From Planotetraspora phitsanulokensis (lineage in GTDB: Bacteria > Actinomycetota > Actinomycetes > Streptosporangiales > Streptosporangiaceae), in assembly GCF_016863295.1 (NCBI RefSeq), contig NZ_BOOP01000013.1, forward strand, positions 186,001 through 250,000: a stretch of 64,000 nt of DNA. The letters run 5' to 3'. The position numbers were made by a program, and so were the translations under genes. Below the pieces are notes generated by a model. The model was not told where the DNA came from. It made no database searches and saw only the letters and a list, made by a program, of their open reading frames with translations. Below, in pieces: positions 1 to 64,000 of the stretch; within the stretch, counting starts at the first letter, position 1, and every line of letters starts with the position of its first letter.

Positions 1-845
1 GCGGCGATGGAGAGCCTGCGCAGGTTGTCGCGGGAGCCGGGCGCGAACCTCATGAGCAGGTTGACGGTGTCGACCTCGGCTCCCGCCTCGCCGGTGGCGC
101 GCAACATCTCCGCGTGTGCGGGCAGCAGGCCGTCCTCGGTCACGGGGAGGGTGAAGGTGACGCCGAGCGGGCGCCCCGCGTCCTGCGCCTCGTGCTGAAG
201 GATCGCGATGACCACGGCCCGGCGCTCGATGGTCGCGGGGTCACCCGGATCGTCGAGCTCGAAGTCGATCGCGACGGGCTCGAAGGCGTCGATCATGCGC
301 TGGTAGGCCGCGGTCAGGCGGGTCCGGCTCGGGCAGGCGGCGGAAAGCTCCGGTCCGTACGGCCCGCCGAACGCCAGCCCCGCGTCCCCGCCCTGCGCTC
401 GCAGCCGGTCGATGCTGTCGGCGACCTGGTCGTCCCTCTCGACCGTGCCGTCCCAGGTGGGGGTGCACCCGTCGATTCCCGCGGTGAGATGGCCGACCGT
501 GTACCAGACGATCCCGGTGCGCCGGGCGTTCGCCGCCAGGTCGAACCGCGGGCTCCGGGCGGCGTCCACGAATCCCATGTAGCCCGAAGGGCGGCTGGTG
601 TGCGTCCGCTGCGGCGGAAGGCCGCCGGGCGGCTGCGCCGTCGGCCGTCCCGGATCGACCGCCAGGGGCGGCTGCGCCGCGACTGGCGATCTCGTGGGCC
701 CCTCCGCCGTGCCCCAGTCGGCGCGCATCTGCGCGGGAAGCAGCCAGAGGGCGACCCCGGTGGTCGTGACCAGTGCGACCGCGCCCAGCATCACCAGGAA
801 ACGAGGCGGGTTCCCCACCTCGCGGGTATGCCGTGCCGAATCCAC
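1..845 (-). CDS. GH18 (chitinase-like) membrane-anchored protein, C-terminus cut by window edge
   Basis: The frame is open from a GTG at 845 to base 1, so the C-terminus lies outside the window. A GAGGG ribosome site sits 9 bases before this GTG; another GTG at 818 is in frame but less well placed. A short cytoplasmic start is followed by one membrane segment (about residues 14-35), a Pro/Thr-rich linker, then a GH18-like TIM-barrel beginning SGYMGFVDAAR. The family hydrolyses chitin or related beta-1,4 glycans outside the cell. Odd: the strand normally reading DxxDxDxE appears here as VAIDFELDD, with acid positions shifted, so catalysis is uncertain. The gene is divergent from the oxidoreductase at 939. 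Confidence 0.6.
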   Translation of the reverse strand, partial: MDSARHTREVGNPPRFLVMLGAVALVTTTGVALWLLPAQMRADWGTAEGPTRSPVAAQPPLAVDPGRPTAQPPGGLPPQRTHTSRPSGYMGFVDAARSPRFDLAANARRTGIVWYTVGHLTAGIDGCTPTWDGTVERDDQVADSIDRLRAQGGDAGLAFGGPYGPELSAACPSRTRLTAAYQRMIDAFEPVAIDFELDDPGDPATIERRAVVIAILQHEAQDAGRPLGVTFTLPVTEDGLLPAHAEMLRATGEAGAEVDTVNLLMRFAPGSRDNLRRLSIA

Positions 846-938
846 CGTTCGCCACCCTCAGTCGTCTTGTGACTACGTTGCGCACAGGAGGCTTGAACTT
901 TAGCAATCGCTCTCATGAGGGGAGGGGATAATGGCCCG

Positions 939-1856
939 ATGAAATTGAGGATCTTCACTGAGCCCCAGCAGGGCGCGACCTACGACGATCTGCTCGTGGT
1001 GGCCCAGGCGGCTGAGCGGCTGGGATTCGACGCGTTCTTCCGGTCCGACCATTACCAGCGGATCGGTGCGGGTGACCCCGGAGTCGGCTCGACGGACGCA
1101 TGGGTGACGCTGGCGGGGCTCGCGAGAGAGACCTCGCACATCCGGCTGGGCACGCTGGTGACGCCGACCACCTTCCGGCTCCCCGGCCCGCTCGCGATCA
1201 GCGTCGCCGGGGTCGACCAGATGAGCGGCGGGCGAGTCGAGCTCGGCCTCGGCGCCGGCTGGTACGACGACGAGCACCACGCGTACGGCATCCCGTTCCC
1301 GCCGGTGCGGGAGCGGTTCGATCGGCTGGAGGAGCAGCTGGAGATCATCACCGGTCTCTGGGGCGCCGCCAAGTCCTTCTCGTACGAGGGCGCCCACTAC
1401 AGCGTGGTGGACTCGCCGGCGTTGCCGAAGCCGGTCCAGAGCCCGCGGCCTCCGCTCATCCTGGGCGGTTTCGGTGCACGGCGGACGCCCAGCCTGGTGG
1501 CCCGCTTCGCCGACGAGTACAACGTGCCCTTCCGCACCGTGGAGCAGACCGGCACCGCCTACGACCGGGTGCGGGCGGCGTGCGAGGAGGCCGGCCGCGA
1601 GACCGTCCTGCTGTCGGCCGCCCAGGTCGTCTGCGTGGGACGGGACGAGGCCGAGCTCGCCAAACGGGCCGAGGTCATCGGCCAGGACGTGACGGAGCTG
1701 CGCAGGACCGGACTGGCCGGGACTCCGTCGGAGGTCGTGGACAGGATCGGCGAGTTCGGCGCGCTGGGCGCGGAGCGGGTCTATCTCCAGGTGCTCGACC
1801 TGGCCGACCTCGACCACCTGGAGCTGCTCGCGGCCGAGGTCATGCCGCACGTCTGA
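939..1856 (+). CDS. LLM-class F420-dependent oxidoreductase
   Basis: Luciferase-like (bacterial luciferase family) TIM barrel of 305 residues beginning MKLRIFTEPQQGATYDDLL. These actinobacterial enzymes use reduced coenzyme F420 for hydride transfer to small substrates; the substrate cannot be told from sequence. Visible family features are the N-terminal strand and helix with RLGFDAFFRSDHY, the RVELGLGAGWY segment, and LILGGFGARRTPSLVARFADEYN. I chose ATG 939 because GGGGAGGGG lies about 12 bases upstream; an in-frame ATG at 915 has no ribosome site. It ends 63 bases before hen1 on the same strand, so co-transcription with the RNA repair pair is possible but unproven. Confidence 0.9.
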   Translation: MKLRIFTEPQQGATYDDLLVVAQAAERLGFDAFFRSDHYQRIGAGDPGVGSTDAWVTLAGLARETSHIRLGTLVTPTTFRLPGPLAISVAGVDQMSGGRVELGLGAGWYDDEHHAYGIPFPPVRERFDRLEEQLEIITGLWGAAKSFSYEGAHYSVVDSPALPKPVQSPRPPLILGGFGARRTPSLVARFADEYNVPFRTVEQTGTAYDRVRAACEEAGRETVLLSAAQVVCVGRDEAELAKRAEVIGQDVTELRRTGLAGTPSEVVDRIGEFGALGAERVYLQVLDLADLDHLELLAAEVMPHV

Positions 1857-1919
1857 GCCGGCAATCCGCGCAAGGCAAATCAGTCGCGGACGAAAGGGGC
1901 ATCCGGCACACTTTGCCGG

Positions 1920-3491
1920 GTGCTCCTCACCATCTCGACGACCATGTCGCCGGCCACAGACCTGGGCTTCCTCCTGCACAAACATCCGGACCGCGTTCAG
2001 GAGTTCGGCCAGTCGTTCGGCATGGCCCGCGTCCTGTATCCGGAGGCGGGCGAGCACCGGTGCACGGCCGCGCTGCTGCTGGAGGTCGACCCGATCCGGC
2101 TCGTCCGATCCCGCGGCAAGTCGTCGCCCGACTTCTCGCTCGGGCAGTACGTCAACGACCGGCCGTACGCCGCGTCGTCGCTGCTCGCGGTCGCCCTGGC
2201 CGATGTGTTCCGCACGGCGAGGACCGGGCGCTGCGCCGCCCGGCAGAAGCTCGCCGACGGGCCGATCCCGCTGGAGCTCGGACTGCCCGCACTGCCGTGC
2301 AGGGGCGGCGCCGACCTCGCGCGCCGGCTGTTCGAGCCCCTCGGCTGGCAGGTGGAGGCCACCGCCGTCCCACTCGATGAGAACTTCCCGGAATGGGGCG
2401 ACTCGCGCTACGTCCGGCTGACGCTGCGCGGCGAGGTGCGCCTGGCCGACGCGCTCAACCACCTGTACGTGCTGCTTCCCGTGCTGGACGACGCCAAGCA
2501 CTACTGGATCGCGGGCGACGAGGTGGACAAGCTGATCCGGGCGGGCGGCGGCTGGCTGGGCGCGCATCCGGAGCGGATGCTGATCACGCGCCGTTATCTC
2601 GGCCGCCGCTGGGCGCTGGCCCGGACGGCCTTCGCCCGCCTGGCCGAGATCGGCGACGACGTCGAGGAGTCGCTGGAGCCGCCCGCCGAGGAGGAGGTCG
2701 CGGACGCGCCGCACGACGCCGACGCCGACGCCGACGCCGGCAGCGACGCCGACACCGGCAGCGGCACCGACAGCGAGACCGGCAGCGACACCGACAGCGG
2801 TGACGCGGCCGCGGCCGGCGACGCCGCCGAGGAGGCTCAGGCGGCCGAGCCCCGTACGCCGCTGAACACCCTGCGGCGTGACGCGGTCGTGTCGGCGCTG
2901 GAGGAGATCGGCGCCCGTTCCGTCATCGACCTCGGCTGCGGTTCGGGGCAGCTGGTGTCGGCGCTGCTGAGCCGCCCGTCGTTCGCCAAGGTCACCGGGG
3001 TGGACGTGTCGGCGCGGGTGCTCGCCATGGCCGCGCGCAAGCTCAGGCTGGAGCGCATGCCGGACGCCAAGCGGGCACGGGTGGAGCTGTTCCAGGGGTC
3101 GCTGACGTACACGGACGACCGGTTCGCGGGACATGACGCGGCGGTGCTGATGGAGGTCGTCGAGCACGTCGACCCGCCGAGGCTCCCCGCTCTCGAGCGG
3201 GTGGTCTTCGGCGTGGCCAGGCCGCGCCATGTCGTCGTGACCACGCCGAACGTCGAGTACAACGTCAGGTACGAAGGCCTGACGGATCCGGAGGCGGGTC
3301 CCTCGCGGATGCGTCATCCGGACCACAGGTTCGAGTGGACCAGGGCCGAGTTCGCCGCGTGGGCGGCCGGCGTCTGCGACGCGTACGGCTACGAGGCGGC
3401 CTTCAGACCGGTGGGGGAGGACGACCCCGAGGTGGGCCCGCCGACCCAGATGGCCGTCTTCCGCCTCCCCGCCCAGCCCTCCTCGGCATGA
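1920..3491 (+). CDS. hen1: 3' terminal RNA ribose 2'-O-methyltransferase Hen1
   Basis: Bacterial Hen1 of 523 residues, GTG start. It methylates the 2'-OH of the 3'-terminal ribose of a cut RNA before Pnkp seals it, which protects the repaired site from being cut again. The N-terminal half (about 1-245) is the Hen1-N domain that supports ligase activation. The C-terminal half is the methyltransferase: SAM motif VIDLGCGSG at residues 335-343 and the metal-binding EVVEHVD at 412-418 with HPDH near 466-469. Between them is an unusual Asp/Ala/Ser/Thr linker (about residues 258-305) encoded by near-repeats of GACGCCGACGCC. The next gene is pnkp, the usual partner. Function is well supported by the pairing. 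Confidence 0.95.
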   Translation: MLLTISTTMSPATDLGFLLHKHPDRVQEFGQSFGMARVLYPEAGEHRCTAALLLEVDPIRLVRSRGKSSPDFSLGQYVNDRPYAASSLLAVALADVFRTARTGRCAARQKLADGPIPLELGLPALPCRGGADLARRLFEPLGWQVEATAVPLDENFPEWGDSRYVRLTLRGEVRLADALNHLYVLLPVLDDAKHYWIAGDEVDKLIRAGGGWLGAHPERMLITRRYLGRRWALARTAFARLAEIGDDVEESLEPPAEEEVADAPHDADADADAGSDADTGSGTDSETGSDTDSGDAAAAGDAAEEAQAAEPRTPLNTLRRDAVVSALEEIGARSVIDLGCGSGQLVSALLSRPSFAKVTGVDVSARVLAMAARKLRLERMPDAKRARVELFQGSLTYTDDRFAGHDAAVLMEVVEHVDPPRLPALERVVFGVARPRHVVVTTPNVEYNVRYEGLTDPEAGPSRMRHPDHRFEWTRAEFAAWAAGVCDAYGYEAAFRPVGEDDPEVGPPTQMAVFRLPAQPSSA

Positions 3492-3552
3492 TCATGCGCG
3501 GAATCGGATGTGGCGGACGCATGCACTACGGATTACGGAAGAGGCGGTCGTG

Positions 3553-6033
3553 ATGGAGATCAGTGTTCCGCGGATGGCGCTGGTGCTGCTCGTGGGTATC
3601 TCGGGCAGCGGGAAGTCGACCTTCGCCGCCAGGCACTTCGCGCCCACGCAGGTCATCTCCTCGGACTACTGCCGTGGCCTGGTCTCCGACGACGAGAACG
3701 ACCAGTCGGCGACCCCCGACGCGTTCGACGTCCTCCACTACATCGTGGGCACCCGGCTGAGGCGCGGCCTGCTGACGGTCGTCGACGCCACCAACGTCCA
3801 GTGGGAGGCGCGCAAGCAGCTGATCGAGCTGGCCAAGAGCCATGACGTGCTGGTCGACGCGATCGTGCTCGACGTCCCCGAGGAGGTGGCGATCGCCCGC
3901 AACGCCACCAGGCTCGACCGGGCGTTCGGCCCGCACGTGATCACCCGTCAGAGGAAGGACCTGCGCCGTTCGCTCGGCAAGATCAGCAGGGACGGCTTCC
4001 GCCGGGTTCACGTGCTGCGGGGCGAGGAGATCGACGGCGCCGTCGTCACCTACGAGAAGGCGTGGTCGGACCGTACCGAGCTCACCGGCCCCTTCGACCT
4101 CATCGGCGACGTTCACGGCTGCCGTTCCGAGCTGGAGACCCTGCTGCGGACCCTCGGCTGGACGGTGACGCCCACGGGCGCCGTCCACCCCGAAGGCCGT
4201 ACGGCCGTGTTCGTCGGCGACCTGGTGGACCGCGGCCCCGACACCCCGGGCGTGCTGCGGCTGGTCATGGGCATGGTCGAGGCGGGAACGGCGCTGTGCG
4301 TCTCCGGCAACCACGAGCAGAAACTCGTCCGCGCGCTCAACGGGCGCAAGGTCAGGGTCGCCCACGGACTGGAGGAGTCGCTGACCCAGCTCGCCGCGGA
4401 GCCTGAGGAGTTCAGGGACGCCGCGAAGGCGTTCATGGACGGCCTCATCAGCCACTACCGGCTCGACGGTGGCGCGCTCGTCGTCGCGCACGCCGGCCTC
4501 AAGGAGGCCTACCACGGGCGTGCGTCCGGCCGGGTGCGCGCGTTCGCGCTCTACGGCGACACGACGGGCGAGACCGACGAGTACGGCCTGCCGGTCCGTT
4601 ACCCGTGGGCGAACGAGTACCGGGGACGCGCGATGGTCGTCTACGGCCACACGCCGACCACGGAGCCCGAGTGGGTCAACAACACGATCTGCCTGGACAC
4701 GGGAGCCGTGTTCGGCGGCAGCCTGACCGCGCTCCGCTACCCCGAACGGCAGATCGTCTCGGTTCCGGCGGAGAAGGTCTGGTACGAGCCGGTCAGGCCG
4801 CTCACGTCCCAGTACTCCCGCGACCCCGGCGTCCTCGACATCGGCGACGTGACGGGCACGCGGTACGTGGAGACCAGGTACGGCGGACGGATCAAGATCG
4901 CGCAGGAGAACTCGGCGGCGGCTCTGGAGATCATGAGCCGTTTCTCCGTGGATCCCCGCTGGCTGGTGTACCTCCCGCCGACCATGGCGCCGCCGGAGAC
5001 CTCGTCGCTCGACGGTTTCCTCGAGCACCCGGATCAGGCGTTCGAGGAGTACGCCAGGGCGGGCGTGTCCCGGGTCGTGTGCGAGGAGAAGCACATGGGT
5101 TCGCGGGCGATAGCCGTGCTGGCCAGGACCCCCGACGCCGCGGCCAAGCGGTTCGGCGTCACGGACGGCACGACCGGCAGCGTCTACACCCGCACCGGGC
5201 GGCCGTTCTTCGACGCCCTCGGCGGGGAACTCGTCGACCGGCTCCGTGACGCGGTGAGCCCGCTCTGGGACGAGCTGGGAACCGACTGGGTGGTGCTCGA
5301 CTGCGAGTTGCTGCCCTGGTCGGCGAAGGCCGAGGGACTGATCCGCGACCAGTACGCCTCCGTCGGCGCCGCGGCGGGGGCCGCCCTGCCCGAGGCGCTG
5401 GCGCTGCTCGAGACGGCGGCCGGGCGCGGCCTGGATGTAGGCGGCCTGGTCGACCGCACCCGACGCCGTCTGGACAACGCTGCCCTGTTTCGCGACGCAT
5501 ATGCCCGATACTGCTGGCCGGTTTCCGGCCTCGACGGCGTACGGCTCGCGCCGTTCCAGATCCTCGCCTGTGAGGGTCGCGCGACGGCCGTGCTCGAACC
5601 GCATTCGTGGCACCTGGACGTGCTCGGGCGCCTGGACTCCGGCATCCTCGCGCCGACCCGGCACGTGTACGTGTCGCTGGACTCGGAGGAGGAACGGGCG
5701 GCCGCGGTCGACTGGTGGTCGGCGCTGACCGCCGCCGGGGGAGAGGGCATGGTCGTCAAGCCCGTCGAGCACACGCCCGGCCGGGTGCAGCCGGGGATCA
5801 AGGTGCGCGGGCGGGAGTACCTGCGCATCATCTACGGCCCGGACTACACGGAGTCGCTCGGCGAGCTGCGCGGACGTTTCCTCGGCAGGAAGCGGTCGCT
5901 GGCGTCGCGCGAGCACGCGCTCGGCCTGGAGGCGCTCACCAGCCTCGCTGAGGGCGACCCCCTGTGGCGCGTGCACGAGATGGTGTTCGCCGTGCTCGCG
6001 CTGGAGTCCGAGCCGGTCGACCCTCGGCTGTGA
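3553..6033 (+). CDS. pnkp: Polynucleotide kinase-phosphatase-ligase Pnkp
   Basis: Three-domain RNA repair enzyme of 826 residues, the full family length. The kinase domain carries the P-loop GISGSGKST at 15-23. The metallophosphatase domain shows GDVHG (185-189), GDLVDRG (222-228) and GNHE (252-255). The C-terminal ligase/adenylyltransferase domain has EEKHMGSRA with Lys 513 as predicted nucleophile, then DCELLPW and EGMVVKP. It heals 5'-OH and 2',3'-cyclic phosphate ends and, with Hen1, seals them. ATG 3553 is preceded by GAGG 8 bases upstream; GTG 3550 is the alternative. It follows hen1 by 61 bases. No tRNA-cleaving toxin gene is adjacent. Confidence 0.96.
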   Translation: MEISVPRMALVLLVGISGSGKSTFAARHFAPTQVISSDYCRGLVSDDENDQSATPDAFDVLHYIVGTRLRRGLLTVVDATNVQWEARKQLIELAKSHDVLVDAIVLDVPEEVAIARNATRLDRAFGPHVITRQRKDLRRSLGKISRDGFRRVHVLRGEEIDGAVVTYEKAWSDRTELTGPFDLIGDVHGCRSELETLLRTLGWTVTPTGAVHPEGRTAVFVGDLVDRGPDTPGVLRLVMGMVEAGTALCVSGNHEQKLVRALNGRKVRVAHGLEESLTQLAAEPEEFRDAAKAFMDGLISHYRLDGGALVVAHAGLKEAYHGRASGRVRAFALYGDTTGETDEYGLPVRYPWANEYRGRAMVVYGHTPTTEPEWVNNTICLDTGAVFGGSLTALRYPERQIVSVPAEKVWYEPVRPLTSQYSRDPGVLDIGDVTGTRYVETRYGGRIKIAQENSAAALEIMSRFSVDPRWLVYLPPTMAPPETSSLDGFLEHPDQAFEEYARAGVSRVVCEEKHMGSRAIAVLARTPDAAAKRFGVTDGTTGSVYTRTGRPFFDALGGELVDRLRDAVSPLWDELGTDWVVLDCELLPWSAKAEGLIRDQYASVGAAAGAALPEALALLETAAGRGLDVGGLVDRTRRRLDNAALFRDAYARYCWPVSGLDGVRLAPFQILACEGRATAVLEPHSWHLDVLGRLDSGILAPTRHVYVSLDSEEERAAAVDWWSALTAAGGEGMVVKPVEHTPGRVQPGIKVRGREYLRIIYGPDYTESLGELRGRFLGRKRSLASREHALGLEALTSLAEGDPLWRVHEMVFAVLALESEPVDPRL

Positions 6034-6088
6034 GGTGACCGTGGGCCTCGCCGCGAGGCGGCGAAGCGGCGAGGCCTACGATCTGCTC

Positions 6089-6688
6089 ATGCCTCCGACC
6101 AAGGCCGAGCTCGAGGCGGCCAGGGACGCGACGATCCCGGACGTGATCGGGCCCGGTCTCGACGTGCTGTTCTGCGGGATCAATCCGGGCCTGTACTCCG
6201 CCGCGACCGGCTTCCACTTCGCCCGCCCGGGCAACCGCTTCTGGCCGGCGTTGCACCTGTCAGGTCTGGTCCCGCGACTGCTGGCGCCGCACGAGCAGGG
6301 GCTCTTACCGTCGTACGGCCTGGGCATCACCAACCTGGTGGCCAGGGCGACCGCGCGGGCGGAGGAGCTCAGGCCCGAGGAGTTCCGCGAGGGCGGCGCG
6401 CTGCTCGCGGATCTCGTGCGGCGCGCCGGTCCCCGGGTCCTGGCCGTCTGCGGCGTCTCCGCCTACCGCGTCGCCTTCGGCCGGCCCAAAGCGGCGATCG
6501 GCCCGCAGGACGACGTGATCGGTGGCGCGGCCGTGTGGGTCTTGCCCAACCCGAGCGGCCTCAACGCCCACTGGAGGCTGGAGGGGATCGCCGCGGAGAT
6601 GGCCCGCCTGCGCCCGGCGCCCGACGGCGTTCAGGAGGAGACCCGGCTTACCGCCGGCGGTGGCAACGGGGCGACCTCCCGCTCATAG
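6089..6688 (+). CDS. mug: Mismatch-specific (G:U/T) DNA glycosylase, Mug type
   Basis: Uracil-DNA glycosylase superfamily protein of 199 residues. It removes uracil or thymine opposite guanine, and related damaged bases, to start base excision repair. The active-site motif GINPG is at 30-34 and the second conserved motif NPSGLN lies near the C-terminus, both typical of Mug. I start at ATG 6089 because the reading frame upstream is Arg-rich and carries no family sequence. It lies 55 bases after pnkp on the same strand, so three nucleic-acid repair genes stand in a row. Its last 58 bases overlap the convergent DUF6879 gene. Confidence 0.88.
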   Translation: MPPTKAELEAARDATIPDVIGPGLDVLFCGINPGLYSAATGFHFARPGNRFWPALHLSGLVPRLLAPHEQGLLPSYGLGITNLVARATARAEELRPEEFREGGALLADLVRRAGPRVLAVCGVSAYRVAFGRPKAAIGPQDDVIGGAAVWVLPNPSGLNAHWRLEGIAAEMARLRPAPDGVQEETRLTAGGGNGATSRS

Positions 6689-7245
6689 TGGTCGAGGAGG
6701 TCCTCGGCCGCGCCGTACAGCTCGGCCATGATGCCGACGCACTCCTCGATCAGGGACATGTCGGTGATCCGTCGTCCTCCGGTGTGGGCGCCCGCCCGGT
6801 CGTAGAGCACCTCGTACATGAGGTCGGGCCCCAGGATCACGAGTTCGGGAAGCGGGGCGGCGCGTTCCAGCCACCGCACCGCTGAGGCGGGCAGCACGCG
6901 GGCCCGCTCGCCCGCGCGGGTCCGCGCCGCGAGCAGCTCCAGCTCCCACTGCATGTACGGCGTGAGCGGCGTCTCCACGATCCGCAGCCGCCGCAGCTCG
7001 ATCCGCGAGGGCAGGTCGCGGGAGAACCGCATCTCCTTGATGAGGGTCAGGGCGCGGCGCCAGTCGCCGTCCATCATGGCGACCCAGCTGGGCACGTCGG
7101 GTTCGTGGAAGTGCTGGGCGCGTTCGAGCTTCCAGACGACTCCCTCGACGTCCTGGAAGCACTCGTAGAACTCCATCAGGTAGTCGTCGACGGGCAGGAT
7201 CACTCCTGCGGTCCGTCTGACGCGTTCGATCGCTTCTCCGGGCAT
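6631..7245 (-). CDS. DUF6879 family protein
   Basis: A 204-residue protein matching my memory of the DUF6879 layout: a front part with VEGVVWKLERAQHFHEPDVP, a middle RIELRRLRIVETPLTPYMQWEL, and a back part ending in an acidic helix with MSLIEECVGIMAELYGAAEDLL. The molecular function of the family is not established as far as I know. ATG 7245 is chosen for the GGAGG 5-7 bases upstream; the longer upstream frame is composition noise. It is the third gene of the minus-strand group thiF-like, peptide, DUF6879, with a 107-base gap to the peptide. Its 3' end overlaps mug by 58 bases, tail to tail. Confidence 0.75.
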   Translation of the reverse strand: MPGEAIERVRRTAGVILPVDDYLMEFYECFQDVEGVVWKLERAQHFHEPDVPSWVAMMDGDWRRALTLIKEMRFSRDLPSRIELRRLRIVETPLTPYMQWELELLAARTRAGERARVLPASAVRWLERAAPLPELVILGPDLMYEVLYDRAGAHTGGRRITDMSLIEECVGIMAELYGAAEDLLDHYEREVAPLPPPAVSRVSS

Positions 7246-7326
7246 GGGGCCTCCTTCGGCGTACCGCCGAGATCGAGTCATGGGACCCGCGCCGAGGCCC
7301 CAGCCCGGATCGTGGAACCTCGCGCG

Positions 7327-7342
7327 GTTCGTCCTGACGAAC
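7327..7342. promoter_or_regulatory. Short inverted repeat between precursor-like peptide and DUF6879 gene
   Basis: GTTCGTC and GACGAAC face each other with only two bases between them, giving a near-perfect 16-base palindrome in the 107-base gap downstream of the peptide stop. The two-base centre makes a stable RNA hairpin unlikely, so a protein-binding site is the better reading. No U tract follows. Confidence 0.4.
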
Positions 7343-7352
7343 GTGGTGGTCT

Positions 7353-7478
7353 TCAGTTCCCAGTGGAGTTGCTGCACACGGTCGTCTCCGTCGTGTCCAG
7401 CCTTCTGATCAGGATCTTCGTGATGGCCTGCCGCTCGGTCCGCTCGTCCGGCTCGGGCTCTGCCTCGGTCGGGTGCAT
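7353..7478 (-). CDS. Candidate RiPP precursor peptide (41 residues, C-terminal Asn)
   Basis: A small gene with an ATG at 7478 and a clear GGAGGG ribosome site 5 bases ahead. It starts MHPTEAEPEPDERTERQ and ends TTETTVCSNSTGN. The first half is charged and acidic like a leader peptide, followed by AITKILIRRLD; the last 13 residues are Thr/Ser/Asn-rich with one Cys, like a core peptide. It lies 104 bases downstream of an E1-like enzyme that has a PqqD-like N-terminal domain of the type that binds leaders. The C-terminal residue is Asn, as in microcin C precursor MRTGNAN, whose Asn is adenylated by a ThiF-family enzyme. Seen: gene, ribosome site, composition, neighbours. Inferred: that it is modified. 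I do not recognise it as a named family. Confidence 0.6.
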   Translation of the reverse strand: MHPTEAEPEPDERTERQAITKILIRRLDTTETTVCSNSTGN

Positions 7479-7560
7479 CCTCGCCCTCCGTAGTTCGATG
7501 TGGCCGCGCCCGTTTCCCCCGAAAGCGACAGGTTGATGGTTCGTCGCGGGCCATCGCCGG

Positions 7561-7576
7561 TCAAGACCCAATTCCG
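7561..7576 (-). repeat. 16-bp repeat, copy A, ahead of the precursor-like peptide
   Basis: On the minus strand this reads CGGAATTGGGTCTTGA and is identical to the copy at 8837-8852. It sits just after the thiF-like stop codon and about 83 bases before the peptide ATG. The TTGA end continues as TTGACC, which could be a -35 element, but I see no convincing -10. Confidence 0.55.
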
Positions 7577-7582
7577 TTCCGC

Positions 7583-8686
7583 TCACGCGGTCAGGCCGGA
7601 GGGCGCGCACACGGGGCAGCCCGGGCGCGGCGGGTGGCGGACCCATACGTGGTGTTCGGGGGCGATGAGGTTCAGTCCCTGGAGCGTTCCCGCCGTGGGT
7701 TGGGGGACCCCGGTGATCAGGGAGATCACGGCGTGCGCGACCAGTTGCCCGGAGATGCCGGCCGATATGGCCATCACCCCTGGTCCGCCGAGGTCCGCGG
7801 GAAGGCCGGGCCGCCGCCTGCGCGCCTCGCCCTCGATGAGGCACTCGTAGCAGGCACCGCGGCCGCGTTCGAACGTTCCCACGGTCACCAGCGGGCCGTT
7901 GTAGCCGCCGCCGACCCAGGGCACGCCCGAGTCCGCGCAGACGCGGTTGGCCCAGACGCTGATCCCCTCGGCCAGGCCGCACCCCCTCGGCTCGTCGGCG
8001 CACAGCGCGAGCACGTCGCAGTCCTCGACGAGGCGCCGCAGGTCCGCCTCGCCGTCCACCCTGCGGCTCTCACCGGTGATCTCGATGTCGGAGTTCAGCC
8101 GGCGCAGCCTCTCCACCGCGATGTCGACCTTCATGCGGCCGATGTCCTCCTCGCTGTAGAGGACCTGCCGGTTCAGGTTCGACAACTCCACCACGTCGGC
8201 GTCGACGCAGTGGATGCGCCCGACTCCGGTCGCCGCGAGGGCCCACGCGGCGTGGCTGCCGGTGCCGCCGAGCCCGAGGACGACGACGCGGGCCTTCTTC
8301 AGGCGCACCTGCGCCTCCCAGGCGTGCGGGCGGGGAGTCAGGTCCACGAGGTGGAAGAACGCCTGGCTCCTCCCGTACCGGTCGCGCTCCCGCGCGCTGA
8401 TCTCCTCGGGCACCTGGGCGGACGCGTCCTCCACGTAGCCCGAGTCGATCAGTGTGCCCACGATCTCCCGCGCCTCGGGCGCCGAGACGCCGGGCACCGA
8501 GCGGCAGATCGTTTCGGCGATGTCGTCGGGCGTCCGCGTGCCGTCCATCAGGGTCAGCGCGGCCCACGCGCCCCCGAGGGGATCGGTGATCTCCGAGGCG
8601 AGCCCGTAGATCTCGCCCCCGATGCGCACCGTGCCGTCGTCGAGCCTGTGCGGCTCGTGCCTGCTCTTGACGCGTGGCAGCAGCAC
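7583..8686 (-). CDS. E1-like (ThiF/MoeB/HesA) adenylyltransferase with PqqD-like N-terminal domain
   Basis: A 367-residue protein. Residues 1-90 look like a PqqD-like RiPP recognition element (helix with TPDDIAETICRSVPG then EAREIVGTLIDSGYVE). The rest is an E1-like fold: ATP-binding GLGGTGS at 138-144, DADVVELSNLNRQ at 162-174, Lys 186, and two Cys pairs (279/282 and 357/360) of the family's zinc site. Such enzymes adenylate the C-terminus of a protein or peptide; MccB acts on a peptide ending in Asn. Here the next gene encodes a small peptide ending in Asn. Start GTG 8686 has GAGGGGG about 10 bases upstream. Downstream order is peptide then DUF6879. RiPP role is inference; ubiquitin-like activation is the alternative. 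Confidence 0.82.
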   Translation of the reverse strand: MLLPRVKSRHEPHRLDDGTVRIGGEIYGLASEITDPLGGAWAALTLMDGTRTPDDIAETICRSVPGVSAPEAREIVGTLIDSGYVEDASAQVPEEISARERDRYGRSQAFFHLVDLTPRPHAWEAQVRLKKARVVVLGLGGTGSHAAWALAATGVGRIHCVDADVVELSNLNRQVLYSEEDIGRMKVDIAVERLRRLNSDIEITGESRRVDGEADLRRLVEDCDVLALCADEPRGCGLAEGISVWANRVCADSGVPWVGGGYNGPLVTVGTFERGRGACYECLIEGEARRRRPGLPADLGGPGVMAISAGISGQLVAHAVISLITGVPQPTAGTLQGLNLIAPEHHVWVRHPPRPGCPVCAPSGLTA

Positions 8687-8708
8687 CTGTCCGGACCCCC
8701 TCGCACAT

Positions 8709-8737
8709 CGGCCGGCGGAGCAGGCCTCCGCCGGCCG
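8709..8737 (-). promoter_or_regulatory. Strong hairpin in the leader of the thiF-like gene
   Basis: A perfect 12-bp inverted repeat (CGGCCGGCGGAG with CTCCGCCGGCCG) with a 5-base loop lies 23 bases before the GTG start at 8686. No U tract follows on the minus strand, so it is not a canonical terminator. It could be an attenuator, an RNA stability element or an intrinsic terminator of a type common in high-GC bacteria. Confidence 0.5.
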
Positions 8738-8836
8738 TCTGCCCGAAGGTCACACGGTCGAACCGGTGTCGCGACGTGTACGGCAGCCGACCGGGACAGG
8801 CCTCGCTCGCCAAGTCATCATCTGGGGCCCGGTTGT

Positions 8837-8852
8837 TCAAGACCCAATTCCG
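8837..8852 (-). repeat. 16-bp repeat, copy B, ahead of the thiF-like gene
   Basis: Identical to 7561-7576. This copy overlaps the last codons and stop of the DUF1707 gene (Gly-Ile-Gly-Ser-stop). It is bracketed by GGCCCGG and CCGGGCC, so the segment can also fold as a hairpin with the motif in the loop. The distance to the thiF-like GTG is about 150 bases. Confidence 0.55.
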
Positions 8853-9376
8853 GGCCGCCGGTGACGATGACCGCGGCGATGGTGGGCCACGCCCGCCACG
8901 ACCATGATCAGCCAGATGACGAACATGACCTTGATCACGGCGAACAGCGGCCATGCCGTGCCGGTCAGCACCGCGACGAGGACCAGTGCCCCGACGACCA
9001 GGAGCGGGACGGGAGGCCCGCCCCTGCGGACACGACCGCGATGAGCCCGCCGGCGTGCCGCGGCCAGGTGCGGTCCCCAGGTCGCGAGGTCGCCGTGATG
9101 GCGCTGCCAGGGCGGCACGCCATGGTCCCACGGCATGCCGTGCGCTTCCCGCGCCGGCTTGTGAGGTGAGGCGTCGGCACCGTACGGCACGTCGGCGCCC
9201 GGGAGGTCGGCGGTGACCCGCCGGAGGTCGCCCGCGGTGCGGGCGGAAAGAGCGGCGTCGAGGCGCTGGTCGAGTTCGTCGCGGGTGATCCGGCCCTGCA
9301 CGAACGCGTCGTGCAGGCTCCGGGTCACCTCGTCGCGCTCCCTGTCGCCGATTCGCATCTCGTCCGGAGAGGCCAT
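8837..9376 (-). CDS. DUF1707 domain membrane protein
   Basis: A 179-residue protein. The N-terminal DUF1707 domain (about 1-60) shows RIGDRERDEVTRSLHDAF and RITRDELDQRLDAALSARTAGDLRRVTADLPG. A His/Arg-rich linker follows, then two membrane segments (PLLVVGALVLVAVLTGTAWPL and KVMFVIWLIMVVAGVA) and a basic tail. The domain's role is unknown; it is often found at the N-terminus of actinobacterial membrane proteins. ATG 9376 is used because GAGGAG lies about 10 bases upstream. It starts 5 bases after the PadR stop, so the two form an operon and PadR probably controls it. Confidence 0.8.
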   Translation of the reverse strand: MASPDEMRIGDRERDEVTRSLHDAFVQGRITRDELDQRLDAALSARTAGDLRRVTADLPGADVPYGADASPHKPAREAHGMPWDHGVPPWQRHHGDLATWGPHLAAARRRAHRGRVRRGGPPVPLLVVGALVLVAVLTGTAWPLFAVIKVMFVIWLIMVVAGVAHHRRGHRHRRPGIGS

Positions 9377-9381
9377 TGCCG

Positions 9382-10095
9382 TCACTCCTCGGCGGGGTCG
9401 CCGTCTGCGAGGATCTGGTAGAGCTTGCGCCGCGTCTCGGTCAGCACCTGCTTGGCCTGCCTGACCTGGCCGTCGGTCCCGTTGTGCGCGAGCTGGAACA
9501 GGGCCGAGGCGGCCTGGCGGGACAGGTCGAACAGTTCGTGGACGTTGTCCCCGATGTCCGGCGTCATCTCCTCCCAGGGCGCCCGCACCTCGTCCGGGTG
9601 GGACTCGATGTACGCGCGGCCGGCTTCGGTGAGCTGGAAGGTCTTGCGCCCGTCCGTCTCCTCGGCGCGGACCAGGCCCTCGTCGGTGAGCTGCTGGAGA
9701 GCCGGGTAGACGGCGCCGGGGCTGGGCTTCCAGCCGCCCTCGCTGCGCTCGGCGATCTCCTGGATGATCTGGTAGCCGTTGCGGGGCTCCTCGGCGAGCA
9801 GCGCGAGGATGGCGGCGCGGACGTCGCCGCGCTTGGCCTTCCTCGGCCTGCCGAACCCCCGGCCGAAGGGCATTCCGCCCGGTCCGAACGGTCCGCCGGG
9901 ACCACCCGGTCCGAAGCCGCCCCACGGGCCGCGCCCCCGGTGGCCGCCCCTGTGCCGGTGCTCCTGCGGACCGGGGTTGTGATGCTCGTCATGCCACATG
10001 GCTGCTCCTCTCATGGCGGCACGCAGCGCGTGCCCTAACCGGCGGTACTCCTCTCGATGGGCCCATGGCCCGTTCATGGCGAAAGCCGCTGTCAT
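9382..10095 (-). CDS. PadR family transcriptional regulator with Gly/His/Pro-rich N-terminus
   Basis: A 237-residue protein. Residues 1-85 are low complexity (His, Gly, Pro, Phe, including repeated GGPF-type units). The winged helix then begins KRGDVRAAILALLAEEPRNGYQIIQEI and runs through GAVYPALQQLTDEGLVRAEETDGRKTFQLTEAGRAYI, the classic PadR pattern. A C-terminal helical dimerisation part completes it. ATG 10095 follows AAGGAGG at ideal spacing. PadR proteins are usually repressors that bind near their own promoter; AT-rich palindromes lie 40-90 bases upstream. The downstream DUF1707 gene is the likely target. The long N-terminal extension is unusual for the family. Confidence 0.88.
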   Translation of the reverse strand: MTAAFAMNGPWAHREEYRRLGHALRAAMRGAAMWHDEHHNPGPQEHRHRGGHRGRGPWGGFGPGGPGGPFGPGGMPFGRGFGRPRKAKRGDVRAAILALLAEEPRNGYQIIQEIAERSEGGWKPSPGAVYPALQQLTDEGLVRAEETDGRKTFQLTEAGRAYIESHPDEVRAPWEEMTPDIGDNVHELFDLSRQAASALFQLAHNGTDGQVRQAKQVLTETRRKLYQILADGDPAEE

Positions 10096-10110
10096 GGTGT
10101 CCTCCTTGAA

Positions 10111-10192
10111 CAGTCTCGACTATCTCTTGATGCTTCAACGATATATCGCGAGCGTTCTGAAGAACAAGCCATATCTCGAAATTTCGCCGGAT
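10111..10192 (-). promoter_or_regulatory. AT-rich control region of padR with a perfect palindrome
   Basis: This gap is markedly richer in A and T than its surroundings. It holds the perfect palindrome CGATATATCG at 10139-10148 and CATATCTCG nearby at 10170-10178. PadR operators are commonly AT-rich dyads, so this is the likely self-control site. Assignment is by position and symmetry only. Confidence 0.5.
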
Positions 10193-10738
10193 CTAGGTGT
10201 CGCGCGCCGTTTTCTGGCGGTCGGCGTACGCCCGCGACTTGGCGCGGTTGCCGCAGACCCGCATCGTGCACCAGCGTCGTGTGCGACTCCGGGTGGCGTC
10301 CCAGAACACCCACTCGCACAAGTGGCCGGGGCACTGCTTGAGCCGCGACCACTCGCCGCCGGCCACCACGCGGGCCCAGGCGGCGGCGATCACGGCGAGC
10401 GGTCCGGCGCCGAGCAGGGGCTCGCCCGGCTCGTGCCCGGCCCCCAGGTGCACCCGGAGCGGCACCCCGTCCAGGACGGCCTGGGCCGCCTCGATCGCCC
10501 GGGGATCGGCCGCGCCGCCGTTGGCGGCCAGCAGCCGGGCCCGCAGGCCGGTCCGCAGGACGATCGCCTGCCGGTGCGTGACCTCGTCCACGCCGTCGGA
10601 GGGGAGCCCCTGCTCCCGCAGCCAGGCCGACAGCCCCTCCGGCGACGTGATCGTGTCGGTCTCCGCCTCGACGTCCACCGTGTTGGCGAAATCGCGGATC
10701 AACGCCGCGTGCCGGGACGGTTCGGTCATGTTCGTCAC
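10193..10738 (-). CDS. ABATE/CGNR zinc-finger regulator
   Basis: A 181-residue protein with the ABATE domain in front (RHAALIRDFANTVDVEAETD) and the C-terminal CGNR zinc finger: CPGHLCEWVFWD, then RRWCTMRVCGNRAKSRAY. The family is thought to be DNA-binding stress or drug-response regulators. GTG 10738 is the first start; ATG 10729 is 9 bases in and has AGGG at better spacing, so either may be used. The gene is divergent from an MFS exporter at 10818, and the 79-base gap contains a long perfect inverted repeat. This is the layout of a local repressor and its transporter target. Confidence 0.85.
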   Translation of the reverse strand: MTNMTEPSRHAALIRDFANTVDVEAETDTITSPEGLSAWLREQGLPSDGVDEVTHRQAIVLRTGLRARLLAANGGAADPRAIEAAQAVLDGVPLRVHLGAGHEPGEPLLGAGPLAVIAAAWARVVAGGEWSRLKQCPGHLCEWVFWDATRSRTRRWCTMRVCGNRAKSRAYADRQKTARDT

Positions 10739-10766
10739 CCTGCCTTCACATCTTCCATCAAACCAC

Positions 10767-10794
10767 TTAGACGGTTAGCCTTCTAACCGTCTAA
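10767..10794. promoter_or_regulatory. Operator-like inverted repeat between CGNR regulator and MFS gene
   Basis: TTAGACGGTTAG and CTAACCGTCTAA form perfect 12-bp arms around 4 bases. It lies between the two divergent starts (10738 and 10818) and so covers both promoters. The size and symmetry fit a dimeric regulator site; the CGNR protein is the obvious candidate. Confidence 0.7.
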
Positions 10795-10817
10795 CTCGAT
10801 AGAAGGTTGGAGCGCCC

Positions 10818-12185
10818 GTGAGCGAGACGCCGGTGAGTGAGCCCCCGATCACGTCACCGGGCGCGGAGAGATCCCGCCCCGGCCGCAACGAGGTCGTCCT
10901 GGTCGCCTTCACGGCGATGACGAACCTGGCCGACGGCGTCCTGAAGATCACGTTGCCACTGCTTGCCGTCGGGCTCGGCGGCAGTGCGGGACAGGTGGCC
11001 GGCGTCGGGCTCACGCTCACGCTGCCGTGGTTGCTCGTGTCGCTTCCCGTGGGCGTGCTCGCCGACCGGGCGGACCGGCGCCGGCTGATCATCGTCGCCG
11101 ACCTCGTTCGCCTGGCGGCCGCGCTGGCGCTGCTCGCCGCCGCCTCCAGCGGCGGGCTGTCCCTGGCGGTCCTGTACGCGGCGGGGCTGGTCATCGGCGT
11201 CGCCGAGGTCGTGGCCAACACGGCCACCGGGGCCGTCGTGCCCGCGGCCGTGCCCCGGCGGCGCCGGGCGCGGGCCAACGCGTGGATCGCCGGGACGGAG
11301 ACCCTGGCCAACGAGTTCTGCGGGCCCGCGGTCGGCGGGTTGCTCGTCGGCGTCGGCGCCTCACTCGCGCTCGGGTCCTCTGCCGCCGCATTCGCGGCGG
11401 GAGCCGTCCTGATCGCCCTGCTCGCCGGCTCCTTCCGGCCGGCGCGCCGGAACGCGGCCGAACCGGCGTCCCAGACCGGGTCCGTGCCCACGACACGGAG
11501 AGGCACCGCGGGGATGCTCGCCGAGATCGGGGAAGGTCTGCGCTTCCTGTGGCGCGACCGGCTGCTGCGGACCCTCTCCCTGACGATCACCGTCCTCGCG
11601 GGGGCGTGGAGCGCATGGCTGGCGCTCATGCCGTCCTACGCGACCGCGGTGCTCGAGACCGATCCCCGCGGCTACGGCCTGCTGATCAGTGCCATCGGCC
11701 TCGGCGGGCTCGCGGGCGCGGGGACGACCGCCGTGGTCAACAGGTTGCTGGGCGTGCGGTGGGCGCTGTTCGCCGATCTGGTCGGCACCTTCCTGATGGT
11801 GGTCGTGCCCGCGATCCTCCCGGTCGCCTGGGCCGTCGGCGTCGCCGCGTTCGCCGGGGGAATGGGCGGCACCCTCTGGTCGGTGAACTCCCGGACGATC
11901 GCCCAGGCCCTCGTGCCCGACCGGCTGCTCGGCAGGTACGGCTCGGCCGCCCGCCTGCTCGGCTGGGGGACGTTGCCGCTCGGCGCGGCGCTCGCCGGGG
12001 TGCTCGCGGAGGTGTTCGGTCTCCGGTTCGCCTTCGGCGTCTTCGCCGTCGTGGTGGCCGCGTTGACCGTGCCGTTCCTGCGGGTCGTCACCCCGGCGGA
12101 GCTGCGCCGGGCCACCGAATCGGATACGGGGGAGGATAGTGATGCAGATCACGAGAATATCCGCCAGAACGGGAACAGGATCTGA
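10818..12185 (+). CDS. MFS transporter (drug efflux type)
   Basis: A 455-residue major facilitator with about 12 membrane segments. Visible marks are the first-half signature around GVLADRADRRRLIIVADL (motif A, loop 2-3) and a long central loop with RPARRNAAEP before the second half. A hydrophilic N-terminus of about 24 residues and an acidic C-terminus (ESDTGEDSDADHE) face the cytoplasm. Closest in type to macrolide/enterobactin-exporter-like MFS proteins; substrate unknown. GTG 10818 has GGAG upstream. The operator between it and the divergent CGNR regulator suggests inducible efflux. Confidence 0.85.
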   Translation: MSETPVSEPPITSPGAERSRPGRNEVVLVAFTAMTNLADGVLKITLPLLAVGLGGSAGQVAGVGLTLTLPWLLVSLPVGVLADRADRRRLIIVADLVRLAAALALLAAASSGGLSLAVLYAAGLVIGVAEVVANTATGAVVPAAVPRRRRARANAWIAGTETLANEFCGPAVGGLLVGVGASLALGSSAAAFAAGAVLIALLAGSFRPARRNAAEPASQTGSVPTTRRGTAGMLAEIGEGLRFLWRDRLLRTLSLTITVLAGAWSAWLALMPSYATAVLETDPRGYGLLISAIGLGGLAGAGTTAVVNRLLGVRWALFADLVGTFLMVVVPAILPVAWAVGVAAFAGGMGGTLWSVNSRTIAQALVPDRLLGRYGSAARLLGWGTLPLGAALAGVLAEVFGLRFAFGVFAVVVAALTVPFLRVVTPAELRRATESDTGEDSDADHENIRQNGNRI

Positions 12186-12202
12186 GACCGGCACGTTATC
12201 TC

Positions 12203-12272
12203 CAGCAGACGGGGTTGTTCTGCTCTGAGAGGGCTGGGGGGTGCTCTCGGAGAGGAACAATCCCGTCTGCTG
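12203..12272. repeat. Long inverted repeat with 18-bp arms downstream of the MFS gene
   Basis: Arms at 12203-12220 and 12255-12272 (starting CAGCAGACGGG) pair over 18 positions, with one G:T that stays paired in RNA. The 34-base loop is itself rich in CTCTGAGAG and CTCTCGGAGAG. It lies 17 bases after the MFS stop and about 93 bases before the next gene. A terminator, a large operator or a small mobile-repeat remnant all fit. Confidence 0.6.
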
Positions 12273-12364
12273 TATCTGCAGGTCATTTCGGGCGACACGC
12301 GGCAAATGTTCGGTTCGATGATTTTGTCGGCCCGGTGCCGTACGATCTCGGCCGTGATCTTGTC

Positions 12365-13084
12365 ATGATGGGGCATTCGCATGCCCTCAGCGGGGCTGTC
12401 GCCTGGCTGGCGGTATCGCCGGCACTCATAGCGTTACCAGGTCTGACCTCTCCGGAGCTGGCCACCGTGACGGGGAGCATCATGTCCCCGCCGGAGCTGA
12501 TCGCTGGCGCGGTCATCTGTGCGGGGGCGGCCATGCTGCCCGACCTCGACCACCCGAGTGCGACCATCGCGCAGACGTTCGGGCCGGCCACGTGGTTGCT
12601 GAGCAAGGGGGTCAACTTCATCAGCGGCGGGCATCGCCACGCCACCCATTCCCTGCTCTTCGCCGCTGTGTCCGGGGTCGGCGCCCACCTGCTGGGGCAG
12701 TACTCCCCGATCGGGCGCGACATCCTCGTCGCGCTGATGATCGGCCTGGCACTGCGGGCGATCGGGATCGGCATCCCGAACAAGACGATCACCTCGGCGG
12801 TCCTCAACGTCGCGCTGACGGCGGGACTGTTCACCGCCTTCCACTTCATGGACGTCTCGTACTCCTGGCTGGGCTTCGCGATCGGGATCGGCTGTCTCGC
12901 CCACATCGTCGGTGACTGCCTGACCGAGCGCGGCTGCCCGGTGTTGTGGCCCATCAAGGCGCGGTGGCTGCTCCCGTGGGACATCGGCTTCAAGACCGGC
13001 AAGAAGTTCGAGAACCAGATCGTCGGGCCGGTCCTGTCGATCGCGGTGATCGCGCTGTTCTGCCTGCGTCTCGTGCCCGCCTGA
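12365..13084 (+). CDS. YdjM-like membrane-bound metal-dependent hydrolase
   Basis: A 239-residue integral membrane protein of the YdjM/DUF457 family. Conserved acidic and histidine motifs are present: MGHSHALSG at the start, CAGAAMLPDLDHP near residue 60, GGHRHATHSLL near 90, and HIVGDCLTERGCPVLWP near 185. Five or six hydrophobic segments separate them. The family is annotated as metal-dependent hydrolases, with substrate unknown; the E. coli member is LexA-regulated. ATG 12365 is immediately followed by a second ATG in frame; neither has a good ribosome site. No operon partner is apparent. Confidence 0.78.
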   Translation: MMGHSHALSGAVAWLAVSPALIALPGLTSPELATVTGSIMSPPELIAGAVICAGAAMLPDLDHPSATIAQTFGPATWLLSKGVNFISGGHRHATHSLLFAAVSGVGAHLLGQYSPIGRDILVALMIGLALRAIGIGIPNKTITSAVLNVALTAGLFTAFHFMDVSYSWLGFAIGIGCLAHIVGDCLTERGCPVLWPIKARWLLPWDIGFKTGKKFENQIVGPVLSIAVIALFCLRLVPA

Positions 13085-13100
13085 CCGCTGCCAGGGGGTT

Positions 13101-13146
13101 AACTTGATGTCGAGATATCTCTGGAGATATCTTGATGTCGAGACAT
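13101..13146. promoter_or_regulatory. Nested direct and inverted repeats upstream of acnA
   Basis: CTTGATGTCGAGA occurs twice (13103-13115 and 13131-13143), 28 bases apart. Between them AGATATCTC-TG-GAGATATCT forms a perfect dyad with 9-bp arms (13113-13132). The cluster starts 19 bases after the YdjM-like stop and ends about 100 bases before acnA. This looks like a multi-site operator for aconitase control; the binding protein is not in the window as far as I can tell. Confidence 0.6.
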
Positions 13147-13247
13147 CCGGACGCGCCCGGGCGACCTCGTTGCCCGGCGCGCACCGCAGGTGCGGCAGGA
13201 TGCATACAACGTGAGACAAGCCCGGAAACCTGGGGAGGCGATCCTTC

Positions 13248-16022
13248 GTGTCCGCGAACAGCTTCGGCAGCCGTGACACGCTCCGCGTCGGTGACGCGTC
13301 GTACGAGATCTATCGGCTGGACGCCGTCGAGGGGTCGGCGCGCCTCCCGTACAGCCTGAAGATCCTGCTTGAGAACCTTCTCCGCACGGAGGACGGCGCG
13401 AACATCACCGCCGACCACGTCCGCGCCATCGCGGGCTGGGACCCCGGCGCAACCCCGAGCGTGGAGATCCAGTTCACGCCGGCCCGCGTGATCATGCAGG
13501 ACTTCACCGGCGTCCCCTGCGTGGTGGACCTCGCCACCATGCGGGAGGCCGTGCGCGACCTGGGAGGCGACCCGGCGAGGATCAACCCCCTCGCCCCGGC
13601 CGAGATGGTCATCGACCACTCGGTCATCGTCGACTACTTCGGCCACCCCGACTCCTTCGCCCGCAACGTCGAGCGGGAGTACGAGCGCAACCGCGAGCGC
13701 TACCAGTTCCTGCGCTGGGGGCAGACCGCCTTCGACGAGTTCAAGGTCGTGCCGCCCGGCACCGGCATCGTCCACCAGGTGAACATCGAGCACCTGGCCC
13801 GCGTGGTCATGATCCGGGACGGCAAGGCCTACCCCGACACCTGTGTCGGCACCGACTCCCACACCACCATGGAGAACGGCATCGGCGTCCTCGGCTGGGG
13901 CGTCGGAGGCATCGAGGCGGAGGCCGCGATGCTCGGCCAGCCGATCTCGATGCTGATCCCGCGGGTGGTCGGCTTCAAGCTGACCGGCAAGCTGCCCGCG
14001 GGCGCGACCGCCACCGACCTCGTGCTCACGATCACCGAGATGCTGCGCAAGCACGGCGTGGTCGGCAAGTTCGTCGAGTTCTACGGCGAGGGCGTCTCCA
14101 GCGTGCCGCTGGCCAACCGGGCCACGATCGGCAACATGAGCCCCGAGTTCGGCTCCACCTGCGCGATCTTCCCGATCGACGAGCAGACGACCGACTACCT
14201 CAAGCTGACCGGCCGGTCCGCGGAGCAGGTCGCGCTCGTCGAGGCGTACGCCAAGGAGCAGGGCCTCTGGCTCGACCCGTCAGCGCCCGAGCCGGTCTTC
14301 TCCGAGTACATCGAGCTCGACCTGGCCACCGTGGTCCCGTCGATCGCCGGTCCCAAGCGCCCGCAGGACCGCATCGCCCTGTCGGAGTCGAAGTCCGCGT
14401 GGCGTGCGGCCGTGCGGGACTACGCCCCTGGCGACAGCGTCCAGGGCCCCGCGGACGAGGCCTCGGCGGAGTCGTTCCCCGCCTCGGACTCTCCGGCGAT
14501 CTCCCACTCCGGCAACGGGGACGTGCCGCACGCGGCGCACCTCAACGGCGAGCGGCCGCACCGGCCGACCCCGGTCACGCTGTCGGACGGCACGTCGTTC
14601 GAGATCGACCACGGCGTCGTCACCATCGCCGCGATCACCTCGTGCACCAACACCTCCAACCCGTACGTCATGCTGGGCGCGGCGTTGCTCGCGAAGAACG
14701 CCGTCGACAAGGGCCTGACCCGCAAGCCCTGGGTGAAGACCTCCCTGGCTCCCGGCTCGCAGGTCGTCACCGGCTACTTCGAGCGCTCCGGGCTCACGCC
14801 GTACCTCGACAAGCTGGGGTTCAACCTCGTCGGCTACGGCTGCACCACGTGCATCGGGAACTCGGGCCCGCTTGAGCCGGAGATCTCCGCGGCCATCCAG
14901 GAGTCCGACCTCGCGGTGACGGCGGTCCTGTCCGGCAACCGCAACTTCGAGGGCCGGATCAACCCCGACGTCAAGATGAACTACTTGGCCTCGCCGCCGC
15001 TGGTCGTCGCCTACGCGCTGGCCGGCACGATGGACATCGACCTGAACAACGAGCCGCTCGGCACGGGCGCCGACGGCGAGCCGGTGTTCCTCGCCGACAT
15101 CTGGCCCGCGCCGGAGGACGTCGCGTCGGTGGTGTCGGAGTCGATCGGGCAGGACATGTTCCTGCGCGACTACGCCGACGTCTTCAAGGGCGACGAGAAC
15201 TGGCAGTCGCTGCCCATCCCGACCGGGAACACCTTCGAGTGGGACCCGTCCTCGACCTACGTGCGCAAGGCGCCGTACTTCGACGGGATGCCCGCTTCTC
15301 CGGAGCCGGTGACGGACATCTCCGGCGCGCGGGTGATGGCGCTGCTCGGCGACTCGGTCACGACCGACCACATCTCGCCGGCCGGCTCGATCAAGGCGGA
15401 CTCCCCGGCGGGCCGCTACCTGCGCGAGCACGGGGTCGAGGTCAAGGACTTCAACTCCTACGGCTCCCGCCGCGGCAACCACGAGGTGATGATCCGGGGC
15501 ACCTTCGCCAACATCCGGCTGAAGAACCTGCTGCTCAACGGTGTGGAGGGCGGCTTCACCCGCGACTTCACCAAGGGCGGCGAGCAGGCGTTCATCTACG
15601 ACGCCTCGAGCAACTACCAGGCCGCCGGCATCCCGCTGGTCGTCCTGGCGGGCAAGGAGTACGGCTCCGGGTCGTCGCGTGACTGGGCGGCCAAGGGAAC
15701 CGCGCTGCTCGGCGTCCGCGCCGTCATCGCGGAGTCCTACGAGCGCATCCACCGGTCGAACCTGATCGGCATGGGCGTGCTGCCCCTGCAGTTCCCCGAG
15801 GGCCAGACGGCGGCGTCGCTGGGCCTGACCGGTGAGGAGACCTTCGACATCACCGGGGTCGAGGAACTGAACGACGGGACCACGCCGGCGACCGTGACGG
15901 TGAAGGCGGGCGACGTCGAGTTCCAGGCGGTCGTCCGGATCGACACCCCCGGAGAGGCCGACTACTACCGCCACGGCGGCATCATGCAGTACGTCCTGCG
16001 GTCGCTGCTCGCCAAGAGCTGA
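13248..16022 (+). CDS. acnA: Aconitate hydratase AcnA
   Basis: A 924-residue aconitase of the AcnA/IRP type, converting citrate to isocitrate in the TCA cycle, and a possible RNA-binding regulator when it lacks its cluster. The 4Fe-4S ligands are Cys 466 ([10 protein letters not shown]) and Cys 532 and 535 ([11 protein letters not shown]). The C-terminal swivel domain shows [10 protein letters not shown]. Compared with the E. coli enzyme there is an extra Ser/Pro/His-rich insert around residues 405-440, which I recall as common in actinobacterial AcnA. GTG 13248 follows GGGGAGG by 9 bases. It has its own control region upstream and a strong terminator downstream, so it is transcribed alone. 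Confidence 0.97.
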
Positions 16023-16036
16023 CCTCGACGGCGTCT

Positions 16037-16070
16037 GAGCCGCCCGGACGGATCTCCGTCCGGGCGGCTC
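16037..16070 (+). terminator. Rho-independent-type terminator after acnA
   Basis: A perfect 16-bp inverted repeat beginning GAGCCGCCCGGACGGA, with almost no spacer, sits 14 bases after the acnA stop and is followed by TTCGTTT. It also ends just before the convergent mazF stop, so it can serve both directions. Confidence 0.85.
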
Positions 16071-16078
16071 TTCGTTTG

Positions 16079-16417
16079 TCACTTCCGCAGCAGATGCCGA
16101 AGAACGGCTTTCAACTGGTCGAACGCCGCGTCGTCCACCGACCCCAGTCGTCGATGGAGCCTGCGCACGGATACGCTCCGCACCTGCTCCAACATGACCC
16201 AGCTCGGCTTGTTCAGACCTGTTTCCAGGGTGTCGACCGATACGTGAAACGGCCAGTCACGCGCCGTCGTGGTGACGGGTGCCGTCACCACGAGGCCGAG
16301 GGGGACACCGTTGAGCGCTGAGCCGCTCATGATCACCGCAGGCCGTGTGCCGGCCTGCTCGCGGCCTAGCGTCTGGCCGTAGTCAGTCAGCCAGATGTCG
16401 CCCTGATCGATTCTCAT
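16079..16417 (-). CDS. mazF: MazF/PemK-type endoribonuclease toxin
   Basis: A 112-residue protein with the PemK/MazF opening MRIDQGDIWLTDYGQ, then REQAGTRPAVIMSG and LVVTAPVTTTARDWPFHV, and the closing WVMLEQVRSVSVRRLHRRLG. MazF toxins cleave mRNA at short motifs and slow growth until the antitoxin is renewed. ATG 16417 has AGGAG 4-5 bases upstream. The toxin start lies inside the antitoxin gene: the two overlap by 35 bases in different frames, which couples their translation. It is convergent to acnA across the shared terminator. Confidence 0.9.
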   Translation of the reverse strand: MRIDQGDIWLTDYGQTLGREQAGTRPAVIMSGSALNGVPLGLVVTAPVTTTARDWPFHVSVDTLETGLNKPSWVMLEQVRSVSVRRLHRRLGSVDDAAFDQLKAVLRHLLRK

Positions 16418-16706
16418 CGTGCTCCTGAGGGGTGAGATGGGAGAAGTCCTCCGGCTCGAGGCCGTCCGCCACGGCGTTGTCGAAGATCGCGGTTTCGGCG
16501 AGATAGTCGGCCCAGGCCTCGGGGTCCGCCTGTGTGCGGGCGACGGCCGCCGCGCATGCCTGGACGAACTTCTTGTGCTCGTAATCGGAGACGGCATCGT
16601 CGATCACTGCGGTCATGGGTCTTCCTTCCTGTTCGGCGATTTGCGCGATCTTGTCGCGAGTAACGGTGCTGACCCTGATCGTCGTGTGCTTCTGCTCGCC
16701 GCTCAT
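16383..16706 (-). CDS. Ribbon-helix-helix antitoxin of the MazF toxin
   Basis: A 107-residue protein starting MSGEQKHTTIRVSTVTRDK. The TTIRVS strand and following two helices (RDKIAQIAEQEGRPMTAVIDDAV) are a ribbon-helix-helix DNA-binding domain. The acidic C-terminus (PEDFSHLTPQEHDENRS) is expected to wrap and neutralise the toxin. It is upstream of and overlaps mazF, the normal antitoxin-first order, and the pair probably represses its own promoter. ATG 16706 was chosen because the upstream frame is Arg/His-rich noise; a ribosome site (CTCTTT region on plus, AAAGAG on minus) is weak. Confidence 0.82.
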   Translation of the reverse strand: MSGEQKHTTIRVSTVTRDKIAQIAEQEGRPMTAVIDDAVSDYEHKKFVQACAAAVARTQADPEAWADYLAETAIFDNAVADGLEPEDFSHLTPQEHDENRSGRHLAD

Positions 16707-16855
16707 ACGAAAGAGGCTACGCCGATGTCTACAGATGGGTCTATGACGATGTCGTCGAGATACAACCATACGAGTCGGCCGATCGCTCTCGCAAGGGGTT
16801 TCGATTACTGTCGGTGATTGTCGGCCGAAGGGTGCTCGAGGGGCGAGATAACCGG

Positions 16856-16886
16856 TTGTCCGGCGGTTCTCGGCCCTGGCTAGGGT
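16856..16886 (+). promoter_or_regulatory. Possible promoter of the TauE-type gene
   Basis: TTGTCC at 16856 and TAGGGT at 16881 are separated by 19 bases. The -10-like box lies only 8 bases before ATG 16895, so the transcript would begin at or next to the start codon. A leaderless message would explain the lack of a good ribosome site. Spacing is longer than ideal. Confidence 0.35.
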
Positions 16887-16894
16887 TGCCCGGC

Positions 16895-17623
16895 ATGTGG
16901 TCTGAGCTCTTTCCCCTGCTCGCCGGGGGCGTGGCGGTGTTCGTGGGCGCGGTCGTGCAGGGAGGCGTGGGCTTCGGGCTGGGCCTGATGGCCTCTCCCT
17001 TGATCGCCATCACGAACCCGGACGTCATGCCGGGTGCCGTCCAGGTCGTCAACGCCACGTTGCCGCTGTTCACGCTGGCCGTCGAGTGGCGCGGAGTCGA
17101 CTGGAGGGGCCTCGGCTTCGCCGTACTGGGCCGGTTGCCCGGCAGCGCCATCGGGGCCGTCGTCGTGGTCTACGTGAGCACCCGCGCGCTGGGCGTGCTC
17201 GTCGGCGTGATGGTGGTGATCGCGGTCGTGCTGACGGCCCGCGCGCCGGCCGTGCCGCGCAACGGCAAGACGATCGCGTCGGCCGGCTTCCTCTCCGGGG
17301 TCACGGGGACGGCGACCGGCATCGGCGGCCCGCCGATGGCACTGGTGTACCAGAGCGCCAGAGGGACCCAGGTCAGGGCCACTCTCGCGCTGTTCTTCCT
17401 GTTCGGCGCCCTGCAGTCGCTGGGCATCCTGGCCGTCGTCGGAAAGTTGCCGGCCCGGGCGCTGTGGACCGGAGCGGCCCTCATCCCGTTCATGATCCTC
17501 GGGTTCGCCGTGTCGGGCCCCCTGCGGCGGCGTCTCGACGGCGGAAGGCTGCGCGTCGCCGTGCTCACGGTCGCGTCCGTGTCCGCGTGCACCCTCATCG
17601 GCCAGAGTCTTGCCAGGTGGTGA
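16895..17623 (+). CDS. TauE/SafE family sulfite/organosulfonate-type permease
   Basis: A 242-residue membrane protein with about eight hydrophobic segments in two repeats. The first repeat has GAVVQGGVGFGLGLMASPLIA and the second GFLSGVTGTATGIGGPPMALVYQ, the paired Gly-rich motif of the family. Members export sulfite, sulfoacetate or related anions; the substrate here is unknown. ATG 16895 begins MWSELFPLL directly before the first membrane segment; the frame upstream is not hydrophobic and has no better start. The assimilatory sulfur genes of this window are 44 kb away, so no link is implied. Confidence 0.82.
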   Translation: MWSELFPLLAGGVAVFVGAVVQGGVGFGLGLMASPLIAITNPDVMPGAVQVVNATLPLFTLAVEWRGVDWRGLGFAVLGRLPGSAIGAVVVVYVSTRALGVLVGVMVVIAVVLTARAPAVPRNGKTIASAGFLSGVTGTATGIGGPPMALVYQSARGTQVRATLALFFLFGALQSLGILAVVGKLPARALWTGAALIPFMILGFAVSGPLRRRLDGGRLRVAVLTVASVSACTLIGQSLARW

Positions 17624-17713
17624 CGGCTCGGCGAATTCTCGTTTCTTCATTGTTACCGCGGACAACAAAAGTTACCGTCCTGTGTCTTACCTCCCGCTTT
17701 GTTTCTGTCTTAC

Positions 17714-17728
17714 GTTGTCTCAAACAAC
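17714..17728. promoter_or_regulatory. Short dyad upstream of the XylFGH-type transporter
   Basis: GTTGT-CTCAA-ACAAC lies 140 bases before the binding-protein start in an AT-richer patch that also holds TTGTTACC and two copies of GTTACCG (17651-17677). This is where a ROK regulator would be expected to bind. Evidence is symmetry and position only. Confidence 0.35.
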
Positions 17729-17867
17729 ATTCCCTGAAGCGGTGAGTGCCGTGACCCGGCGTTGCCGAACAGGGCGGCCGACCAGCAATCTCAGTGCCGG
17801 CTTCTGGGATCGCCACGTGGCCGGCCGCACCTCCTCATAGACCCCCAGCCAGAAAGGACCCAGGCCA

Positions 17868-18983
17868 ATGCGCAAGGGGATCCTCACCATCGGCGCCACA
17901 GTCGCGGCGCTCTCTCTTGGTCTCACCGCCTGCGGGGGCGACGACGGTGGCACCTCGGCCACGGCGAGCGGGGCGCCGGCGGCGTCCGGCGCCTCGGTCG
18001 GCAAGATCGGCGTCATCCTCCCCGACAGCAAGTCGTCGGCCCGGTGGGAGACCGCTGACCGGAAGTACCTCAAGGAGGCCTTCGACGCGGCGGGCGTGGA
18101 GTCGGACATCCAGAACGCCCAGGGCGACAAGACGGCGTTCCAGACGATCGCCGACCAGATGATCACCAACGGCGCCAAGGTCCTGGTGATCGTCAACCTG
18201 GACAGCGGCACCGGCAAGGCCGTGCTCGACAAGGCCCAGTCGCAGGGTGTCGCCACGATCGACTACGACCGCCTGACCCTCGGCGGCAGCGCCTCCTACT
18301 ACGTGTCGTTCGACAACGAGAAGGTCGGCCAGCTGCAGGGTGAGGGCCTGGTGAAGTGCCTCACCGACGACAAGGTGGAGAAGCCGATCATCGCCGAGCT
18401 GAACGGCTCGCCGACCGACAACAACGCCACGCTGTTCAAGAACGGCTACGACTCGGTCCTCAAGCCCAAGTACGACTCCGGCGAGTACGTCAAGGGCCCG
18501 GACGACTCGGTTCCGGACTGGGACAACGCGCAGGCCGGCACCATCTTCGAGCAGCAGCTGACCCAGCAGCCCAAGATCGCCGGTGTTCTCGCCGCCAACG
18601 ACGGCCTCGGCAACGCGGCCATCGCGGTGCTGAAGAAGGAGAAGCTGAACGGCAAGGTCCCGGTCACCGGCCAGGACGCGACCGTCCAGGGTCTGCAGAA
18701 CATCCTCGCCGGCGACCAGTGCATGACGGTCTACAAGGCGATCAAGAAGGAGGCCGACGCGGCCTCGCAGCTGGCCATCGCCCTGGCCAAGGGTGAGAAG
18801 CCGGCCGCTCCCGCCACGGTCAAGGACCCGGAGTCGAACCGTGACGTCCCCTCGGTCCTGCTCGACCCGCAGGCGATCTACTTCGACAACGTCAAGGACG
18901 TCGTCACCGACGGCTACGTGACCAAGGACGAGCTGTGCACGGGCGACTTCGCCGCCAAGTGCACCGAGGCCGGCGTCAGCTGA
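17868..18983 (+). CDS. xylF: Sugar ABC transporter substrate-binding lipoprotein (XylF type)
   Basis: A 371-residue periplasmic-binding-protein family 1 lipoprotein. The signal peptide ends at the lipobox LTAC (Cys about residue 23), so the protein is anchored outside the membrane. The mature part begins with a Gly/Ala/Ser linker, then KIGVILPDSKSSARWETADRKYL, close in type to D-xylose binding protein XylF. Further motifs are DYDRLTLGGSASYYVSFDNEKVG and VLAANDGLGNAAIAVLKKE. It delivers the sugar to the ATPase and permease encoded next. Xylose is the likeliest ligand by family, but other pentoses are possible. A hairpin follows the gene. Confidence 0.9.
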   Translation: MRKGILTIGATVAALSLGLTACGGDDGGTSATASGAPAASGASVGKIGVILPDSKSSARWETADRKYLKEAFDAAGVESDIQNAQGDKTAFQTIADQMITNGAKVLVIVNLDSGTGKAVLDKAQSQGVATIDYDRLTLGGSASYYVSFDNEKVGQLQGEGLVKCLTDDKVEKPIIAELNGSPTDNNATLFKNGYDSVLKPKYDSGEYVKGPDDSVPDWDNAQAGTIFEQQLTQQPKIAGVLAANDGLGNAAIAVLKKEKLNGKVPVTGQDATVQGLQNILAGDQCMTVYKAIKKEADAASQLAIALAKGEKPAAPATVKDPESNRDVPSVLLDPQAIYFDNVKDVVTDGYVTKDELCTGDFAAKCTEAGVS

Positions 18984-18996
18984 GTTCCACTCGATC

Positions 18997-19026
18997 GGGC
19001 CGGTACGGCGGCAGCCGTACCGGCCC
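18997..19026 (+). promoter_or_regulatory. Hairpin between xylF and xylG
   Basis: A perfect 12-bp stem (GGGCCGGTACGG with CCGTACCGGCCC) and 6-base loop fills the 66-base gap. It has only two T residues after it. Such stems after binding-protein genes commonly block 3' decay, so xylF mRNA outnumbers the rest of the operon. Confidence 0.65.
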
Positions 19027-19049
19027 CTTGAAGTACGGAGTCATCCATC

Positions 19050-19826
19050 GTGTCCCAGGGACCGGTCCTGGAACTGCGCGGCATCAACAAGAGCTTCGGT
19101 GCCGTGCAGGTCCTTCATGATGTCGCCTTCTCGGCTTACTCAGGAGAGGTGACAGCACTGGTCGGCGACAACGGCGCCGGCAAGTCCACGCTGGTGAAGT
19201 GCATCGGTGGGATCCACCCCATCGACACCGGCGAATACTTCTTCGAGGGCGAGAAGGTCCACGTGAGCGGGCCCCGGGACGCCGCGGCTCTGGGCGTCGA
19301 GATCGTCTACCAGGATCTCGCGCTGTGCGACAACCTCGACATCGTCCAGAACATGTTCCTCGGCCGTGAGCGCAAGAGCGGCCTGGTGCTGGACGAGGCC
19401 ACGATGGAGGAGATGGCCGCCAAGACCCTCGAGGGCCTGTCGGTCCGCACGGTGACCTCGCTGCGTCAGTACGTGTCCAGCCTCTCCGGAGGCCAGCGCC
19501 AGACCGTGGCGATCGCCAAGGCCGTCCTGTGGAACAGCAAGGTCGTCATCCTCGACGAGCCGACCGCCGCCCTCGGCGTCGCGCAGACCGCCCAGGTGCT
19601 GGAGCTGGTCCGCCGCCTCGCGGACAACGGTCTCGCCGTCGTGCTCATCTCGCACAACATGAACGACGTCTTCGCCGTGTCCGACCGGGTCGCGGCCCTC
19701 TACCTGGGACGGATGGCCGCCCAGGTCAAGACCTCCGAGGTCACCCACTCGCAGGTCGTGGAACTCATCACGGCCGGGCGCAGCGGTGAGCTCGGCATCA
19801 AGAACGGCAACGGAGCGGCAGCATGA
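19050..19826 (+). CDS. xylG: Sugar ABC transporter ATPase (single-domain, XylG type)
   Basis: A 258-residue ATPase that powers sugar uptake. Walker A GDNGAGKST, Q-loop YQDLALCDNLDI, signature LSGGQRQ and Walker B VVILDEPTAAL are intact, followed by the switch His in VVLISHNM. E. coli XylG has two ATPase halves; this one has a single domain, as many actinobacterial sugar importers of this class do, so a homodimer is expected. GTG 19050 follows a short gap after the hairpin. Its stop overlaps the permease start by ATGA. Confidence 0.92.
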   Translation: MSQGPVLELRGINKSFGAVQVLHDVAFSAYSGEVTALVGDNGAGKSTLVKCIGGIHPIDTGEYFFEGEKVHVSGPRDAAALGVEIVYQDLALCDNLDIVQNMFLGRERKSGLVLDEATMEEMAAKTLEGLSVRTVTSLRQYVSSLSGGQRQTVAIAKAVLWNSKVVILDEPTAALGVAQTAQVLELVRRLADNGLAVVLISHNMNDVFAVSDRVAALYLGRMAAQVKTSEVTHSQVVELITAGRSGELGIKNGNGAAA

Positions 19827-21073
19827 CCACGGAAACGCTCCCGGAGCAGCAGCGCAGGAACGACGCCTCGATCGCCGGCTACGCCAAGGGCTACATCGAC
19901 CGGGTGCGGGGCGGCGAGCTCGGCGCGCTGCCCGCGGTCTTCGGCCTCATCGTGCTGTGCGTGATCTTCTCGATCCTCCGCCCGGCCTTCCTGACGCCGG
20001 GGAACTTCGCGAACCTGTTCACCCAGGGCGCGGCCGTCGTGGTCATCGCGATGGGCCTCATCTTCGTCCTGCTCCTCGGCGAGATCGACCTGTCGGCGGG
20101 CTACGCCAGCGGCGTGTGCGCCGCCGTCCTCGCCGTGTCCCTGACCAACCAGGGCTACCCCTGGTACGTGGCGGTGGTGGCCGCGATGGCGACCGGCGTC
20201 GTCATCGGCCTGGTCCTGGGATCACTGGTCGCCAAGCTGGGCATCCCGTCGTTCGTCGTGACGCTGGCGGCCTTCCTCGGCTTCCAGGGCGTCCTGCTGC
20301 TCCTGGTCAAGGGCGGCACGAACATCTCGATCAGGGACACCACGATCCTCGCGATCGCCAACAAGAACGTGCCGCCGATCGTCAGCTGGATCGTGCTGGT
20401 CGTCGGCGTGGTCGTCTACGCGGGCATCCAGCTCTTCCGGGCCCGGCGCCGCATCGGCCGCGGGCTGGCGGCCGACCCGCTCACGCTCATCGCCTTCCGC
20501 GTCCTGTCCCTCGCCGTCATCAGCGGCGTGGCCATCTACGTGCTCAACCTGGAGCGCAGCCGCAACGCCCTGATCGTGTCGCTCAAGGGCGTGCCGATCG
20601 TGGTCCCGATCATCGTGGTGCTGCTGATCGTGTGGACGTTCGTCCTGCGCCGCACGGCGTACGGCCGGCACATCTACGCCGTCGGCGGCAACGCCGAGGC
20701 CTCGCGCCGCGCCGGCATCAACGTGGACCGCATCCGCATCTCCGCGTTCGTGATCTGTTCGTTCATGGCGTCGATCGGCGGCGTCATCGCGGCGTCCCGC
20801 GCCAACTCGGTCGACCCGAACACGGGCGGCAGCGACGTGCTCCTGTTCGCGGTGGGCGCGGCCGTCATCGGCGGCACCAGCCTCTTCGGCGGCAAGGGGC
20901 GAGCCCTCGACGCGGTTCTCGGCGGCGCCGTCGTGGCCGTCATCCAGAACGGCATGGGCCTGATGGGCTACAGCGCGGGGGTGAAGTACGTCGTCACCGG
21001 CTCGGTGCTGCTGCTCGCCGCTGGCGTGGACGCCCTGTCCAGGAGGCGGGCGGCCTCGACCGGCCGGCGATGA
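19823..21073 (+). CDS. xylH: Sugar ABC transporter permease (XylH type)
   Basis: A 416-residue permease with about ten membrane segments. The family signature around LGEIDLSAGYASGVCAAVLAV and the cytoplasmic EAA-like stretch YAVGGNAEASRRAGINVDRIRISAF are present, followed by GGTSLFGGKGRALDAVLGG. It forms the membrane channel for the XylF-delivered sugar. The start overlaps xylG by 4 bases, so translation is coupled. A longer central hydrophilic loop (residues about 195-225, Arg-rich) is noticeable. The ROK regulator follows 79 bases downstream. Confidence 0.92.
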   Translation: MTTETLPEQQRRNDASIAGYAKGYIDRVRGGELGALPAVFGLIVLCVIFSILRPAFLTPGNFANLFTQGAAVVVIAMGLIFVLLLGEIDLSAGYASGVCAAVLAVSLTNQGYPWYVAVVAAMATGVVIGLVLGSLVAKLGIPSFVVTLAAFLGFQGVLLLLVKGGTNISIRDTTILAIANKNVPPIVSWIVLVVGVVVYAGIQLFRARRRIGRGLAADPLTLIAFRVLSLAVISGVAIYVLNLERSRNALIVSLKGVPIVVPIIVVLLIVWTFVLRRTAYGRHIYAVGGNAEASRRAGINVDRIRISAFVICSFMASIGGVIAASRANSVDPNTGGSDVLLFAVGAAVIGGTSLFGGKGRALDAVLGGAVVAVIQNGMGLMGYSAGVKYVVTGSVLLLAAGVDALSRRRAASTGRR

Positions 21074-21106
21074 CCCACCGAAAGCGACAGGGTGATCTCC
21101 CCGTAG

Positions 21107-21116
21107 GGTGATCACC
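21107..21116. promoter_or_regulatory. Palindrome before the ROK regulator
   Basis: GGTGATCACC is a perfect 10-base palindrome. GGGTGATC also occurs 15-16 bases upstream (near 21090), and a further GGGTGATCC follows the gene near 22357. It may be part of the regulator's own operator. Weak evidence. Confidence 0.3.
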
Positions 21117-21152
21117 GATCCCTGACCCACAAGGAGAACCGAGGCTGTCCAG

Positions 21153-22361
21153 ATGATGCGCGCAGGTCCCTCACAGGAGGAGATCCGCAAGCACAACCTC
21201 GGCACACTGCTCCGCCACGTCCACCTGGGAGGGCCCACCTCCCGGGCGGAGCTGACCAGCCTGATGGGGCTGAACCGCAGCACCATCATGGCGCTGACGG
21301 CCGATCTGACGGCCGCGGGCCTGGTCAGGGAAGAGCTCCCGAAGGACACCGGCAAGGCGGGCCGTCCGTCGCTGGTCGTGCGGCCGGAGTCGGCGCGGGT
21401 CTACGTGCTGGCGTTCGACGTCGGCGTGGATCGGCTCGCCGCGGCCCGGGTCGGCCTCGGCGGAGTGATCCTGGACCGCCGGGTGGCCGTGCGGCAGCGC
21501 GGGTCGTTCGACATGGCCCAGGTCGTCGGCATCCTGGCGGGGTTCGCCCGGCAGATGCTCCGCAAGACCCGCCCCGACACCGTCTGCGTCGGGGCGGCGG
21601 CGGCGATCTGCGGCGCCGTGCGGAAGTCGGACGGGGTCGTCAGGATCGGGCCGAACATCGGCATGGAGGAGACGCCGTTCGGCGAGGAGCTCTCCGGGAA
21701 GCTCGCGCTCGGGCTGCCGGTGAACGTCGGCAACGACGCCAACCTCGGCGCGCTCGCCGAGCACACGCGGGGGATCGGCCAGGGCTGCCGCGACCTCGTG
21801 TACCTGCACGGCGACGTGGGAATCGGCGGCGGCATCGTGGTGAACGGCCAGCTCCTCGGAGGGTTCGCCGGCTACGGCGGCGAGGTCGGCCACATGATCG
21901 TCAACCCCGGCGGCCGGCCGTGCGGCTGCGGGTCCCGCGGCTGCCTCGAGGCCGAGGTGGGGGAGCGGGCGCTGATGGAGCACGCCGGGCGCAACGGCAG
22001 CGACGCGGTCGGCCGCGACAGCGTGCGTTCCGTGGTCGACGCCGCCGACCGGGGCGACGTGGTCGCCCAGGAGGCCCTTCACGGGGTCGGGAACTGGCTC
22101 GGCCTCGGCGTCTCGAACCTGGTCAACATCTTCAACCCGGAGATGGTGATCTTCGGGGGTACGCTCAGGGAGATGTACCTGGGATCCGCGGCCCAGGTGC
22201 GCAGCCAGATCAACCTCGGGACCCTGGGAGCGTCGCGGGAGAACCTCCGTCTGCGCACGTCGGGCCTGGGGGACGACGCGCCCCTGCTGGGGGCCGCCGA
22301 GCTGGCCTTCGGCCAGGTGCTCGCGGATCCTCTCGACGTCCTGTCCCGTCATACAGGGTGA
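21153..22361 (+). CDS. ROK family transcriptional regulator
   Basis: A 402-residue ROK repressor of the XylR/NagC class. The N-terminal winged helix reads EEIRKHNLGTLLRHVHLGGPTSRAEL and LMGLNRSTIMALTADLTAAGLV. The sugar-kinase-like domain has VGNDANLGALAEH, a GGGIVVNGQLLGG phosphate loop and the zinc motif CGCGSRGCLEAEVGE. It most likely senses the sugar brought in by the upstream ABC system and represses it. ATG 21153 (or the adjacent ATG 21156) follows GAGG by 8 bases. It is on the same strand, 79 bases after xylH. Confidence 0.92.
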   Translation: MMRAGPSQEEIRKHNLGTLLRHVHLGGPTSRAELTSLMGLNRSTIMALTADLTAAGLVREELPKDTGKAGRPSLVVRPESARVYVLAFDVGVDRLAAARVGLGGVILDRRVAVRQRGSFDMAQVVGILAGFARQMLRKTRPDTVCVGAAAAICGAVRKSDGVVRIGPNIGMEETPFGEELSGKLALGLPVNVGNDANLGALAEHTRGIGQGCRDLVYLHGDVGIGGGIVVNGQLLGGFAGYGGEVGHMIVNPGGRPCGCGSRGCLEAEVGERALMEHAGRNGSDAVGRDSVRSVVDAADRGDVVAQEALHGVGNWLGLGVSNLVNIFNPEMVIFGGTLREMYLGSAAQVRSQINLGTLGASRENLRLRTSGLGDDAPLLGAAELAFGQVLADPLDVLSRHTG

Positions 22362-22624
22362 TCCGGCGCGGATCCGCGTGACCTGGCTCACAGACCGGCA
22401 CGCACCCGGCGAAAGCCTAAGACGAAGCTCGAATGGGCATCCCACCCCATAGAGAAGCGCCGGACGCGAACGGGGACCCCAGGTGTCGAGGTGAATGCGC
22501 GGTAAAGCACAATTAACGAGAATTCCCTCGCGGGGTGTGAAGGTTCAGTGCGGTTCCTAGAAGGAGACACGCTCTCGCGAACTACACTCTGGTCTGTTCG
22601 AAGACGAGCGAAAGGGATGACTCG

Positions 22625-24526
22625 GTGGGGATTCTGGAGACGATTAAGGACCCGCTCGATCTGAAGAAGCTGGCCTCCGGCGATCTGCCGGAGCTCGCCG
22701 CCGAGATCCGGGATCTGCTGATCTCCACCGTCGCCCGCACAGGGGGCCACCTCGGCCCCAACCTCGGCGTGGTGGAGCTGACCATCGCCCTGCACCGCGT
22801 CTTCGACTCGCCGCGGGACCGGATCCTGTTCGACACCGGCCACCAGTCGTACGTGCACAAGATGCTGACCGGCCGCGCGGGCGACTTCGGCACGCTGCGC
22901 CAGGAGGGCGGCCTGTCGGGCTACCCCAGCCAGGCGGAGTCCGAGCACGACGTCATCGAGAACTCGCACGCCTCCACCGCGCTGTCCTACGCCGACGGCC
23001 TGGCCAAGGCGTTCGCCCTCCGCGGCGAGACCGACCGCACCGCGATCGCCGTGATCGGCGACGGCGCGCTGACGGGCGGCATGGCCTGGGAGGCGCTGAA
23101 CAACATCGCGGCGCGCAAGGACCTGCCCCTGATCGTCGTGGTCAACGACAACGGGCGCTCCTACTCCCCGACGATCGGCGGCCTCGCCTCCCACCTGTCG
23201 ACGCTGCGGATGACCCAGCGGTACGAGCAGGCGCTGGAGCTCGTGAAGAACAACCTCGGCCGGGTGCCCGTCGTCGGCGCGCCCCTGTACGAGACTCTGC
23301 ACGGCGTGAAGAAGGGGCTGAAGGACATCTTCGCCCCGCAGGTCATGTTCGAGGACCTGGGACTGAAGTACGTCGGCCCGATCGACGGCCACGACGAGCC
23401 GGCGGTCGAGGCGGCGCTGCGCCGGGCGAGGGCCTACCGCGGGCCCGTCATCGTGCACGTGCTCACGCACAAGGGCCACGGCTACGCGCACGCGGAGAAC
23501 CACGACGAGGACTGCTTCCACAGCCCGGCGCCCTTCGACGTCGAGACGGGCGAGGAGCGGCCGCGGCCGCACAGCTGGACCAACGTGTTCAGCGAGGAGA
23601 TGGTGAAGATCGGCGCGCAGCGGGAGGACGTCGTCGCGATCACCGCGGCCATGCTCCACCCGGTCGGGCTCGCCGCCTTCGCGGACGCCTACCCCCAGCG
23701 GATCTACGACGTGGGCATCGCGGAGCAGCACGCGCTGACCAGCGCCGCCGGTCTCGCCCTCGGCGGCCTGCACCCCGTGGTGGCGATCTACGCGACCTTC
23801 CTCAACCGGGCCTTCGACCAGCTGCTGATGGACGTCGCCCTGCACCGGCTCCCCGTCACGGTCGTGCTCGACCGTGCGGGCGTCACCGGCGACGACGGGC
23901 CTAGCCACAACGGCATGTGGGACCTGTCGATGCTCCAGGTGATCCCCGGCCTGTCCATTGCCGTGCCGCGCGACGCCGTACGGCTGCGCGAGCTGCTCGC
24001 CGAGTCGGTCGGCATCGAGGACGGCCCCTCGGTCGTCCGCTTCCCCAAGGGGGCGCTGCCCCGGGAGATCGAGGCCGTCGGCCACCTCGGCGGGATGGAC
24101 GTGCTGCGGGCGGGCGACCCCGACGTCCTGCTGGTCGCCGTCGGCCCCATGGCCGACATCTGCATGGACGCGGCGACCCTGCTGGACGCCCAGGGGATCT
24201 CCGCCACGGTGGTGGACCCCCGCTGGGCCAAGCCGCTGGACGAGGCCCTGGTGCTCGCGGCGGCGGCGCACAAGCTGGTCGTGGTCGTCGAGGACGGCGG
24301 GCGGTCCGGAGGCGTGGGCGACGCCGTCGCCCGCATGCTGCGCGACGCCGACGTGGACGTGCCGGTGCGGACGTACGGGATCCCCCAGCGCTTCCTCGAC
24401 CACGCCAAGCGCCAGAAGATCCTCACCGAAATCGGTCTCACCGGGCAGGACCTCGCCCGCGAGATCACCGAGGCGGTCGCCAAGCGCTCGCCCGTGCTGG
24501 AACGGCATCCCGCGCGCCAGGTGTAG
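22625..24526 (+). CDS. dxs: 1-deoxy-D-xylulose-5-phosphate synthase
   Basis: A 633-residue thiamine-diphosphate enzyme, first step of the MEP isoprenoid pathway, joining pyruvate and glyceraldehyde 3-phosphate. The N-terminal part shows [32 protein letters not shown] and the ThDP/Mg motif [16 protein letters not shown] with later NDN. The middle domain carries [21 protein letters not shown] with the catalytic Glu. Length is normal. GTG 22625 follows GAAAGGGA. The 263-base gap before it holds a short palindrome near the ROK stop (CGCGGATCCGCG, 22367-22378) and no gene I can support. The gene appears to be transcribed by itself. Confidence 0.96.
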
Positions 24527-24651
24527 TGATCCCCACGTGATCCGGCGGCCCCGGACCGGTTCGCCGGGACGGGGCCCGCTGACGGTGACCGTGCGTAACC
24601 CCGGCGATTACGGGAAGTCTGCAGGTCATCGGCACGATGAGGAGCCTGCGG

Positions 24652-26127
24652 ATGAGCGTGTTCCGTACCAAGACGGTTGAGCAGTCGATCCGGGACGCCG
24701 AGGGCGGGGAACACCGCCTGAAGCGGAGCCTCAACGCGCTCGATCTGACGGTGTTCGGGATCGGCGTCATCGTCGGCACAGGGATCTTCGTGCTGACCGG
24801 CGTGGCGGCGCGCAACACGGCCGGCCCCGCCGTCGCGTTGTCGTTCGTCGTCGCCGGGATCGCCTGCGGGCTGGCGGCGCTCTGCTACGCCGAGTTCGCG
24901 TCCACCGTCCCCGTCGCGGGTTCGGCCTACACCTTCGCCTACGCGACGATCGGTGAGCTCCCTGCGTGGATCATCGGCTGGGACCTCATGCTCGAGATGG
25001 CCCTCGGCGCCGCCGTCGTCGCATCCGGCTGGTCGGGATACCTCACGTCGCTGCTGAAGAACTTCGGGATCGACCTGCCCGCCTCCCTGGCCGGCGACAC
25101 CGCTGTCGTCAACGTGCCCGCGGCGCTGATCGTGCTGGCACTGACGGCCGTCCTGGTCGCCGGGATCAAGCTCTCGGCGCGCTTCAACGCGACCATGGTG
25201 GCGATCAAGATGGCGGTCGTCCTGCTCGTCATCGTCGCGGGGCTGTTCTACGTGAAGGGCGCCAACTACCAGCCGTTCGTCCCGCCGTCCCACGAGGTCG
25301 ACGGCAGGGGCGGGCTCGCCGCGCCGCTCATCCAGGTGTTGTTCGGCGTGCAGCCCGTGGTCTTCGGCGTCTTCGGGATCTTCACAGGTGCGGCGCTCGT
25401 CTTCTTCGCCTACATCGGATTCGACGTGGTCGCCACGGCGGCGGAGGAGACCCGCCGCCCCCAGCGCGACCTCCCCATCGGCATCATCGTCTCGCTGGCC
25501 GTCTGCACGATCCTCTACGTCGCGGTCTCCCTCGTCGTGGTCGGCATGCAGCACTACTCCTCGCTGAGCGTGTCGGCGCCGCTCGCCGACGCCTTCAGGG
25601 CGGTGGGAGCGCCGTGGCTGGCCACGCTCATCAGCGTCGGCGGCATCGCGGGACTGACCACGGTCGTGATGATCCTCATGCTGGGGCAGAGCCGGGTGCT
25701 GTTCGCGATGTGCCGGGACAACCTGCTGCCGCGGACCCTCGCCCGCGTCCACCCCCGGTTCCGCACGCCGTACCGGATCACGATCGTCATCGGGGTGATG
25801 ACGGCGATCCTCGCGGCGTTCATCCCGCTCGCCGCGATCGCCGAACTGGTCAACATCGGCACGCTGTTCGCGTTCGTCGTGGTCTCGATCGCGGTGATCA
25901 TCCTCAGGCGCACGCGACCTGAGCTGCCCCGGGCCTTCCGTACCCCCTGGGTGCCGGTCGTGCCGGTCATGTCGGTGCTCGCGTGCGTCTACCTGATGCT
26001 GAACCTGCCGGTCGAGACCTGGCTCAGGTTCCTCGTGTGGATGGTGATCGGCGCCGGTGTCTACTTCGGGTACGGCCGGCGCCGCAGCCGGGTGTCGGTC
26101 ACTGAGGAGCCAGTCCTCGAAAACTGA
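24652..26127 (+). CDS. Amino acid permease of the APC superfamily
   Basis: A 491-residue permease with about 12 membrane segments, of the cationic amino acid transporter subtype. The first-helix signature DLTVFGIGVIVGTGIFVLTGVAA and the helix-6 region FFAYIGFDVVATAAEETRRPQRDLP are clear. It imports amino acids by proton symport; the exact substrate is not readable. ATG 24652 is chosen for GAGGAG 7 bases upstream; ATG 24637 is in frame but without a site. Its C-terminal end overlaps the convergent LysE-type gene by 29 bases. Confidence 0.88.
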   Translation: MSVFRTKTVEQSIRDAEGGEHRLKRSLNALDLTVFGIGVIVGTGIFVLTGVAARNTAGPAVALSFVVAGIACGLAALCYAEFASTVPVAGSAYTFAYATIGELPAWIIGWDLMLEMALGAAVVASGWSGYLTSLLKNFGIDLPASLAGDTAVVNVPAALIVLALTAVLVAGIKLSARFNATMVAIKMAVVLLVIVAGLFYVKGANYQPFVPPSHEVDGRGGLAAPLIQVLFGVQPVVFGVFGIFTGAALVFFAYIGFDVVATAAEETRRPQRDLPIGIIVSLAVCTILYVAVSLVVVGMQHYSSLSVSAPLADAFRAVGAPWLATLISVGGIAGLTTVVMILMLGQSRVLFAMCRDNLLPRTLARVHPRFRTPYRITIVIGVMTAILAAFIPLAAIAELVNIGTLFAFVVVSIAVIILRRTRPELPRAFRTPWVPVVPVMSVLACVYLMLNLPVETWLRFLVWMVIGAGVYFGYGRRRSRVSVTEEPVLEN

Positions 26128-26713
26128 GGACGGCGCCCGCGACGGTCAGCAGGAGCCCGCTGCCGCCCAGCAGCAGCCGGTAGCCCCTGAGACCGAGGCG
26201 ATGCCTGCCGGCCCCCACGGCCCAGGCGAGGGCCACCTTGGAGCCGCACAGGACCAGGTAGAAGCCGCCCACGAAGGCCAGGGCCGACGCGGGCGAGTGC
26301 TCCCACGCGGCGTCGAAGGCGGGTGCGCCGACGGCGATCCAGAAGAGCCAGGGATGAGGGTTGAGGAGGTTCACCACGACCGCGTTCAGGACCTGCCGCA
26401 CCGAGGAGGGCTCCGCCTCGCCGGGCCGCGGGGGCTCCGCCGTACGGGATTCGCGGATGGTCGAGACGCCCAGGTAGACGACGTAGAGCCCGCCGACGAC
26501 GGACAACACACGGACGAACGTCCCCGGCATCGCGCCGACGACGGTCAGGGAGAGCACCACGACGGGAAAGTCGGACAGCAGCGGTACGCAGGCCAAGCGC
26601 ACTCCGGACCGGAAGCCGCCGCGCAGGCTGGCGGCGATCACGAGGCTCAGCAGCGCGCCCGGAGTGACTCCGGCGCCCAGCCCGAGGCTGAGCCCCAGCA
26701 GCAACTCCGTCAC
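26099..26713 (-). CDS. LysE/RhtB family amino acid exporter
   Basis: A 204-residue protein with six hydrophobic segments. The family opening LGLSLGLGAGVTPGALLSLVIAASLRGGFRSGV and the central VVVNLLNPHPWLFWIAVGAP are recognisable. LysE-type proteins export basic or other amino acids and prevent harmful accumulation. The GTG start at 26713 is weakly preceded by a purine stretch. It converges on the APC permease with a 29-base overlap, so an importer and an exporter gene lie tail to tail. It starts 67 bases before the stop of the sensor kinase, which is on the same strand and upstream of it. Confidence 0.85.
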   Translation of the reverse strand: MTELLLGLSLGLGAGVTPGALLSLVIAASLRGGFRSGVRLACVPLLSDFPVVVLSLTVVGAMPGTFVRVLSVVGGLYVVYLGVSTIRESRTAEPPRPGEAEPSSVRQVLNAVVVNLLNPHPWLFWIAVGAPAFDAAWEHSPASALAFVGGFYLVLCGSKVALAWAVGAGRHRLGLRGYRLLLGGSGLLLTVAGAVLSFRGLAPQ

Positions 26714-26780
26714 GCGGCGATCCTCCCGATCTGTCCCGGTGAGGTTACCGGGAAGGCCGCCGGCGGGGGAATCGGCGTGA

Positions 26781-28178
26781 TCAGTACTCCGCTAGCGGGA
26801 TCCTCATCACGAACCGGGCGCCGCCCATATCCGAACATCCGGCCGTCAGGGTTCCCTGGTGGGCATGGGCGATGTCGCGGGCGATCGCGAGGCCGAGACC
26901 GCTGCCTCCCTGGTCGCGGCTGCGCGCGGCGTCCAGCCGGACGAACCGTTCGAAAATCCGTTCCCTGTCGGCGTCGGCGATCCCCGTCCCGTCGTCGGAG
27001 ACCACGAGCAGGGCGACGGAGCCCTCGCGGCGCACCTCCACCTGCACGACGTGGGCCGCGTGCCGCTGGGCGTTGTCCAGCAGATTGGTCAACACGCGGC
27101 CCATCTGAATTCGGCAGGCCTTGACGGTTGCCCCGGTCTCGAGCCGAAGCCGCACCGGAAGGCGGTCCGAGCGCCGGGAAGTCTCCTCCTCGACCAATCC
27201 GGACAGGTCGACCGGTTCGCGCTCGGGCGGCGTTCCGGCATCCGTGCCCGCCAGCAGGAGCAGGTCAGTGGTGATCGCCTCGAGCCTGTCCACGGCACTC
27301 AGAGCATCGCGGATCACCAGGGGCGGCTCCGTCTGGCCGGGATGCAGCCGCGCCTCCTCCAGGAGGACGCGCAATCCGGCGAGGGGCGTGCGCAGTTCGT
27401 GCGAGGCGTCGCCGGTGAACCGGCGCTGCCGGGCCAGCGCCTGTCCGGCGCGCTCGTCCGCCTCCGCGAGCCGGACGAGAGTGCTGTTGATCGTCCTGGT
27501 GAGCAGTGCGATCTCCGTCGTCCCGGACGGTTCGGGGAGACGGCGGCCGAGGTTGTCGATGGTGACCGTGGCCAACTGCGTGCTGATGGCCTCGATCGGG
27601 GACAGGAGGCGACCGGCGACCCTCCAGATCGTCCAGGCGGCCGCCAGGATCAGCGCGGCCGCCTCGACGACGATCAGGAGCCGGCGGTTCGCGACGGGGT
27701 CTCCGACCGGCACGTGCCGGGCGGCGTAGACGACGGCGGAGCCCTGGTCAGGACGGACCCTGATGGCCGCGATTAACAGGCACCCGAGACGCCGGCGCGA
27801 ACAGCTGTGGACGGCCTGCTGCGGATGAAGCACCGACGGCCACACGTCGGTCAGCGGCGCGAGCCCGTGAGCGGCGGTCGTGGAGGCGAGTACGCGGTGG
27901 CTCAGGCCGACGACCTGGACCAGGTCCACACCGGGTACCTGCGGTTTCACGGGACTCGTCAGATGGCCGAACTGGATCGCGGACACGGTCAGGATGGCCT
28001 GCCGCTGGACGGCCGCCCATGTGGCCTGAATCTCGGCCTGACGCGCCAGGGCCTCCCTCTGCGCACACGCGGGCACCATGAGGAGCACGATCAACGCAGT
28101 GGCCAGCAGGGCCGTGCGAGAACGGATGGACCGTAGGAACGGTCGCGCGAAAGGGGCGGACAGCGGCGTCTCGCGCAC
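26781..28178 (-). CDS. Sensor histidine kinase (no adjacent response regulator)
   Basis: A 465-residue membrane kinase. TM1 is about residues 22-38 and TM2 about 167-187, enclosing a roughly 125-residue external sensor. HAMP follows, then the H-box FTGDASHELRTPL with His 260, N-box NLLDNAQRHA, G1 SDDGTG (394-399) and G2 GGSGLGL (424-430). GTG 28178 has GAGGAGG 5 bases ahead; the Arg-rich frame upstream is not part of the protein. Two-component kinases normally sit beside their regulator, but none is on either side: upstream is a divergent LAL regulator and downstream is LysE. The partner is unknown. Confidence 0.88.
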   Translation of the reverse strand: MRETPLSAPFARPFLRSIRSRTALLATALIVLLMVPACAQREALARQAEIQATWAAVQRQAILTVSAIQFGHLTSPVKPQVPGVDLVQVVGLSHRVLASTTAAHGLAPLTDVWPSVLHPQQAVHSCSRRRLGCLLIAAIRVRPDQGSAVVYAARHVPVGDPVANRRLLIVVEAAALILAAAWTIWRVAGRLLSPIEAISTQLATVTIDNLGRRLPEPSGTTEIALLTRTINSTLVRLAEADERAGQALARQRRFTGDASHELRTPLAGLRVLLEEARLHPGQTEPPLVIRDALSAVDRLEAITTDLLLLAGTDAGTPPEREPVDLSGLVEEETSRRSDRLPVRLRLETGATVKACRIQMGRVLTNLLDNAQRHAAHVVQVEVRREGSVALLVVSDDGTGIADADRERIFERFVRLDAARSRDQGGSGLGLAIARDIAHAHQGTLTAGCSDMGGARFVMRIPLAEY

Positions 28179-28373
28179 GGAGACCTCCTCGCCTAATGGT
28201 GGCCGCCCGCGCCGAACACTCCTGCGGCCTCGTATGGATGGGGCTCTGCGTATCGTGACCCCGCGTATCGGTCCGCACATCGCATGTATGGGCGATATTG
28301 CATACCGCATACGCATAGGCCACGGCGAGGTCGGCAGCCTGTGCGAAGTCACGCGAGCCGTAAGCTCGGGGTT

Positions 28374-31241
28374 GTGGCGGGCGCTTCTTCGCAGGAACGG
28401 GCGGCCGCGGGCGGGCCGGACTCCGGACGGTCGTCATGGCCGGGCTGGCGTGGCCGTGCGCGGGAGTGGGACCTTGTGGCGAGGGCGTTGCGGGCGGCCC
28501 GAGAAGGCCGGGGCGGCGTGGTGCTGATCGAGGGCCGGGCGGGGATGGGCAAGACCTGCCTGCTCAAGAAGGCCGCTGACGTCGCGGCGTCGGCGAGGTT
28601 CCAGGTCGGCCGGGGCGCCGCGGACGAGCTGGAGCTGGCTCCGCTGGCCCCCCTGAAATCTGCGGTCGAGGAGATTCACGGCGGCCGGTTGGCCGCTGGG
28701 CGCATGAACGCCCCGTCTTCTGCGGACATGCGGCTCATGCTGGTGCGTGAGGTGTGCGAGCCGTTGGAGAGGCTGGTGGCGCGGAGGGCGGCACTGCTCA
28801 CCCTCGACGAGCTGCAGTGGGCCGATCCGCTGACCCTGCTGGCGATCCGGTCGATGGTGCGGGATCTCAGCTCGTACCCGCTCGTGTGGATGTTGGCGCG
28901 CACGACGGACGGCGGTCCCGTCTCCCCTCTGGACCGACTGTATGGCGGCCTGGAGCGGGACGGCGCCGACCGGAGCATGCTCGAGGCGCTGGACGAGCAA
29001 GCGGTGACGGAGGTCGCCACGGACGTCCTGGGCGCCGCGCCCGGGCCCGATGTGCTCGCCTTGGCGGCGCTGGCGGAGGGGAACCCCTTCCTGCTCGTCG
29101 AGACGCTCGGCAAGCTCACCGCGGAGGGCCTGGTCGAGACGGCCGACGGTCACGTGCGACTGACATCGGAACAGCAGCCGTGGGTCCAGACGATCACACG
29201 TAAGCGCATCGACGACCTCTCCCCGGCGACCCGCAACCTGGTGCAGGTGGCCGGGATCCTGGGCCAGGCGATCTCCGTGGGCGATCTGGCCGCGATGCTC
29301 GGCAAACCGACCAGTGAGCTGATCTGGATGCTGGACGAGGCGATGACGGCGGGCATCCTGGTGGCTGGCGTCGACCGGCTGGCCTTCCGGCACGAACTGC
29401 TGCGGCACGCCGTGCTGGAGACACTGGCCTCACCGGTCCGGCTGGCGCTCCACAGGGAGGCGGGGCTGACGCTGCTCGACAGCCGCGGCTCCGCCGTACC
29501 GGCCGCCCCGCATCTCATCAAGAGCGCCCTGCCCGGTGACGCCCGCGCCCTCCTCGGCTTGGACCGTGCGGCGCGCGAAGTGCTCACGACCTCCCCGCAA
29601 ACCGCGCTCGACCTGGCCATGCGGGCGATCGAGATCAGCGATCCCACCGACCCCGGCCGCTTCGACCGGGTCGCGACCGCGGTGGACGCCCTGACGATGA
29701 CCGGGCAGGTGGCGGAGGCGACCCGGCTCGCCCGCGAAACGCTGGGTACGGCTCCGCCCGGTGCCGCCCTGCGCCTGCGATGCGCGCTGGCGTACGCACT
29801 GGTACTGAGCGGCCGGCCCGGCGACGCGGTCGCCGAAGCCGAAGGCGTGCTCGCCCGGCCTGATGTCTCCGACGATCTCAGGGGCTTCGCCGAGTCGGCC
29901 CTCTTCTGGGGACTGATGTCACTGCGCGACTTCTGGAAGGGGCGCGAGCGCGCGGAAGCCGTTCTGGCCGATCGGGAGTACCGCGACGACACCGCGTTGG
30001 TCGGCGCGCACATGCTGCTCGGCCAGTTCGCCATGGTCGACGGGAAGGTCGCCGACTCGTTCCGCCACCTTCAGGAGGCGGTGCGGATCGCGAGCACGGG
30101 CTCGGTCGAGGCCATCGAACGCCCGTTCCCCCGCATGCTGCTGAGCATGAACTACAAGTTCGTGCGGCGACTCGAGGAGGCCGAGCTGTCCATCCAGGCC
30201 CTCGCCGAGGAGATCGAGATGCTTGGGCAGACCGTTCAGGCCGCACAACCCGCGTTCTTCCGCAGCTGCCTGAGGCTGGCCGAAGGCCGGCTCGACGACG
30301 CCGTGGCCGAGGCCGAGACCGGGCTGATGATCGACGAGGAGCTGGGCGCACACGTATTCGATCTCGTGGGACTCTGCGTGCTCGCGATCGTCTTCGTCCG
30401 GCGCGGTGACCTCGACTCGGCCGTCCAGTGCATCGACCGTTACCGCTCCGAGCGCGGCGCGCGGGGAATGATGTACGGCGGTGCGTGGGGGAGATGGGCG
30501 CGGGCAGTGGTCGTGGATGCCACAGGAGATCCAGACCGGGCGCTGGACGTGTTCCGCGTCGCCTACACCGATGCGCGGGAAAGGCGCTGGACGCTTCTCG
30601 TCGAGGCCACCGCGGCCGCCTGGATGACCAGGCTCGCACTGGCTACGGGGGAGCGGCGGTACGCGGAGCACGTCGTCGGCACAGCGGAGGAGCTGGCGCG
30701 GAACAATCCGGGCTTCCCTGTGCTTGCCGCCGCGGCCGCCCATGCTCGGGGTGTGCTTCACAAGGACGCCGCCGCCCTGGCCGTCGCCGTCACCGATCAT
30801 CCGGACCCGTGGGGCCGGGCCTCGGCCGCCGAAGATCTCGGTGTCCTCCTACTCGAGGACACCGGCCGATCAGGTGATCGGACCGCCGTCGGCAGCTTCG
30901 AAGAGGCGCTCGACGGCTACGAGAGGATCGGAGCGCTACGTGACGTGGCCCGGGTCAGGGCTCGGCTGCGGAAGCTGGGCGTCCGCCATCGGCACTGGGC
31001 TCGTACCGAGCGCCCGGCCACCGGCTGGGCCAGCCTGACCGACACCGAACGGGCCGTCGCCGCTCTGGTCGCCAAAGGGTTGACCAACCGACATGCGGCC
31101 GCGCAGATGTTCCTCTCGCCCCACACGGTGTCCACTCACCTCCGCCATGTCTTCAGCAAGCTCGGCATCGCGTCCAGAGTCGAACTCGCCCGGCTCGCCG
31201 AGCGGCATCTGGCCGACTCGGAGGAGGACGACCGCACCTAG
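28374..31241 (+). CDS. LAL-type (large ATP-binding) LuxR family regulator
   Basis: A protein of about 955 residues from GTG 28374; an upstream in-frame ATG at 28284 gives a basic leader that does not look native. The N-terminal AAA-type ATPase has Walker A EGRAGMGKTCL (about 53-63) and Walker B LLTLDELQWAD. A long helical TPR-like middle follows. The C-terminal LuxR helix-turn-helix reads LTDTERAVAALVAKGLTN and SPHTVSTHLRHVFSKLGIASRVELARL. LAL proteins activate catabolic or antibiotic clusters after inducer and ATP binding. No cluster is next to it: the divergent neighbour is a sensor kinase and the downstream genes are beta-oxidation genes on the other strand. Confidence 0.9.
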   Translation: MAGASSQERAAAGGPDSGRSSWPGWRGRAREWDLVARALRAAREGRGGVVLIEGRAGMGKTCLLKKAADVAASARFQVGRGAADELELAPLAPLKSAVEEIHGGRLAAGRMNAPSSADMRLMLVREVCEPLERLVARRAALLTLDELQWADPLTLLAIRSMVRDLSSYPLVWMLARTTDGGPVSPLDRLYGGLERDGADRSMLEALDEQAVTEVATDVLGAAPGPDVLALAALAEGNPFLLVETLGKLTAEGLVETADGHVRLTSEQQPWVQTITRKRIDDLSPATRNLVQVAGILGQAISVGDLAAMLGKPTSELIWMLDEAMTAGILVAGVDRLAFRHELLRHAVLETLASPVRLALHREAGLTLLDSRGSAVPAAPHLIKSALPGDARALLGLDRAAREVLTTSPQTALDLAMRAIEISDPTDPGRFDRVATAVDALTMTGQVAEATRLARETLGTAPPGAALRLRCALAYALVLSGRPGDAVAEAEGVLARPDVSDDLRGFAESALFWGLMSLRDFWKGRERAEAVLADREYRDDTALVGAHMLLGQFAMVDGKVADSFRHLQEAVRIASTGSVEAIERPFPRMLLSMNYKFVRRLEEAELSIQALAEEIEMLGQTVQAAQPAFFRSCLRLAEGRLDDAVAEAETGLMIDEELGAHVFDLVGLCVLAIVFVRRGDLDSAVQCIDRYRSERGARGMMYGGAWGRWARAVVVDATGDPDRALDVFRVAYTDARERRWTLLVEATAAAWMTRLALATGERRYAEHVVGTAEELARNNPGFPVLAAAAAHARGVLHKDAAALAVAVTDHPDPWGRASAAEDLGVLLLEDTGRSGDRTAVGSFEEALDGYERIGALRDVARVRARLRKLGVRHRHWARTERPATGWASLTDTERAVAALVAKGLTNRHAAAQMFLSPHTVSTHLRHVFSKLGIASRVELARLAERHLADSEEDDRT

Positions 31242-31266
31242 TGCCGCGGCCGATGAGCCGCGGCAC
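31241..31266. terminator. Bidirectional terminator between LAL regulator and beta-oxidation genes
   Basis: GTGCCGCGGC and GCCGCGGCAC form a perfect 10-bp stem with a 6-base loop. It starts at the last base of the LAL stop codon and ends 20 bases before the convergent stop at 31286. There is no long U tract, as is usual in this GC range. Confidence 0.65.
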
Positions 31267-31285
31267 CGGGTGAAGGTCCGGCCGG

Positions 31286-33394
31286 TCAGGCCGTGGGGAC
31301 CGAGGCGACTCCGGGGGCCAGGAACCGGCCGCCGGTGACCTCCTCGGAGACGCCGGTCCTGTCCAGGTACGGCGTGACGCCGCCGGTGTGGAACGGCCAG
31401 CCGGCGCCGAGGATCATGCACAGGTCGATGTCCTCGGCCGCCGAGACGACGCCCTCGTCCAGCATGAGCCGGATCTCCTGCGCCAGTGCCCGCAGCGCCC
31501 GCAGGCGCACCTGCTCGCCGGTCGACGGCTGGGAACCACCCTCGAACAGCGCCCGGGCCTGCGGATCGATCTGGAAGTCGGCTCCGTAGAGGCCCGGCCT
31601 GCCCGCCGCGACCAGCTTGGCCAGGTTCTCCGACACGCCGTAACGGTCGGGGAAGGCCGCGTGCATGGTCTCCGCGACGTGCAGGGCGACGGCGGGGCCG
31701 ACGAGCTGCAGCAGGGCGAACGGCGTCATCGGCAGGCCGAGGCCGTCGAGCGCGTGGTCGGCCGTCTCGAGGGGGGTGCCCTCGTCGACGGCGGCGATCA
31801 CCTCGCCCATGAAGCGGGTCAGCAGCCGGTTGACGACGAACGCCGGGGCGTCCTTGACCAGCACCGACGACTTCTTGAGCGACTTGCCGACGGAGAAGGC
31901 CGTCGCCAGCGTCGCGTCGTCGGTGGCCGCGCCGCGCACGATCTCGAGCAGCGGCAGCACGGCGACCGGGTTGAAGAAGTGGAAGCCGACCACGCGCTCA
32001 GGGTGACGCAGCCCGGCGGCCATCTCCGTGATCGACAACGAGGAGGTGTTGGTGGCGAGCACGCACGTCTCGGAGACGACCGCCTCGACCTCGGCGAAGA
32101 CCTGCTGCTTGACCTTGAGGTCCTCGAAGACGGCCTCGATGACGAAGTCGGCGTCCGCGAACGCGTCCTTGGTGAGCGAACCGGTGACCAGGGCCTTCAG
32201 CCGGTTGGCCTGGTCGCCCGAGATCCGGCCCTTGGCCTGCAGCTTGCCGATCTCGGCGTGCACGTAGCCGACGCCCTTGTCGAGGCGGTCCTGGTCGAGG
32301 TCGGTCAGCACGACCGGCACCTCGAGCCGGCGCGCGAACAGCAGCGCGAGCTGGGAGGCCATCAGCCCGGCCCCCACGACGCCGACCTTGGTGACCTTGC
32401 GCGCGAGCGCCTTGTCGGGGGCGCCCGCCGGCCGCTTGGCCCGGCGCTGCACCAGGTCGAAGGCGTACAGCCCGGCCCGCAGCTCGTCGCCCATCAGGAG
32501 GTCGGCCAGGGCCTCGTCCTCGGCGGCGAAGCCCTCGTCCCGCGACGCCGTACGGGCCAGGGCCACGAGGTCGAGCGCCCGGTAAGGCGCGGGGGAGGCG
32601 CCGCGCAACTTGAGGTCGACGAGCGTGCGCGCCTGGTCGATGACGGGCGTCCAGTCGGCGTCGGTGTGGGAGACCCGCTCCACGGTCGCCTCGCCGCGCA
32701 GCACCTGGGCGGCCCAGCGCAGTGACTCCTCCAGGAAGTCCGCCGGCTCGAACATCGCGTCGGCGATGCCCAGTTCGAACGCGTCCCGTCCCTTGATCAT
32801 GCGGTTCTGGGAAAGCGGGTTCTCGATGATCAGCTTGAGGGCCTTCTCGGGGCCGATCAGGCGGGGGAGCAACTGGGTGCCGCCCCACCCGGGCACCAGG
32901 CCGAGGAAACACTCGGGGAGCGCGACGGCCGGGACTCCGGAGGAGATCGTCCGGTAGACGCAGTGCAGCGCGATCTCCAGGCCGCCGCCCATCGCCGCGC
33001 CGTTCACGAAGGCGAACGAGGGCACGCCCAGCTCGCCGAAACGGCGGAAAACGTGGTGGCCGAGCGCGCCGATGGCCTTGGCCTCCTCGCGCGAGGTCAC
33101 CGAGGCGACCCCGGTGAGGTCGGCCCCGACAGCGAAGATGAACGGCTTGCCGACGACGCCCACGGCCACGACGTCGGTCCGGGCCGCGACGCCGTCCAGG
33201 GCCTCGTCGAGCGCGAGCAGTCCCTGCGGGCCGAAGGTGTTGGGCTTGGTGTGGTCGAAGCCGTTGTCCAGCGTGATCAGGGCCATGGTGCCCGCGCCGT
33301 ACGGCAGGTCGACGTCGCGCACGACGGCCTTGGTGACGACCTCGTCGGCGTTCTTCCCCGCGAGGAGGGACTTCCAGTTCTCGACGTTGCTCAT
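31286..33394 (-). CDS. fadB: Fatty-acid oxidation multifunctional protein (enoyl-CoA hydratase / 3-hydroxyacyl-CoA dehydrogenase)
   Basis: A 702-residue two-enzyme protein. The N-terminal crotonase domain (about 1-300) shows FAVGADLTGV and NGAAMGGGLEIALHCVYR for CoA and oxyanion-hole binding. The dehydrogenase part starts TKVGVVGAGLMASQLALLFARR (NAD site) and continues VFEDLKVKQQVFAEVEAVV, VVGFHFFNPVAVLPLLEIVRG. It hydrates enoyl-CoA and oxidises 3-hydroxyacyl-CoA. ATG 33394 overlaps the thiolase stop by 4 bases and has GGGAG 9 bases upstream, so the two are translationally coupled. Together they carry the last three steps of the beta-oxidation cycle. Confidence 0.94.
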   Translation of the reverse strand: MSNVENWKSLLAGKNADEVVTKAVVRDVDLPYGAGTMALITLDNGFDHTKPNTFGPQGLLALDEALDGVAARTDVVAVGVVGKPFIFAVGADLTGVASVTSREEAKAIGALGHHVFRRFGELGVPSFAFVNGAAMGGGLEIALHCVYRTISSGVPAVALPECFLGLVPGWGGTQLLPRLIGPEKALKLIIENPLSQNRMIKGRDAFELGIADAMFEPADFLEESLRWAAQVLRGEATVERVSHTDADWTPVIDQARTLVDLKLRGASPAPYRALDLVALARTASRDEGFAAEDEALADLLMGDELRAGLYAFDLVQRRAKRPAGAPDKALARKVTKVGVVGAGLMASQLALLFARRLEVPVVLTDLDQDRLDKGVGYVHAEIGKLQAKGRISGDQANRLKALVTGSLTKDAFADADFVIEAVFEDLKVKQQVFAEVEAVVSETCVLATNTSSLSITEMAAGLRHPERVVGFHFFNPVAVLPLLEIVRGAATDDATLATAFSVGKSLKKSSVLVKDAPAFVVNRLLTRFMGEVIAAVDEGTPLETADHALDGLGLPMTPFALLQLVGPAVALHVAETMHAAFPDRYGVSENLAKLVAAGRPGLYGADFQIDPQARALFEGGSQPSTGEQVRLRALRALAQEIRLMLDEGVVSAAEDIDLCMILGAGWPFHTGGVTPYLDRTGVSEEVTGGRFLAPGVASVPTA

Positions 33395-34575
33395 GCCAGG
33401 TTCTCCCAGATGACCGTGCCGCCCATGCCCATGCCGACGCACATCGTCGTGATGCCGTACCTGACGTCCGGGTGCTCGGCGAACTCCCGTGCCAGCTGCG
33501 TCATCAGCCGCACGCCCGAGGAGGCGAGGGGGTGGCCGAACGCGATCGCGCCGCCGTACGGGTTCACACGGGGGTCGTCGTCGGCGATGCCGAAGTGCTC
33601 CAGGAAGGCGAGCACCTGGACGGCGAACGCCTCGTTGATCTCGAACAGGCCGATGTCATCGATGGACAGCCCGGCCAGGCGCAGCGCCCGCTCGGTGGAG
33701 GGGATGGGGCCCACGCCCATGACCTCGGGGTCCACACCGGCGAACGCGTAGGAGACCAGGCGCATCTTCGGGGTCAGGCCCAGCTCCCGGGCGACCTCCT
33801 CGGCGGCGACGATGCAGCCCGTCGCGCCGTCGTTGATGCCGGAGGCGTTGCCCGCGGTGACCCGGCCGTGCGCGCGGAACGGGGTCTTCAGCGCGCTCAG
33901 TCCCTCGAGCGTGGTGCCCGGGCGGGGCGCCTCGTCGACGGTGGCCAGTCCCCAGCCCTCGGCGGCCTTGCGCGTCGCCGTCGGCACCAGGTCGGGCTGG
34001 ATCCTGCCGTCGGCGTACGCCTTGGCGACCTTCTCCTGCGACGCCACGGCGAACGCGTCGGCGCGGTCCTTGGTGATGGAGGGGTACCGGTCGTGCAGGT
34101 TCTCCGCCGTCATTCCCATGATCAGGGCCGAGCCGTCCACGAGCTGCTCGGACAGGAACCGGGGGTTGGGGTCGACGCCCTCGCCCATCGGGTGGCGGCC
34201 CATGTGCTCGACTCCGCCGGCGATGGCCACGTCGTAGGCGCCGAAGGAGATGCCCCCCGCGACGCTGGTGACGGCGGTCATCGCGCCGGCGCACATGCGG
34301 TCGATGGCGTAACCGGGCACCGACTTGGGCAGCCCGGCGAGCACGGCCGCCGACCGGCCGATGGTCAGGCCCTGGTCGCCGATCTGCGTGGTGGCCGCGA
34401 TCGCGACCTCGTCCACCCGGTCGGGCGGGAGGTTCGGATTGCGCCGCATCAGCTCACGGATGACACGGACGACCAGATCGTCGGCGCGGGTCTCGGCGTA
34501 CAGGCCCTTGGGGCCCGATTTGCCGAAAGGCGTCCGAACGCCGTCGACGAAGACGACTTCACGGGATGCGGGCAC
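33391..34575 (-). CDS. fadA: Acetyl-CoA acyltransferase (thiolase)
   Basis: A 394-residue thiolase that cleaves 3-ketoacyl-CoA to acetyl-CoA and a shortened acyl-CoA. The active-site Cys is in AIDRMCAGAMTAV, with later FEINEAFAVQ and NPYGGAIAFGHPLASSGVR, and the C-terminal CVGMGMGG Cys motif. Length is normal. It precedes and overlaps the multifunctional protein. Upstream is a 129-base divergent gap to a LacI regulator; a GGAAACC-type operator in that gap lies nearer to the LacI start, so control of the thiolase by LacI is possible but not required. Confidence 0.94.
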   Translation of the reverse strand: MPASREVVFVDGVRTPFGKSGPKGLYAETRADDLVVRVIRELMRRNPNLPPDRVDEVAIAATTQIGDQGLTIGRSAAVLAGLPKSVPGYAIDRMCAGAMTAVTSVAGGISFGAYDVAIAGGVEHMGRHPMGEGVDPNPRFLSEQLVDGSALIMGMTAENLHDRYPSITKDRADAFAVASQEKVAKAYADGRIQPDLVPTATRKAAEGWGLATVDEAPRPGTTLEGLSALKTPFRAHGRVTAGNASGINDGATGCIVAAEEVARELGLTPKMRLVSYAFAGVDPEVMGVGPIPSTERALRLAGLSIDDIGLFEINEAFAVQVLAFLEHFGIADDDPRVNPYGGAIAFGHPLASSGVRLMTQLAREFAEHPDVRYGITTMCVGMGMGGTVIWENLA

Positions 34576-34673
34576 GGGGATTCGCTCCTACTGCTCGGCA
34601 GCTTCCGAAGCCAATGCTACTGGCCAGTAACCAGTGCCCGGATCGGGGGGTGCGCGGATCGCCTTGCCATACT

Positions 34674-34687
34674 GGAAACCGCTTTCC
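34674..34687. promoter_or_regulatory. LacI-type operator upstream of the LacI gene
   Basis: GGAAACCGCTTTCC ends 17 bases before the LacI GTG. It differs at one position from the symmetrical GGAAAGCGCTTTCC core found at 38857-38872. LacI-family proteins bind dyads with a central CG of this size, so this is probably the autoregulatory site. Confidence 0.65.
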
Positions 34688-34704
34688 TCGTCGTGGGAGG
34701 TCGT

Positions 34705-35691
34705 GTGGTCACACTTGAGGACGTCGCACGGCATGCCGGGGTATCGCTCGCGACGGCGTCGCGCGTGCTCAACGGCAGCTCACGCCAGGTCGGGCGGGTG
34801 ATGCGGGAGCGAGTGGAAAAGGCCGCCGCCGAGCTCGGATACCGGACCAACGTGGCCGCCCAGACCCTCGCCCGGGGTGCGAGCGACGTCATCGGGCTGG
34901 TCGTCCACGACCTCGTCGACCCCTACTTCGCGGCCATCGCCGACGGCGCGATGCGAGCCGCTGACGCCCGCGGTCACATGGTCATGGTCGGCACCACCCA
35001 CCGCGACCCCGAACGTGAGATCGCCTATGTCTCGACCCTCCACGCGCAGCGGGTGCGTGCGGTCCTGATCGCCGGATCCCGCGTCACCGACTCCGCCATG
35101 ACCGACCGGCTGCGGGCCGAACTCGGCCGCTACCAGGAGACGGGCGGCCGCGTCGCCTGCGTGGGGCAGGACCTGCTCGGCGTCGCCACGGTCGCCCCCG
35201 CCAACCGTGAGGGCGCGGCCGACCTGGCGAGGTCCCTCGCCGCGCTCGGGCACACCCGGTTCGCCGTGCTGGCGGGCCCGCCCCACATGGTCACGGCGAT
35301 CGACCGCCGCACCGGCTTCACCGAGGCGCTCAAGGAACTCGGCCTGCCCGAGCCGCGGATCGTGCACGGCTCGTTCGACCGCGACGGCGGCTACACGGCG
35401 GTCCAGGAGATCGCGGACGCCACGTGCGTGTTCGCCGTCAACGACGTCATGGCCGTAGGCGCGCTCGCCGCCCTGCGGGACCGGGGAGTGCGCGTGCCCG
35501 ACGACGTCTCGGTGGCGGGCTTCGACGACATCGCCACCCTGCGCGACCTGACGCCGGCCCTGTCGACCGTACGGCTGCCGCTGGCGGACATGGGGGCCAG
35601 GGCGGTCGACCTGGCCCTGTCCGGCGCTCCGGCGACCGTGGTCGGCGTCGAGGGCCAGGTCGTGCTGCGCGACAGCGTCACACGCGTGTGA
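34705..35691 (+). CDS. LacI family transcriptional regulator
   Basis: A 328-residue repressor. The HTH reads VTLEDVARHAGVSLATASRVLNG with the hinge helix ERVEKAAAELGYRTNVAAQTLARG. The sensor domain follows (DVIGLVVHDLVDPYFAAIADG, later FAVNDVMAVGALAALRDRGVRVPDDVSVAGFDD). It presumably binds a sugar or a derivative of it. GTG 34705 has GGGAGG 4 bases upstream. It is convergent to the catabolic operon with a 14-base overlap. A matching operator lies before its own start and a second before the first gene of the operon, which makes it the likely regulator of both. Confidence 0.92.
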   Translation: MVTLEDVARHAGVSLATASRVLNGSSRQVGRVMRERVEKAAAELGYRTNVAAQTLARGASDVIGLVVHDLVDPYFAAIADGAMRAADARGHMVMVGTTHRDPEREIAYVSTLHAQRVRAVLIAGSRVTDSAMTDRLRAELGRYQETGGRVACVGQDLLGVATVAPANREGAADLARSLAALGHTRFAVLAGPPHMVTAIDRRTGFTEALKELGLPEPRIVHGSFDRDGGYTAVQEIADATCVFAVNDVMAVGALAALRDRGVRVPDDVSVAGFDDIATLRDLTPALSTVRLPLADMGARAVDLALSGAPATVVGVEGQVVLRDSVTRV

Positions 35692-36520
35692 CGACGAGAC
35701 GTTCGAAGCGGTTCTTCATCGTGGCGACGACCTCGTCGGGGTCGGCGGCCCAGACGTCGGCGTTGAAGATCTCCACCTCCACGTCGCCCGCGTAGCCGGC
35801 AGCGGCGACGGCGCCGGTCAGCGGCCCGAAGTCGATCACCCCGTCGCCCATCATGCCGCGGCCGAGCAGCACGTCGGGAAGCGGGCTCAGGAAGTCGCAG
35901 ACCTGGTAGGAGGCGATGCGCCCCTCCCGCCCCGCCCGTCCGATCTGCTCGAAGACTTGCGGGTCCCACCAGACGTGGAAGGTGTCGATCACCACCCCGA
36001 CCGTCTCCGGTGCGTACGGCGCGGCGAGGTCGAGCGCCTGGCCGAGGGTCGACAACACGGCCCTGTCGGCGCAGTAGACGGGGTGGAGCGGCTCGAGGGC
36101 CAGTCGCACACCGCGCTCCGCGGCGTAGGGGGCGAGCAGGGCCAGCGCCTCGGCGACCCTTTCCCTGGCGGCGGGAAGGTCGCGCGAGATCTCGCCCAGG
36201 GGTTCGCCCGGCACGACCCCAGGCAGGCCGCCGACCACCATGACCAGGCAGGCGGCCTCCAGCGCCGCCGCCTCGTCGATAGCCCGACGGTTGTCCGCCT
36301 CGAAATCGGGCGCGGTGAGGAACCCGCCGCGGCAGAGCGAGGACACCCGGAGGCCCGCGTCCTTCACCAGGCGGACGGTCTCGTCCAGCCCCTGCTCGGC
36401 GACGTTCTGCCGCCACAGGCCGATGGCCGGCAGGCCGTGCCGTACGCACCCGGCGACGGCCTCCGCCACCGACCACCGCCTGGTCGTCCACTGGTTCAAC
36501 GACAACCGTTCCAGCCTCAC
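35678..36520 (-). CDS. Sugar phosphate isomerase/epimerase (xylose isomerase-like TIM barrel)
   Basis: A 280-residue AP-endonuclease-2/xylose-isomerase-like barrel. Metal-binding acids are placed as in the family: RLALEPLHP, VGVVIDTFHVWWDP, CDFLSP and DVEVEIFN. Such proteins epimerise or isomerise ketosugars, inosose or 3-keto-glycosides. GTG 36520 overlaps the preceding DUF993 stop by GTGA, so it is the third gene of a coupled operon. The exact substrate is unknown; the partner dehydrogenase and aldolase-like proteins suggest sequential breakdown of an oxidised sugar. Confidence 0.82.
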   Translation of the reverse strand: MRLERLSLNQWTTRRWSVAEAVAGCVRHGLPAIGLWRQNVAEQGLDETVRLVKDAGLRVSSLCRGGFLTAPDFEADNRRAIDEAAALEAACLVMVVGGLPGVVPGEPLGEISRDLPAARERVAEALALLAPYAAERGVRLALEPLHPVYCADRAVLSTLGQALDLAAPYAPETVGVVIDTFHVWWDPQVFEQIGRAGREGRIASYQVCDFLSPLPDVLLGRGMMGDGVIDFGPLTGAVAAAGYAGDVEVEIFNADVWAADPDEVVATMKNRFERLVVTRV

Positions 36521-37692
36521 CCGCACCCCCGGAGGAGGGTGGTCATGCGGTGGACGGCCAGGTCGGGGTCGGGGAGCAGGCCGGCCTGGTCGGCGAGACG
36601 GAAGACCTCGGCGAGGTGCTCGACCGACCGGGCCGACTGGGCGCCGTTCACCATGACGAAGTCGTCCTGGTGTCCCGCCAGCCAGGCGAGGAAAACGATC
36701 CCCGTCTTGTAATGGAAGGTCGGGGCCTCGAAGATCTTCCGCGACAACGCCACCGTCGGCCCGAATGTCTCGTCATAAATGGCGAAATTTCGGGTCTGAT
36801 CCTCCGTGTCTCCGGCCGCCTCGGCCCGATCCAGCGCCTCCAGCGCGGCCGCGGCCGCCGGGGCAATGGCGTCGAAGATCCCCAGCAGCGCGTGCGACCC
36901 CGATCTGATGAGCGAGGGGTAGTTGAAGTCGTCCCCGGTGTAGAGCCGCACGCCCTCCGGCAGGGCCGCGCGCAGGCGCACCTCGTGGTCCTCGTCCAAC
37001 AGCGACACCTTGACGCCCTCCACCTTGGAGGCGTGCTCGCGGACGAGGGCGAGGAACGACTCGGTGGCCTTCTCCACGTCGGCCGAACCCCAATACCCGG
37101 CGAGCCGAGGGTCGAACATCTCGCCCAGCCAGTGCAGGATCACCGGCCGGTCCGCCTGGCCGAGGAGCCTGCCGTACACCGTGTGGTAGTCCTCGGGCCC
37201 TCGTGCGACCCGGGCGAGCTGACGGCTGGCCATGAGGATCACCCCGGCGCCCGTCGTGCGGACCGTCTCCATCTGCTCCAGGTAGGCGGCGGTGACCGTG
37301 TCGAGCGAGCCGGCGTCCGGCGCGTGGTCGGTGCCCGCGCCGCAGGCCAGCAGGTCGGCGGGGTCGCCCAGCGACCGGGCCTCGGCGGCGCTGCGCGCGA
37401 TCAGCTCGCGCGTCGCGGGCCAGTCCAGGCCCATGTTCCGCTGCGCGGTGTCCATGGCGTCCGCGACGCGGAAGCCGTACGACCACAGGTGCCGCCGGAA
37501 ACGCAGCGTGGCGTCCCAGTCGACCGCGGCGGGCCGGCCGGGCCCGTTGTCCTCCCGGGCGTCCGCGACCACGTGCGCCGCCGCGTAGGCGACCCGGCGC
37601 GTCGGCGGGCCGCCCGGGCGCGCCCAGGCGACGGGTTCCCCCAGTTCGTACGGCTCTCGCGTCCCGGGCAGCGAGATGACGGGACCGGTCAC
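36517..37692 (-). CDS. DUF993 family protein (dihydrodipicolinate synthase-like barrel)
   Basis: A 391-residue protein I recognise as DUF993, an actinobacterial group related to class I aldolases of the DapA superfamily. Conserved stretches are HLWSYGFRVADAMDTAQRNMGLDWP, GAGVILMASRQLARVARGPEDY, LHWLGEMFDPRLAGYWGS and EGVKVSLLDEDHE, whose Lys is the candidate Schiff-base residue. The reaction is not established to my knowledge; aldol cleavage of a dehydrogenated sugar acid is inferred. GTG 37692 overlaps the dehydrogenase stop by 4 bases, and its own stop overlaps the epimerase start by 4. Confidence 0.82.
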   Translation of the reverse strand: MTGPVISLPGTREPYELGEPVAWARPGGPPTRRVAYAAAHVVADAREDNGPGRPAAVDWDATLRFRRHLWSYGFRVADAMDTAQRNMGLDWPATRELIARSAAEARSLGDPADLLACGAGTDHAPDAGSLDTVTAAYLEQMETVRTTGAGVILMASRQLARVARGPEDYHTVYGRLLGQADRPVILHWLGEMFDPRLAGYWGSADVEKATESFLALVREHASKVEGVKVSLLDEDHEVRLRAALPEGVRLYTGDDFNYPSLIRSGSHALLGIFDAIAPAAAAALEALDRAEAAGDTEDQTRNFAIYDETFGPTVALSRKIFEAPTFHYKTGIVFLAWLAGHQDDFVMVNGAQSARSVEHLAEVFRLADQAGLLPDPDLAVHRMTTLLRGCG

Positions 37693-38834
37693 AGCCCCTC
37701 CACCTGGAGGCGGCGACCCTCCGCGTGGGAGCGGAGCCCGAGCTCGGCGATCTGAACGCCACGAGCACCGGCGGCGAACGAGTACGGGAAGGGGGCGTCC
37801 TCCAGCACGTGGCGGACGAACATCTCCCACTGGATCTTGAAGCCGTTGTCGAAGTCGGCGTTGTCCGGCACCCGCTGCCACTGGTCGCGGAACGACTCGG
37901 TGACGGGCAGGTCGGGGTTCCAGACCGGCCGGGGTGTGCCGGTGCGGTGCTGGATCCGGCACTCGCGCAGCCCGGCGACCGCGCTGCCGTGGGTTCCGTC
38001 CACCTGGAACTCCACCAGTTCGTCGCGGTTCACCCGGACCGCCCAGGAGGAGTTGATCTGGGCCACGATGCCGCCTTCGAGCTCGAAGACGCCGTAGGCC
38101 GCGTCGTCGGCGGTCGCCGCGTACGCCTTGCCGTTCTCGTCCCAGCGCTCCGGGATGTGCGTGCTGACGTGCGCGTACACCGATTCCACCCGGCCGAAGA
38201 GGTTCTCCAGCACGTAGGTCCAGTGCGGGAACATGTCGAGCACGATGCCGCCGCCGTCCTCGGCCCGGTAGTTCCACGAGGGGCGTTGCGCCGGCTGCCA
38301 GTCGCCCTCGAACACCCAGTAGCCGAAATCGCCGCGGACCGAGAGGATCCGGCCGAAGAACCCGCCGTCGACGAGGCGCTTGAGCTTGAGCAGGCCAGGC
38401 AGGAAGAGCTTGTCCTGCACGACGCCGTTCTTCACCCCGGCGTCCTCGGCTGCCCGGGCCAGCCGCACGGCGTCGGCGAGAGTGTCGGCGGTCGGCTTCT
38501 CGGTGTAGACGTGCTTGCCCCGCGCGATCGCCTTGAGCGTCGCGGGGACCCGCGCCTGTGTGACCTGGGCGTCGAAGTAGATTTCGTTGGCCGGGTCGGC
38601 CAGGGCGGCGTCCAGGTCGGTGGTGTAGTCGGCGACGCCGTGCCGTGCGGCGATGTCGGCGAGCTTGCCGAGGCTGCGGCCGACGAGCACGGGGCGCAGG
38701 CGCACCCGGCTGCCGTCGGACAGGGTCACCCCGCCCTGCTCGTTGATGGCGAGAACGGAACGGACCAGATGCTGGCGGTATCCCATCCGCCCGCTCACAC
38801 CGCTCATCACGACGCCGAGAACGCGGTCGCTCAT
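37689..38834 (-). CDS. Gfo/Idh/MocA family oxidoreductase
   Basis: A 381-residue NAD(P)-dependent sugar dehydrogenase. The N-terminal Rossmann part includes LGVVMSGVSGRMGYRQHLVRS, which replaces the usual GxGxxG with a GVSGRMG loop, and GKHVYTEKPTADTLADAVRL holds the EKP catalytic Lys. The C-terminal part has EDGGGIVLDMFPHWTYVLE with the family's D-x-x-x-H arrangement. It probably oxidises a ring hydroxyl of a sugar, inositol or glycoside. ATG 38834 has AGGAG 8 bases ahead. It is the first gene of the operon, with a perfect GGGAAAGCGCTTTCCC operator 23 bases upstream. Confidence 0.85.
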   Translation of the reverse strand: MSDRVLGVVMSGVSGRMGYRQHLVRSVLAINEQGGVTLSDGSRVRLRPVLVGRSLGKLADIAARHGVADYTTDLDAALADPANEIYFDAQVTQARVPATLKAIARGKHVYTEKPTADTLADAVRLARAAEDAGVKNGVVQDKLFLPGLLKLKRLVDGGFFGRILSVRGDFGYWVFEGDWQPAQRPSWNYRAEDGGGIVLDMFPHWTYVLENLFGRVESVYAHVSTHIPERWDENGKAYAATADDAAYGVFELEGGIVAQINSSWAVRVNRDELVEFQVDGTHGSAVAGLRECRIQHRTGTPRPVWNPDLPVTESFRDQWQRVPDNADFDNGFKIQWEMFVRHVLEDAPFPYSFAAGARGVQIAELGLRSHAEGRRLQVEGL

Positions 38835-38856
38835 CCGAAGCACTCCTGATCGAGGG

Positions 38857-38872
38857 GGGAAAGCGCTTTCCC
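38857..38872. promoter_or_regulatory. Perfect LacI-type operator upstream of the Gfo/Idh/MocA operon
   Basis: GGGAAAGCGCTTTCCC is a 16-base perfect palindrome 23 bases before ATG 38834. It shares 13 of 14 core positions with the site before the LacI gene at 34674. Together they mark the outer edges of the LacI-operon pair. Confidence 0.8.
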
Positions 38873-38954
38873 GGCGAGGATAACACCGCCCCCGACAGGC
38901 GTCACAAGAGGGACAGGGCGGCTCCCTCGGCGGTGGGGCCCCGAGGTGAGACGG

Positions 38955-40178
38955 TCAGACCTCGCCCTTGATCTCCAGGCGTTCGAGGGACTTGGCCATC
39001 GGGTGCGCGGTCAGCGCGATCTGCCACTCCCGGGCTCCCAGCCCGCGCAGCCGATCGGCTACAGCCTCGTCGGACAGGTCCGCGGGAGGCTCCCACGCGA
39101 GCCGGCGCACCGCGTCCGGCTGGAGCAGGTTCTCGATCGGCATGCGGTGCTCGTCGGCGAGCGCCGCGACCACCGTGCGAACCGCCGCGAGCCGTCGCGC
39201 GGCGGCGGGGTCGCGGTCGGCCCACCGGTTGGCGGGAGGCGGGCCGTCCCCCGGCCCGACCGGTTGCGGCAGATCCGACTCGGCCAGTCCGCGCGCCCGG
39301 GTCACGGCTCCCAGCCAGTCACGCAGGTGACGCCGGGCGCTGCGGCCCGTGAAGGGGGCGATCTCGGTGAGCGCCTTGGTGGTCCGCGGCTGGTCGAGCG
39401 CGGCCTGCACGATCGCCGAGTCCGGCAGCACCCGGCCGGGCGCGAGGTCGGAGGTCCGGGCGATCTCGTCCCTGAGCGTCCACAACTCGCGGACGACGGC
39501 CAGGCCGCGCAGCGTGCGCACGCGGTGGATGCCCGAGGTCCGCCGCCACGGATCGCTCCTCGGCGGGTGGGCGGGGGCGGCGACGATGGAGGCGAACTCC
39601 TCCAGCGCCCAGTCGAGCTTGCCGGTGGACTCGAGCTCCGCGTGCAGCGCGTCGCGGAGCTCGATCAGCACCTCGACGTCGAGCGCGGCGTACCGCAGCC
39701 AGGCCTCGGGAAGGGGCCGGGTCGACCAGTCGGCCGCCGAGTGCCCCTTCTCCAGCCGCAACCCGAGGACGACCTCCACCATCGTGCCGAGCCCGACCCG
39801 CTCGTACCCGAGGAGCCTTCCCGCCAGCTCGGTGTCGAACAGCCGCCGCGGCCGGAAGCCGATCTCGGACAGGCACGGCAGGTCCTGCGTCGCCGCGTGC
39901 AGCACGATCTCGGCGTCTTCGAGGGCGTGGTCGAGCCCGCTCAGGTCGGGGCACCCGATCGGGTCGACGAGGGCGCTGCCCGCGCCCGTACGGCGAAGCT
40001 GGACGAGGTAGGCCCGGCCGCTGTAGCGGTAGCCCGAGGCGCGCTCGGCGTCGACGGCCACGGGGCCGGTGCCCCCGGCGAAGGCGCGCACGGCAGCCTC
40101 CAGAGCCGCCGGGTCCTCGATGACGGGCGGAATACCTTCTCGCGGCTCCAACAGGGGCTGGACTTCGGGTTCGGTCAC
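38955..40178 (-). CDS. rnd: Ribonuclease D family 3'-5' exonuclease with HRDC domain
   Basis: A 407-residue DEDD-family exonuclease. Motifs are GPVAVDAERASGYRYSGRAYLVQL (Exo I, with D and E), HAATQDLPCLSEIG (Exo II) and WLRYAALDVEVLIELRDAL (Exo III, DEDDy-type Tyr). C-terminal HRDC region covers about 215-300, with a further helical repeat. RNase D trims 3' ends of tRNA and other small RNAs. GTG 40178 is used because the upstream frame is Pro/Arg-rich; the start lies in a short tandem (CTGTGACCGAGAACCTGTGACCGA). It begins 17 bases after the DUF3000 stop, likely one operon. Confidence 0.9.
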   Translation of the reverse strand: MTEPEVQPLLEPREGIPPVIEDPAALEAAVRAFAGGTGPVAVDAERASGYRYSGRAYLVQLRRTGAGSALVDPIGCPDLSGLDHALEDAEIVLHAATQDLPCLSEIGFRPRRLFDTELAGRLLGYERVGLGTMVEVVLGLRLEKGHSAADWSTRPLPEAWLRYAALDVEVLIELRDALHAELESTGKLDWALEEFASIVAAPAHPPRSDPWRRTSGIHRVRTLRGLAVVRELWTLRDEIARTSDLAPGRVLPDSAIVQAALDQPRTTKALTEIAPFTGRSARRHLRDWLGAVTRARGLAESDLPQPVGPGDGPPPANRWADRDPAAARRLAAVRTVVAALADEHRMPIENLLQPDAVRRLAWEPPADLSDEAVADRLRGLGAREWQIALTAHPMAKSLERLEIKGEV

Positions 40179-40195
40179 AGGTTCTCGGTCACAGG

Positions 40196-40792
40196 TTAAG
40201 GAACTTTCGGATCTTCTCGGCGGGCCGGGCGCGGGTGGAGCGCCGCGACGTCGGGGGGTAGCGGCGGGATGCCCGCCGCGAGGCACATCAGGTCGCACCA
40301 GGCGGCGACGTGTGCGGACAGGTCCTCGTCCAGCGGCGACCAGGACGCCCGCAACTCCAGCTCAGTGGTGACGGGATCCTCGGCCTTGTTGCCGAAGCCC
40401 TCCGACACCGCGCGGGTGACCGTGCCGCCGGCGGCGGCGTAGCTCGCGCCGTGGGAGTCGAGCGCCTCGGTGAGCCAGCTCCACGCTACCGGCCCGAGCA
40501 GCGGGTCGGAGGTGATCTCCGGCTCCATGTCGGCGCGCACGTAGGCGACCAGGCGGAACGGGCCCTCCCAGCCACGCTGGCCGTCCGGGTCGAACAGCAT
40601 GATCAGGCGGCCGACGGCGAGCTCGTCGTCGTCGCGGTACACGGAGGCTCCGACCGCTCCCGAATAGGGGGCGAGGCGCTGGGGGGCGGGGATGTCCTCC
40701 AGCTCGATCTCCGGCCGCACCTCGGCGGGGCGCAGCGTCTCCAGAGCGCGCCGGAAGGCGGCTGGAGGCGCCGGCGGTTCACCGAGGGTCAT
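40196..40792 (-). CDS. DUF3000 domain protein
   Basis: A 198-residue acidic protein of the actinobacterial DUF3000 family, which I recall as usually being next to rnd and hemE. Recognisable parts are PAAFRRALETLRPAEVRPEIELEDIPAPQRLAPY, DPDGQRGWEGPFRLVAYVRADME, and the Cys-containing HVAAWCDLMCLAAGIPPLPP near the end. Function unknown. ATG 40792 has no ribosome site, and TACTCT lies 10-15 bases upstream, so a leaderless transcript is possible. It precedes rnd on the same strand. Confidence 0.85.
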   Translation of the reverse strand: MTLGEPPAPPAAFRRALETLRPAEVRPEIELEDIPAPQRLAPYSGAVGASVYRDDDELAVGRLIMLFDPDGQRGWEGPFRLVAYVRADMEPEITSDPLLGPVAWSWLTEALDSHGASYAAAGGTVTRAVSEGFGNKAEDPVTTELELRASWSPLDEDLSAHVAAWCDLMCLAAGIPPLPPDVAALHPRPARREDPKVP

Positions 40793-40861
40793 GACCGAAG
40801 AGTAGGTCGGATTCGGCAGAGCGCGTAGCACGGGGGTGGCGATGGGGGGCATGGATGGTGG

Positions 40862-41029
40862 TCAAGCCGTCGCCGTCGCAAGCAGCAGGGCGCCCCCGCA
40901 GGTCATGCAGAGGAACTCGGGACACTCGTCGTGCCCGTCCGGGCAGGGGAGCCGCTCGAACGTGCGCTCGGCGTCGCAGCCGGCACAGTGCTCAGTGCGG
41001 CGTTCGGGGGAACTCCACATCGAAGTCAT
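40862..41029 (-). CDS. Small zinc-ribbon protein (55 residues)
   Basis: A short protein from ATG 41029, starting MTSMWSSPERRTEHCAGCDA. Cysteines are arranged as CxxC (HCAGC), then one Cys plus His in LPCPDGHDECPEFLC and CMTCGG, consistent with a zinc ribbon. Function unknown; RNA or protein binding is the generic guess. An upstream in-frame ATG at 41179 would add 50 residues of low-information sequence. The gene lies between DUF3000 (same strand, 70 bases downstream) and the divergent hemE. Confidence 0.6.
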   Translation of the reverse strand: MTSMWSSPERRTEHCAGCDAERTFERLPCPDGHDECPEFLCMTCGGALLLATATA

Positions 41030-41345
41030 CGCTCCGGGCCTCTCGTCGGATCCGCGGTCGTGTCGGTCGCTCAGGACTGCTCCGACGTTGGCACGTCCCG
41101 CCGACATTTCCCCGCAACGCGCTCGGCGTGTCTCGAAAGTGGCATTGGAATCGATGCCGGATGGTCGTTTGACGAACATTTTGCCGAGCTGTGAGGGGAT
41201 TCACACGACGGGGTGGGCCAACCATACCGATCATTGGCGCCGTGCGTGCCGCGCCGTGCCGGGCGTCGACGAAGATCATTCTATGGCCGCGCCGAGCTGA
41301 GAGGTTGGCGCACCGGGCGCTCGTCCGGCATGGGACGCTGGGGGA

Positions 41346-42383
41346 GTGAATCCCCAGCTGGCCGAGTCCGCCTTCCTCCGCGCCTGCCGGCGCGAGCCCG
41401 TCCCGCACACCCCCGTCTGGTTCATGCGCCAGGCCGGGCGCTCGCTGCCCGAGTACCGGCGCGTCAGGGAGGGGGTCGCGATGCTCACCGCGTGCGCCAC
41501 CCCGGATCTCGTCGTGGAGATCACCATGCAGCCCGTCCGCCGGTACGGCGTGGACGCGGCGATCTTCTTCAGCGACATCGTGGTGCCGTTGAAGGCCATC
41601 GGGGTGGACCTGGACATCAAGCCCGGCGTCGGCCCGGTCGTGGAGTCGCCGATCGGGGACCACGCCGGGGTCGCCCGCCTGCGGCCGCTGGAGCCGGACG
41701 ACGTCCCGTACATCACGGAGGCGGTGGAGGCGCTCGTCAAGGAGCTCGACTCGACTCCGCTGATCGGCTTCGCGGGCGGGCCCTTCACGCTCGCGTCGTA
41801 CCTGATCGAGGGCGGCCCCTCCAAGAACCACGACCGCACCAAGGCCATGATGTACGGCGAGCCCGAGCTGTGGCACGAGCTGATGGACCGGCTCACCACC
41901 ATCACCCTGGCATTCCTCCGCGTCCAGGCCGCCGCGGGCGCGTCGGCGGTGCAGCTGTTCGACTCCTGGGTCGGCGCGGTCGCCCCGCAGGACTACCGGA
42001 CCTACGTGCTTCCCCACACCAGCCGGATCTTCACGGAGCTGGCCGACCTCGGGGTGCCGCGGATCCACTTCGGCGTCGGCACGGGTGAGCTGCTGGGCCT
42101 CATGGGCGAGGCCGGGGCCGACGTGGTCGGCGTCGACTGGCGGGTGCCGCTGGACGAGGCGGCACTGCGGGTCGGCGCGGGCAAGGCGCTCCAGGGCAAC
42201 CTCGACCCCGCGATCCTGCTCGCCCCCTGGAAGGTGGTCGACGAGCGCGCCCGCGAGGTGGTGGAGCGTGGCCGGGTGGCGGAGGGGCACGTGTTCAACC
42301 TCGGGCACGGCGTGCTCCCGTCCACCGACCCCGGCCAGCTGGCGCGGCTCACCGACCTCGTTCACGAGGTGTCCGCGCGCTGA
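41346..42383 (+). CDS. hemE: Uroporphyrinogen decarboxylase
   Basis: A 345-residue enzyme that decarboxylates uroporphyrinogen III to coproporphyrinogen III. The substrate-binding opening [20 protein letters not shown] is intact, with the acid in [30 protein letters not shown] and [12 protein letters not shown] 41346 is preceded by GGGGGA. It lies two genes before hemG and hemQ on the same strand, interrupted only by an opposite-strand DUF4349 gene. These three belong to the coproporphyrin-dependent heme route; ferrochelatase is not in the window. Confidence 0.96.
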
Positions 42384-42386
42384 GTC

Positions 42387-43475
42387 TCACCGCCCGGCCG
42401 GAGGCCCTTGCTGCGGACCACCTGGCTGGCCACCGTGCGGCGGGCCGGCAGGAGGGCCGGTGGGAGGCCCGGAGGGAGCCCCCGCGGCTGTTCCAGTCGG
42501 CGGACTGCCCGCCATCACCGGCACCGGCGGCTGGCCGCCGGGTCCCTTCGCCGGTGCGCCGGCCGCCTTACGGTTTGGCCTGACGAGGCGCATCACGGCG
42601 ACGACGGCCACCCAGATGACGGCGGCGACGACGAGCCACGGGAGCAGCGCGCCCAGCACGGCGAGCGCGACCCCGGTCGACGCCACCAGCGTCTCCCAGC
42701 CCTTCTCCAGACCCGAGAGGAAGCTCGGCCCCTCCGGCTCGGCGGCCCTCGCCGCCTGAGTCGGCGTCGGCGGCAGGACCACAGTGAGGGTGATGGTCGC
42801 CATGCCGGTCCGCTCCGAGAGCGCCCGCTGCCGGGCCTGCAGTGACTCGAGATCGGCCTCCCTGCTGGAGATCTCCCGCTCGATGTCCATGATCTCGCCG
42901 ATCGCCGTGGCCTTCGACAGCAGCCGGCGGAACTGGGCGAGTGAGGACTCGGCGGACTTCACCCGGCTGGCGACGTCGGCGACCTCCCCGGTGACGTCCT
43001 CGGTCCCCTGCCGCTGCGAGATCCGTTTGCCCAGGTCGCGGCCGAGCCGCGCCAGCACGTCCGTGTACTGGGCCGGGGGGACCTTGAAGGTGACGACCGC
43101 GATGTCGTTGCCCGGTTGGGAGGTGCTCTTCTCGTCGGAGGCGTAGCCGCCGGCCGAGGTCACGATCTGGCGCGCGTTGTCGGCCGCGCCCATCACGTTC
43201 TTGGCCTGCACGGTGAGTTCCGCCGTCTGCACGACGGACCTGTCCGAGGTCACGATCTTGGCGTTGTCCGCCCTGGGCGCGCCGGGGCCGGCGGAGGACC
43301 CCACGGACCCCCCGGAGCCGCCGGCGGCGGCCTGGCCGGTGACCGTCTCAGGGGCCGCTGGGGCGGCCGCGCCGTCGGCCGTGCTCGACATGCCCGATTC
43401 CGAGCCGGAGCCACATCCCGAGATCAGGAAAACGGTCGCCGCGACGAGGGCGACGCCGTACCGGATTCGTTTCAT
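42387..43475 (-). CDS. DUF4349 domain lipoprotein
   Basis: A 362-residue lipoprotein: lipobox LISGC with Cys at 21. A Gly/Ala/Pro-rich linker leads to DUF4349 proper (RSVVQTAELTVQAKNVMGAADNARQIVTSAGGYASDEKS, FKVPPAQYTDVLARL). A coiled-coil segment follows (residues about 180-220, SAESSLAQFRRLL and ISSREADLESLQARQRAL), then one C-terminal membrane segment near 285-305 and a Pro/Gly-rich tail. It is therefore fixed at both ends to the membrane. Function unknown; the family is widespread and of envelope type. It converges on hemE with a 3-base gap and is divergent from hemG. Confidence 0.85.
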   Translation of the reverse strand: MKRIRYGVALVAATVFLISGCGSGSESGMSSTADGAAAPAAPETVTGQAAAGGSGGSVGSSAGPGAPRADNAKIVTSDRSVVQTAELTVQAKNVMGAADNARQIVTSAGGYASDEKSTSQPGNDIAVVTFKVPPAQYTDVLARLGRDLGKRISQRQGTEDVTGEVADVASRVKSAESSLAQFRRLLSKATAIGEIMDIEREISSREADLESLQARQRALSERTGMATITLTVVLPPTPTQAARAAEPEGPSFLSGLEKGWETLVASTGVALAVLGALLPWLVVAAVIWVAVVAVMRLVRPNRKAAGAPAKGPGGQPPVPVMAGSPPTGTAAGAPSGPPTGPPAGPPHGGQPGGPQQGPPAGR

Positions 43476-43628
43476 GCCCTAGAGACGGATCCCCGCACGG
43501 GCGGGTTTCGGTACCGGTGTCACGATGCCGTCACGTGTCGATCTCGCTGGGTGATCGTCCGGAGTCCGGCCCGTGACCTTGTACCGCGGTGCCGGGGCCG
43601 CAGATACGGGACGGTAACTTCTGTCGAT

Positions 43629-45068
43629 ATGGACGGGACCTCTGACCGGCACGTGGTCGTCGTGGGGGCGGGCATCGCCGGCCTGGCCGCCGCGTGGCAT
43701 CTTCACCGCGGCGACCCGACGTTGCGGATCACCGTGCTCGACGGCGCCACGCGTACGGGAGGCAAGCTGTTCTCCTCCGAGGTCGGCGGCGTGGAGATCG
43801 ACGCCGGGGCCGAGGCCATGCTGGCGCGGCGACCCGAGGGCAAGGAACTGGCGCGGCACCTCGGTCTCGGCGACATGCTCGTGAACCCGGGCACGACCAC
43901 GTCGGCCATCCTGTCCAGAGGGGCCCTGCGCCTCCTGCCCAAGGGACACGTGATGGGCGTGCCGTCCGACGTGGCGGCGCTCGCCCGCTCGGGCATCCTG
44001 ACGCCTGGCGGCCTGGCCCGGGTGCCGCTGGACCAGGTCCTTCCTCCGACGCTGGTCACGACCGACGTCTCGGTCGCCGCGTACATCAGGGCGCGCGTCG
44101 GAGGCGAGGTCGTGGACCGGATGATCGAGCCGCTGCTCGGCGGGGTCTACGCGGGCCGGGCCGAGACGCTCTCCCTCGAGGCCACGATGCCCGGCGTCGC
44201 CGCGGCGGCCCGCACGGAGCGGTCCCTGCTCAAGGCGGCCAGGGACCTGGCGGCCAAGACGCCGAAGGACGCAGGCCCGGTCTTCACCACCCTCAAGGCC
44301 GGCCTGGGCGGCCTGCCCGCCGCCGTGGCCGCGGCGTCCGGCGCCGAGGTCCGCACCGGGGTGATGGTCCGCGACCTCGTGCGCACCCCGGACGGCTGGC
44401 GGCTGATCACCGGCCCCACCCGGGACGAGGAGGCCGTCGAGGCCGACGCCGTCATCCTGGCCGTGCCCGCCACCGCCGCCGCGCGGCTGCTGGAGCGGGA
44501 GGTGCCGAGGGCCGCGGCGGAACTGGCCGGGATCGAGTACGCCAGCATGGCGATCGTCACGCTCGCGTATCCCAGGGCCGCCTTCCCCGAACCGCCGTCC
44601 GGCAGCGGATACCTCGTGCCGCCGGTCGAGGGCAGGCCGGTCAAGGCCGTGACGTTCAGCACCACCAAGTGGCCGCACCTCGGAGAGGCCGACCCGAACC
44701 TGGTCCTCGTGCGCTGCTCGATCGGGCGGCTGGGGGAGGAGGCCCTGCTCCAGCGGGACGACGCCGAGCTCGTGGCCTTCGCGATGAACGAGATGACCGA
44801 GACCATGGGCGTGCGCGGGCTGCCGATCGACACCCGGGTCACCCGGTGGGGCGGCGCGCTTCCGCAGTACGACGTGGGTCATCTCGACCGGGTGGCTCGC
44901 GTCCGCGCCGCGGTGGCGGCCCACCCCGGCCTGGCCGTGTGCGGAGCCGCCTACGACGGGGTCGGCATCCCCGCCTGCATCGCCACGGGCCGCACGGCCG
45001 CCGCCCGCGTCCTCGATCACCTGAACGCCCGGCCCACGGCCGGGGCGCGGGAGGAGCCGGACACCTGA
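43629..45068 (+). CDS. hemG: Protoporphyrinogen/coproporphyrinogen III oxidase (HemG/HemY/CgoX)
   Basis: A 479-residue FAD enzyme. The dinucleotide site HVVVVGAGIAGLAAAW has GAGIAG at 13-18, then GGKLFSSEVGGVEIDAGAEAML, and the C-terminal FAD contact GVGIPACIATGRTAAARVL. In actinobacteria this enzyme is thought to oxidise coproporphyrinogen III to coproporphyrin III, because HemQ acts last. ATG 43629 is the only sensible start; it lacks a close ribosome site. HemQ begins 9 bases after the stop, so the two are co-transcribed. Confidence 0.93.
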   Translation: MDGTSDRHVVVVGAGIAGLAAAWHLHRGDPTLRITVLDGATRTGGKLFSSEVGGVEIDAGAEAMLARRPEGKELARHLGLGDMLVNPGTTTSAILSRGALRLLPKGHVMGVPSDVAALARSGILTPGGLARVPLDQVLPPTLVTTDVSVAAYIRARVGGEVVDRMIEPLLGGVYAGRAETLSLEATMPGVAAAARTERSLLKAARDLAAKTPKDAGPVFTTLKAGLGGLPAAVAAASGAEVRTGVMVRDLVRTPDGWRLITGPTRDEEAVEADAVILAVPATAAARLLEREVPRAAAELAGIEYASMAIVTLAYPRAAFPEPPSGSGYLVPPVEGRPVKAVTFSTTKWPHLGEADPNLVLVRCSIGRLGEEALLQRDDAELVAFAMNEMTETMGVRGLPIDTRVTRWGGALPQYDVGHLDRVARVRAAVAAHPGLAVCGAAYDGVGIPACIATGRTAAARVLDHLNARPTAGAREEPDT

Positions 45069-45077
45069 GGCGGCAGA

Positions 45078-45788
45078 ATGGGGCCTATGACGGACGGCAC
45101 CGCGCGGCCCAAGGCGCGTGATCTCAACCAGGTAATCCGCTACACGATGTGGTCGGTCTTCCGGCTCCGTGACCAGCTCCCGCCCGGCCGCGAGGCCGTC
45201 GCCGGCGAGGTGAGCGAGCTCCTGGAGCAGTCGGCGGGCAAGGACGTGGTGACCCGCGGGTGCTATGACGTCTCCGGCTTCCGGGCGGACGCCGACTACA
45301 TGTTCTGGTGGCACGCGCCCTCCGCGGAGGACCTCCAGGAGGTCTACACGCGTCTGCGCCGCACGGAGCTCGGCCGGGCCAGCGAGCCCGTCTGGTCGGC
45401 GATGGCCCTGCACCGGCCCGCCGAGTTCAACAAGTCGCACATCCCGGCCTTCCTGGCCGACGAGGAGCCGAAGGGCTTCGTCTGCGTCTACCCGTTCGTC
45501 AGGTCGCTGGAGTGGTACCTGCTGGACGACGCCGACCGCAGGCGGATGCTCGCCGAGCACGGCAAGATGGCGCGCGACTACCCCGACGTGCGGGCCAACA
45601 CCGTCGCCTGCTTCGCGCTCAACGACTTCGAGTGGATGCTCGCCTTCGAGGCCGACGAGCTCCACCGGATCGTCGACCTGATGCGTCATCTGCGCGGAGC
45701 CGAGGCCCGGCGGCACACCCGGGTCGAGATCCCCTTCTACACGGGCACCCGCAAGCCCGTCAGCGAGCTCGTCGCCGCGCTGCCCTGA
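45078..45788 (+). CDS. hemQ: Coproheme decarboxylase HemQ/ChdC
   Basis: A 236-residue chlorite-dismutase-fold enzyme that turns iron coproporphyrin into heme b with peroxide. Key residues by alignment from memory with the actinobacterial enzyme are Tyr 138 (CVYPFVRS), axial His 161 ([13 protein letters not shown]) and distal His 121 (NKSHIPAF). If the second start at ATG 45087 is used, these become 135, 158 and 118, which I recall as the numbering of the Corynebacterium diphtheriae enzyme. GAGG lies 7 bases before ATG 45078. It follows hemG by 9 bases. Confidence 0.95.
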
Positions 45789-45863
45789 TGAGGGAAAACC
45801 GCCGGTGAGACATTGTGATCTTTGTCATACTCGGTGGAAATCCCCTACGCAGGTGAGGCCGCC

Positions 45864-46445
45864 GTGTCGAGGCACGTGGCACGTTCCAGAGGGCGCCGTC
45901 GCAAGACCCGGACCCGGAGTTGGGTCGTCGAGGGGTGCGTGGGCGCGGCGGTGACGGCGACGGCCGTCCTCGTGACGATCGGGCCGGTCCAGCTGTGGCC
46001 GTCCGGGTCCCGTACGGCTCCCGAGTCCCCGGGACCGGACGGGTGGCCGGCCACCCGGCTCGACGTCCGTGCGAGAGACGACAGCGCGCGTGAGCCGGAC
46101 GAGGCGGTGGGGATGGCGGCGCCGACACGGTCGGACTACACCGACGACAAGGCCGTCGCCTACTTCCGGACCCGGTGGCGGGACCGCACGTCGGCCCTGG
46201 TCCGCGATATCCGGACGACCGGGGGATACCTGCGGATCTACACCGACCTCCCGGAGGCCGACGACGACTCCGACGCGGCGATCACGTTGTGCGAGCGGGG
46301 GCTGGAATACCTGGCTGCGGCGGGCGACACCTCGCGGGTCGTCTTCGTCCAGGCCGATCTCGGGGAGAACGGGAACCCGGTCCTCGCCAACGTCCTCGGC
46401 CCCGGCGATCCCGACTGCCGGGTCACCAGCCCCGAGCCCCGGTGA
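45864..46445 (+). CDS. Hypothetical membrane-anchored protein
   Basis: A 193-residue protein I do not recognise. The first 20 residues are strongly basic (HVARSRGRRRKTRTRS), followed by one membrane segment (VVEGCVGAAVTATAVLVTIG), a Pro/Ser linker, and a soluble outside domain of about 110 residues (DYTDDKAVAYFRTRWRDRTSALVRDIRTTGGYLRIYTDL to DPDCRV) with two Cys that could pair. GTG 45864 has GGTGAGG 5 bases upstream; ATG 45822 would add a non-conserved start. It follows hemQ by 75 bases and converges on msrB. Confidence 0.65.
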   Translation: MSRHVARSRGRRRKTRTRSWVVEGCVGAAVTATAVLVTIGPVQLWPSGSRTAPESPGPDGWPATRLDVRARDDSAREPDEAVGMAAPTRSDYTDDKAVAYFRTRWRDRTSALVRDIRTTGGYLRIYTDLPEADDDSDAAITLCERGLEYLAAAGDTSRVVFVQADLGENGNPVLANVLGPGDPDCRVTSPEPR

Positions 46446-46502
46446 CGCCGTACGGCGTGGCGCCCGGGCGTGCACGCCGTACGGAAGGGGTGACTCCTCG
46501 GG

Positions 46503-46904
46503 TCACTCTGCGGGCAGCAGAGTCAGCGACACCGAGTTGATGCAGTAGCGGTCGTCGGTGGGAGTGGGATAGCCCTCACCGTGGAAGACGTGACCGAGGT
46601 GGGAGTCGCAGCGGGCGCAGCGGACCTCCACCCTGCTCATGCCGAGGGTGTTGTCCTCGATGAGGGTCACGGCCTCCGACTTCGACGGCTCGAAGAACGA
46701 CGGCCATCCGCAGTGGGACTCGAACTTCGTGTCCGAGCGGAACAACTCGGCGCCGCACGCGCGGCACGAGTAGACGCCTGCCGTCTTGGTGTCCACGTAC
46801 TCGCCGATGAAGGGACGCTCCGTCCCCGCCTGCCGGAGGACGCGGAACTCCTCGGGCGACAACTGCACGCGCCACTCGGCGTCGCTCTTGACCACCTTGT
46901 CCAT
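46503..46904 (-). CDS. msrB: Peptide-methionine (R)-S-oxide reductase MsrB
   Basis: A 133-residue cytoplasmic enzyme repairing R-methionine sulfoxide in proteins. Two zinc-binding CxxC pairs are seen (YSCRACGAELF and VRCARCDSHLG), the substrate motif SHCGWPSFF, HVFHGEGYPTPTDDRYCINSVSL with the catalytic Cys, and the GEYVDTKTAGVY opening. ATG 46904 is preferred over GTG 46910 because AGG lies 9 bases upstream. Transcribed on its own, divergent from a 430-base gap. Confidence 0.95.
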   Translation of the reverse strand: MDKVVKSDAEWRVQLSPEEFRVLRQAGTERPFIGEYVDTKTAGVYSCRACGAELFRSDTKFESHCGWPSFFEPSKSEAVTLIEDNTLGMSRVEVRCARCDSHLGHVFHGEGYPTPTDDRYCINSVSLTLLPAE

Positions 46905-47334
46905 GTTCACCAGCCTAAGCGCGGCCGCCCCCTGAGGGGATTACGTACTAAGAACCACGCGCACCCGGGGGATCTTCCCGCAAGAGTTCTTTCCGGCGAA
47001 GCATCCTTTCGCCACTCTTTTTGCGTCTTCACTGATGAGGAGGCTGATCGTCCACCCGTTCCGGGAGGGGGTCGGCCCGTCCCGCCGTCCTGGCGGCGAA
47101 GCGCCCTACCCGTGCTGGGCGCCGTCGGGCGGCAAGAGGATGCCGCCCGTGAGGGCGGCCCGTTGTGTCCGTCCCGTCGCGGAGACGGCGCTCGTCACGT
47201 GAGCGCCGTCCACGCCGCGGCCACGGGCCCCACGCCGGGTGGGCGGGGTGGCCCGTGGGTGCTCCCGGTCCGGCCGCCGTTGGCAGCCCGGGACGGACCC
47301 TCTCTCCCGGCTGTTCCGGGGTAGTGTCCGAGCC
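46905..47334. other. Non-coding gap between msrB and the LigD-type polymerase gene
   Basis: No frame here has a start, ribosome site and protein-like content together. The segment is divergent upstream sequence for both flanking genes. One hairpin-forming stretch is visible: GGGCGGCA and TGCCGCCC around 6 bases (47126-47147). GC-rich runs near 47160-47330 are noise in every frame I checked. I see no RNA gene. Confidence 0.5.
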
Positions 47335-48348
47335 ATGGCATCGCCGTACATCGAAATCGACGCCGGTGGACGGACCGTCAAGGTCACGAACCCGGACAAG
47401 GTCTACTTTCCCGCCGCCGGGGCCACCAAGCGCGACCTGGTGGAGTACTACATCAGCGTCGGCGACGGGGTGCTCCGCGCCCTCGGGGACCGGCCCACGT
47501 ATCTGAAACGGCATCCCGACGGCGTCGAGTCGGAGGCGATCTACCAGAAGCGGATGCCCAAGCATCCCGACTGGATCGAGACCGCCACCGTGCGATTCCC
47601 CAGCGGCCGCACGGCCGACGCCTTCTGCCCGACCGAGGTCGCCGCCTTCGCGTGGTGCGCCAACCTCGGCACGATCGACTTCCATCCCTGGGCCGCGCGC
47701 CGCCCCGACCTGGAACACCCCGACGAACTGCGCATCGACATCGACCCGCAGCCGGGGACGGGGTTCGAGGAGGCGCGGAAGGTCGCGTTCACCACCAGGG
47801 AGGTCCTCGAGGAGTTGGGCGTCGAAGGCTTCCCGAAGACGTCGGGGAACCGCGGCATCCACATCACCGTCCGCGTCGAGCCCCGCTGGTCGTTCGTCGA
47901 CGTCCGCCACGCCGGCATCGCCCTCGCCCGCGAGGTGGAGCGCCGCCGTCCGGACCTCGCGACGACCGCCTGGTGGAAGGAGGAACGCGGCGAGCGGGTC
48001 TTCATCGACTTCAACCAGAACGCCCTGGACCGCACGGTGGTCGGCGCCTACTCGGTCCGCGCCCGGCCCGACGCCCGCGTCTCCGCCCCGGTGACCTGGG
48101 AGGAGCTGGAGGGCTGCGACCCCGGCGACTTCGACATCAGGACCATGCCTGAGCGGTTCGCGAAGCTGGGCGACGTCCATCGGACGATCGGCGACCAGGC
48201 GTTCGCCCTCGACACGCTGCTGGAGTGGTACGCCGCCGACGAGAGGGGGGACATGCCGTACCCGCCGAACTACCCCAAGATGCCGGGCGAGCCCAAGCGG
48301 GTCCAGCCGTCGAAGGCGCGGCCGTCCGCCGACGAGGCGACCGCCTGA
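47335..48348 (+). CDS. Stand-alone LigD-type DNA polymerase (primase-fold PolDom)
   Basis: A 337-residue primase-polymerase domain matching the polymerase part of LigD, without ligase or nuclease domains. Motifs: GGRTVKVTNPDKVYFPAAGATKRDLVEYY, the catalytic acids in HPDELRIDIDPQPGTGFEE, FPKTSGNRGIHITVRVEP and VFIDFNQNALDRTVVGAYSVR. Such enzymes fill gaps with NTPs or dNTPs in end joining or excision repair. ATG 47335 is the family-like start. A separate ATP-dependent ligase is encoded 3.8 kb downstream on the same strand. No Ku gene is in the window. Confidence 0.9.
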   Translation: MASPYIEIDAGGRTVKVTNPDKVYFPAAGATKRDLVEYYISVGDGVLRALGDRPTYLKRHPDGVESEAIYQKRMPKHPDWIETATVRFPSGRTADAFCPTEVAAFAWCANLGTIDFHPWAARRPDLEHPDELRIDIDPQPGTGFEEARKVAFTTREVLEELGVEGFPKTSGNRGIHITVRVEPRWSFVDVRHAGIALAREVERRRPDLATTAWWKEERGERVFIDFNQNALDRTVVGAYSVRARPDARVSAPVTWEELEGCDPGDFDIRTMPERFAKLGDVHRTIGDQAFALDTLLEWYAADERGDMPYPPNYPKMPGEPKRVQPSKARPSADEATA

Positions 48349-48387
48349 GCTCGCGTCCGGCGCCCCCGGAAGCGCCTTCACCGCCGG

Positions 48388-48624
48388 TCAGACGTGGCGG
48401 TTCACCATGGTCGCGACCACGAGCACCAGGGCCGCGACCATCCCGACCCTGACCATCGTCCCGACGCCTCCCCAGGCCGTGGAGCGGAGTTTGGGGAGGC
48501 CCTCCACCGCCTTCCGCCAGTCCCGCCACGCGTTGAGCATCAGCTGGAACTTGCGCCCGGCGACGAACAGGGCGATGCCGATGGCGATGAAGAGCAGGAT
48601 CCGGCCGTCCGATGAAGGCTCCAT
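48388..48624 (-). CDS. Small membrane protein with two transmembrane segments
   Basis: A 78-residue protein I do not recognise. It begins with a short Ser/Asp stretch, then ILLFIAIGIALFVAGRKF (TM1), a basic amphipathic loop (NAWRDWRKAVEGLPKLRS), and VRVGMVAALVLVVATMV (TM2). ATG 48624 follows AAGGAG at good spacing; GTG 48630 is also in frame. It converges on the LigD-type polymerase (39-base gap) and lies 134 bases downstream of the double acyl-CoA dehydrogenase on the same strand. Confidence 0.6.
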   Translation of the reverse strand: MEPSSDGRILLFIAIGIALFVAGRKFQLMLNAWRDWRKAVEGLPKLRSTAWGGVGTMVRVGMVAALVLVVATMVNRHV

Positions 48625-48758
48625 CGGCACTCCTTACGGGGGGCGATCACGTCCTCACTCACCGTACGCCGCCGCAGCTCGCGTGGCCATCGGGTATTCG
48701 GAGTCGAGACGCCGCCGGTGCCTCCGGCCGGGTGGGCCGGCTCGATGGGCTGCCGCGG

Positions 48759-50822
48759 TCAGGGATCGCGGGGGAGACCGAGGGCGCGCTCTCCGATGAT
48801 GTTCAACTGCACCTCGGTCGTGCCGCCGCCGATCGTGAAGGCCCTCGTGGTGAGGATCATCCGGCTCCAGTGGGGGTCGGCGGGGTCCAGCGACCAGCAG
48901 AACTCCGAGACCCGCTGCGCCTGCCCCATGCCGAGCAGTTTGCGCACGCTGGAGGCGGCGCCGGAGTCCGTCCCCTCGAGCCGCGCCAGGGTGACCCGCA
49001 GGCCGAGGGCCGAGATGGCGTGACCCTCGGCGTAGAGCCGGCCCGCCTCCTCGAGCTGTGACTCCCGTAACGGCCCGGCCTTGGCGAGATGGCCGGCCAT
49101 GTCGCCGTGCTGAGAGCCGGGGCCCCAGGAGTCGCCGAGAGACACCCGCTCGTGCGACAGGGTGTCCCTCGCGACCCGCCATCCCTGTCCGGGCTCTCCC
49201 ACCACCAGCGAGTCCGGCACGAAGACGTCGTCGAGGAAGACCTGGTTGAAGATCTCGTCGCCGTTGATCTCCTTGAGCGGGCGGACCTCCACGCCCGGGG
49301 ACGACATGTCCACCAGGAAGTAGGTGATGCCCTCGTGCTTGGGCGCGTCCGGGTCGGTCCTGGCCAGGCAGATCGCCCAATGGGCGTACTGGGCGAGGGA
49401 CGTCCAGATCTTCTGGCCGCTGATGAGCCAGCCGCCCTCCGCCCGCACCGCCTTCGTCGACAACGACGCCAGGTCGGAGCCCGCTCCCGGCTCGCTGAAC
49501 AGCTGGCACCAGACGAACTCGCCTCTGAGCGTCCCGGGAAGGAACTGCTCCTGCTGCTCGCGTGTGCCGTACCGGACGATGGAGGGGACGGCCCACGCCG
49601 CGATGCCGAGGTTGGGGCGGCCGAGGTGCCGGAACTCCTGCTGGATGATCACCTGTTCCAGCGGTGAGGCGGCCCTGCCCCACGGCTCGGGCAGGTGCGG
49701 CATCATCCAGCCTCCGCTCGCGAACCCGGCACGCCGCTCCGCGGGATCCAGCGCGCCGAGCCGGGCCGCCTCCGCGTGGATCCGCTCCCGCAGCGGCAGG
49801 GCCTCGTCGGGCAGGTCGGGCTCGAGCTCCCGGCGGACGCCCGCCATCGCGAGCCGCGTCACCTGCCCGGCCCACACCCCGGGATCGCCGACCAGCGCGC
49901 GGAGCGAGAGGGCCCGCCGGTAGTACAGGTGGGCGTCGTGCTCGAAGGTGTAGCCGATGCCGCCGAGCACCTGGATCGCGTCGGCCGCGCAGCGCACCGC
50001 CGCGTCCGGAGCGACGACGGCCGCCCCCGCCGCCGCGATCCGGGTTCCGTGGCCGTCCTCGATGGCGCGGGCCGCGTCCCACACGGCCGCCCTGGCCTGC
50101 TCCAGGGCGACCAGCATCGCGGCGCACCTGTGCTTGACGCCCTGGAACTGCCCGATGGGCCGCCCGAACTGGACACGGGTCCTGGCGTACTCGGCCGCCG
50201 TCGAGACGGCCCACGCCGCGACCCCGCAGGCCTCCGCTCCCGCGAGCACGGCGATCACGTCGCGGACCGTCGCGGAGGTCACGTCCGGCAGCACGCGGTC
50301 CTCGCCCGCGGCGCCGCCAGCGGACACGTGGACGAGCCCCCGGGTGAGGTCGAGGCCGGTTGCGGCCTGGATTGCGACGTCCGCGGAGCGCAGGACCGCC
50401 CAGCGGCCGTCCACGGGCACGATGACGACGCCTGCGTCGGGCTCGCCGAGGGCGAGGCCCTCCTGGGAGGTCTCCGGGAGCGCCACGGCGGCGGTGAGCG
50501 AGCCGTCGGCCAGCCGGGGGAGCAGTTCGGCCCGGAGCGCCTCCGTCCCCGAGCCGGCGATGAGGGCGGACGCGATCACCGTGGGCAGGAACGGGCCGGG
50601 AGCGCACCGTTCGCCCAGGACCTCGAGGACGACGGCGAGCTCCGGCGTCCCGAACCCCTGGCCTCCGTGTTCTTCGGGAACGTGCAGGCCGAGCACCCCC
50701 TGCGCGGCCAGGTCGTCCCAGAACTCCCGGTGGTCGGCGGTCCTGGGGGAGATCCGCCGTTCGGCGAAACGCCGCGCGGACGCCGCGAGGTCTCGGTGGT
50801 CGGTGGTCAGCCCGATGCCCAT
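48759..50822 (-). CDS. Double-domain acyl-CoA dehydrogenase
   Basis: A 687-residue fusion of two acyl-CoA dehydrogenase units. The first (about 1-340) shows YARTRVQFGRPIGQFQGVKHR and AIQVLGGIGYTFEHDAHLYYRRA. The second (about 345-687) shows GEFVWCQLFSEPGAGSDLASL, WLISGQKIWTSLAQYAHWAICLART, and the closing FTIGGGTTEVQLNIIGERALGL. Single-chain fusions of this length resemble FadE34-type enzymes that oxidise bulky steroid side-chain thioesters, where heteromeric pairs are usual; that is inference. No steroid gene is adjacent. ATG 50822 begins the protein and no partner CoA ligase follows. Confidence 0.88.
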   Translation of the reverse strand: MGIGLTTDHRDLAASARRFAERRISPRTADHREFWDDLAAQGVLGLHVPEEHGGQGFGTPELAVVLEVLGERCAPGPFLPTVIASALIAGSGTEALRAELLPRLADGSLTAAVALPETSQEGLALGEPDAGVVIVPVDGRWAVLRSADVAIQAATGLDLTRGLVHVSAGGAAGEDRVLPDVTSATVRDVIAVLAGAEACGVAAWAVSTAAEYARTRVQFGRPIGQFQGVKHRCAAMLVALEQARAAVWDAARAIEDGHGTRIAAAGAAVVAPDAAVRCAADAIQVLGGIGYTFEHDAHLYYRRALSLRALVGDPGVWAGQVTRLAMAGVRRELEPDLPDEALPLRERIHAEAARLGALDPAERRAGFASGGWMMPHLPEPWGRAASPLEQVIIQQEFRHLGRPNLGIAAWAVPSIVRYGTREQQEQFLPGTLRGEFVWCQLFSEPGAGSDLASLSTKAVRAEGGWLISGQKIWTSLAQYAHWAICLARTDPDAPKHEGITYFLVDMSSPGVEVRPLKEINGDEIFNQVFLDDVFVPDSLVVGEPGQGWRVARDTLSHERVSLGDSWGPGSQHGDMAGHLAKAGPLRESQLEEAGRLYAEGHAISALGLRVTLARLEGTDSGAASSVRKLLGMGQAQRVSEFCWSLDPADPHWSRMILTTRAFTIGGGTTEVQLNIIGERALGLPRDP

Positions 50823-50877
50823 GCGCGCACTGTAGATCGCCGACCGGCCCGGCGCCAGATCGCCGTCGGTATCGGCG

Positions 50878-51279
50878 TTACCAGCGGATCGTCGTCGTGA
50901 TGAGCATGACGAGCACGAAGGTGGACAGGCCCGTGACCCCGTGGAGGAGGATGGCGGCCATCGGGCGGCGTCTCCCGGCGTCCCGCGCGTGACGCCCGCC
51001 GCCCAGCCAGCGCGTCAGCATCGTGAATCCGAGCAGCGCGACCGCTGTGATCACGACCAGGGCGGCCCAGGCGTAGGTCTCGTCGTGGGTGACGAGGAAG
51101 GCCACCCACAGGGCGAGCCCCGCGACGGCGAGGGCCGGGTGGCCGACGATCAGAGTGCGGGGATAGCGGGTGACCTTGGTGCCCTGAGGACGCAGACCGC
51201 CGTCCGCCAGCCACCGGATCATGAGGTACAGCCCGGCCAGGGTCGACACCAGCCATACGGTGAGTGCGGCGAGTTGCAC
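50878..51279 (-). CDS. Four-helix membrane protein of unknown function
   Basis: A 133-residue integral membrane protein. Hydrophobic segments are QLAALTVWLVSTLAGLYLMIRWL, HPALAVAGLALWVAFLVTH, YAWAALVVITAVALLGFTML and LLHGVTGLSTFVLVMLITT. His residues at the outer ends of helices 2 and 4 (GHPALA and LLHGV) could bind heme or metal, but nothing proves it. GTG 51279 has GGAGG 5 bases upstream; the longer frame above it is basic and disordered. Divergent from the RibD-like gene across 139 bases and downstream of no obvious partner. Confidence 0.65.
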   Translation of the reverse strand: MQLAALTVWLVSTLAGLYLMIRWLADGGLRPQGTKVTRYPRTLIVGHPALAVAGLALWVAFLVTHDETYAWAALVVITAVALLGFTMLTRWLGGGRHARDAGRRRPMAAILLHGVTGLSTFVLVMLITTTIRW

Positions 51280-51418
51280 GGGCCCTCCGACAGGTTTCCG
51301 AACTTGCCTGTGAGGTCTTTCGTCAATTCGCCGCGATCTCACACGCTGTGACATCGAACCGTTATCGGCTCGTCTCCGGTGTGACGGTCTGTCGGCCGCG
51401 TGTGCCACTGTAGAGACC

Positions 51419-52156
51419 GTGCGCCGTATCCATCCCGACGTCGAGGACGATCCCGATCTGGTCGCCTCCTACGCCTGTCCCCGTGACGAGTGGCTGAGGC
51501 TCAACATGGTGACCAGCGCCGACGGCGCGGCCTGGGCGAAGGGTCTGTCCGCCGGGCTGTCCGGCCAGGGCGACCGGAGGATCTTCGGCGTCCTGCGCGG
51601 TCTCGCCGACGTGGTGCTCGCCGGAGCGGCCACCGTCCGCACCGAGGGGTACGGCCCGGCCAGGCCCCGTGAATCGTGGTCGGCCATCAGGGAGGGCCGC
51701 CCGCCCGCCCCGCCGATCGCCGTCGTCACCGGGCGGCTCGACCTCGACCTCGGGAGTCCGCTGTTCACCGAGGCCGAGCCGTACGCGCGGCCCATCGTCA
51801 TCACGACGGAGGCGGCGCCGCGGGACCGCCGCGAGGAGGCGGCGGAGAAGGCCGACGTCGTCGTCGCCGGAGACGAGCGGGTCGACCTGCCGCTCGCCGT
51901 CCGCGAGCTGCGCGGCAGGGGGCTCGGCAAGATTCTGTGCGAGGGCGGTCCACGCCTGAACGCCCAGCTCGCCGCCGCCGGACTGGTCGACGAGCTGTGC
52001 CTGTCGTTCAGCCCCGTGCTCCTCGGCGGGGACGCCGCCCGGATCCTCAACGGCGTGGCGTCGCAGACTCCCCTCGTGCTCGCCCAGGTCCTGGAAGAGG
52101 ACGGCTTCCTCTTCTGCCGATACGTCAGGGAGGTCCAGGATGGCACTGCCGGTTGA
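51419..52156 (+). CDS. RibD C-terminal-like pyrimidine reductase family protein
   Basis: A 245-residue dihydrofolate-reductase-fold protein of the RibD C-terminal family (diaminohydroxyphosphoribosylamino-pyrimidine reductase). Visible parts: WLRLNMVTSADGAAWAKGLSAGLSG, DVVLAGAATVRTEGYGPA, GKILCEGGPRLNAQLAAAGLVDELCLSFSPVLLGG. Stand-alone members may reduce the riboflavin precursor or an unrelated pteridine-like substrate. GTG 51419 starts directly after a 139-base divergent gap containing TCACA-CGC-TGTGA at 51339-51351. Its end overlaps the ligase gene by 17 bases, giving tight coupling with DNA repair for no evident reason. Confidence 0.85.
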   Translation: MRRIHPDVEDDPDLVASYACPRDEWLRLNMVTSADGAAWAKGLSAGLSGQGDRRIFGVLRGLADVVLAGAATVRTEGYGPARPRESWSAIREGRPPAPPIAVVTGRLDLDLGSPLFTEAEPYARPIVITTEAAPRDRREEAAEKADVVVAGDERVDLPLAVRELRGRGLGKILCEGGPRLNAQLAAAGLVDELCLSFSPVLLGGDAARILNGVASQTPLVLAQVLEEDGFLFCRYVREVQDGTAG

Positions 52157-53216
52157 ACCGCCGGTCTCGCCGATGCTCGCGAAGGCGGTCAAGGGCATGC
52201 CGCCCCAGGACGGCTCGCTCTACTACGAGCCGAAGTGGGACGGCTTCCGCTGCATCGTCTTCCGCGACGGCGACGAGGTCTATCTCGGCAGCCGCAACGA
52301 GCGGCCGTTCACGCGCTACTTCCCCGAGCTGGTGGAGGCGGTGAAGAAGGAGCTGCCGCCGCGCTGCGTCGTGGACGGCGAGATCGTGATCGTCAGCGGC
52401 GAGTCGCTCGACTTCGACACCCTCCAGCAGCGCATCCACCCGGCGGCCTCGCGGGTGAAGCTGTTGTCGGAGCAGGTGCCCGCGTCCTTCGTGGCCTTCG
52501 ACCTGCTCGCCCTCGGGTCCGAGAACCTGATGGAAGAGCCGTTCTCGGTGCGCAGGGCACGGCTGGAGGAGATCCTCGCCACGGCGGGCGACTCCGTCCG
52601 GCTCACGCCCGCCACGCAGGACGACAAGGTGGCCGCCGAGTGGTTCGACATGTTCGAGGGCGCGGGGCTCGACGGCATCGTGGTCAAGCCGGGAGACCTG
52701 CCGTACGCGCCGGACAAGCGGGTCATGTTCAAGGTGAAGCACGAGCGCACGGCCGACTGCGTCGTCGCGGGCTACCGGGAGCACAAGTCCGGTCCGATCG
52801 TCGGCTCTCTGCTGCTGGGGCTGTACTCGCCGGACGGGCGCCTGCACCATGTGGGCGTGTCGGCGTCGTTCCCCATGAAGCGACGGGAGGAGCTCGTGGC
52901 GGAGCTCGGGCCGTACCGGCTGGACGATCTCAGCGAACATCCCTGGGGCGCGTGGGCCGAGTTCGCGCAGGGCGGCTCCGACGGGCAGCGCCTGCCGGGG
53001 GCGGTCTCGCGGTGGAACGCGAAGAAGGACCTGTCGTTCATCCCGCTCCGGCCCGAGCTGGTGATCGAGGTGGCCTACGACCACATGGAGGGTGACCGGT
53101 TCCGGCACACGGCCCAGTTCCGCCGCTGGCGCCCGGACCGCGATCCGTCCTCCTGCACCTACGAGCAGCTGGACAGGCCGGTCCGGTACGACCTCGGCGA
53201 GATCCTGGCCCGGTAG
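52140..53216 (+). CDS. ATP-dependent DNA ligase (LigC type)
   Basis: A 358-residue nucleotidyltransferase ligase. Lys 32 in YEPKWDGFRC is the adenylated residue; further motifs are GSRNERPFTRYFPE, PPRCVVDGEIVIV, VAFDLLALG, GLDGIVVKPGDLPY and KVKHERTADCVV, followed by the OB-fold part. Its length and lack of extra domains fit LigC, which acts with the stand-alone PolDom protein in backup end joining or excision repair. ATG 52140 lies within the end of the upstream reductase gene. The matching polymerase is at 47335. Confidence 0.92.
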   Translation: MALPVEPPVSPMLAKAVKGMPPQDGSLYYEPKWDGFRCIVFRDGDEVYLGSRNERPFTRYFPELVEAVKKELPPRCVVDGEIVIVSGESLDFDTLQQRIHPAASRVKLLSEQVPASFVAFDLLALGSENLMEEPFSVRRARLEEILATAGDSVRLTPATQDDKVAAEWFDMFEGAGLDGIVVKPGDLPYAPDKRVMFKVKHERTADCVVAGYREHKSGPIVGSLLLGLYSPDGRLHHVGVSASFPMKRREELVAELGPYRLDDLSEHPWGAWAEFAQGGSDGQRLPGAVSRWNAKKDLSFIPLRPELVIEVAYDHMEGDRFRHTAQFRRWRPDRDPSSCTYEQLDRPVRYDLGEILAR

Positions 53217-53219
53217 CCC

Positions 53220-53525
53220 TCAGCCGGTGAGGGCCCGGACGGCGGCGGTGACGACAACGGCGGCCGTCACCACCACGAGGAACGGCGCCCGCAGGAGCAG
53301 GGCCACCCCCGCGCCGGCGAGACCCGCCGCTCGGGCGTCCACGACCAGCGAGCGCCCCTCTCCGAACGTCTGCAGGGCGATGAGCGCGGCGAGCGTCGCG
53401 ATCGGCACGAGCGTCGCCAGCCTGCGGATCAGGGGCCGTTCCAGGACGGAGGCCGGGACGGACAGGCCGAGCAGCTTCACGGCGTAGCAGCCCACGGCGA
53501 CGACGGCGATGGCGGCCCAGATCAT
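53220..53525 (-). CDS. azlD: AzlD family branched-chain amino acid exporter subunit
   Basis: A 101-residue membrane protein with about three hydrophobic segments (MIWAAIAVVAVGCYAVKLLG, LVPIATLAALIALQTFG, PFLVVVTAAVVVTAAV). It is the small partner of AzlC in branched-chain amino acid or analogue export. ATG 53525 overlaps the azlC stop by ATGA. It is the last gene of the glgX-araC-azlC-azlD run and converges on the ligase gene with a 3-base gap. Confidence 0.85.
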   Translation of the reverse strand: MIWAAIAVVAVGCYAVKLLGLSVPASVLERPLIRRLATLVPIATLAALIALQTFGEGRSLVVDARAAGLAGAGVALLLRAPFLVVVTAAVVVTAAVRALTG

Positions 53526-54265
53526 GAGTGGTCTCCTCGGCGGCGGGTCACGATGAGGACGGCCGGCGCCGCGAGCGCGGCCACCAGCACGGGAACTCCG
53601 GCGGGCACGACAGGCAGGCAGGCCAGCGCGAGCGCGGCGGCGACGGCGGCGGTCACCGGTTCGGGCCGCTCACGGACCCGTCGCCACGATCCGCTCGAGC
53701 CCGTGCCGCGCGCCATCGACACCAGGAGGGCCAGGAAGGCCGCGGGACCGGCCGCGTCGATGCCCCAGGCCGACGGATCTCCGAGCGCCGCCGCGCCCAG
53801 GGCGCCGAGCAGGGTCGTGATGTTCCAGCCCAGGTAGAGGCTCACACCGGTGATGGTGAAGCCGAGGCGCGCGGCGGCACGGTCCGGCTGGGCGAGGGCC
53901 ACGGCCGAGGTCTCGTCGATCACCCATTGCGCGGCCAGGGGGCGGACCTTCGGGGACAGGTCGAGTAGGTGCGACAGCCGCAACCCGTAGAAGGCGTTGC
54001 GCGCCCCGAGGAAGAGGGCGCCCATGGCGGCGGCGAACGGGGCGGCGCCCGCACCGATGGCCGTGACCAGGGCGAACTGGGACGCGCCGGTGAAGACCAG
54101 CAGTGACAGGACGCAGGTCTGCGCCGTGCTCATGCCGGCTCCCGCCGAGGTGACGCCGAAGGCGAAGCCCGACAGGCCGACCGCGATCCCGACGCCGAGG
54201 GCGTCGCGGACGACCGCGGCTCGCGGCTTGGCGTGAAGGGCGGTCGTGGTGGGGGATGCGGTCAC
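53522..54265 (-). CDS. azlC: AzlC family branched-chain amino acid exporter subunit
   Basis: A 247-residue membrane protein. It has the AzlC opening AVVRDALGVGIAVGLSGFAFGVTSAGAG followed by LLVFTGASQFALVTAIGAGAAP and NAFYGLRLSHLLDLSPKVRPLAAQWVIDETSAVA, all family hallmarks. With AzlD it forms a two-subunit exporter. GTG 54265 overlaps the araC stop by 4 bases (GTGA). The AraC-type protein upstream is the obvious regulator. A longer open frame runs on through the neighbouring genes but is not protein-like there. Confidence 0.88.
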   Translation of the reverse strand: MTASPTTTALHAKPRAAVVRDALGVGIAVGLSGFAFGVTSAGAGMSTAQTCVLSLLVFTGASQFALVTAIGAGAAPFAAAMGALFLGARNAFYGLRLSHLLDLSPKVRPLAAQWVIDETSAVALAQPDRAAARLGFTITGVSLYLGWNITTLLGALGAAALGDPSAWGIDAAGPAAFLALLVSMARGTGSSGSWRRVRERPEPVTAAVAAALALACLPVVPAGVPVLVAALAAPAVLIVTRRRGDHS

Positions 54266-55125
54266 CCGGCCGAGGCTAGGTCCGCGGCCTTTCGGGTGTC
54301 TTGTACGTTCTTGCGCTCTCGGCGGTAGGCGCCCGGCGGCACACCGATGATGCGGGTGAAGTGCCGGTTCAGGTGCGGCTGGTCGGTGAAACCCACGGCC
54401 ACGGCGGCGTCCGCCGGCGCGACGCCGGCGTCGAGGAGGCGCCGGGCCCGCCGCACCCTCGCGTCGGTGAGCCAGACGTGGGGCGGCATGCCGTACGCGC
54501 CGCGGAAGGCCCGCAACAACGCGAACGGGCCGGTGCCGAGCTCGGCGGCGAGTTCCCGCAAGGACGGAGGCGCGGCCATCCGGGACTCGAGGAGCTCCCG
54601 GGCCCGCGCCACGTCGCGCGGTGCCACGGCGCGGAGAGAACGGGAGGGGAGCGCCGTCCCGCTGGAGCGGAGCAACCGGGCCACGACCAGGCGGAGCATC
54701 GTGTCGGCGGCCAGCGCGTTCTCGCCGTCCGCGGCCCGGAGCACCTGGGTGATCAGGCGGACGGCGTGCGGGTCGTGGGCCACGGCGACGGAGAAGCCCG
54801 GATTTCCGCGGATCGAGGTCGTCTCCGCGGCGATCTCGCCCACGACGGCCGCCGACGGATAGATCACGTTGTACGTCCAGCCCTCCGGCACGCCCGCCTG
54901 GCCCGTGTGCACCGTGTCGGGGTTGACCAGCGCGAGGTGGCCCGGCCCCGCGCGCTCGAGGGAGTCGCGGTGGTGGAACTCCTCGACGCCCGAGGTGATC
55001 GCGGCGATGACGAACGACTCGTGCGTGTGCCGGGAGAAGGTCTTGCTCACGTAGCGGGCGTCGAGCAGGTCGACGCCCGGGAGCCCGGGATGTCGCCAGT
55101 GCCGCGCTCGCTCCCGCGCGCCCAA
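54262..55125 (-). CDS. AraC family transcriptional regulator
   Basis: A 287-residue regulator. The N-terminal cupin-like sensor (YVSKTFSRHTHESFVIAAITSGVEEFHHRDS, GHLALVNPDTVHTGQ) is followed by two helix-turn-helix units: LRELAAELGTGPFALLRAFRGAYGMPPHVWLTDARVRRARRLL in outline, and AAVAVGFTDQPHLNRHFTRIIGVPPGAYR. The sensor type is the one seen with AzlCD exporters. A TTG at 55125 is the likely start, 9 bases after the glgX stop, with only GAGCGG as a weak ribosome site. Its stop overlaps azlC. It probably activates or represses the exporter. Confidence 0.88.
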   Translation of the reverse strand: MGARERARHWRHPGLPGVDLLDARYVSKTFSRHTHESFVIAAITSGVEEFHHRDSLERAGPGHLALVNPDTVHTGQAGVPEGWTYNVIYPSAAVVGEIAAETTSIRGNPGFSVAVAHDPHAVRLITQVLRAADGENALAADTMLRLVVARLLRSSGTALPSRSLRAVAPRDVARARELLESRMAAPPSLRELAAELGTGPFALLRAFRGAYGMPPHVWLTDARVRRARRLLDAGVAPADAAVAVGFTDQPHLNRHFTRIIGVPPGAYRRERKNVQDTRKAADLASAG

Positions 55126-55134
55126 TGCCGCTCG

Positions 55135-57249
<2,115 letters not shown>

Positions 57250-57472
57250 GTAACCTCATTCTCCACTCCCGCGGTCGATCGCGCACCTGGAGAGGTAAGA
57301 CGCGGTCGGCAACCCCGTCAGGAAACCCTCGCCAGGCCCATCGCCGGGAACGTCCTCGGTAGATCATCACCGGAAAGCTTTCCTGGAAACCGCCGATGGA
57401 ACGTCGTTCGGGAATGTCGCCGGCTGAGCGGCGCCGTGGCGTCGGCCGGAGGGACATTACATGCATACGCGA

Positions 57473-57505
57473 GAGCCCCCTCCGGAGCGCGTCCGGAGGG
57501 GGCTC
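57473..57505 (-). terminator. Terminator downstream of the OsmC gene
   Basis: GAGCCCCCTCCGGA and TCCGGAGGGGGCTC form a perfect 14-bp stem with a 5-base loop, 20 bases after the OsmC stop at 57526. The rest of the 276-base gap up to glgX (57250) has no gene that I can support. Confidence 0.85.
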
Positions 57506-57525
57506 AGCACGGCTGGCGGGGTGGT

Positions 57526-57954
57526 TCAGCCGACGAGCTCGGCGTTCAGCGTGATGGTCGTGCCGGCGAGGGCCTTGCTCACCGGGCAGTTGGCCTTGGC
57601 CGTCTCGGCGGCCTGCTGGAAGTCCTCGGCGGACAGGCCGGGGACCTGGCCGCGGACCGACAGCACGATGCCGGTGATGCCCTCACCGGGCTGGAAGGTG
57701 ACGTCGGCCTTGGTCTCCAGGGACTGCGGCGGGGTGCCCGCGCCGGCCAGACCGTGGGACAGGGCCATCGAGAAGCAGGAGGAGTGGGCGGCGGCGATCA
57801 GCTCTTCGGGGCTGGTCTTGCCGTTGGCCGTCTCAGAACGCGAAGCCCAGGTGACGTCGAAGCTGCCGACGCCGGAGGTGTCCAGCGAGACGACGCCCGA
57901 GCCGTCGAGGAGAGCGCCCTTCCACTGCGTGGTCGCGGTACGAGTGGTCGCCAT
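57526..57954 (-). CDS. osmC: OsmC family peroxiredoxin
   Basis: A 142-residue thiol peroxidase of the OsmC group that reduces organic hydroperoxides. The two catalytic Cys are in AAAHSSCFSMALSHGL and AKANCPVSKALAG; the opening TTRTATTQWKGALLDGSGVVSLDTS and NGKTSPEELIAAAH are typical. ATG 57954 has AAGGGA 8 bases upstream. It stands alone between a strong terminator and a gap that holds three copies of a palindromic repeat. Confidence 0.9.
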   Translation of the reverse strand: MATTRTATTQWKGALLDGSGVVSLDTSGVGSFDVTWASRSETANGKTSPEELIAAAHSSCFSMALSHGLAGAGTPPQSLETKADVTFQPGEGITGIVLSVRGQVPGLSAEDFQQAAETAKANCPVSKALAGTTITLNAELVG

Positions 57955-58015
57955 GGCGATTGTCCCTTCATCGGTTAAGTCACATCCAGGAGCGAGCTTA
58001 GAGCCTCCCCAGGTG

Positions 58016-58034
58016 GTGATCATGCTCAGGTTCG
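58016..58034 (-). repeat. GTGCATGATCAC-family repeat, copy 1
   Basis: The minus strand reads CGAACCTGAGCATGATCAC, one base different from the consensus CGAACCTGTGCATGATCAC. It is intergenic, between the OsmC start and the AidB-like gene. Confidence 0.6.
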
Positions 58035-58065
58035 CCCAAGCCCCCCACCCCGCCGCCTCCTGGCC

Positions 58066-58116
58066 GTGATCATGCACAACCTGCTCTCTGATCACCGAAC
58101 CTGTGCATGATCACGC
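58066..58116. repeat. GTGCATGATCAC-family repeats, copies 2 and 3, facing each other
   Basis: Copy 2 (58066-58078, minus) and copy 3 (58095-58116, plus, CCGAACCTGTGCATGATCACGC) form a 13-bp inverted repeat, GTGATCATGCACA against TGTGCATGATCAC, with 25 bases between copy 3's palindromic core and copy 2. Copy 3 is identical over 22 bases to the copy at 61702. Confidence 0.7.
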
Positions 58117-58131
58117 GGGGCGGAGGCGCGC

Positions 58132-59736
58132 TCAGGAGGCCCGTTCGACGATCGCCCCCAGGTCGAGGCCGGCAGGCAGCGTCCCGAAGGCCCGCCCCCA
58201 CTCCCCGCCGAGGCGGGAGGCGCAGAACGCGTCCGACACCGCCGCGGGAGCGTGCCGTACGAGCAGGGACGCCTGAAGCAGCAGCGTGAGCTCCTCGGCG
58301 AGGCGCCTGGCGTCGCCCTCCCCGGCCGACGCGAGCGTCTTGCGGGTCCGTTCGGCGGCCTCGGTCACCCGGCGGTCGCCGGCCAGCGCCACCTCGGCGA
58401 AGAACGCCTCCAGCCCCTCCGGTTCCCGGGTGAGGGCCCGGATGAGATCGAGCGCCGCGACGTTGCCCGAGCCCTCCCAGATGCCGTTGAGCGGCGAGTC
58501 GCGGAACAGCCGCGGCATCTGCGACTCCTCGACGTACCCGTTGCCGCCCAGGCACTCGAGCGCCTCGGCGGCGTGGACGGGAGCCCGCTTGCAGATCCAG
58601 TACTTCGACGCGGCGAGTGCCGTACGGCGGAAGAGCCCTTCGGCGGAGTCGCCCCGCACCGCGCGGTCGGTGGCGCCGGCCAGGCGCATCATCAGCGTGG
58701 TGGCCGCCTCGGACTCCAGGGCCAGGTCGGCGAGCACGTTCCGCATCAGCGGTTGGTCGATGAGGGCCTTGCCGAAGGCCTTGCGGTGAGTGGTGTGATG
58801 GATCGCCTGGGCCAGGCCGTACCGCATGCCGGCAGCCGAACCGATCACGCAGTCGAGCCGCGTCATGTTGACCATCTCGATGATCGTGCGGACGCCCCGT
58901 CCCTCCTCTCCGACGAGGTAGGCGATCGCGCCGTCGTACTCCACCTCGGCCGAGGCGTTCGACCTGTTGCCCAGCTTGTCCTTCAGCCGCATGAGCCGCA
59001 TCGCGTTGCGGGAGCCGTCCGGGAGCACACGGGGCAGCAGGAAGCACGACAGCCCGCCGGGGGCCTGGGCCAGGACGAGGAAGACGTCGCACATGGGCGC
59101 GGAGTTGAACCACTTGTGGCCGGTCAGGGCGAACGTGCCGTCGGCGAGCCGCTCGGCCCTGGTGGTGTTGGCGCGGACGTCGGAGCCGCCCTGCTTCTCG
59201 GTCATGGCCATGCCGGCCAGCACGCCGCGTTTGTCGTGTGCGGGCCGTAGCCCGAAGTCGTAACTCCGGGAGGCGAGCAGGGGCTCCCACTCGGACCTGA
59301 GGTCGGGGGAGTGCCTGAGCGCCGCCACCGCGGCGTACGTCATGGAGATCGGGCAGCCGTGCCCCGCCTCGACCTGTGACCAGGTGAAGAACTTCGCCGC
59401 CCTGGCCACGTGGGCGCCGGGCCGGGCGGAGGTCCACGGGGAGGCGTGCATGCCGTTCTCGACCGCGACGGCCATCAGCTCGTGCCACGCGGGGTGGAAC
59501 TCCACCTCGTCGACGCGGTGGCCGTACCGGTCGTGCGTCCGCAGGATCGGGGGGTTCTCGTTGGCCAGCCGGCCCCACTCCTGGGCCTTCGCGGAACCGG
59601 CCAGCAGGCCGAGCTGTCGGAGCTCCCCGGTAGCCCAGTCCGCGCCCTCCCGGTCCAGCCCGTCGAGCAGCGCGCGGTCGTTCGACACGTCGTGCCCGAT
59701 CAGCGGCGGTGCCTGGTTGATCACGTCGTGGGTCAC
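58132..59736 (-). CDS. AidB-like acyl-CoA dehydrogenase family protein
   Basis: A 534-residue flavoprotein of the AidB branch. Visible: PPLIGHDVSNDRALLDGL at the start, GCPISMTYAAVAALR, AGMAMTEKQGGSDVRANTTRA, TGHKWFNSAPMCDVFLVLAQA and ALECLGGNGYVEESQMPRLFRDSPLNGIWEGSGNVAALD in separate segments. E. coli AidB responds to alkylation damage and binds DNA through a C-terminal helical domain; relatives oxidise isovaleryl-CoA. The C-terminal domain here is present but shorter in basic residues, so either role is open. GTG 59736 follows AGGAGG by 5 bases. Divergent from the LiaF-like gene across 202 bases with no clear operator. Confidence 0.88.
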   Translation of the reverse strand: MTHDVINQAPPLIGHDVSNDRALLDGLDREGADWATGELRQLGLLAGSAKAQEWGRLANENPPILRTHDRYGHRVDEVEFHPAWHELMAVAVENGMHASPWTSARPGAHVARAAKFFTWSQVEAGHGCPISMTYAAVAALRHSPDLRSEWEPLLASRSYDFGLRPAHDKRGVLAGMAMTEKQGGSDVRANTTRAERLADGTFALTGHKWFNSAPMCDVFLVLAQAPGGLSCFLLPRVLPDGSRNAMRLMRLKDKLGNRSNASAEVEYDGAIAYLVGEEGRGVRTIIEMVNMTRLDCVIGSAAGMRYGLAQAIHHTTHRKAFGKALIDQPLMRNVLADLALESEAATTLMMRLAGATDRAVRGDSAEGLFRRTALAASKYWICKRAPVHAAEALECLGGNGYVEESQMPRLFRDSPLNGIWEGSGNVAALDLIRALTREPEGLEAFFAEVALAGDRRVTEAAERTRKTLASAGEGDARRLAEELTLLLQASLLVRHAPAAVSDAFCASRLGGEWGRAFGTLPAGLDLGAIVERAS

Positions 59737-59938
59737 TTGGGCCTCCTGTCCGGGTCCTCGTCATCCATCTCAACATTCCAAGTTGATGATGAAATGCGGG
59801 GGTCTAAGGGGATAACTCCACAATCACACGCGGAGGGCGTACGGCGTCGCCGGCGATGGAGCGTGCCCGAAGTTCGTCCCCCAGGAGAAGCGGATTCCTT
59901 CCCAGGGAGGATAGGTCGATCGCGTCTCTCGGGATAGC

Positions 59939-60832
59939 GTGGACGGCGTGAGCGATCCGGGTGAGATGCGTGCTTCCGACGCGGAACGGGAGCAAGTGGT
60001 CGAAAGACTGCGTGAGGCCTCGGTCGAGGGCCGGCTGACCCTCGCCGAACTGACCGAGCGGACAGAGGCGGCCTACCTGGCCCGGACGCACGCGGAGCTC
60101 GCCCAGATCACCGCTGATCTGCCCGGCGGCGCCCCGGCCCCCGGTCCCCGGCCCGTCAAGCCCATGGGCAAGGTCCGGACCTGGGTCGTCGCGGTCATGG
60201 GTGACGCCAAGCGCAACGGCACCTGGCGCATCGACCAGGAGATCGGCGCCGTCAGCGTGATGGGCGACGTGACGATCGACCTCCGTGAGGCCGAGGTGCG
60301 CACGCCCGAGGTGGAGATCTCGGCCACCTGCATCATGGGAGACCTGAAGATCATCGTTCCGGACGGCGTCGACGTCCAGCTCTCCGGCGTGACCATCATG
60401 GGCGACAAGAAGGTCCAGGTCGTGGAGGCGCCGGCGGGCCAGAACGCGCCCGTCGTCAAGGTCAAGGCCTTCGTCCTCATGGGCGACGTAAAGATCATCG
60501 GCGACTCGCTGGCCACTCCGATCAAGCGCGGATGGTTCGCCTGGAGTGAGTGGTGGTGGGACCGCCGCAAGGACGTGCGCCAGCAGATCCACCAGGACAT
60601 ACGCCAGTCGATCGAGATGGGCCGCCAGGCTCATCGCGAGATGATGCAGGCCCACAGGGACGCCCAAAGGGAGTTCCGCCACGGATTCCGCGATGCCATG
60701 CGAGGCGAGCAGGAGATCCGGCGGGAGATGATGCGCGACGGCCGGGAGGCCCGCAGACAGGCCCGCCGCGAGGAGCGCGACGCCTGGCGTGACAGCCGCC
60801 GCGGCGACCCCCCGCCCTCCTCGCCCTACTAG
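59939..60832 (+). CDS. DUF1707 plus LiaF-like beta-repeat protein
   Basis: A 297-residue protein. DUF1707 (about 8-62) reads MRASDAEREQVVERLREASVEG and LTLAELTERTEAAYLARTHAEL. A LiaF-like C-terminal type domain follows with five repeats of the xMGDxK pattern (AVMGDAKR, SVMGDVTI, CIMGDLKI, TIMGDKKV, LMGDVKI), as in a beta-solenoid. The last 90 residues are an unusual Arg/Gln/His/Met-rich helical tail (RQQIHQDIRQSIEMGRQAHR and many RREE-like units). No membrane segment is apparent. Function unknown; LiaF proteins sense envelope stress. GTG 59939 or GTG 59948 may be used. Confidence 0.75.
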   Translation: MDGVSDPGEMRASDAEREQVVERLREASVEGRLTLAELTERTEAAYLARTHAELAQITADLPGGAPAPGPRPVKPMGKVRTWVVAVMGDAKRNGTWRIDQEIGAVSVMGDVTIDLREAEVRTPEVEISATCIMGDLKIIVPDGVDVQLSGVTIMGDKKVQVVEAPAGQNAPVVKVKAFVLMGDVKIIGDSLATPIKRGWFAWSEWWWDRRKDVRQQIHQDIRQSIEMGRQAHREMMQAHRDAQREFRHGFRDAMRGEQEIRREMMRDGREARRQARREERDAWRDSRRGDPPPSSPY

Positions 60833-60856
60833 ACCGGTTCGGGCCGTCCAGACCTT

Positions 60857-61609
60857 TCAGGCCGTCGCGACGGCCACCGGGCGCCGTACGGCCTGGCCGT
60901 ACCTTTCGAGCACGACGCTCACGATTTCGGGGGCGGGCCCGAGGACGCCGGCCACCACGTCGGCACCGGCCTGCCTGGTGTCCCGCGTGACCTTGTCGGC
61001 GAAGTGGCCCGGAGCCAGCAGGTACGGGGCCACGACGACCCGGGGCGCCCCGGCGCGCCTGAGCCGCGCCACCTCCTGCTCCGGGGAGGGGGCGGCCGCT
61101 GAGGCGAAGGCCGCGGTGACCGACCACCAGGGCCGCGCCCGCGCCCAGTCACGGGCCATCCGGGCGATCACGAGGTTGGCCCGGCGGTCGCTGGAACCGG
61201 CGGACACGAGGACCACGGCGGTGCCGGGGTCGCCCGGCGTCACCCCGGCCTCGGCGAGCCGGCGCTCGAGCGCGCCGACGAGGAGCGGATGGGGTCCGAG
61301 GGTGTCCCCGTACGCGACCTGGAGCATCGGGTGACGTGCGGACACCTCACGGAGCGCCGCGGGGATGTCCACGCGGCTGTGGTAGGCCGCGGTGAGAAGC
61401 AGGGGGAGGACGACGGCCTCGTCCAGGCCCGACAGAGCCGACGCCAGGGTCGGCGGGGCGTGATCGAGGTACGCCGTCCTGACCTCGAGACCGGGCTCCC
61501 GCAGCCGTACGGCATGCAGGAGCTCCTCCACCGTCACGGCGGCGCGCGGGTCGCGAGACCCGTGCGCCACCGCGACCAGCGGTGCTCGGTCGGCTGGACG
61601 GCTGCGCAT
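60857..61609 (-). CDS. Sirohydrochlorin chelatase-like protein (CbiX/SirB)
   Basis: A 250-residue class II chelatase with two CbiX repeats. The first repeat opens PLVAVAHGSRDPRAAVTVEELLHAVR, with AVVLPLLLTAAYHSRVDIP as metal site; the second has VVLVSAGSSDRRANLVIARMARDW and VVAPYLLAPGHFADKV. It inserts Fe or Co into sirohydrochlorin, giving siroheme for the sulfite reductase encoded at the window end. ATG 61609 falls inside repeat copy 4; GTG 61615 is the alternative. It is 125 bases downstream of cysH on the same strand. Confidence 0.88.
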   Translation of the reverse strand: MRSRPADRAPLVAVAHGSRDPRAAVTVEELLHAVRLREPGLEVRTAYLDHAPPTLASALSGLDEAVVLPLLLTAAYHSRVDIPAALREVSARHPMLQVAYGDTLGPHPLLVGALERRLAEAGVTPGDPGTAVVLVSAGSSDRRANLVIARMARDWARARPWWSVTAAFASAAAPSPEQEVARLRRAGAPRVVVAPYLLAPGHFADKVTRDTRQAGADVVAGVLGPAPEIVSVVLERYGQAVRRPVAVATA

Positions 61610-61723
61610 GATCACGAGTTGGGTTCCGCCTGGTCGTCGGGTGTCTTCACGAATTCGTGCATGATCACGGTTGGTTGAGGGGCAGGTCAGTGGCCGTTTC
61701 TCCGAACCTGTGCATGATCACGC
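61604..61723. repeat. GTGCATGATCAC-family repeats, copies 4-6
   Basis: Copies at 61604-61616 (GCGCATGATCACG), 61650-61669 (CGAATTCGTGCATGATCACG) and 61702-61723 (CCGAACCTGTGCATGATCACGC). All point the same way. They fill most of the 125 bases between cysH and the chelatase gene. Copy 6 equals copy 3 over 22 bases. Confidence 0.7.
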
Positions 61724-61734
61724 CCAGGGGTGGG

Positions 61735-62463
61735 TCAGAGGTGGATGCCGCACTCGACCTTGCCGAGGCCGGCCCAGCGGCCGCTCCGCGGGTCCTCGCC
61801 GGGCGCGACCTGCCGGGTGCAGGGCGCGCAGCCGATCGAGGGGTAGTTGTCGTAGTGCAGCGGATTGATCAGCACGCCGTTGTCCGCGATGTAGTTGTCG
61901 ACCTCCTCCTGCGTCCAACGGGCGATCGGGTTGACCTTGACCATCTGCCGCTTGGCGTCCCACTCGACGACCTTGGTGCCCGTCCGCGTCGGGGACTCGT
62001 CGCGGCGGATGCCCGAGATCCAGGCCAGGTACGGCTCGAGCGCCCGGTTGAGCGGCTCCACCTTGCGGAGGTAGCAGCACAGGTCCGGGTTGCGGCCGAA
62101 CAACCGGGGGCCGAGGTCGCGATCCTGCTCGGCCACCGTCCGCGAAGGCTGAATGTCGATCAGATTGACGTCGTAGACCTGCCGCACGGCGTCACGCGTG
62201 CCGATGGTCTCCGCGAAGTGGTAGCCGGTGTCGATGAACAACACGTCCACACCAGGCTTGACCCGGCTGACCAGGTCGATCAGCAACGCGTCGCTCATCG
62301 AGGACGTGAGACAGAGGCGGTCGCCGAAGGTGGCAGCGGCCCAGCGGATGATCTCGCGCGCGGGCGCGTCCTCAAGGAACTCGGCCGCGGACTCGACGAT
62401 GCTCTGCAGGTCGAGCGTCACCCGCTGGCGCTGTAGGTTGGCCTCTATCTCCACGACGGTCAT
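61735..62463 (-). CDS. cysH: Adenylyl-/phosphoadenylyl-sulfate reductase CysH
   Basis: A 242-residue assimilatory reductase giving sulfite from activated sulfate. The 4Fe-4S ligands of the APS-reductase type are present: Cys 129-130 (DLCCYLRKVEPL) and Cys 212 and 215 (IGCAPCTRQV), with the catalytic ECGIH at 237-241. The ATP-sulfate P-loop-like region is SSMSDALLIDLV and LFIDTGYHFAETI. It follows a 50-residue zinc-ribbon gene by 45 bases and sir before that. The genes for sulfate activation (CysD, CysN, CysC) are not between it and the chelatase. Confidence 0.95.
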   Translation of the reverse strand: MTVVEIEANLQRQRVTLDLQSIVESAAEFLEDAPAREIIRWAAATFGDRLCLTSSMSDALLIDLVSRVKPGVDVLFIDTGYHFAETIGTRDAVRQVYDVNLIDIQPSRTVAEQDRDLGPRLFGRNPDLCCYLRKVEPLNRALEPYLAWISGIRRDESPTRTGTKVVEWDAKRQMVKVNPIARWTQEEVDNYIADNGVLINPLHYDNYPSIGCAPCTRQVAPGEDPRSGRWAGLGKVECGIHL

Positions 62464-62508
62464 CGCTACTCCTCACACGTCATTTCTCTAAGATCGTTTT
62501 TGGGCTCG

Positions 62509-62661
62509 TCACGAACGGACGCCCAGCCCGAGGAACTTCACCCGGAAGGCCCGGGCACAGGAGCGGCAGTACCACCCGTAGCTCTCCTCCTCGGTGACAT
62601 ACGGCTCGAGGTCCTCCTCGCCGCAGTACGGGCAGTAGAACGGCGCCGCTCTCTCGCTCAT
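62509..62661 (-). CDS. 50-residue zinc-ribbon protein of the sulfur operon
   Basis: A short protein starting MSERAAPFYCPYCGEED and ending FRVKFLGLGVRS. Two CxxC pairs (CPYC and CRSC, 22 residues apart) make a zinc ribbon. ATG 62661 overlaps the sir stop by ATGA, so it is translated with sir, and cysH follows 45 bases later. I recall a similar small gene at this place in other actinobacteria. A redox or assembly role in sulfite reduction is inferred, not shown. Confidence 0.8.
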   Translation of the reverse strand: MSERAAPFYCPYCGEEDLEPYVTEEESYGWYCRSCARAFRVKFLGLGVRS

Positions 62662-64000
62662 TTGAGGTCGGCCTCGTCCGCGCGCTGGACCCACTCGCTG
62701 AAGGTCTCGCCCTCGTTCTTCTGCTTCTCGAAGTTCCGGACGACGCGCTCGACGTAGTCGGGCAGCTCCTCGGCCGTCGCCTTGAGCCCGCGGACCTTCC
62801 GCCCGAAGTTGGGGTTGAGGCCCACCGAGCCGCCCAGGTGCACCTGGAAGCCCTCGACCTGCTCGCCCTTGTCGTTGGTGACCAGCTGGCCCTTGAGCCC
62901 GATGTCGGCGACCTGGATGCGGGCGCAGGAGTTCGGGCAGCCGTTGACGTTGATGGTCAGCGGCTCGGCGAAGTCCGGGAGCCGCCTCTCCAGCTCGTCG
63001 ATCAGGTCGGAGGCCGTGGCCTTGGTCTCGACGATCGCCAGCTTGCAGAACTCGATCCCCGTGCACGCCATGGTCTGGCGGCGGAAGGTCGAGGGGTTGA
63101 CCTGGAGGTCGGCCGCCTCGAGCTCCTTGACGATCGACTCCACCTGGTCGGGCGCGACGTCGAGGATGACCATCTTCTGCTCGACCGTCGTGCGCACCCG
63201 GGTCGAGCCGTGGCGCTCGGCGATGTCGGCGATCTGGTGCAGCTTGTCGCCGTCGACCCGGCCCACCTTGGGGGCGAACCCGACGTAGAAGTTGCCGTCG
63301 CGCTGCGGGTGAACGCCGACGTGGTCGCGGCGGCCGCCCCGAGGCACCTCGGGCGCGGGGCCGTCGGGCAGCTCGTAGGAGAGGTACTCGGTCTCGAGGA
63401 CCTTGCGGAACTTCTCCGCGCCCCAGTCGCTGACGAGGAACTTGATCCGCGCCCTGTGCCGCAGGCGGCGGTAGCCGTAGTCGCGGAAGATGCCGCAGAT
63501 CCCCGCCCAGACCTCGTGGACCTGCTCGGGCCGGACGAACGCGCCGAGACGCTTGGCGAACATCGGGTTGGTCGACAGGCCGCCGCCCACCCAGACGTCG
63601 AAGCCCTGCTCGCCCTGATCGTTCACGACGCCGACGAAGGCGATGTCGTTGATCTCGTGGACGGTGCAGTGCGCCGAGCAGCCGCTGATCGCCGACTTGA
63701 ACTTCCGGGGGAGGTTGGAGAACTCCGGGCTGCCGATGTAGCGCTCGTTGATCTCGTGGATCTGGGCGGTGCCGTCGATGACCTCGTCGGCGTCGATCCC
63801 GGCGAGCGGGCAGCCCAGGATGACTCGGGGCGTGTCGCCGCAGGCCTCCATCGTGGACAGGCCGACGGCCTCCAGCCGCTCCCAGATGTCGGGGACGGCC
63901 TCGACCTCGATCCAGTGGAGCTGGATGTTCTGCCGGTCGGTGATGTCGGCCGTGCCCCTGCCGTACTCGTTGGAGATGTCGGCGATCACCCGAAGCTGCT
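62658..64000 (-). CDS. sir: Ferredoxin-type sulfite/nitrite reductase, N-terminus beyond window
   Basis: The last 447 residues of a siroheme 4Fe-4S reductase; the start lies right of base 64000. The four cluster ligands are visible as ACTGIEFCKLAIVETK (two Cys) and NVNGCPNSCARIQVADIG (two Cys), with the substrate-binding basic site RQNIQLHWIEV near the left end of the visible part and SGCSAHCTVHEI in the middle. It reduces sulfite to sulfide with six electrons (the nitrite version is the alternative), consistent with cysH and the siroheme chelatase downstream. Two conserved ferrite halves (repeats) are present. Its stop overlaps the zinc-ribbon start. Confidence 0.92.
   Translation of the reverse strand, partial: QLRVIADISNEYGRGTADITDRQNIQLHWIEVEAVPDIWERLEAVGLSTMEACGDTPRVILGCPLAGIDADEVIDGTAQIHEINERYIGSPEFSNLPRKFKSAISGCSAHCTVHEINDIAFVGVVNDQGEQGFDVWVGGGLSTNPMFAKRLGAFVRPEQVHEVWAGICGIFRDYGYRRLRHRARIKFLVSDWGAEKFRKVLETEYLSYELPDGPAPEVPRGGRRDHVGVHPQRDGNFYVGFAPKVGRVDGDKLHQIADIAERHGSTRVRTTVEQKMVILDVAPDQVESIVKELEAADLQVNPSTFRRQTMACTGIEFCKLAIVETKATASDLIDELERRLPDFAEPLTINVNGCPNSCARIQVADIGLKGQLVTNDKGEQVEGFQVHLGGSVGLNPNFGRKVRGLKATAEELPDYVERVVRNFEKQKNEGETFSEWVQRADEADLK

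Follow-up and report, generated by a model that had tools for sequence, protein, structure and literature searches.

A conserved ETT-motif peptide, encoded beside an MccB/PaaA-type E1-like enzyme in Planotetraspora, looks like one member of a large actinobacterial family of RiPP precursor/enzyme pairs

Genomes encode ThiF-like RiPP enzymes in large numbers, but few have been studied at the bench. In the pantocin A system, the core motif of the precursor PaaP is Glu-Glu-Asn. One survey counts 27,400 RRE-ThiF candidates (PMC12150305), and the available sections of that paper and of a second one describe carboxylate adenylation as the step these enzymes share, whereas the attacking groups vary and include a side-chain amide, a thiol, an indole nitrogen and the backbone (PMC12150305; PMC12250964). 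The precursors found in a survey of MccB homologues all end in Asn, which is needed for the N-P bond; they are mostly seven residues long (7 or 8), with a small second group of 17-56 residues, as given in the available part of the survey (PMC6495379). MccB still adenylates a substrate with Gly in place of Asn, and thiols can capture the adenylate, according to the accessible portion of a further study (PMC13255007). Three other RRE-ThiF systems offer points of comparison. The indolylamide RiPP pair IndA/IndF combines an RRE-ThiF enzyme with a short precursor and an M16 metalloprotease; the cut core begins EDTT and the ring uses a Trp near the C-terminus (PMC12150305). In enterofaecin, the RRE-ThiF enzyme EnfB needs the leader motif (V/I)RKA of EnfA, whose core carries a WIVI-type hydrophobic motif (PMC12250964). 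In the GRC thiolactone system GrcA/GrcB, an RRE-ThiF enzyme acts on a 39-aa precursor with a C-terminal Cys as ring partner, accompanied by radical SAM partners (PMC12250964).

The locus described here lies in the window, by which we mean the whole 64-kb stretch of Planotetraspora phitsanulokensis DNA that was analysed. A peptide ORF sits between a ThiF-like gene 104 nt upstream and a DUF6879 gene 107 nt downstream, all three on the same strand (Table 1). The arrangement resembles microcin C MccA/MccB in the RRE-E1 fusion beside a small peptide gene, in a fold match over about the full length, and in the Asn that ends the window peptide and most peptides of its clade, but the window peptide is far from a heptapeptide, carries a conserved internal motif, and belongs to a family in which the terminal Asn is not generally kept. 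Pantocin A PaaA/PaaP also has an RRE-E1 enzyme, and PaaA is the best single-sequence PDB match, but the window peptide lacks the Glu-Glu-Asn stretch. The EDTT start of the cut Ind core comes near the ETT seen here, whereas the window peptide has no Trp and the protease encoded near many relatives is M50-like instead of M16. The enterofaecin leader motif resembles the IRxL found here, whereas S/N/G-rich tails are common in place of a hydrophobic core. As for the GRC thiolactone, a Cys ends only 1/110 family peptides, and the window peptide ends in Asn.

Table 1. Features of the peptide-enzyme locus, in window coordinates
Feature	Position	Strand	Basis or proposed role
Precursor-like peptide, 41 aa, MHPTEAEPEPDERTERQAITKILIRRLDTTETTVCSNSTGN*	7353..7478	-	Translation of the window
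Conserved motif ILIRRLDTTET, residues 22-32	7383..7415	-	Probable recognition strand for the enzyme N-terminal domain (putative docking)
Variable tail TVCSNSTGN, residues 33-41, C-terminal Asn41	7356..7382	-	Probable core (putative role)
ThiF/E1-like enzyme, 367 aa, GTG start	7583..8686	-	Pfam, PDB matches, alignment, AlphaFold, Foldseek
Enzyme domains: predicted RRE-like N-terminal, ~residues 1-88; E1 adenylating, ~95-363			
Enzyme zinc cysteines: C279, C282, C357, C360			
DUF6879 protein, 204 aa	6631..7245	-	Sole PF21806 match in the window genome; predicted phospholipase-D-like fold

The 41-residue ORF is confirmed as real and exactly placed. A Shine-Dalgarno-like purine-rich stretch, CGGAGGGCGAGG, lies immediately 5' of its ATG, and at E <= 0.001 the peptide has a single match in the window genome. 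The ORF, with ETTVCSNSTGN unchanged, is kept in 4/4 same-genus genomes searched, and this ORF is the only one in the whole window to score with a motif model derived from relatives; together these observations argue that it is more than a chance reading frame. Among the five genus copies, each pair that includes the window copy differs at 2-4 synonymous and 5-8 changed codons, too few differences to show any coding bias. A search of Pfam and NCBIfam with 11 family peptides returned no family above cut-off, and two chance Pfam matches below it.

The neighbouring enzyme is assigned to ThiF by Pfam (E 2e-44), with a weak match to PqqD (E 0.19). The closest solved relative by single-sequence search is PaaA (3.5e-29, residues 4-228, the N-terminal domain included), followed by MccB; a profile of 48 sequences places MccB first (E 1e-50) and PaaA close behind. 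The AlphaFold model (pLDDT 93.3) begins with strands followed by three helices, as expected of an RRE. Foldseek lists MccB in the top rows (E 5.9e-25) and PaaA at E 1.9e-23, with the MccB alignments running over approximately the full length of the protein. Residues G138, G140, G141, G143, D164, R173, Q174, K186 and D231 are invariant in the 48 aligned sequences, the window's included; in the same alignment three of the zinc cysteines are invariant and the fourth is kept at >= 90%. The sequence-only reading had described a peptide ending SNSTGN next to a ThiF homologue with intact ATP and zinc motifs, and this description holds in each part, from the exact translation to the alignment. Between the two zinc motifs of the window protein there is no Cys to take the part of the catalytic Cys in ThiF. 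The closest named relatives of the protein are those of Planotetraspora kaengkrachanensis (94% identical) and P. silvatica (92%). Overall, sequence and modelled structure support an E1-like RiPP enzyme of the MccB/PaaA kind, with an RRE-like domain fused to an E1 domain that retains the conserved ATP site; the N-terminal assignment is a prediction from the modelled fold. An E1 enzyme with an N-terminal peptide clamp or RRE, as in microcin C, is thus indicated by sequence, predicted fold and fold match alike. Some ThiF-like proteins do no more than present a peptide to a second enzyme, for instance a YcaO cyclodehydratase, as the available part of one paper describes (PMC12150305), but such a role is very improbable here: the window genome gives 0 YcaO matches, against matches in 5/14 control genomes, and the ATP-site residues are invariant.

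To examine the pairing across the family, a weight matrix was trained on 80 loci around enzyme homologues from same-family genomes, among the matches listed, and was then applied to this set together with the window and to a second set, the best 80 loci of at least 581 enzyme relatives, which overlaps the training set in part, by genomes. A short ORF with the motif [IVL]x[IV]RxL[DE][KR]xET(T) and a short tail was found at 144/161 enzyme loci, comprising 78/81 in the training set (window included) and 66/80 in the second set, against 0 matches in a reversed-sequence control of 1.35 Mb at the same cut-off. The motif ORF may lie upstream or downstream of the enzyme and on either strand. Among 110 distinct peptides, the motif Leu is present in 110/110, the Glu in 107/110 and the Arg in 106/110, residues that the matrix itself favours. 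Family peptides in Streptomyces include IEIRPLDKKETTGDSGGNGGS. Plasmids also carry these genes: eight records contain an enzyme match, and the motif peptide is present in 2/3 plasmid loci examined, the third, from Sporosarcina, being without it. The peptide, the class of the enzyme, its conserved active site and the family-wide pairing are computational results. The sequence evidence of a motif peptide at 144/161 loci, with a short precursor of conserved leader and variable core beside the enzyme, makes the window peptide the likely substrate of the adjoining enzyme, and the ETT peptide/E1 pairs look like a large RiPP precursor/enzyme family across Actinobacteria. A regulatory function, or an origin by chance, with no tie to the enzyme is a reading that only the small size of the peptide favours, and it is scarcely credible given the count at enzyme loci, the empty reversed control and the recurrence on plasmids.

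Several loci depart from the simple one-to-one arrangement. At 17/161 enzyme loci no motif peptide scored above cut-off; L176, L181, L184, L185, L187, L191, L167 and L214, from Amycolatopsis, Saccharothrix and relatives, represent an enzyme branch without a motif peptide above cut-off in the flanks examined, and the substrates of this branch may be of a different kind. The Sporosarcina plasmid locus (L222) has a short ORF with MKIRKLSNKQVSKTAVEPR at 3845-3920, just 5' of its ThiF gene, in which IRKL recalls the leader motif. In one actinobacterium (L220, ~3093-3260), three tandem precursor ORFs with differing tails lie beside one enzyme. At L121, L122, L123 and L221 each enzyme is accompanied by two or three precursors that share the motif, contain Cys and differ from one another, e.g. 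ETTAGCGRCES and ETTGVCQDCNYA.

The C-terminal residue bears most directly on what the enzyme may do. The last residue in the 110 distinct peptides is N in 43, G in 24, A in 14, S in 12, T in 10, Q in 2, E in 2, and M, C and D in one each; 103/110 therefore close with N, G, A, S or T and 0/110 with F, W, Y, I, L, V, R, K, H or P, a pattern to be expected were a small, flexible C-terminus to enter the E1 site. All three of S, N and G occur in the tails of 81/110. Within the window enzyme's clade (70 rows), Asn ends 39/54 distinct peptides and other residues end 15/54; outside it, Asn ends 4/56 and other residues 52/56. Switches between Asn and non-Asn endings number at least 9 on an enzyme tree built by a quick method, with 129 labelled rows of 146 and weak support for 43/143 inner branches, whereas 200 shuffles of the labels never gave fewer than 32, so that the Asn ending is an inherited habit of the clade and not random. 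Differing endings nonetheless occur beside similar enzymes. A Microbispora enzyme 75.5% identical to the window's adjoins a peptide that ends SQGNST, and at a greater distance lies another that ends SNSTGN; another enzyme, 73.3% identical to the window's, adjoins a peptide ending NQSEA; and a peptide ending SNSTGA sits beside an enzyme 76.3% identical to the enzyme of an SNSTGN peptide.

These data set the terms for a microcin C-like reaction, in which the enzyme would first form a succinimide at Asn41 and then attach AMP there through an N-P bond, if not family-wide then in the clade with Asn endings. MccB tops the fold matches and the Asn ending is inherited on the enzyme tree, but the precursors of MccB homologues are reported, in the available part of the survey, as all Asn-ended (PMC6495379), a rule this family breaks inside the clade and far more often outside it. 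The SNSTGA peptide is a natural variant lacking the Asn, and 41 residues is far above the usual seven, though inside the range of the small second group. We therefore regard this reaction as quite unlikely. The sequence-only reading had raised it, asking whether homologous peptides all end in Asn and counting unrelated C-terminal residues against the idea. Its enzyme class and its likely substrate stand, as does Asn as the usual ending of the clade, but Asn is not the rule of the family, and unrelated endings occur beside enzymes 73-76% identical. At this locus Asn41 could thus carry AMP or form a succinimide, but, given the varied C-terminal residues, this is unlikely as the general reaction of the family. 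The likeness of TGN to the microcin C peptide MRTGNAN, which the same reading had allowed might be chance, carries no weight by itself and was rejected, as relatives read SNSVGN, SNSYGN, SSGNSN, SQGNST and so on. By analogy, the enzyme probably works like an MccB-type activator, yet the locus is probably not a microcin C system by present evidence. Microcin C systems have a dedicated exporter and genes for self-immunity; a Pfam search of seven genes around the present locus places an MFS gene on the opposite strand at a distance of 2.1 kb and names none as immunity.

We propose instead a minimal RiPP-type pair, an account to which we give about an even chance of being right, and whose leader docking, C-terminal adenylation, nucleophile and maturation we infer. 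The RRE-like N-terminal domain of the enzyme would grip the conserved strand ILIRRLDTTET, and the E1 domain would adenylate the peptide's C-terminal carboxylate, here that of Asn41. A nucleophile would then capture the activated C-terminus, most likely a hydroxyl from the conserved Thr-Thr pair that immediately follows Glu31, which would yield a macrolactone with loss of 18 Da. Leader removal would come later, in many relatives perhaps through a site-2-type metalloprotease encoded nearby, and here through another protease. A Ser or Thr occupies the last motif and/or first tail position in 109/110 peptides, and in seven peptides the rest of the tail is free of S, T and C; the exception to the pair, at L101, has neither at the pair and a Ser further along. 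If ring closure is general, the Thr pair would be the simplest common nucleophile. Moreover, since MccB adenylates a Gly-ended substrate, the Gly-ended members of the family are good candidates for adenylation followed by other chemistry.

The activated acid could also be a side chain. The motif Glu is nearly as conserved as the Thr pair, in 107/110 peptides found with a search motif that itself favours E, so that Glu31, in place of the C-terminus, could be adenylated and cross-linked within the tail, in the manner of GRC or pantocin. In the GRC system the side chain of an internal Glu is linked by GrcB to the Cys at the C-terminus, as the available part of its description states (PMC12250964), and PaaA leads the single-sequence PDB matches. 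Three distinct peptides have no Glu, however (two have Gly and one Gln), and so narrow a choice of final residues suggests that the C-terminus itself is used, which makes activation of Glu31 unlikely.

The genes that accompany the pair elsewhere were counted by tblastn on 146 non-redundant loci; gene calls followed a crude GC3 heuristic, and the counts are lower bounds because the flanks are short. A gene for an M50-like membrane protein is present at >= 85/146 loci, leaving up to 61/146 without one within the flanks. All 62/62 gene-called M50-like proteins contain HExxH; in Pfam, M50 lies below cut-off in 3/3 tested, and PqqD appears weakly in 1/3. A homologue is annotated as a site-2 protease in a Nocardia plasmid and as hypothetical in a Streptomyces plasmid. 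The M50-like query has no match in the window genome or in 3/4 congeners, and matches in G206, G101 and the fourth congener, G001. An M14 carboxypeptidase-like gene occurs at >= 27/146 loci (one such protein was tested against Pfam), and at L175, L189, L195, L196, L209, L213 and L215 there are two, one on each side of the enzyme. At the window locus tblastn found neither an M50-like nor an M14 gene; of these three partner genes it has only that for DUF6879, which occurs at >= 45/146 loci.

This neighbourhood leaves room for a pearlin-like scheme, in which the peptide would serve as a carrier and an amine, a thiol or a small molecule from outside would be attached to its adenylated C-terminus. 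In pearlin pathways, modified C-terminal residues are set free by M50 proteases, as described in the accessible sections of one paper (PMC10885120), the M14 carboxypeptidase-like genes near the enzyme are compatible with such a scheme, and in seven peptides, e.g. ETTGLREGG, the tail beyond the Thr pair has no S, T or C. Against this, the tails vary widely in sequence and length and some loci hold several precursors per enzyme, which fits cores better than a fixed carrier, and the neighbour clusters, judged by eye, showed no recurrent gene recognisable as that of a conjugation partner. Conjugation to an external partner is, on this evidence, rather doubtful. A ubiquitin-like role was considered separately and rejected: the peptide has 41 residues, and visual inspection of the recurrent neighbour clusters turned up neither an E2 nor a JAB gene.

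The predicted structure of the DUF6879 protein matches phospholipase-D-like folds with Z about 10. HKD is the catalytic pattern of phospholipase-D enzymes. The candidate catalytic His, H154, is kept in 19/27 sequences, and a Gly stands at the Lys position of the pattern (HxGxRRxTD); the HKD is at most degenerate, and a working phospholipase-D enzyme was rejected. TrmB-type domains also match, and these structural matches suggest that a binding role is possible. No mention of DUF6879 was found in the literature searched. Elsewhere in the window, 1920-6033 (+) encodes the bacterial RNA repair pair, in which a Hen1-type RNA methyltransferase (Hen1_L) precedes a polynucleotide kinase-phosphatase-ligase (Pnkp).

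No published description of the peptide family was recognised among the titles and abstract openings listed, although a supplementary figure of RRE-ThiF clusters in PMC12150305 may include these enzymes. In their available parts, PMC7794033 yielded nothing on ThiF/E1-like adenylation, M50 or M14, and PMC7470986, PMC12710340 and PMC7136475 yielded nothing on an ETT-peptide family; literature searches by motif strings returned noise only. We tentatively suggest, with somewhat more doubt than confidence, that this is an unrecognised and widespread actinobacterial RiPP family, extending from Streptosporangiaceae to Streptomyces, Micromonospora, Nocardia and Glycomyces, and that its members share a reaction so far without precedent among ThiF-like enzymes, in which an ester would link the Thr pair to the C-terminus to form a ring, with permissive tails that end in N, G, S, A or T.

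These data carry a caution, in that a C-terminal Asn beside a ThiF gene does not by itself mean microcin C. They also assign to one large branch of actinobacterial RRE-ThiF enzymes a family of substrates that has a conserved motif and variable tails, S/N/G-rich or Cys-containing, with two or three precursors per enzyme at some loci. An anonymous enzyme group thereby becomes a set of directly testable enzyme-substrate pairs, in organisms prized for their natural products.
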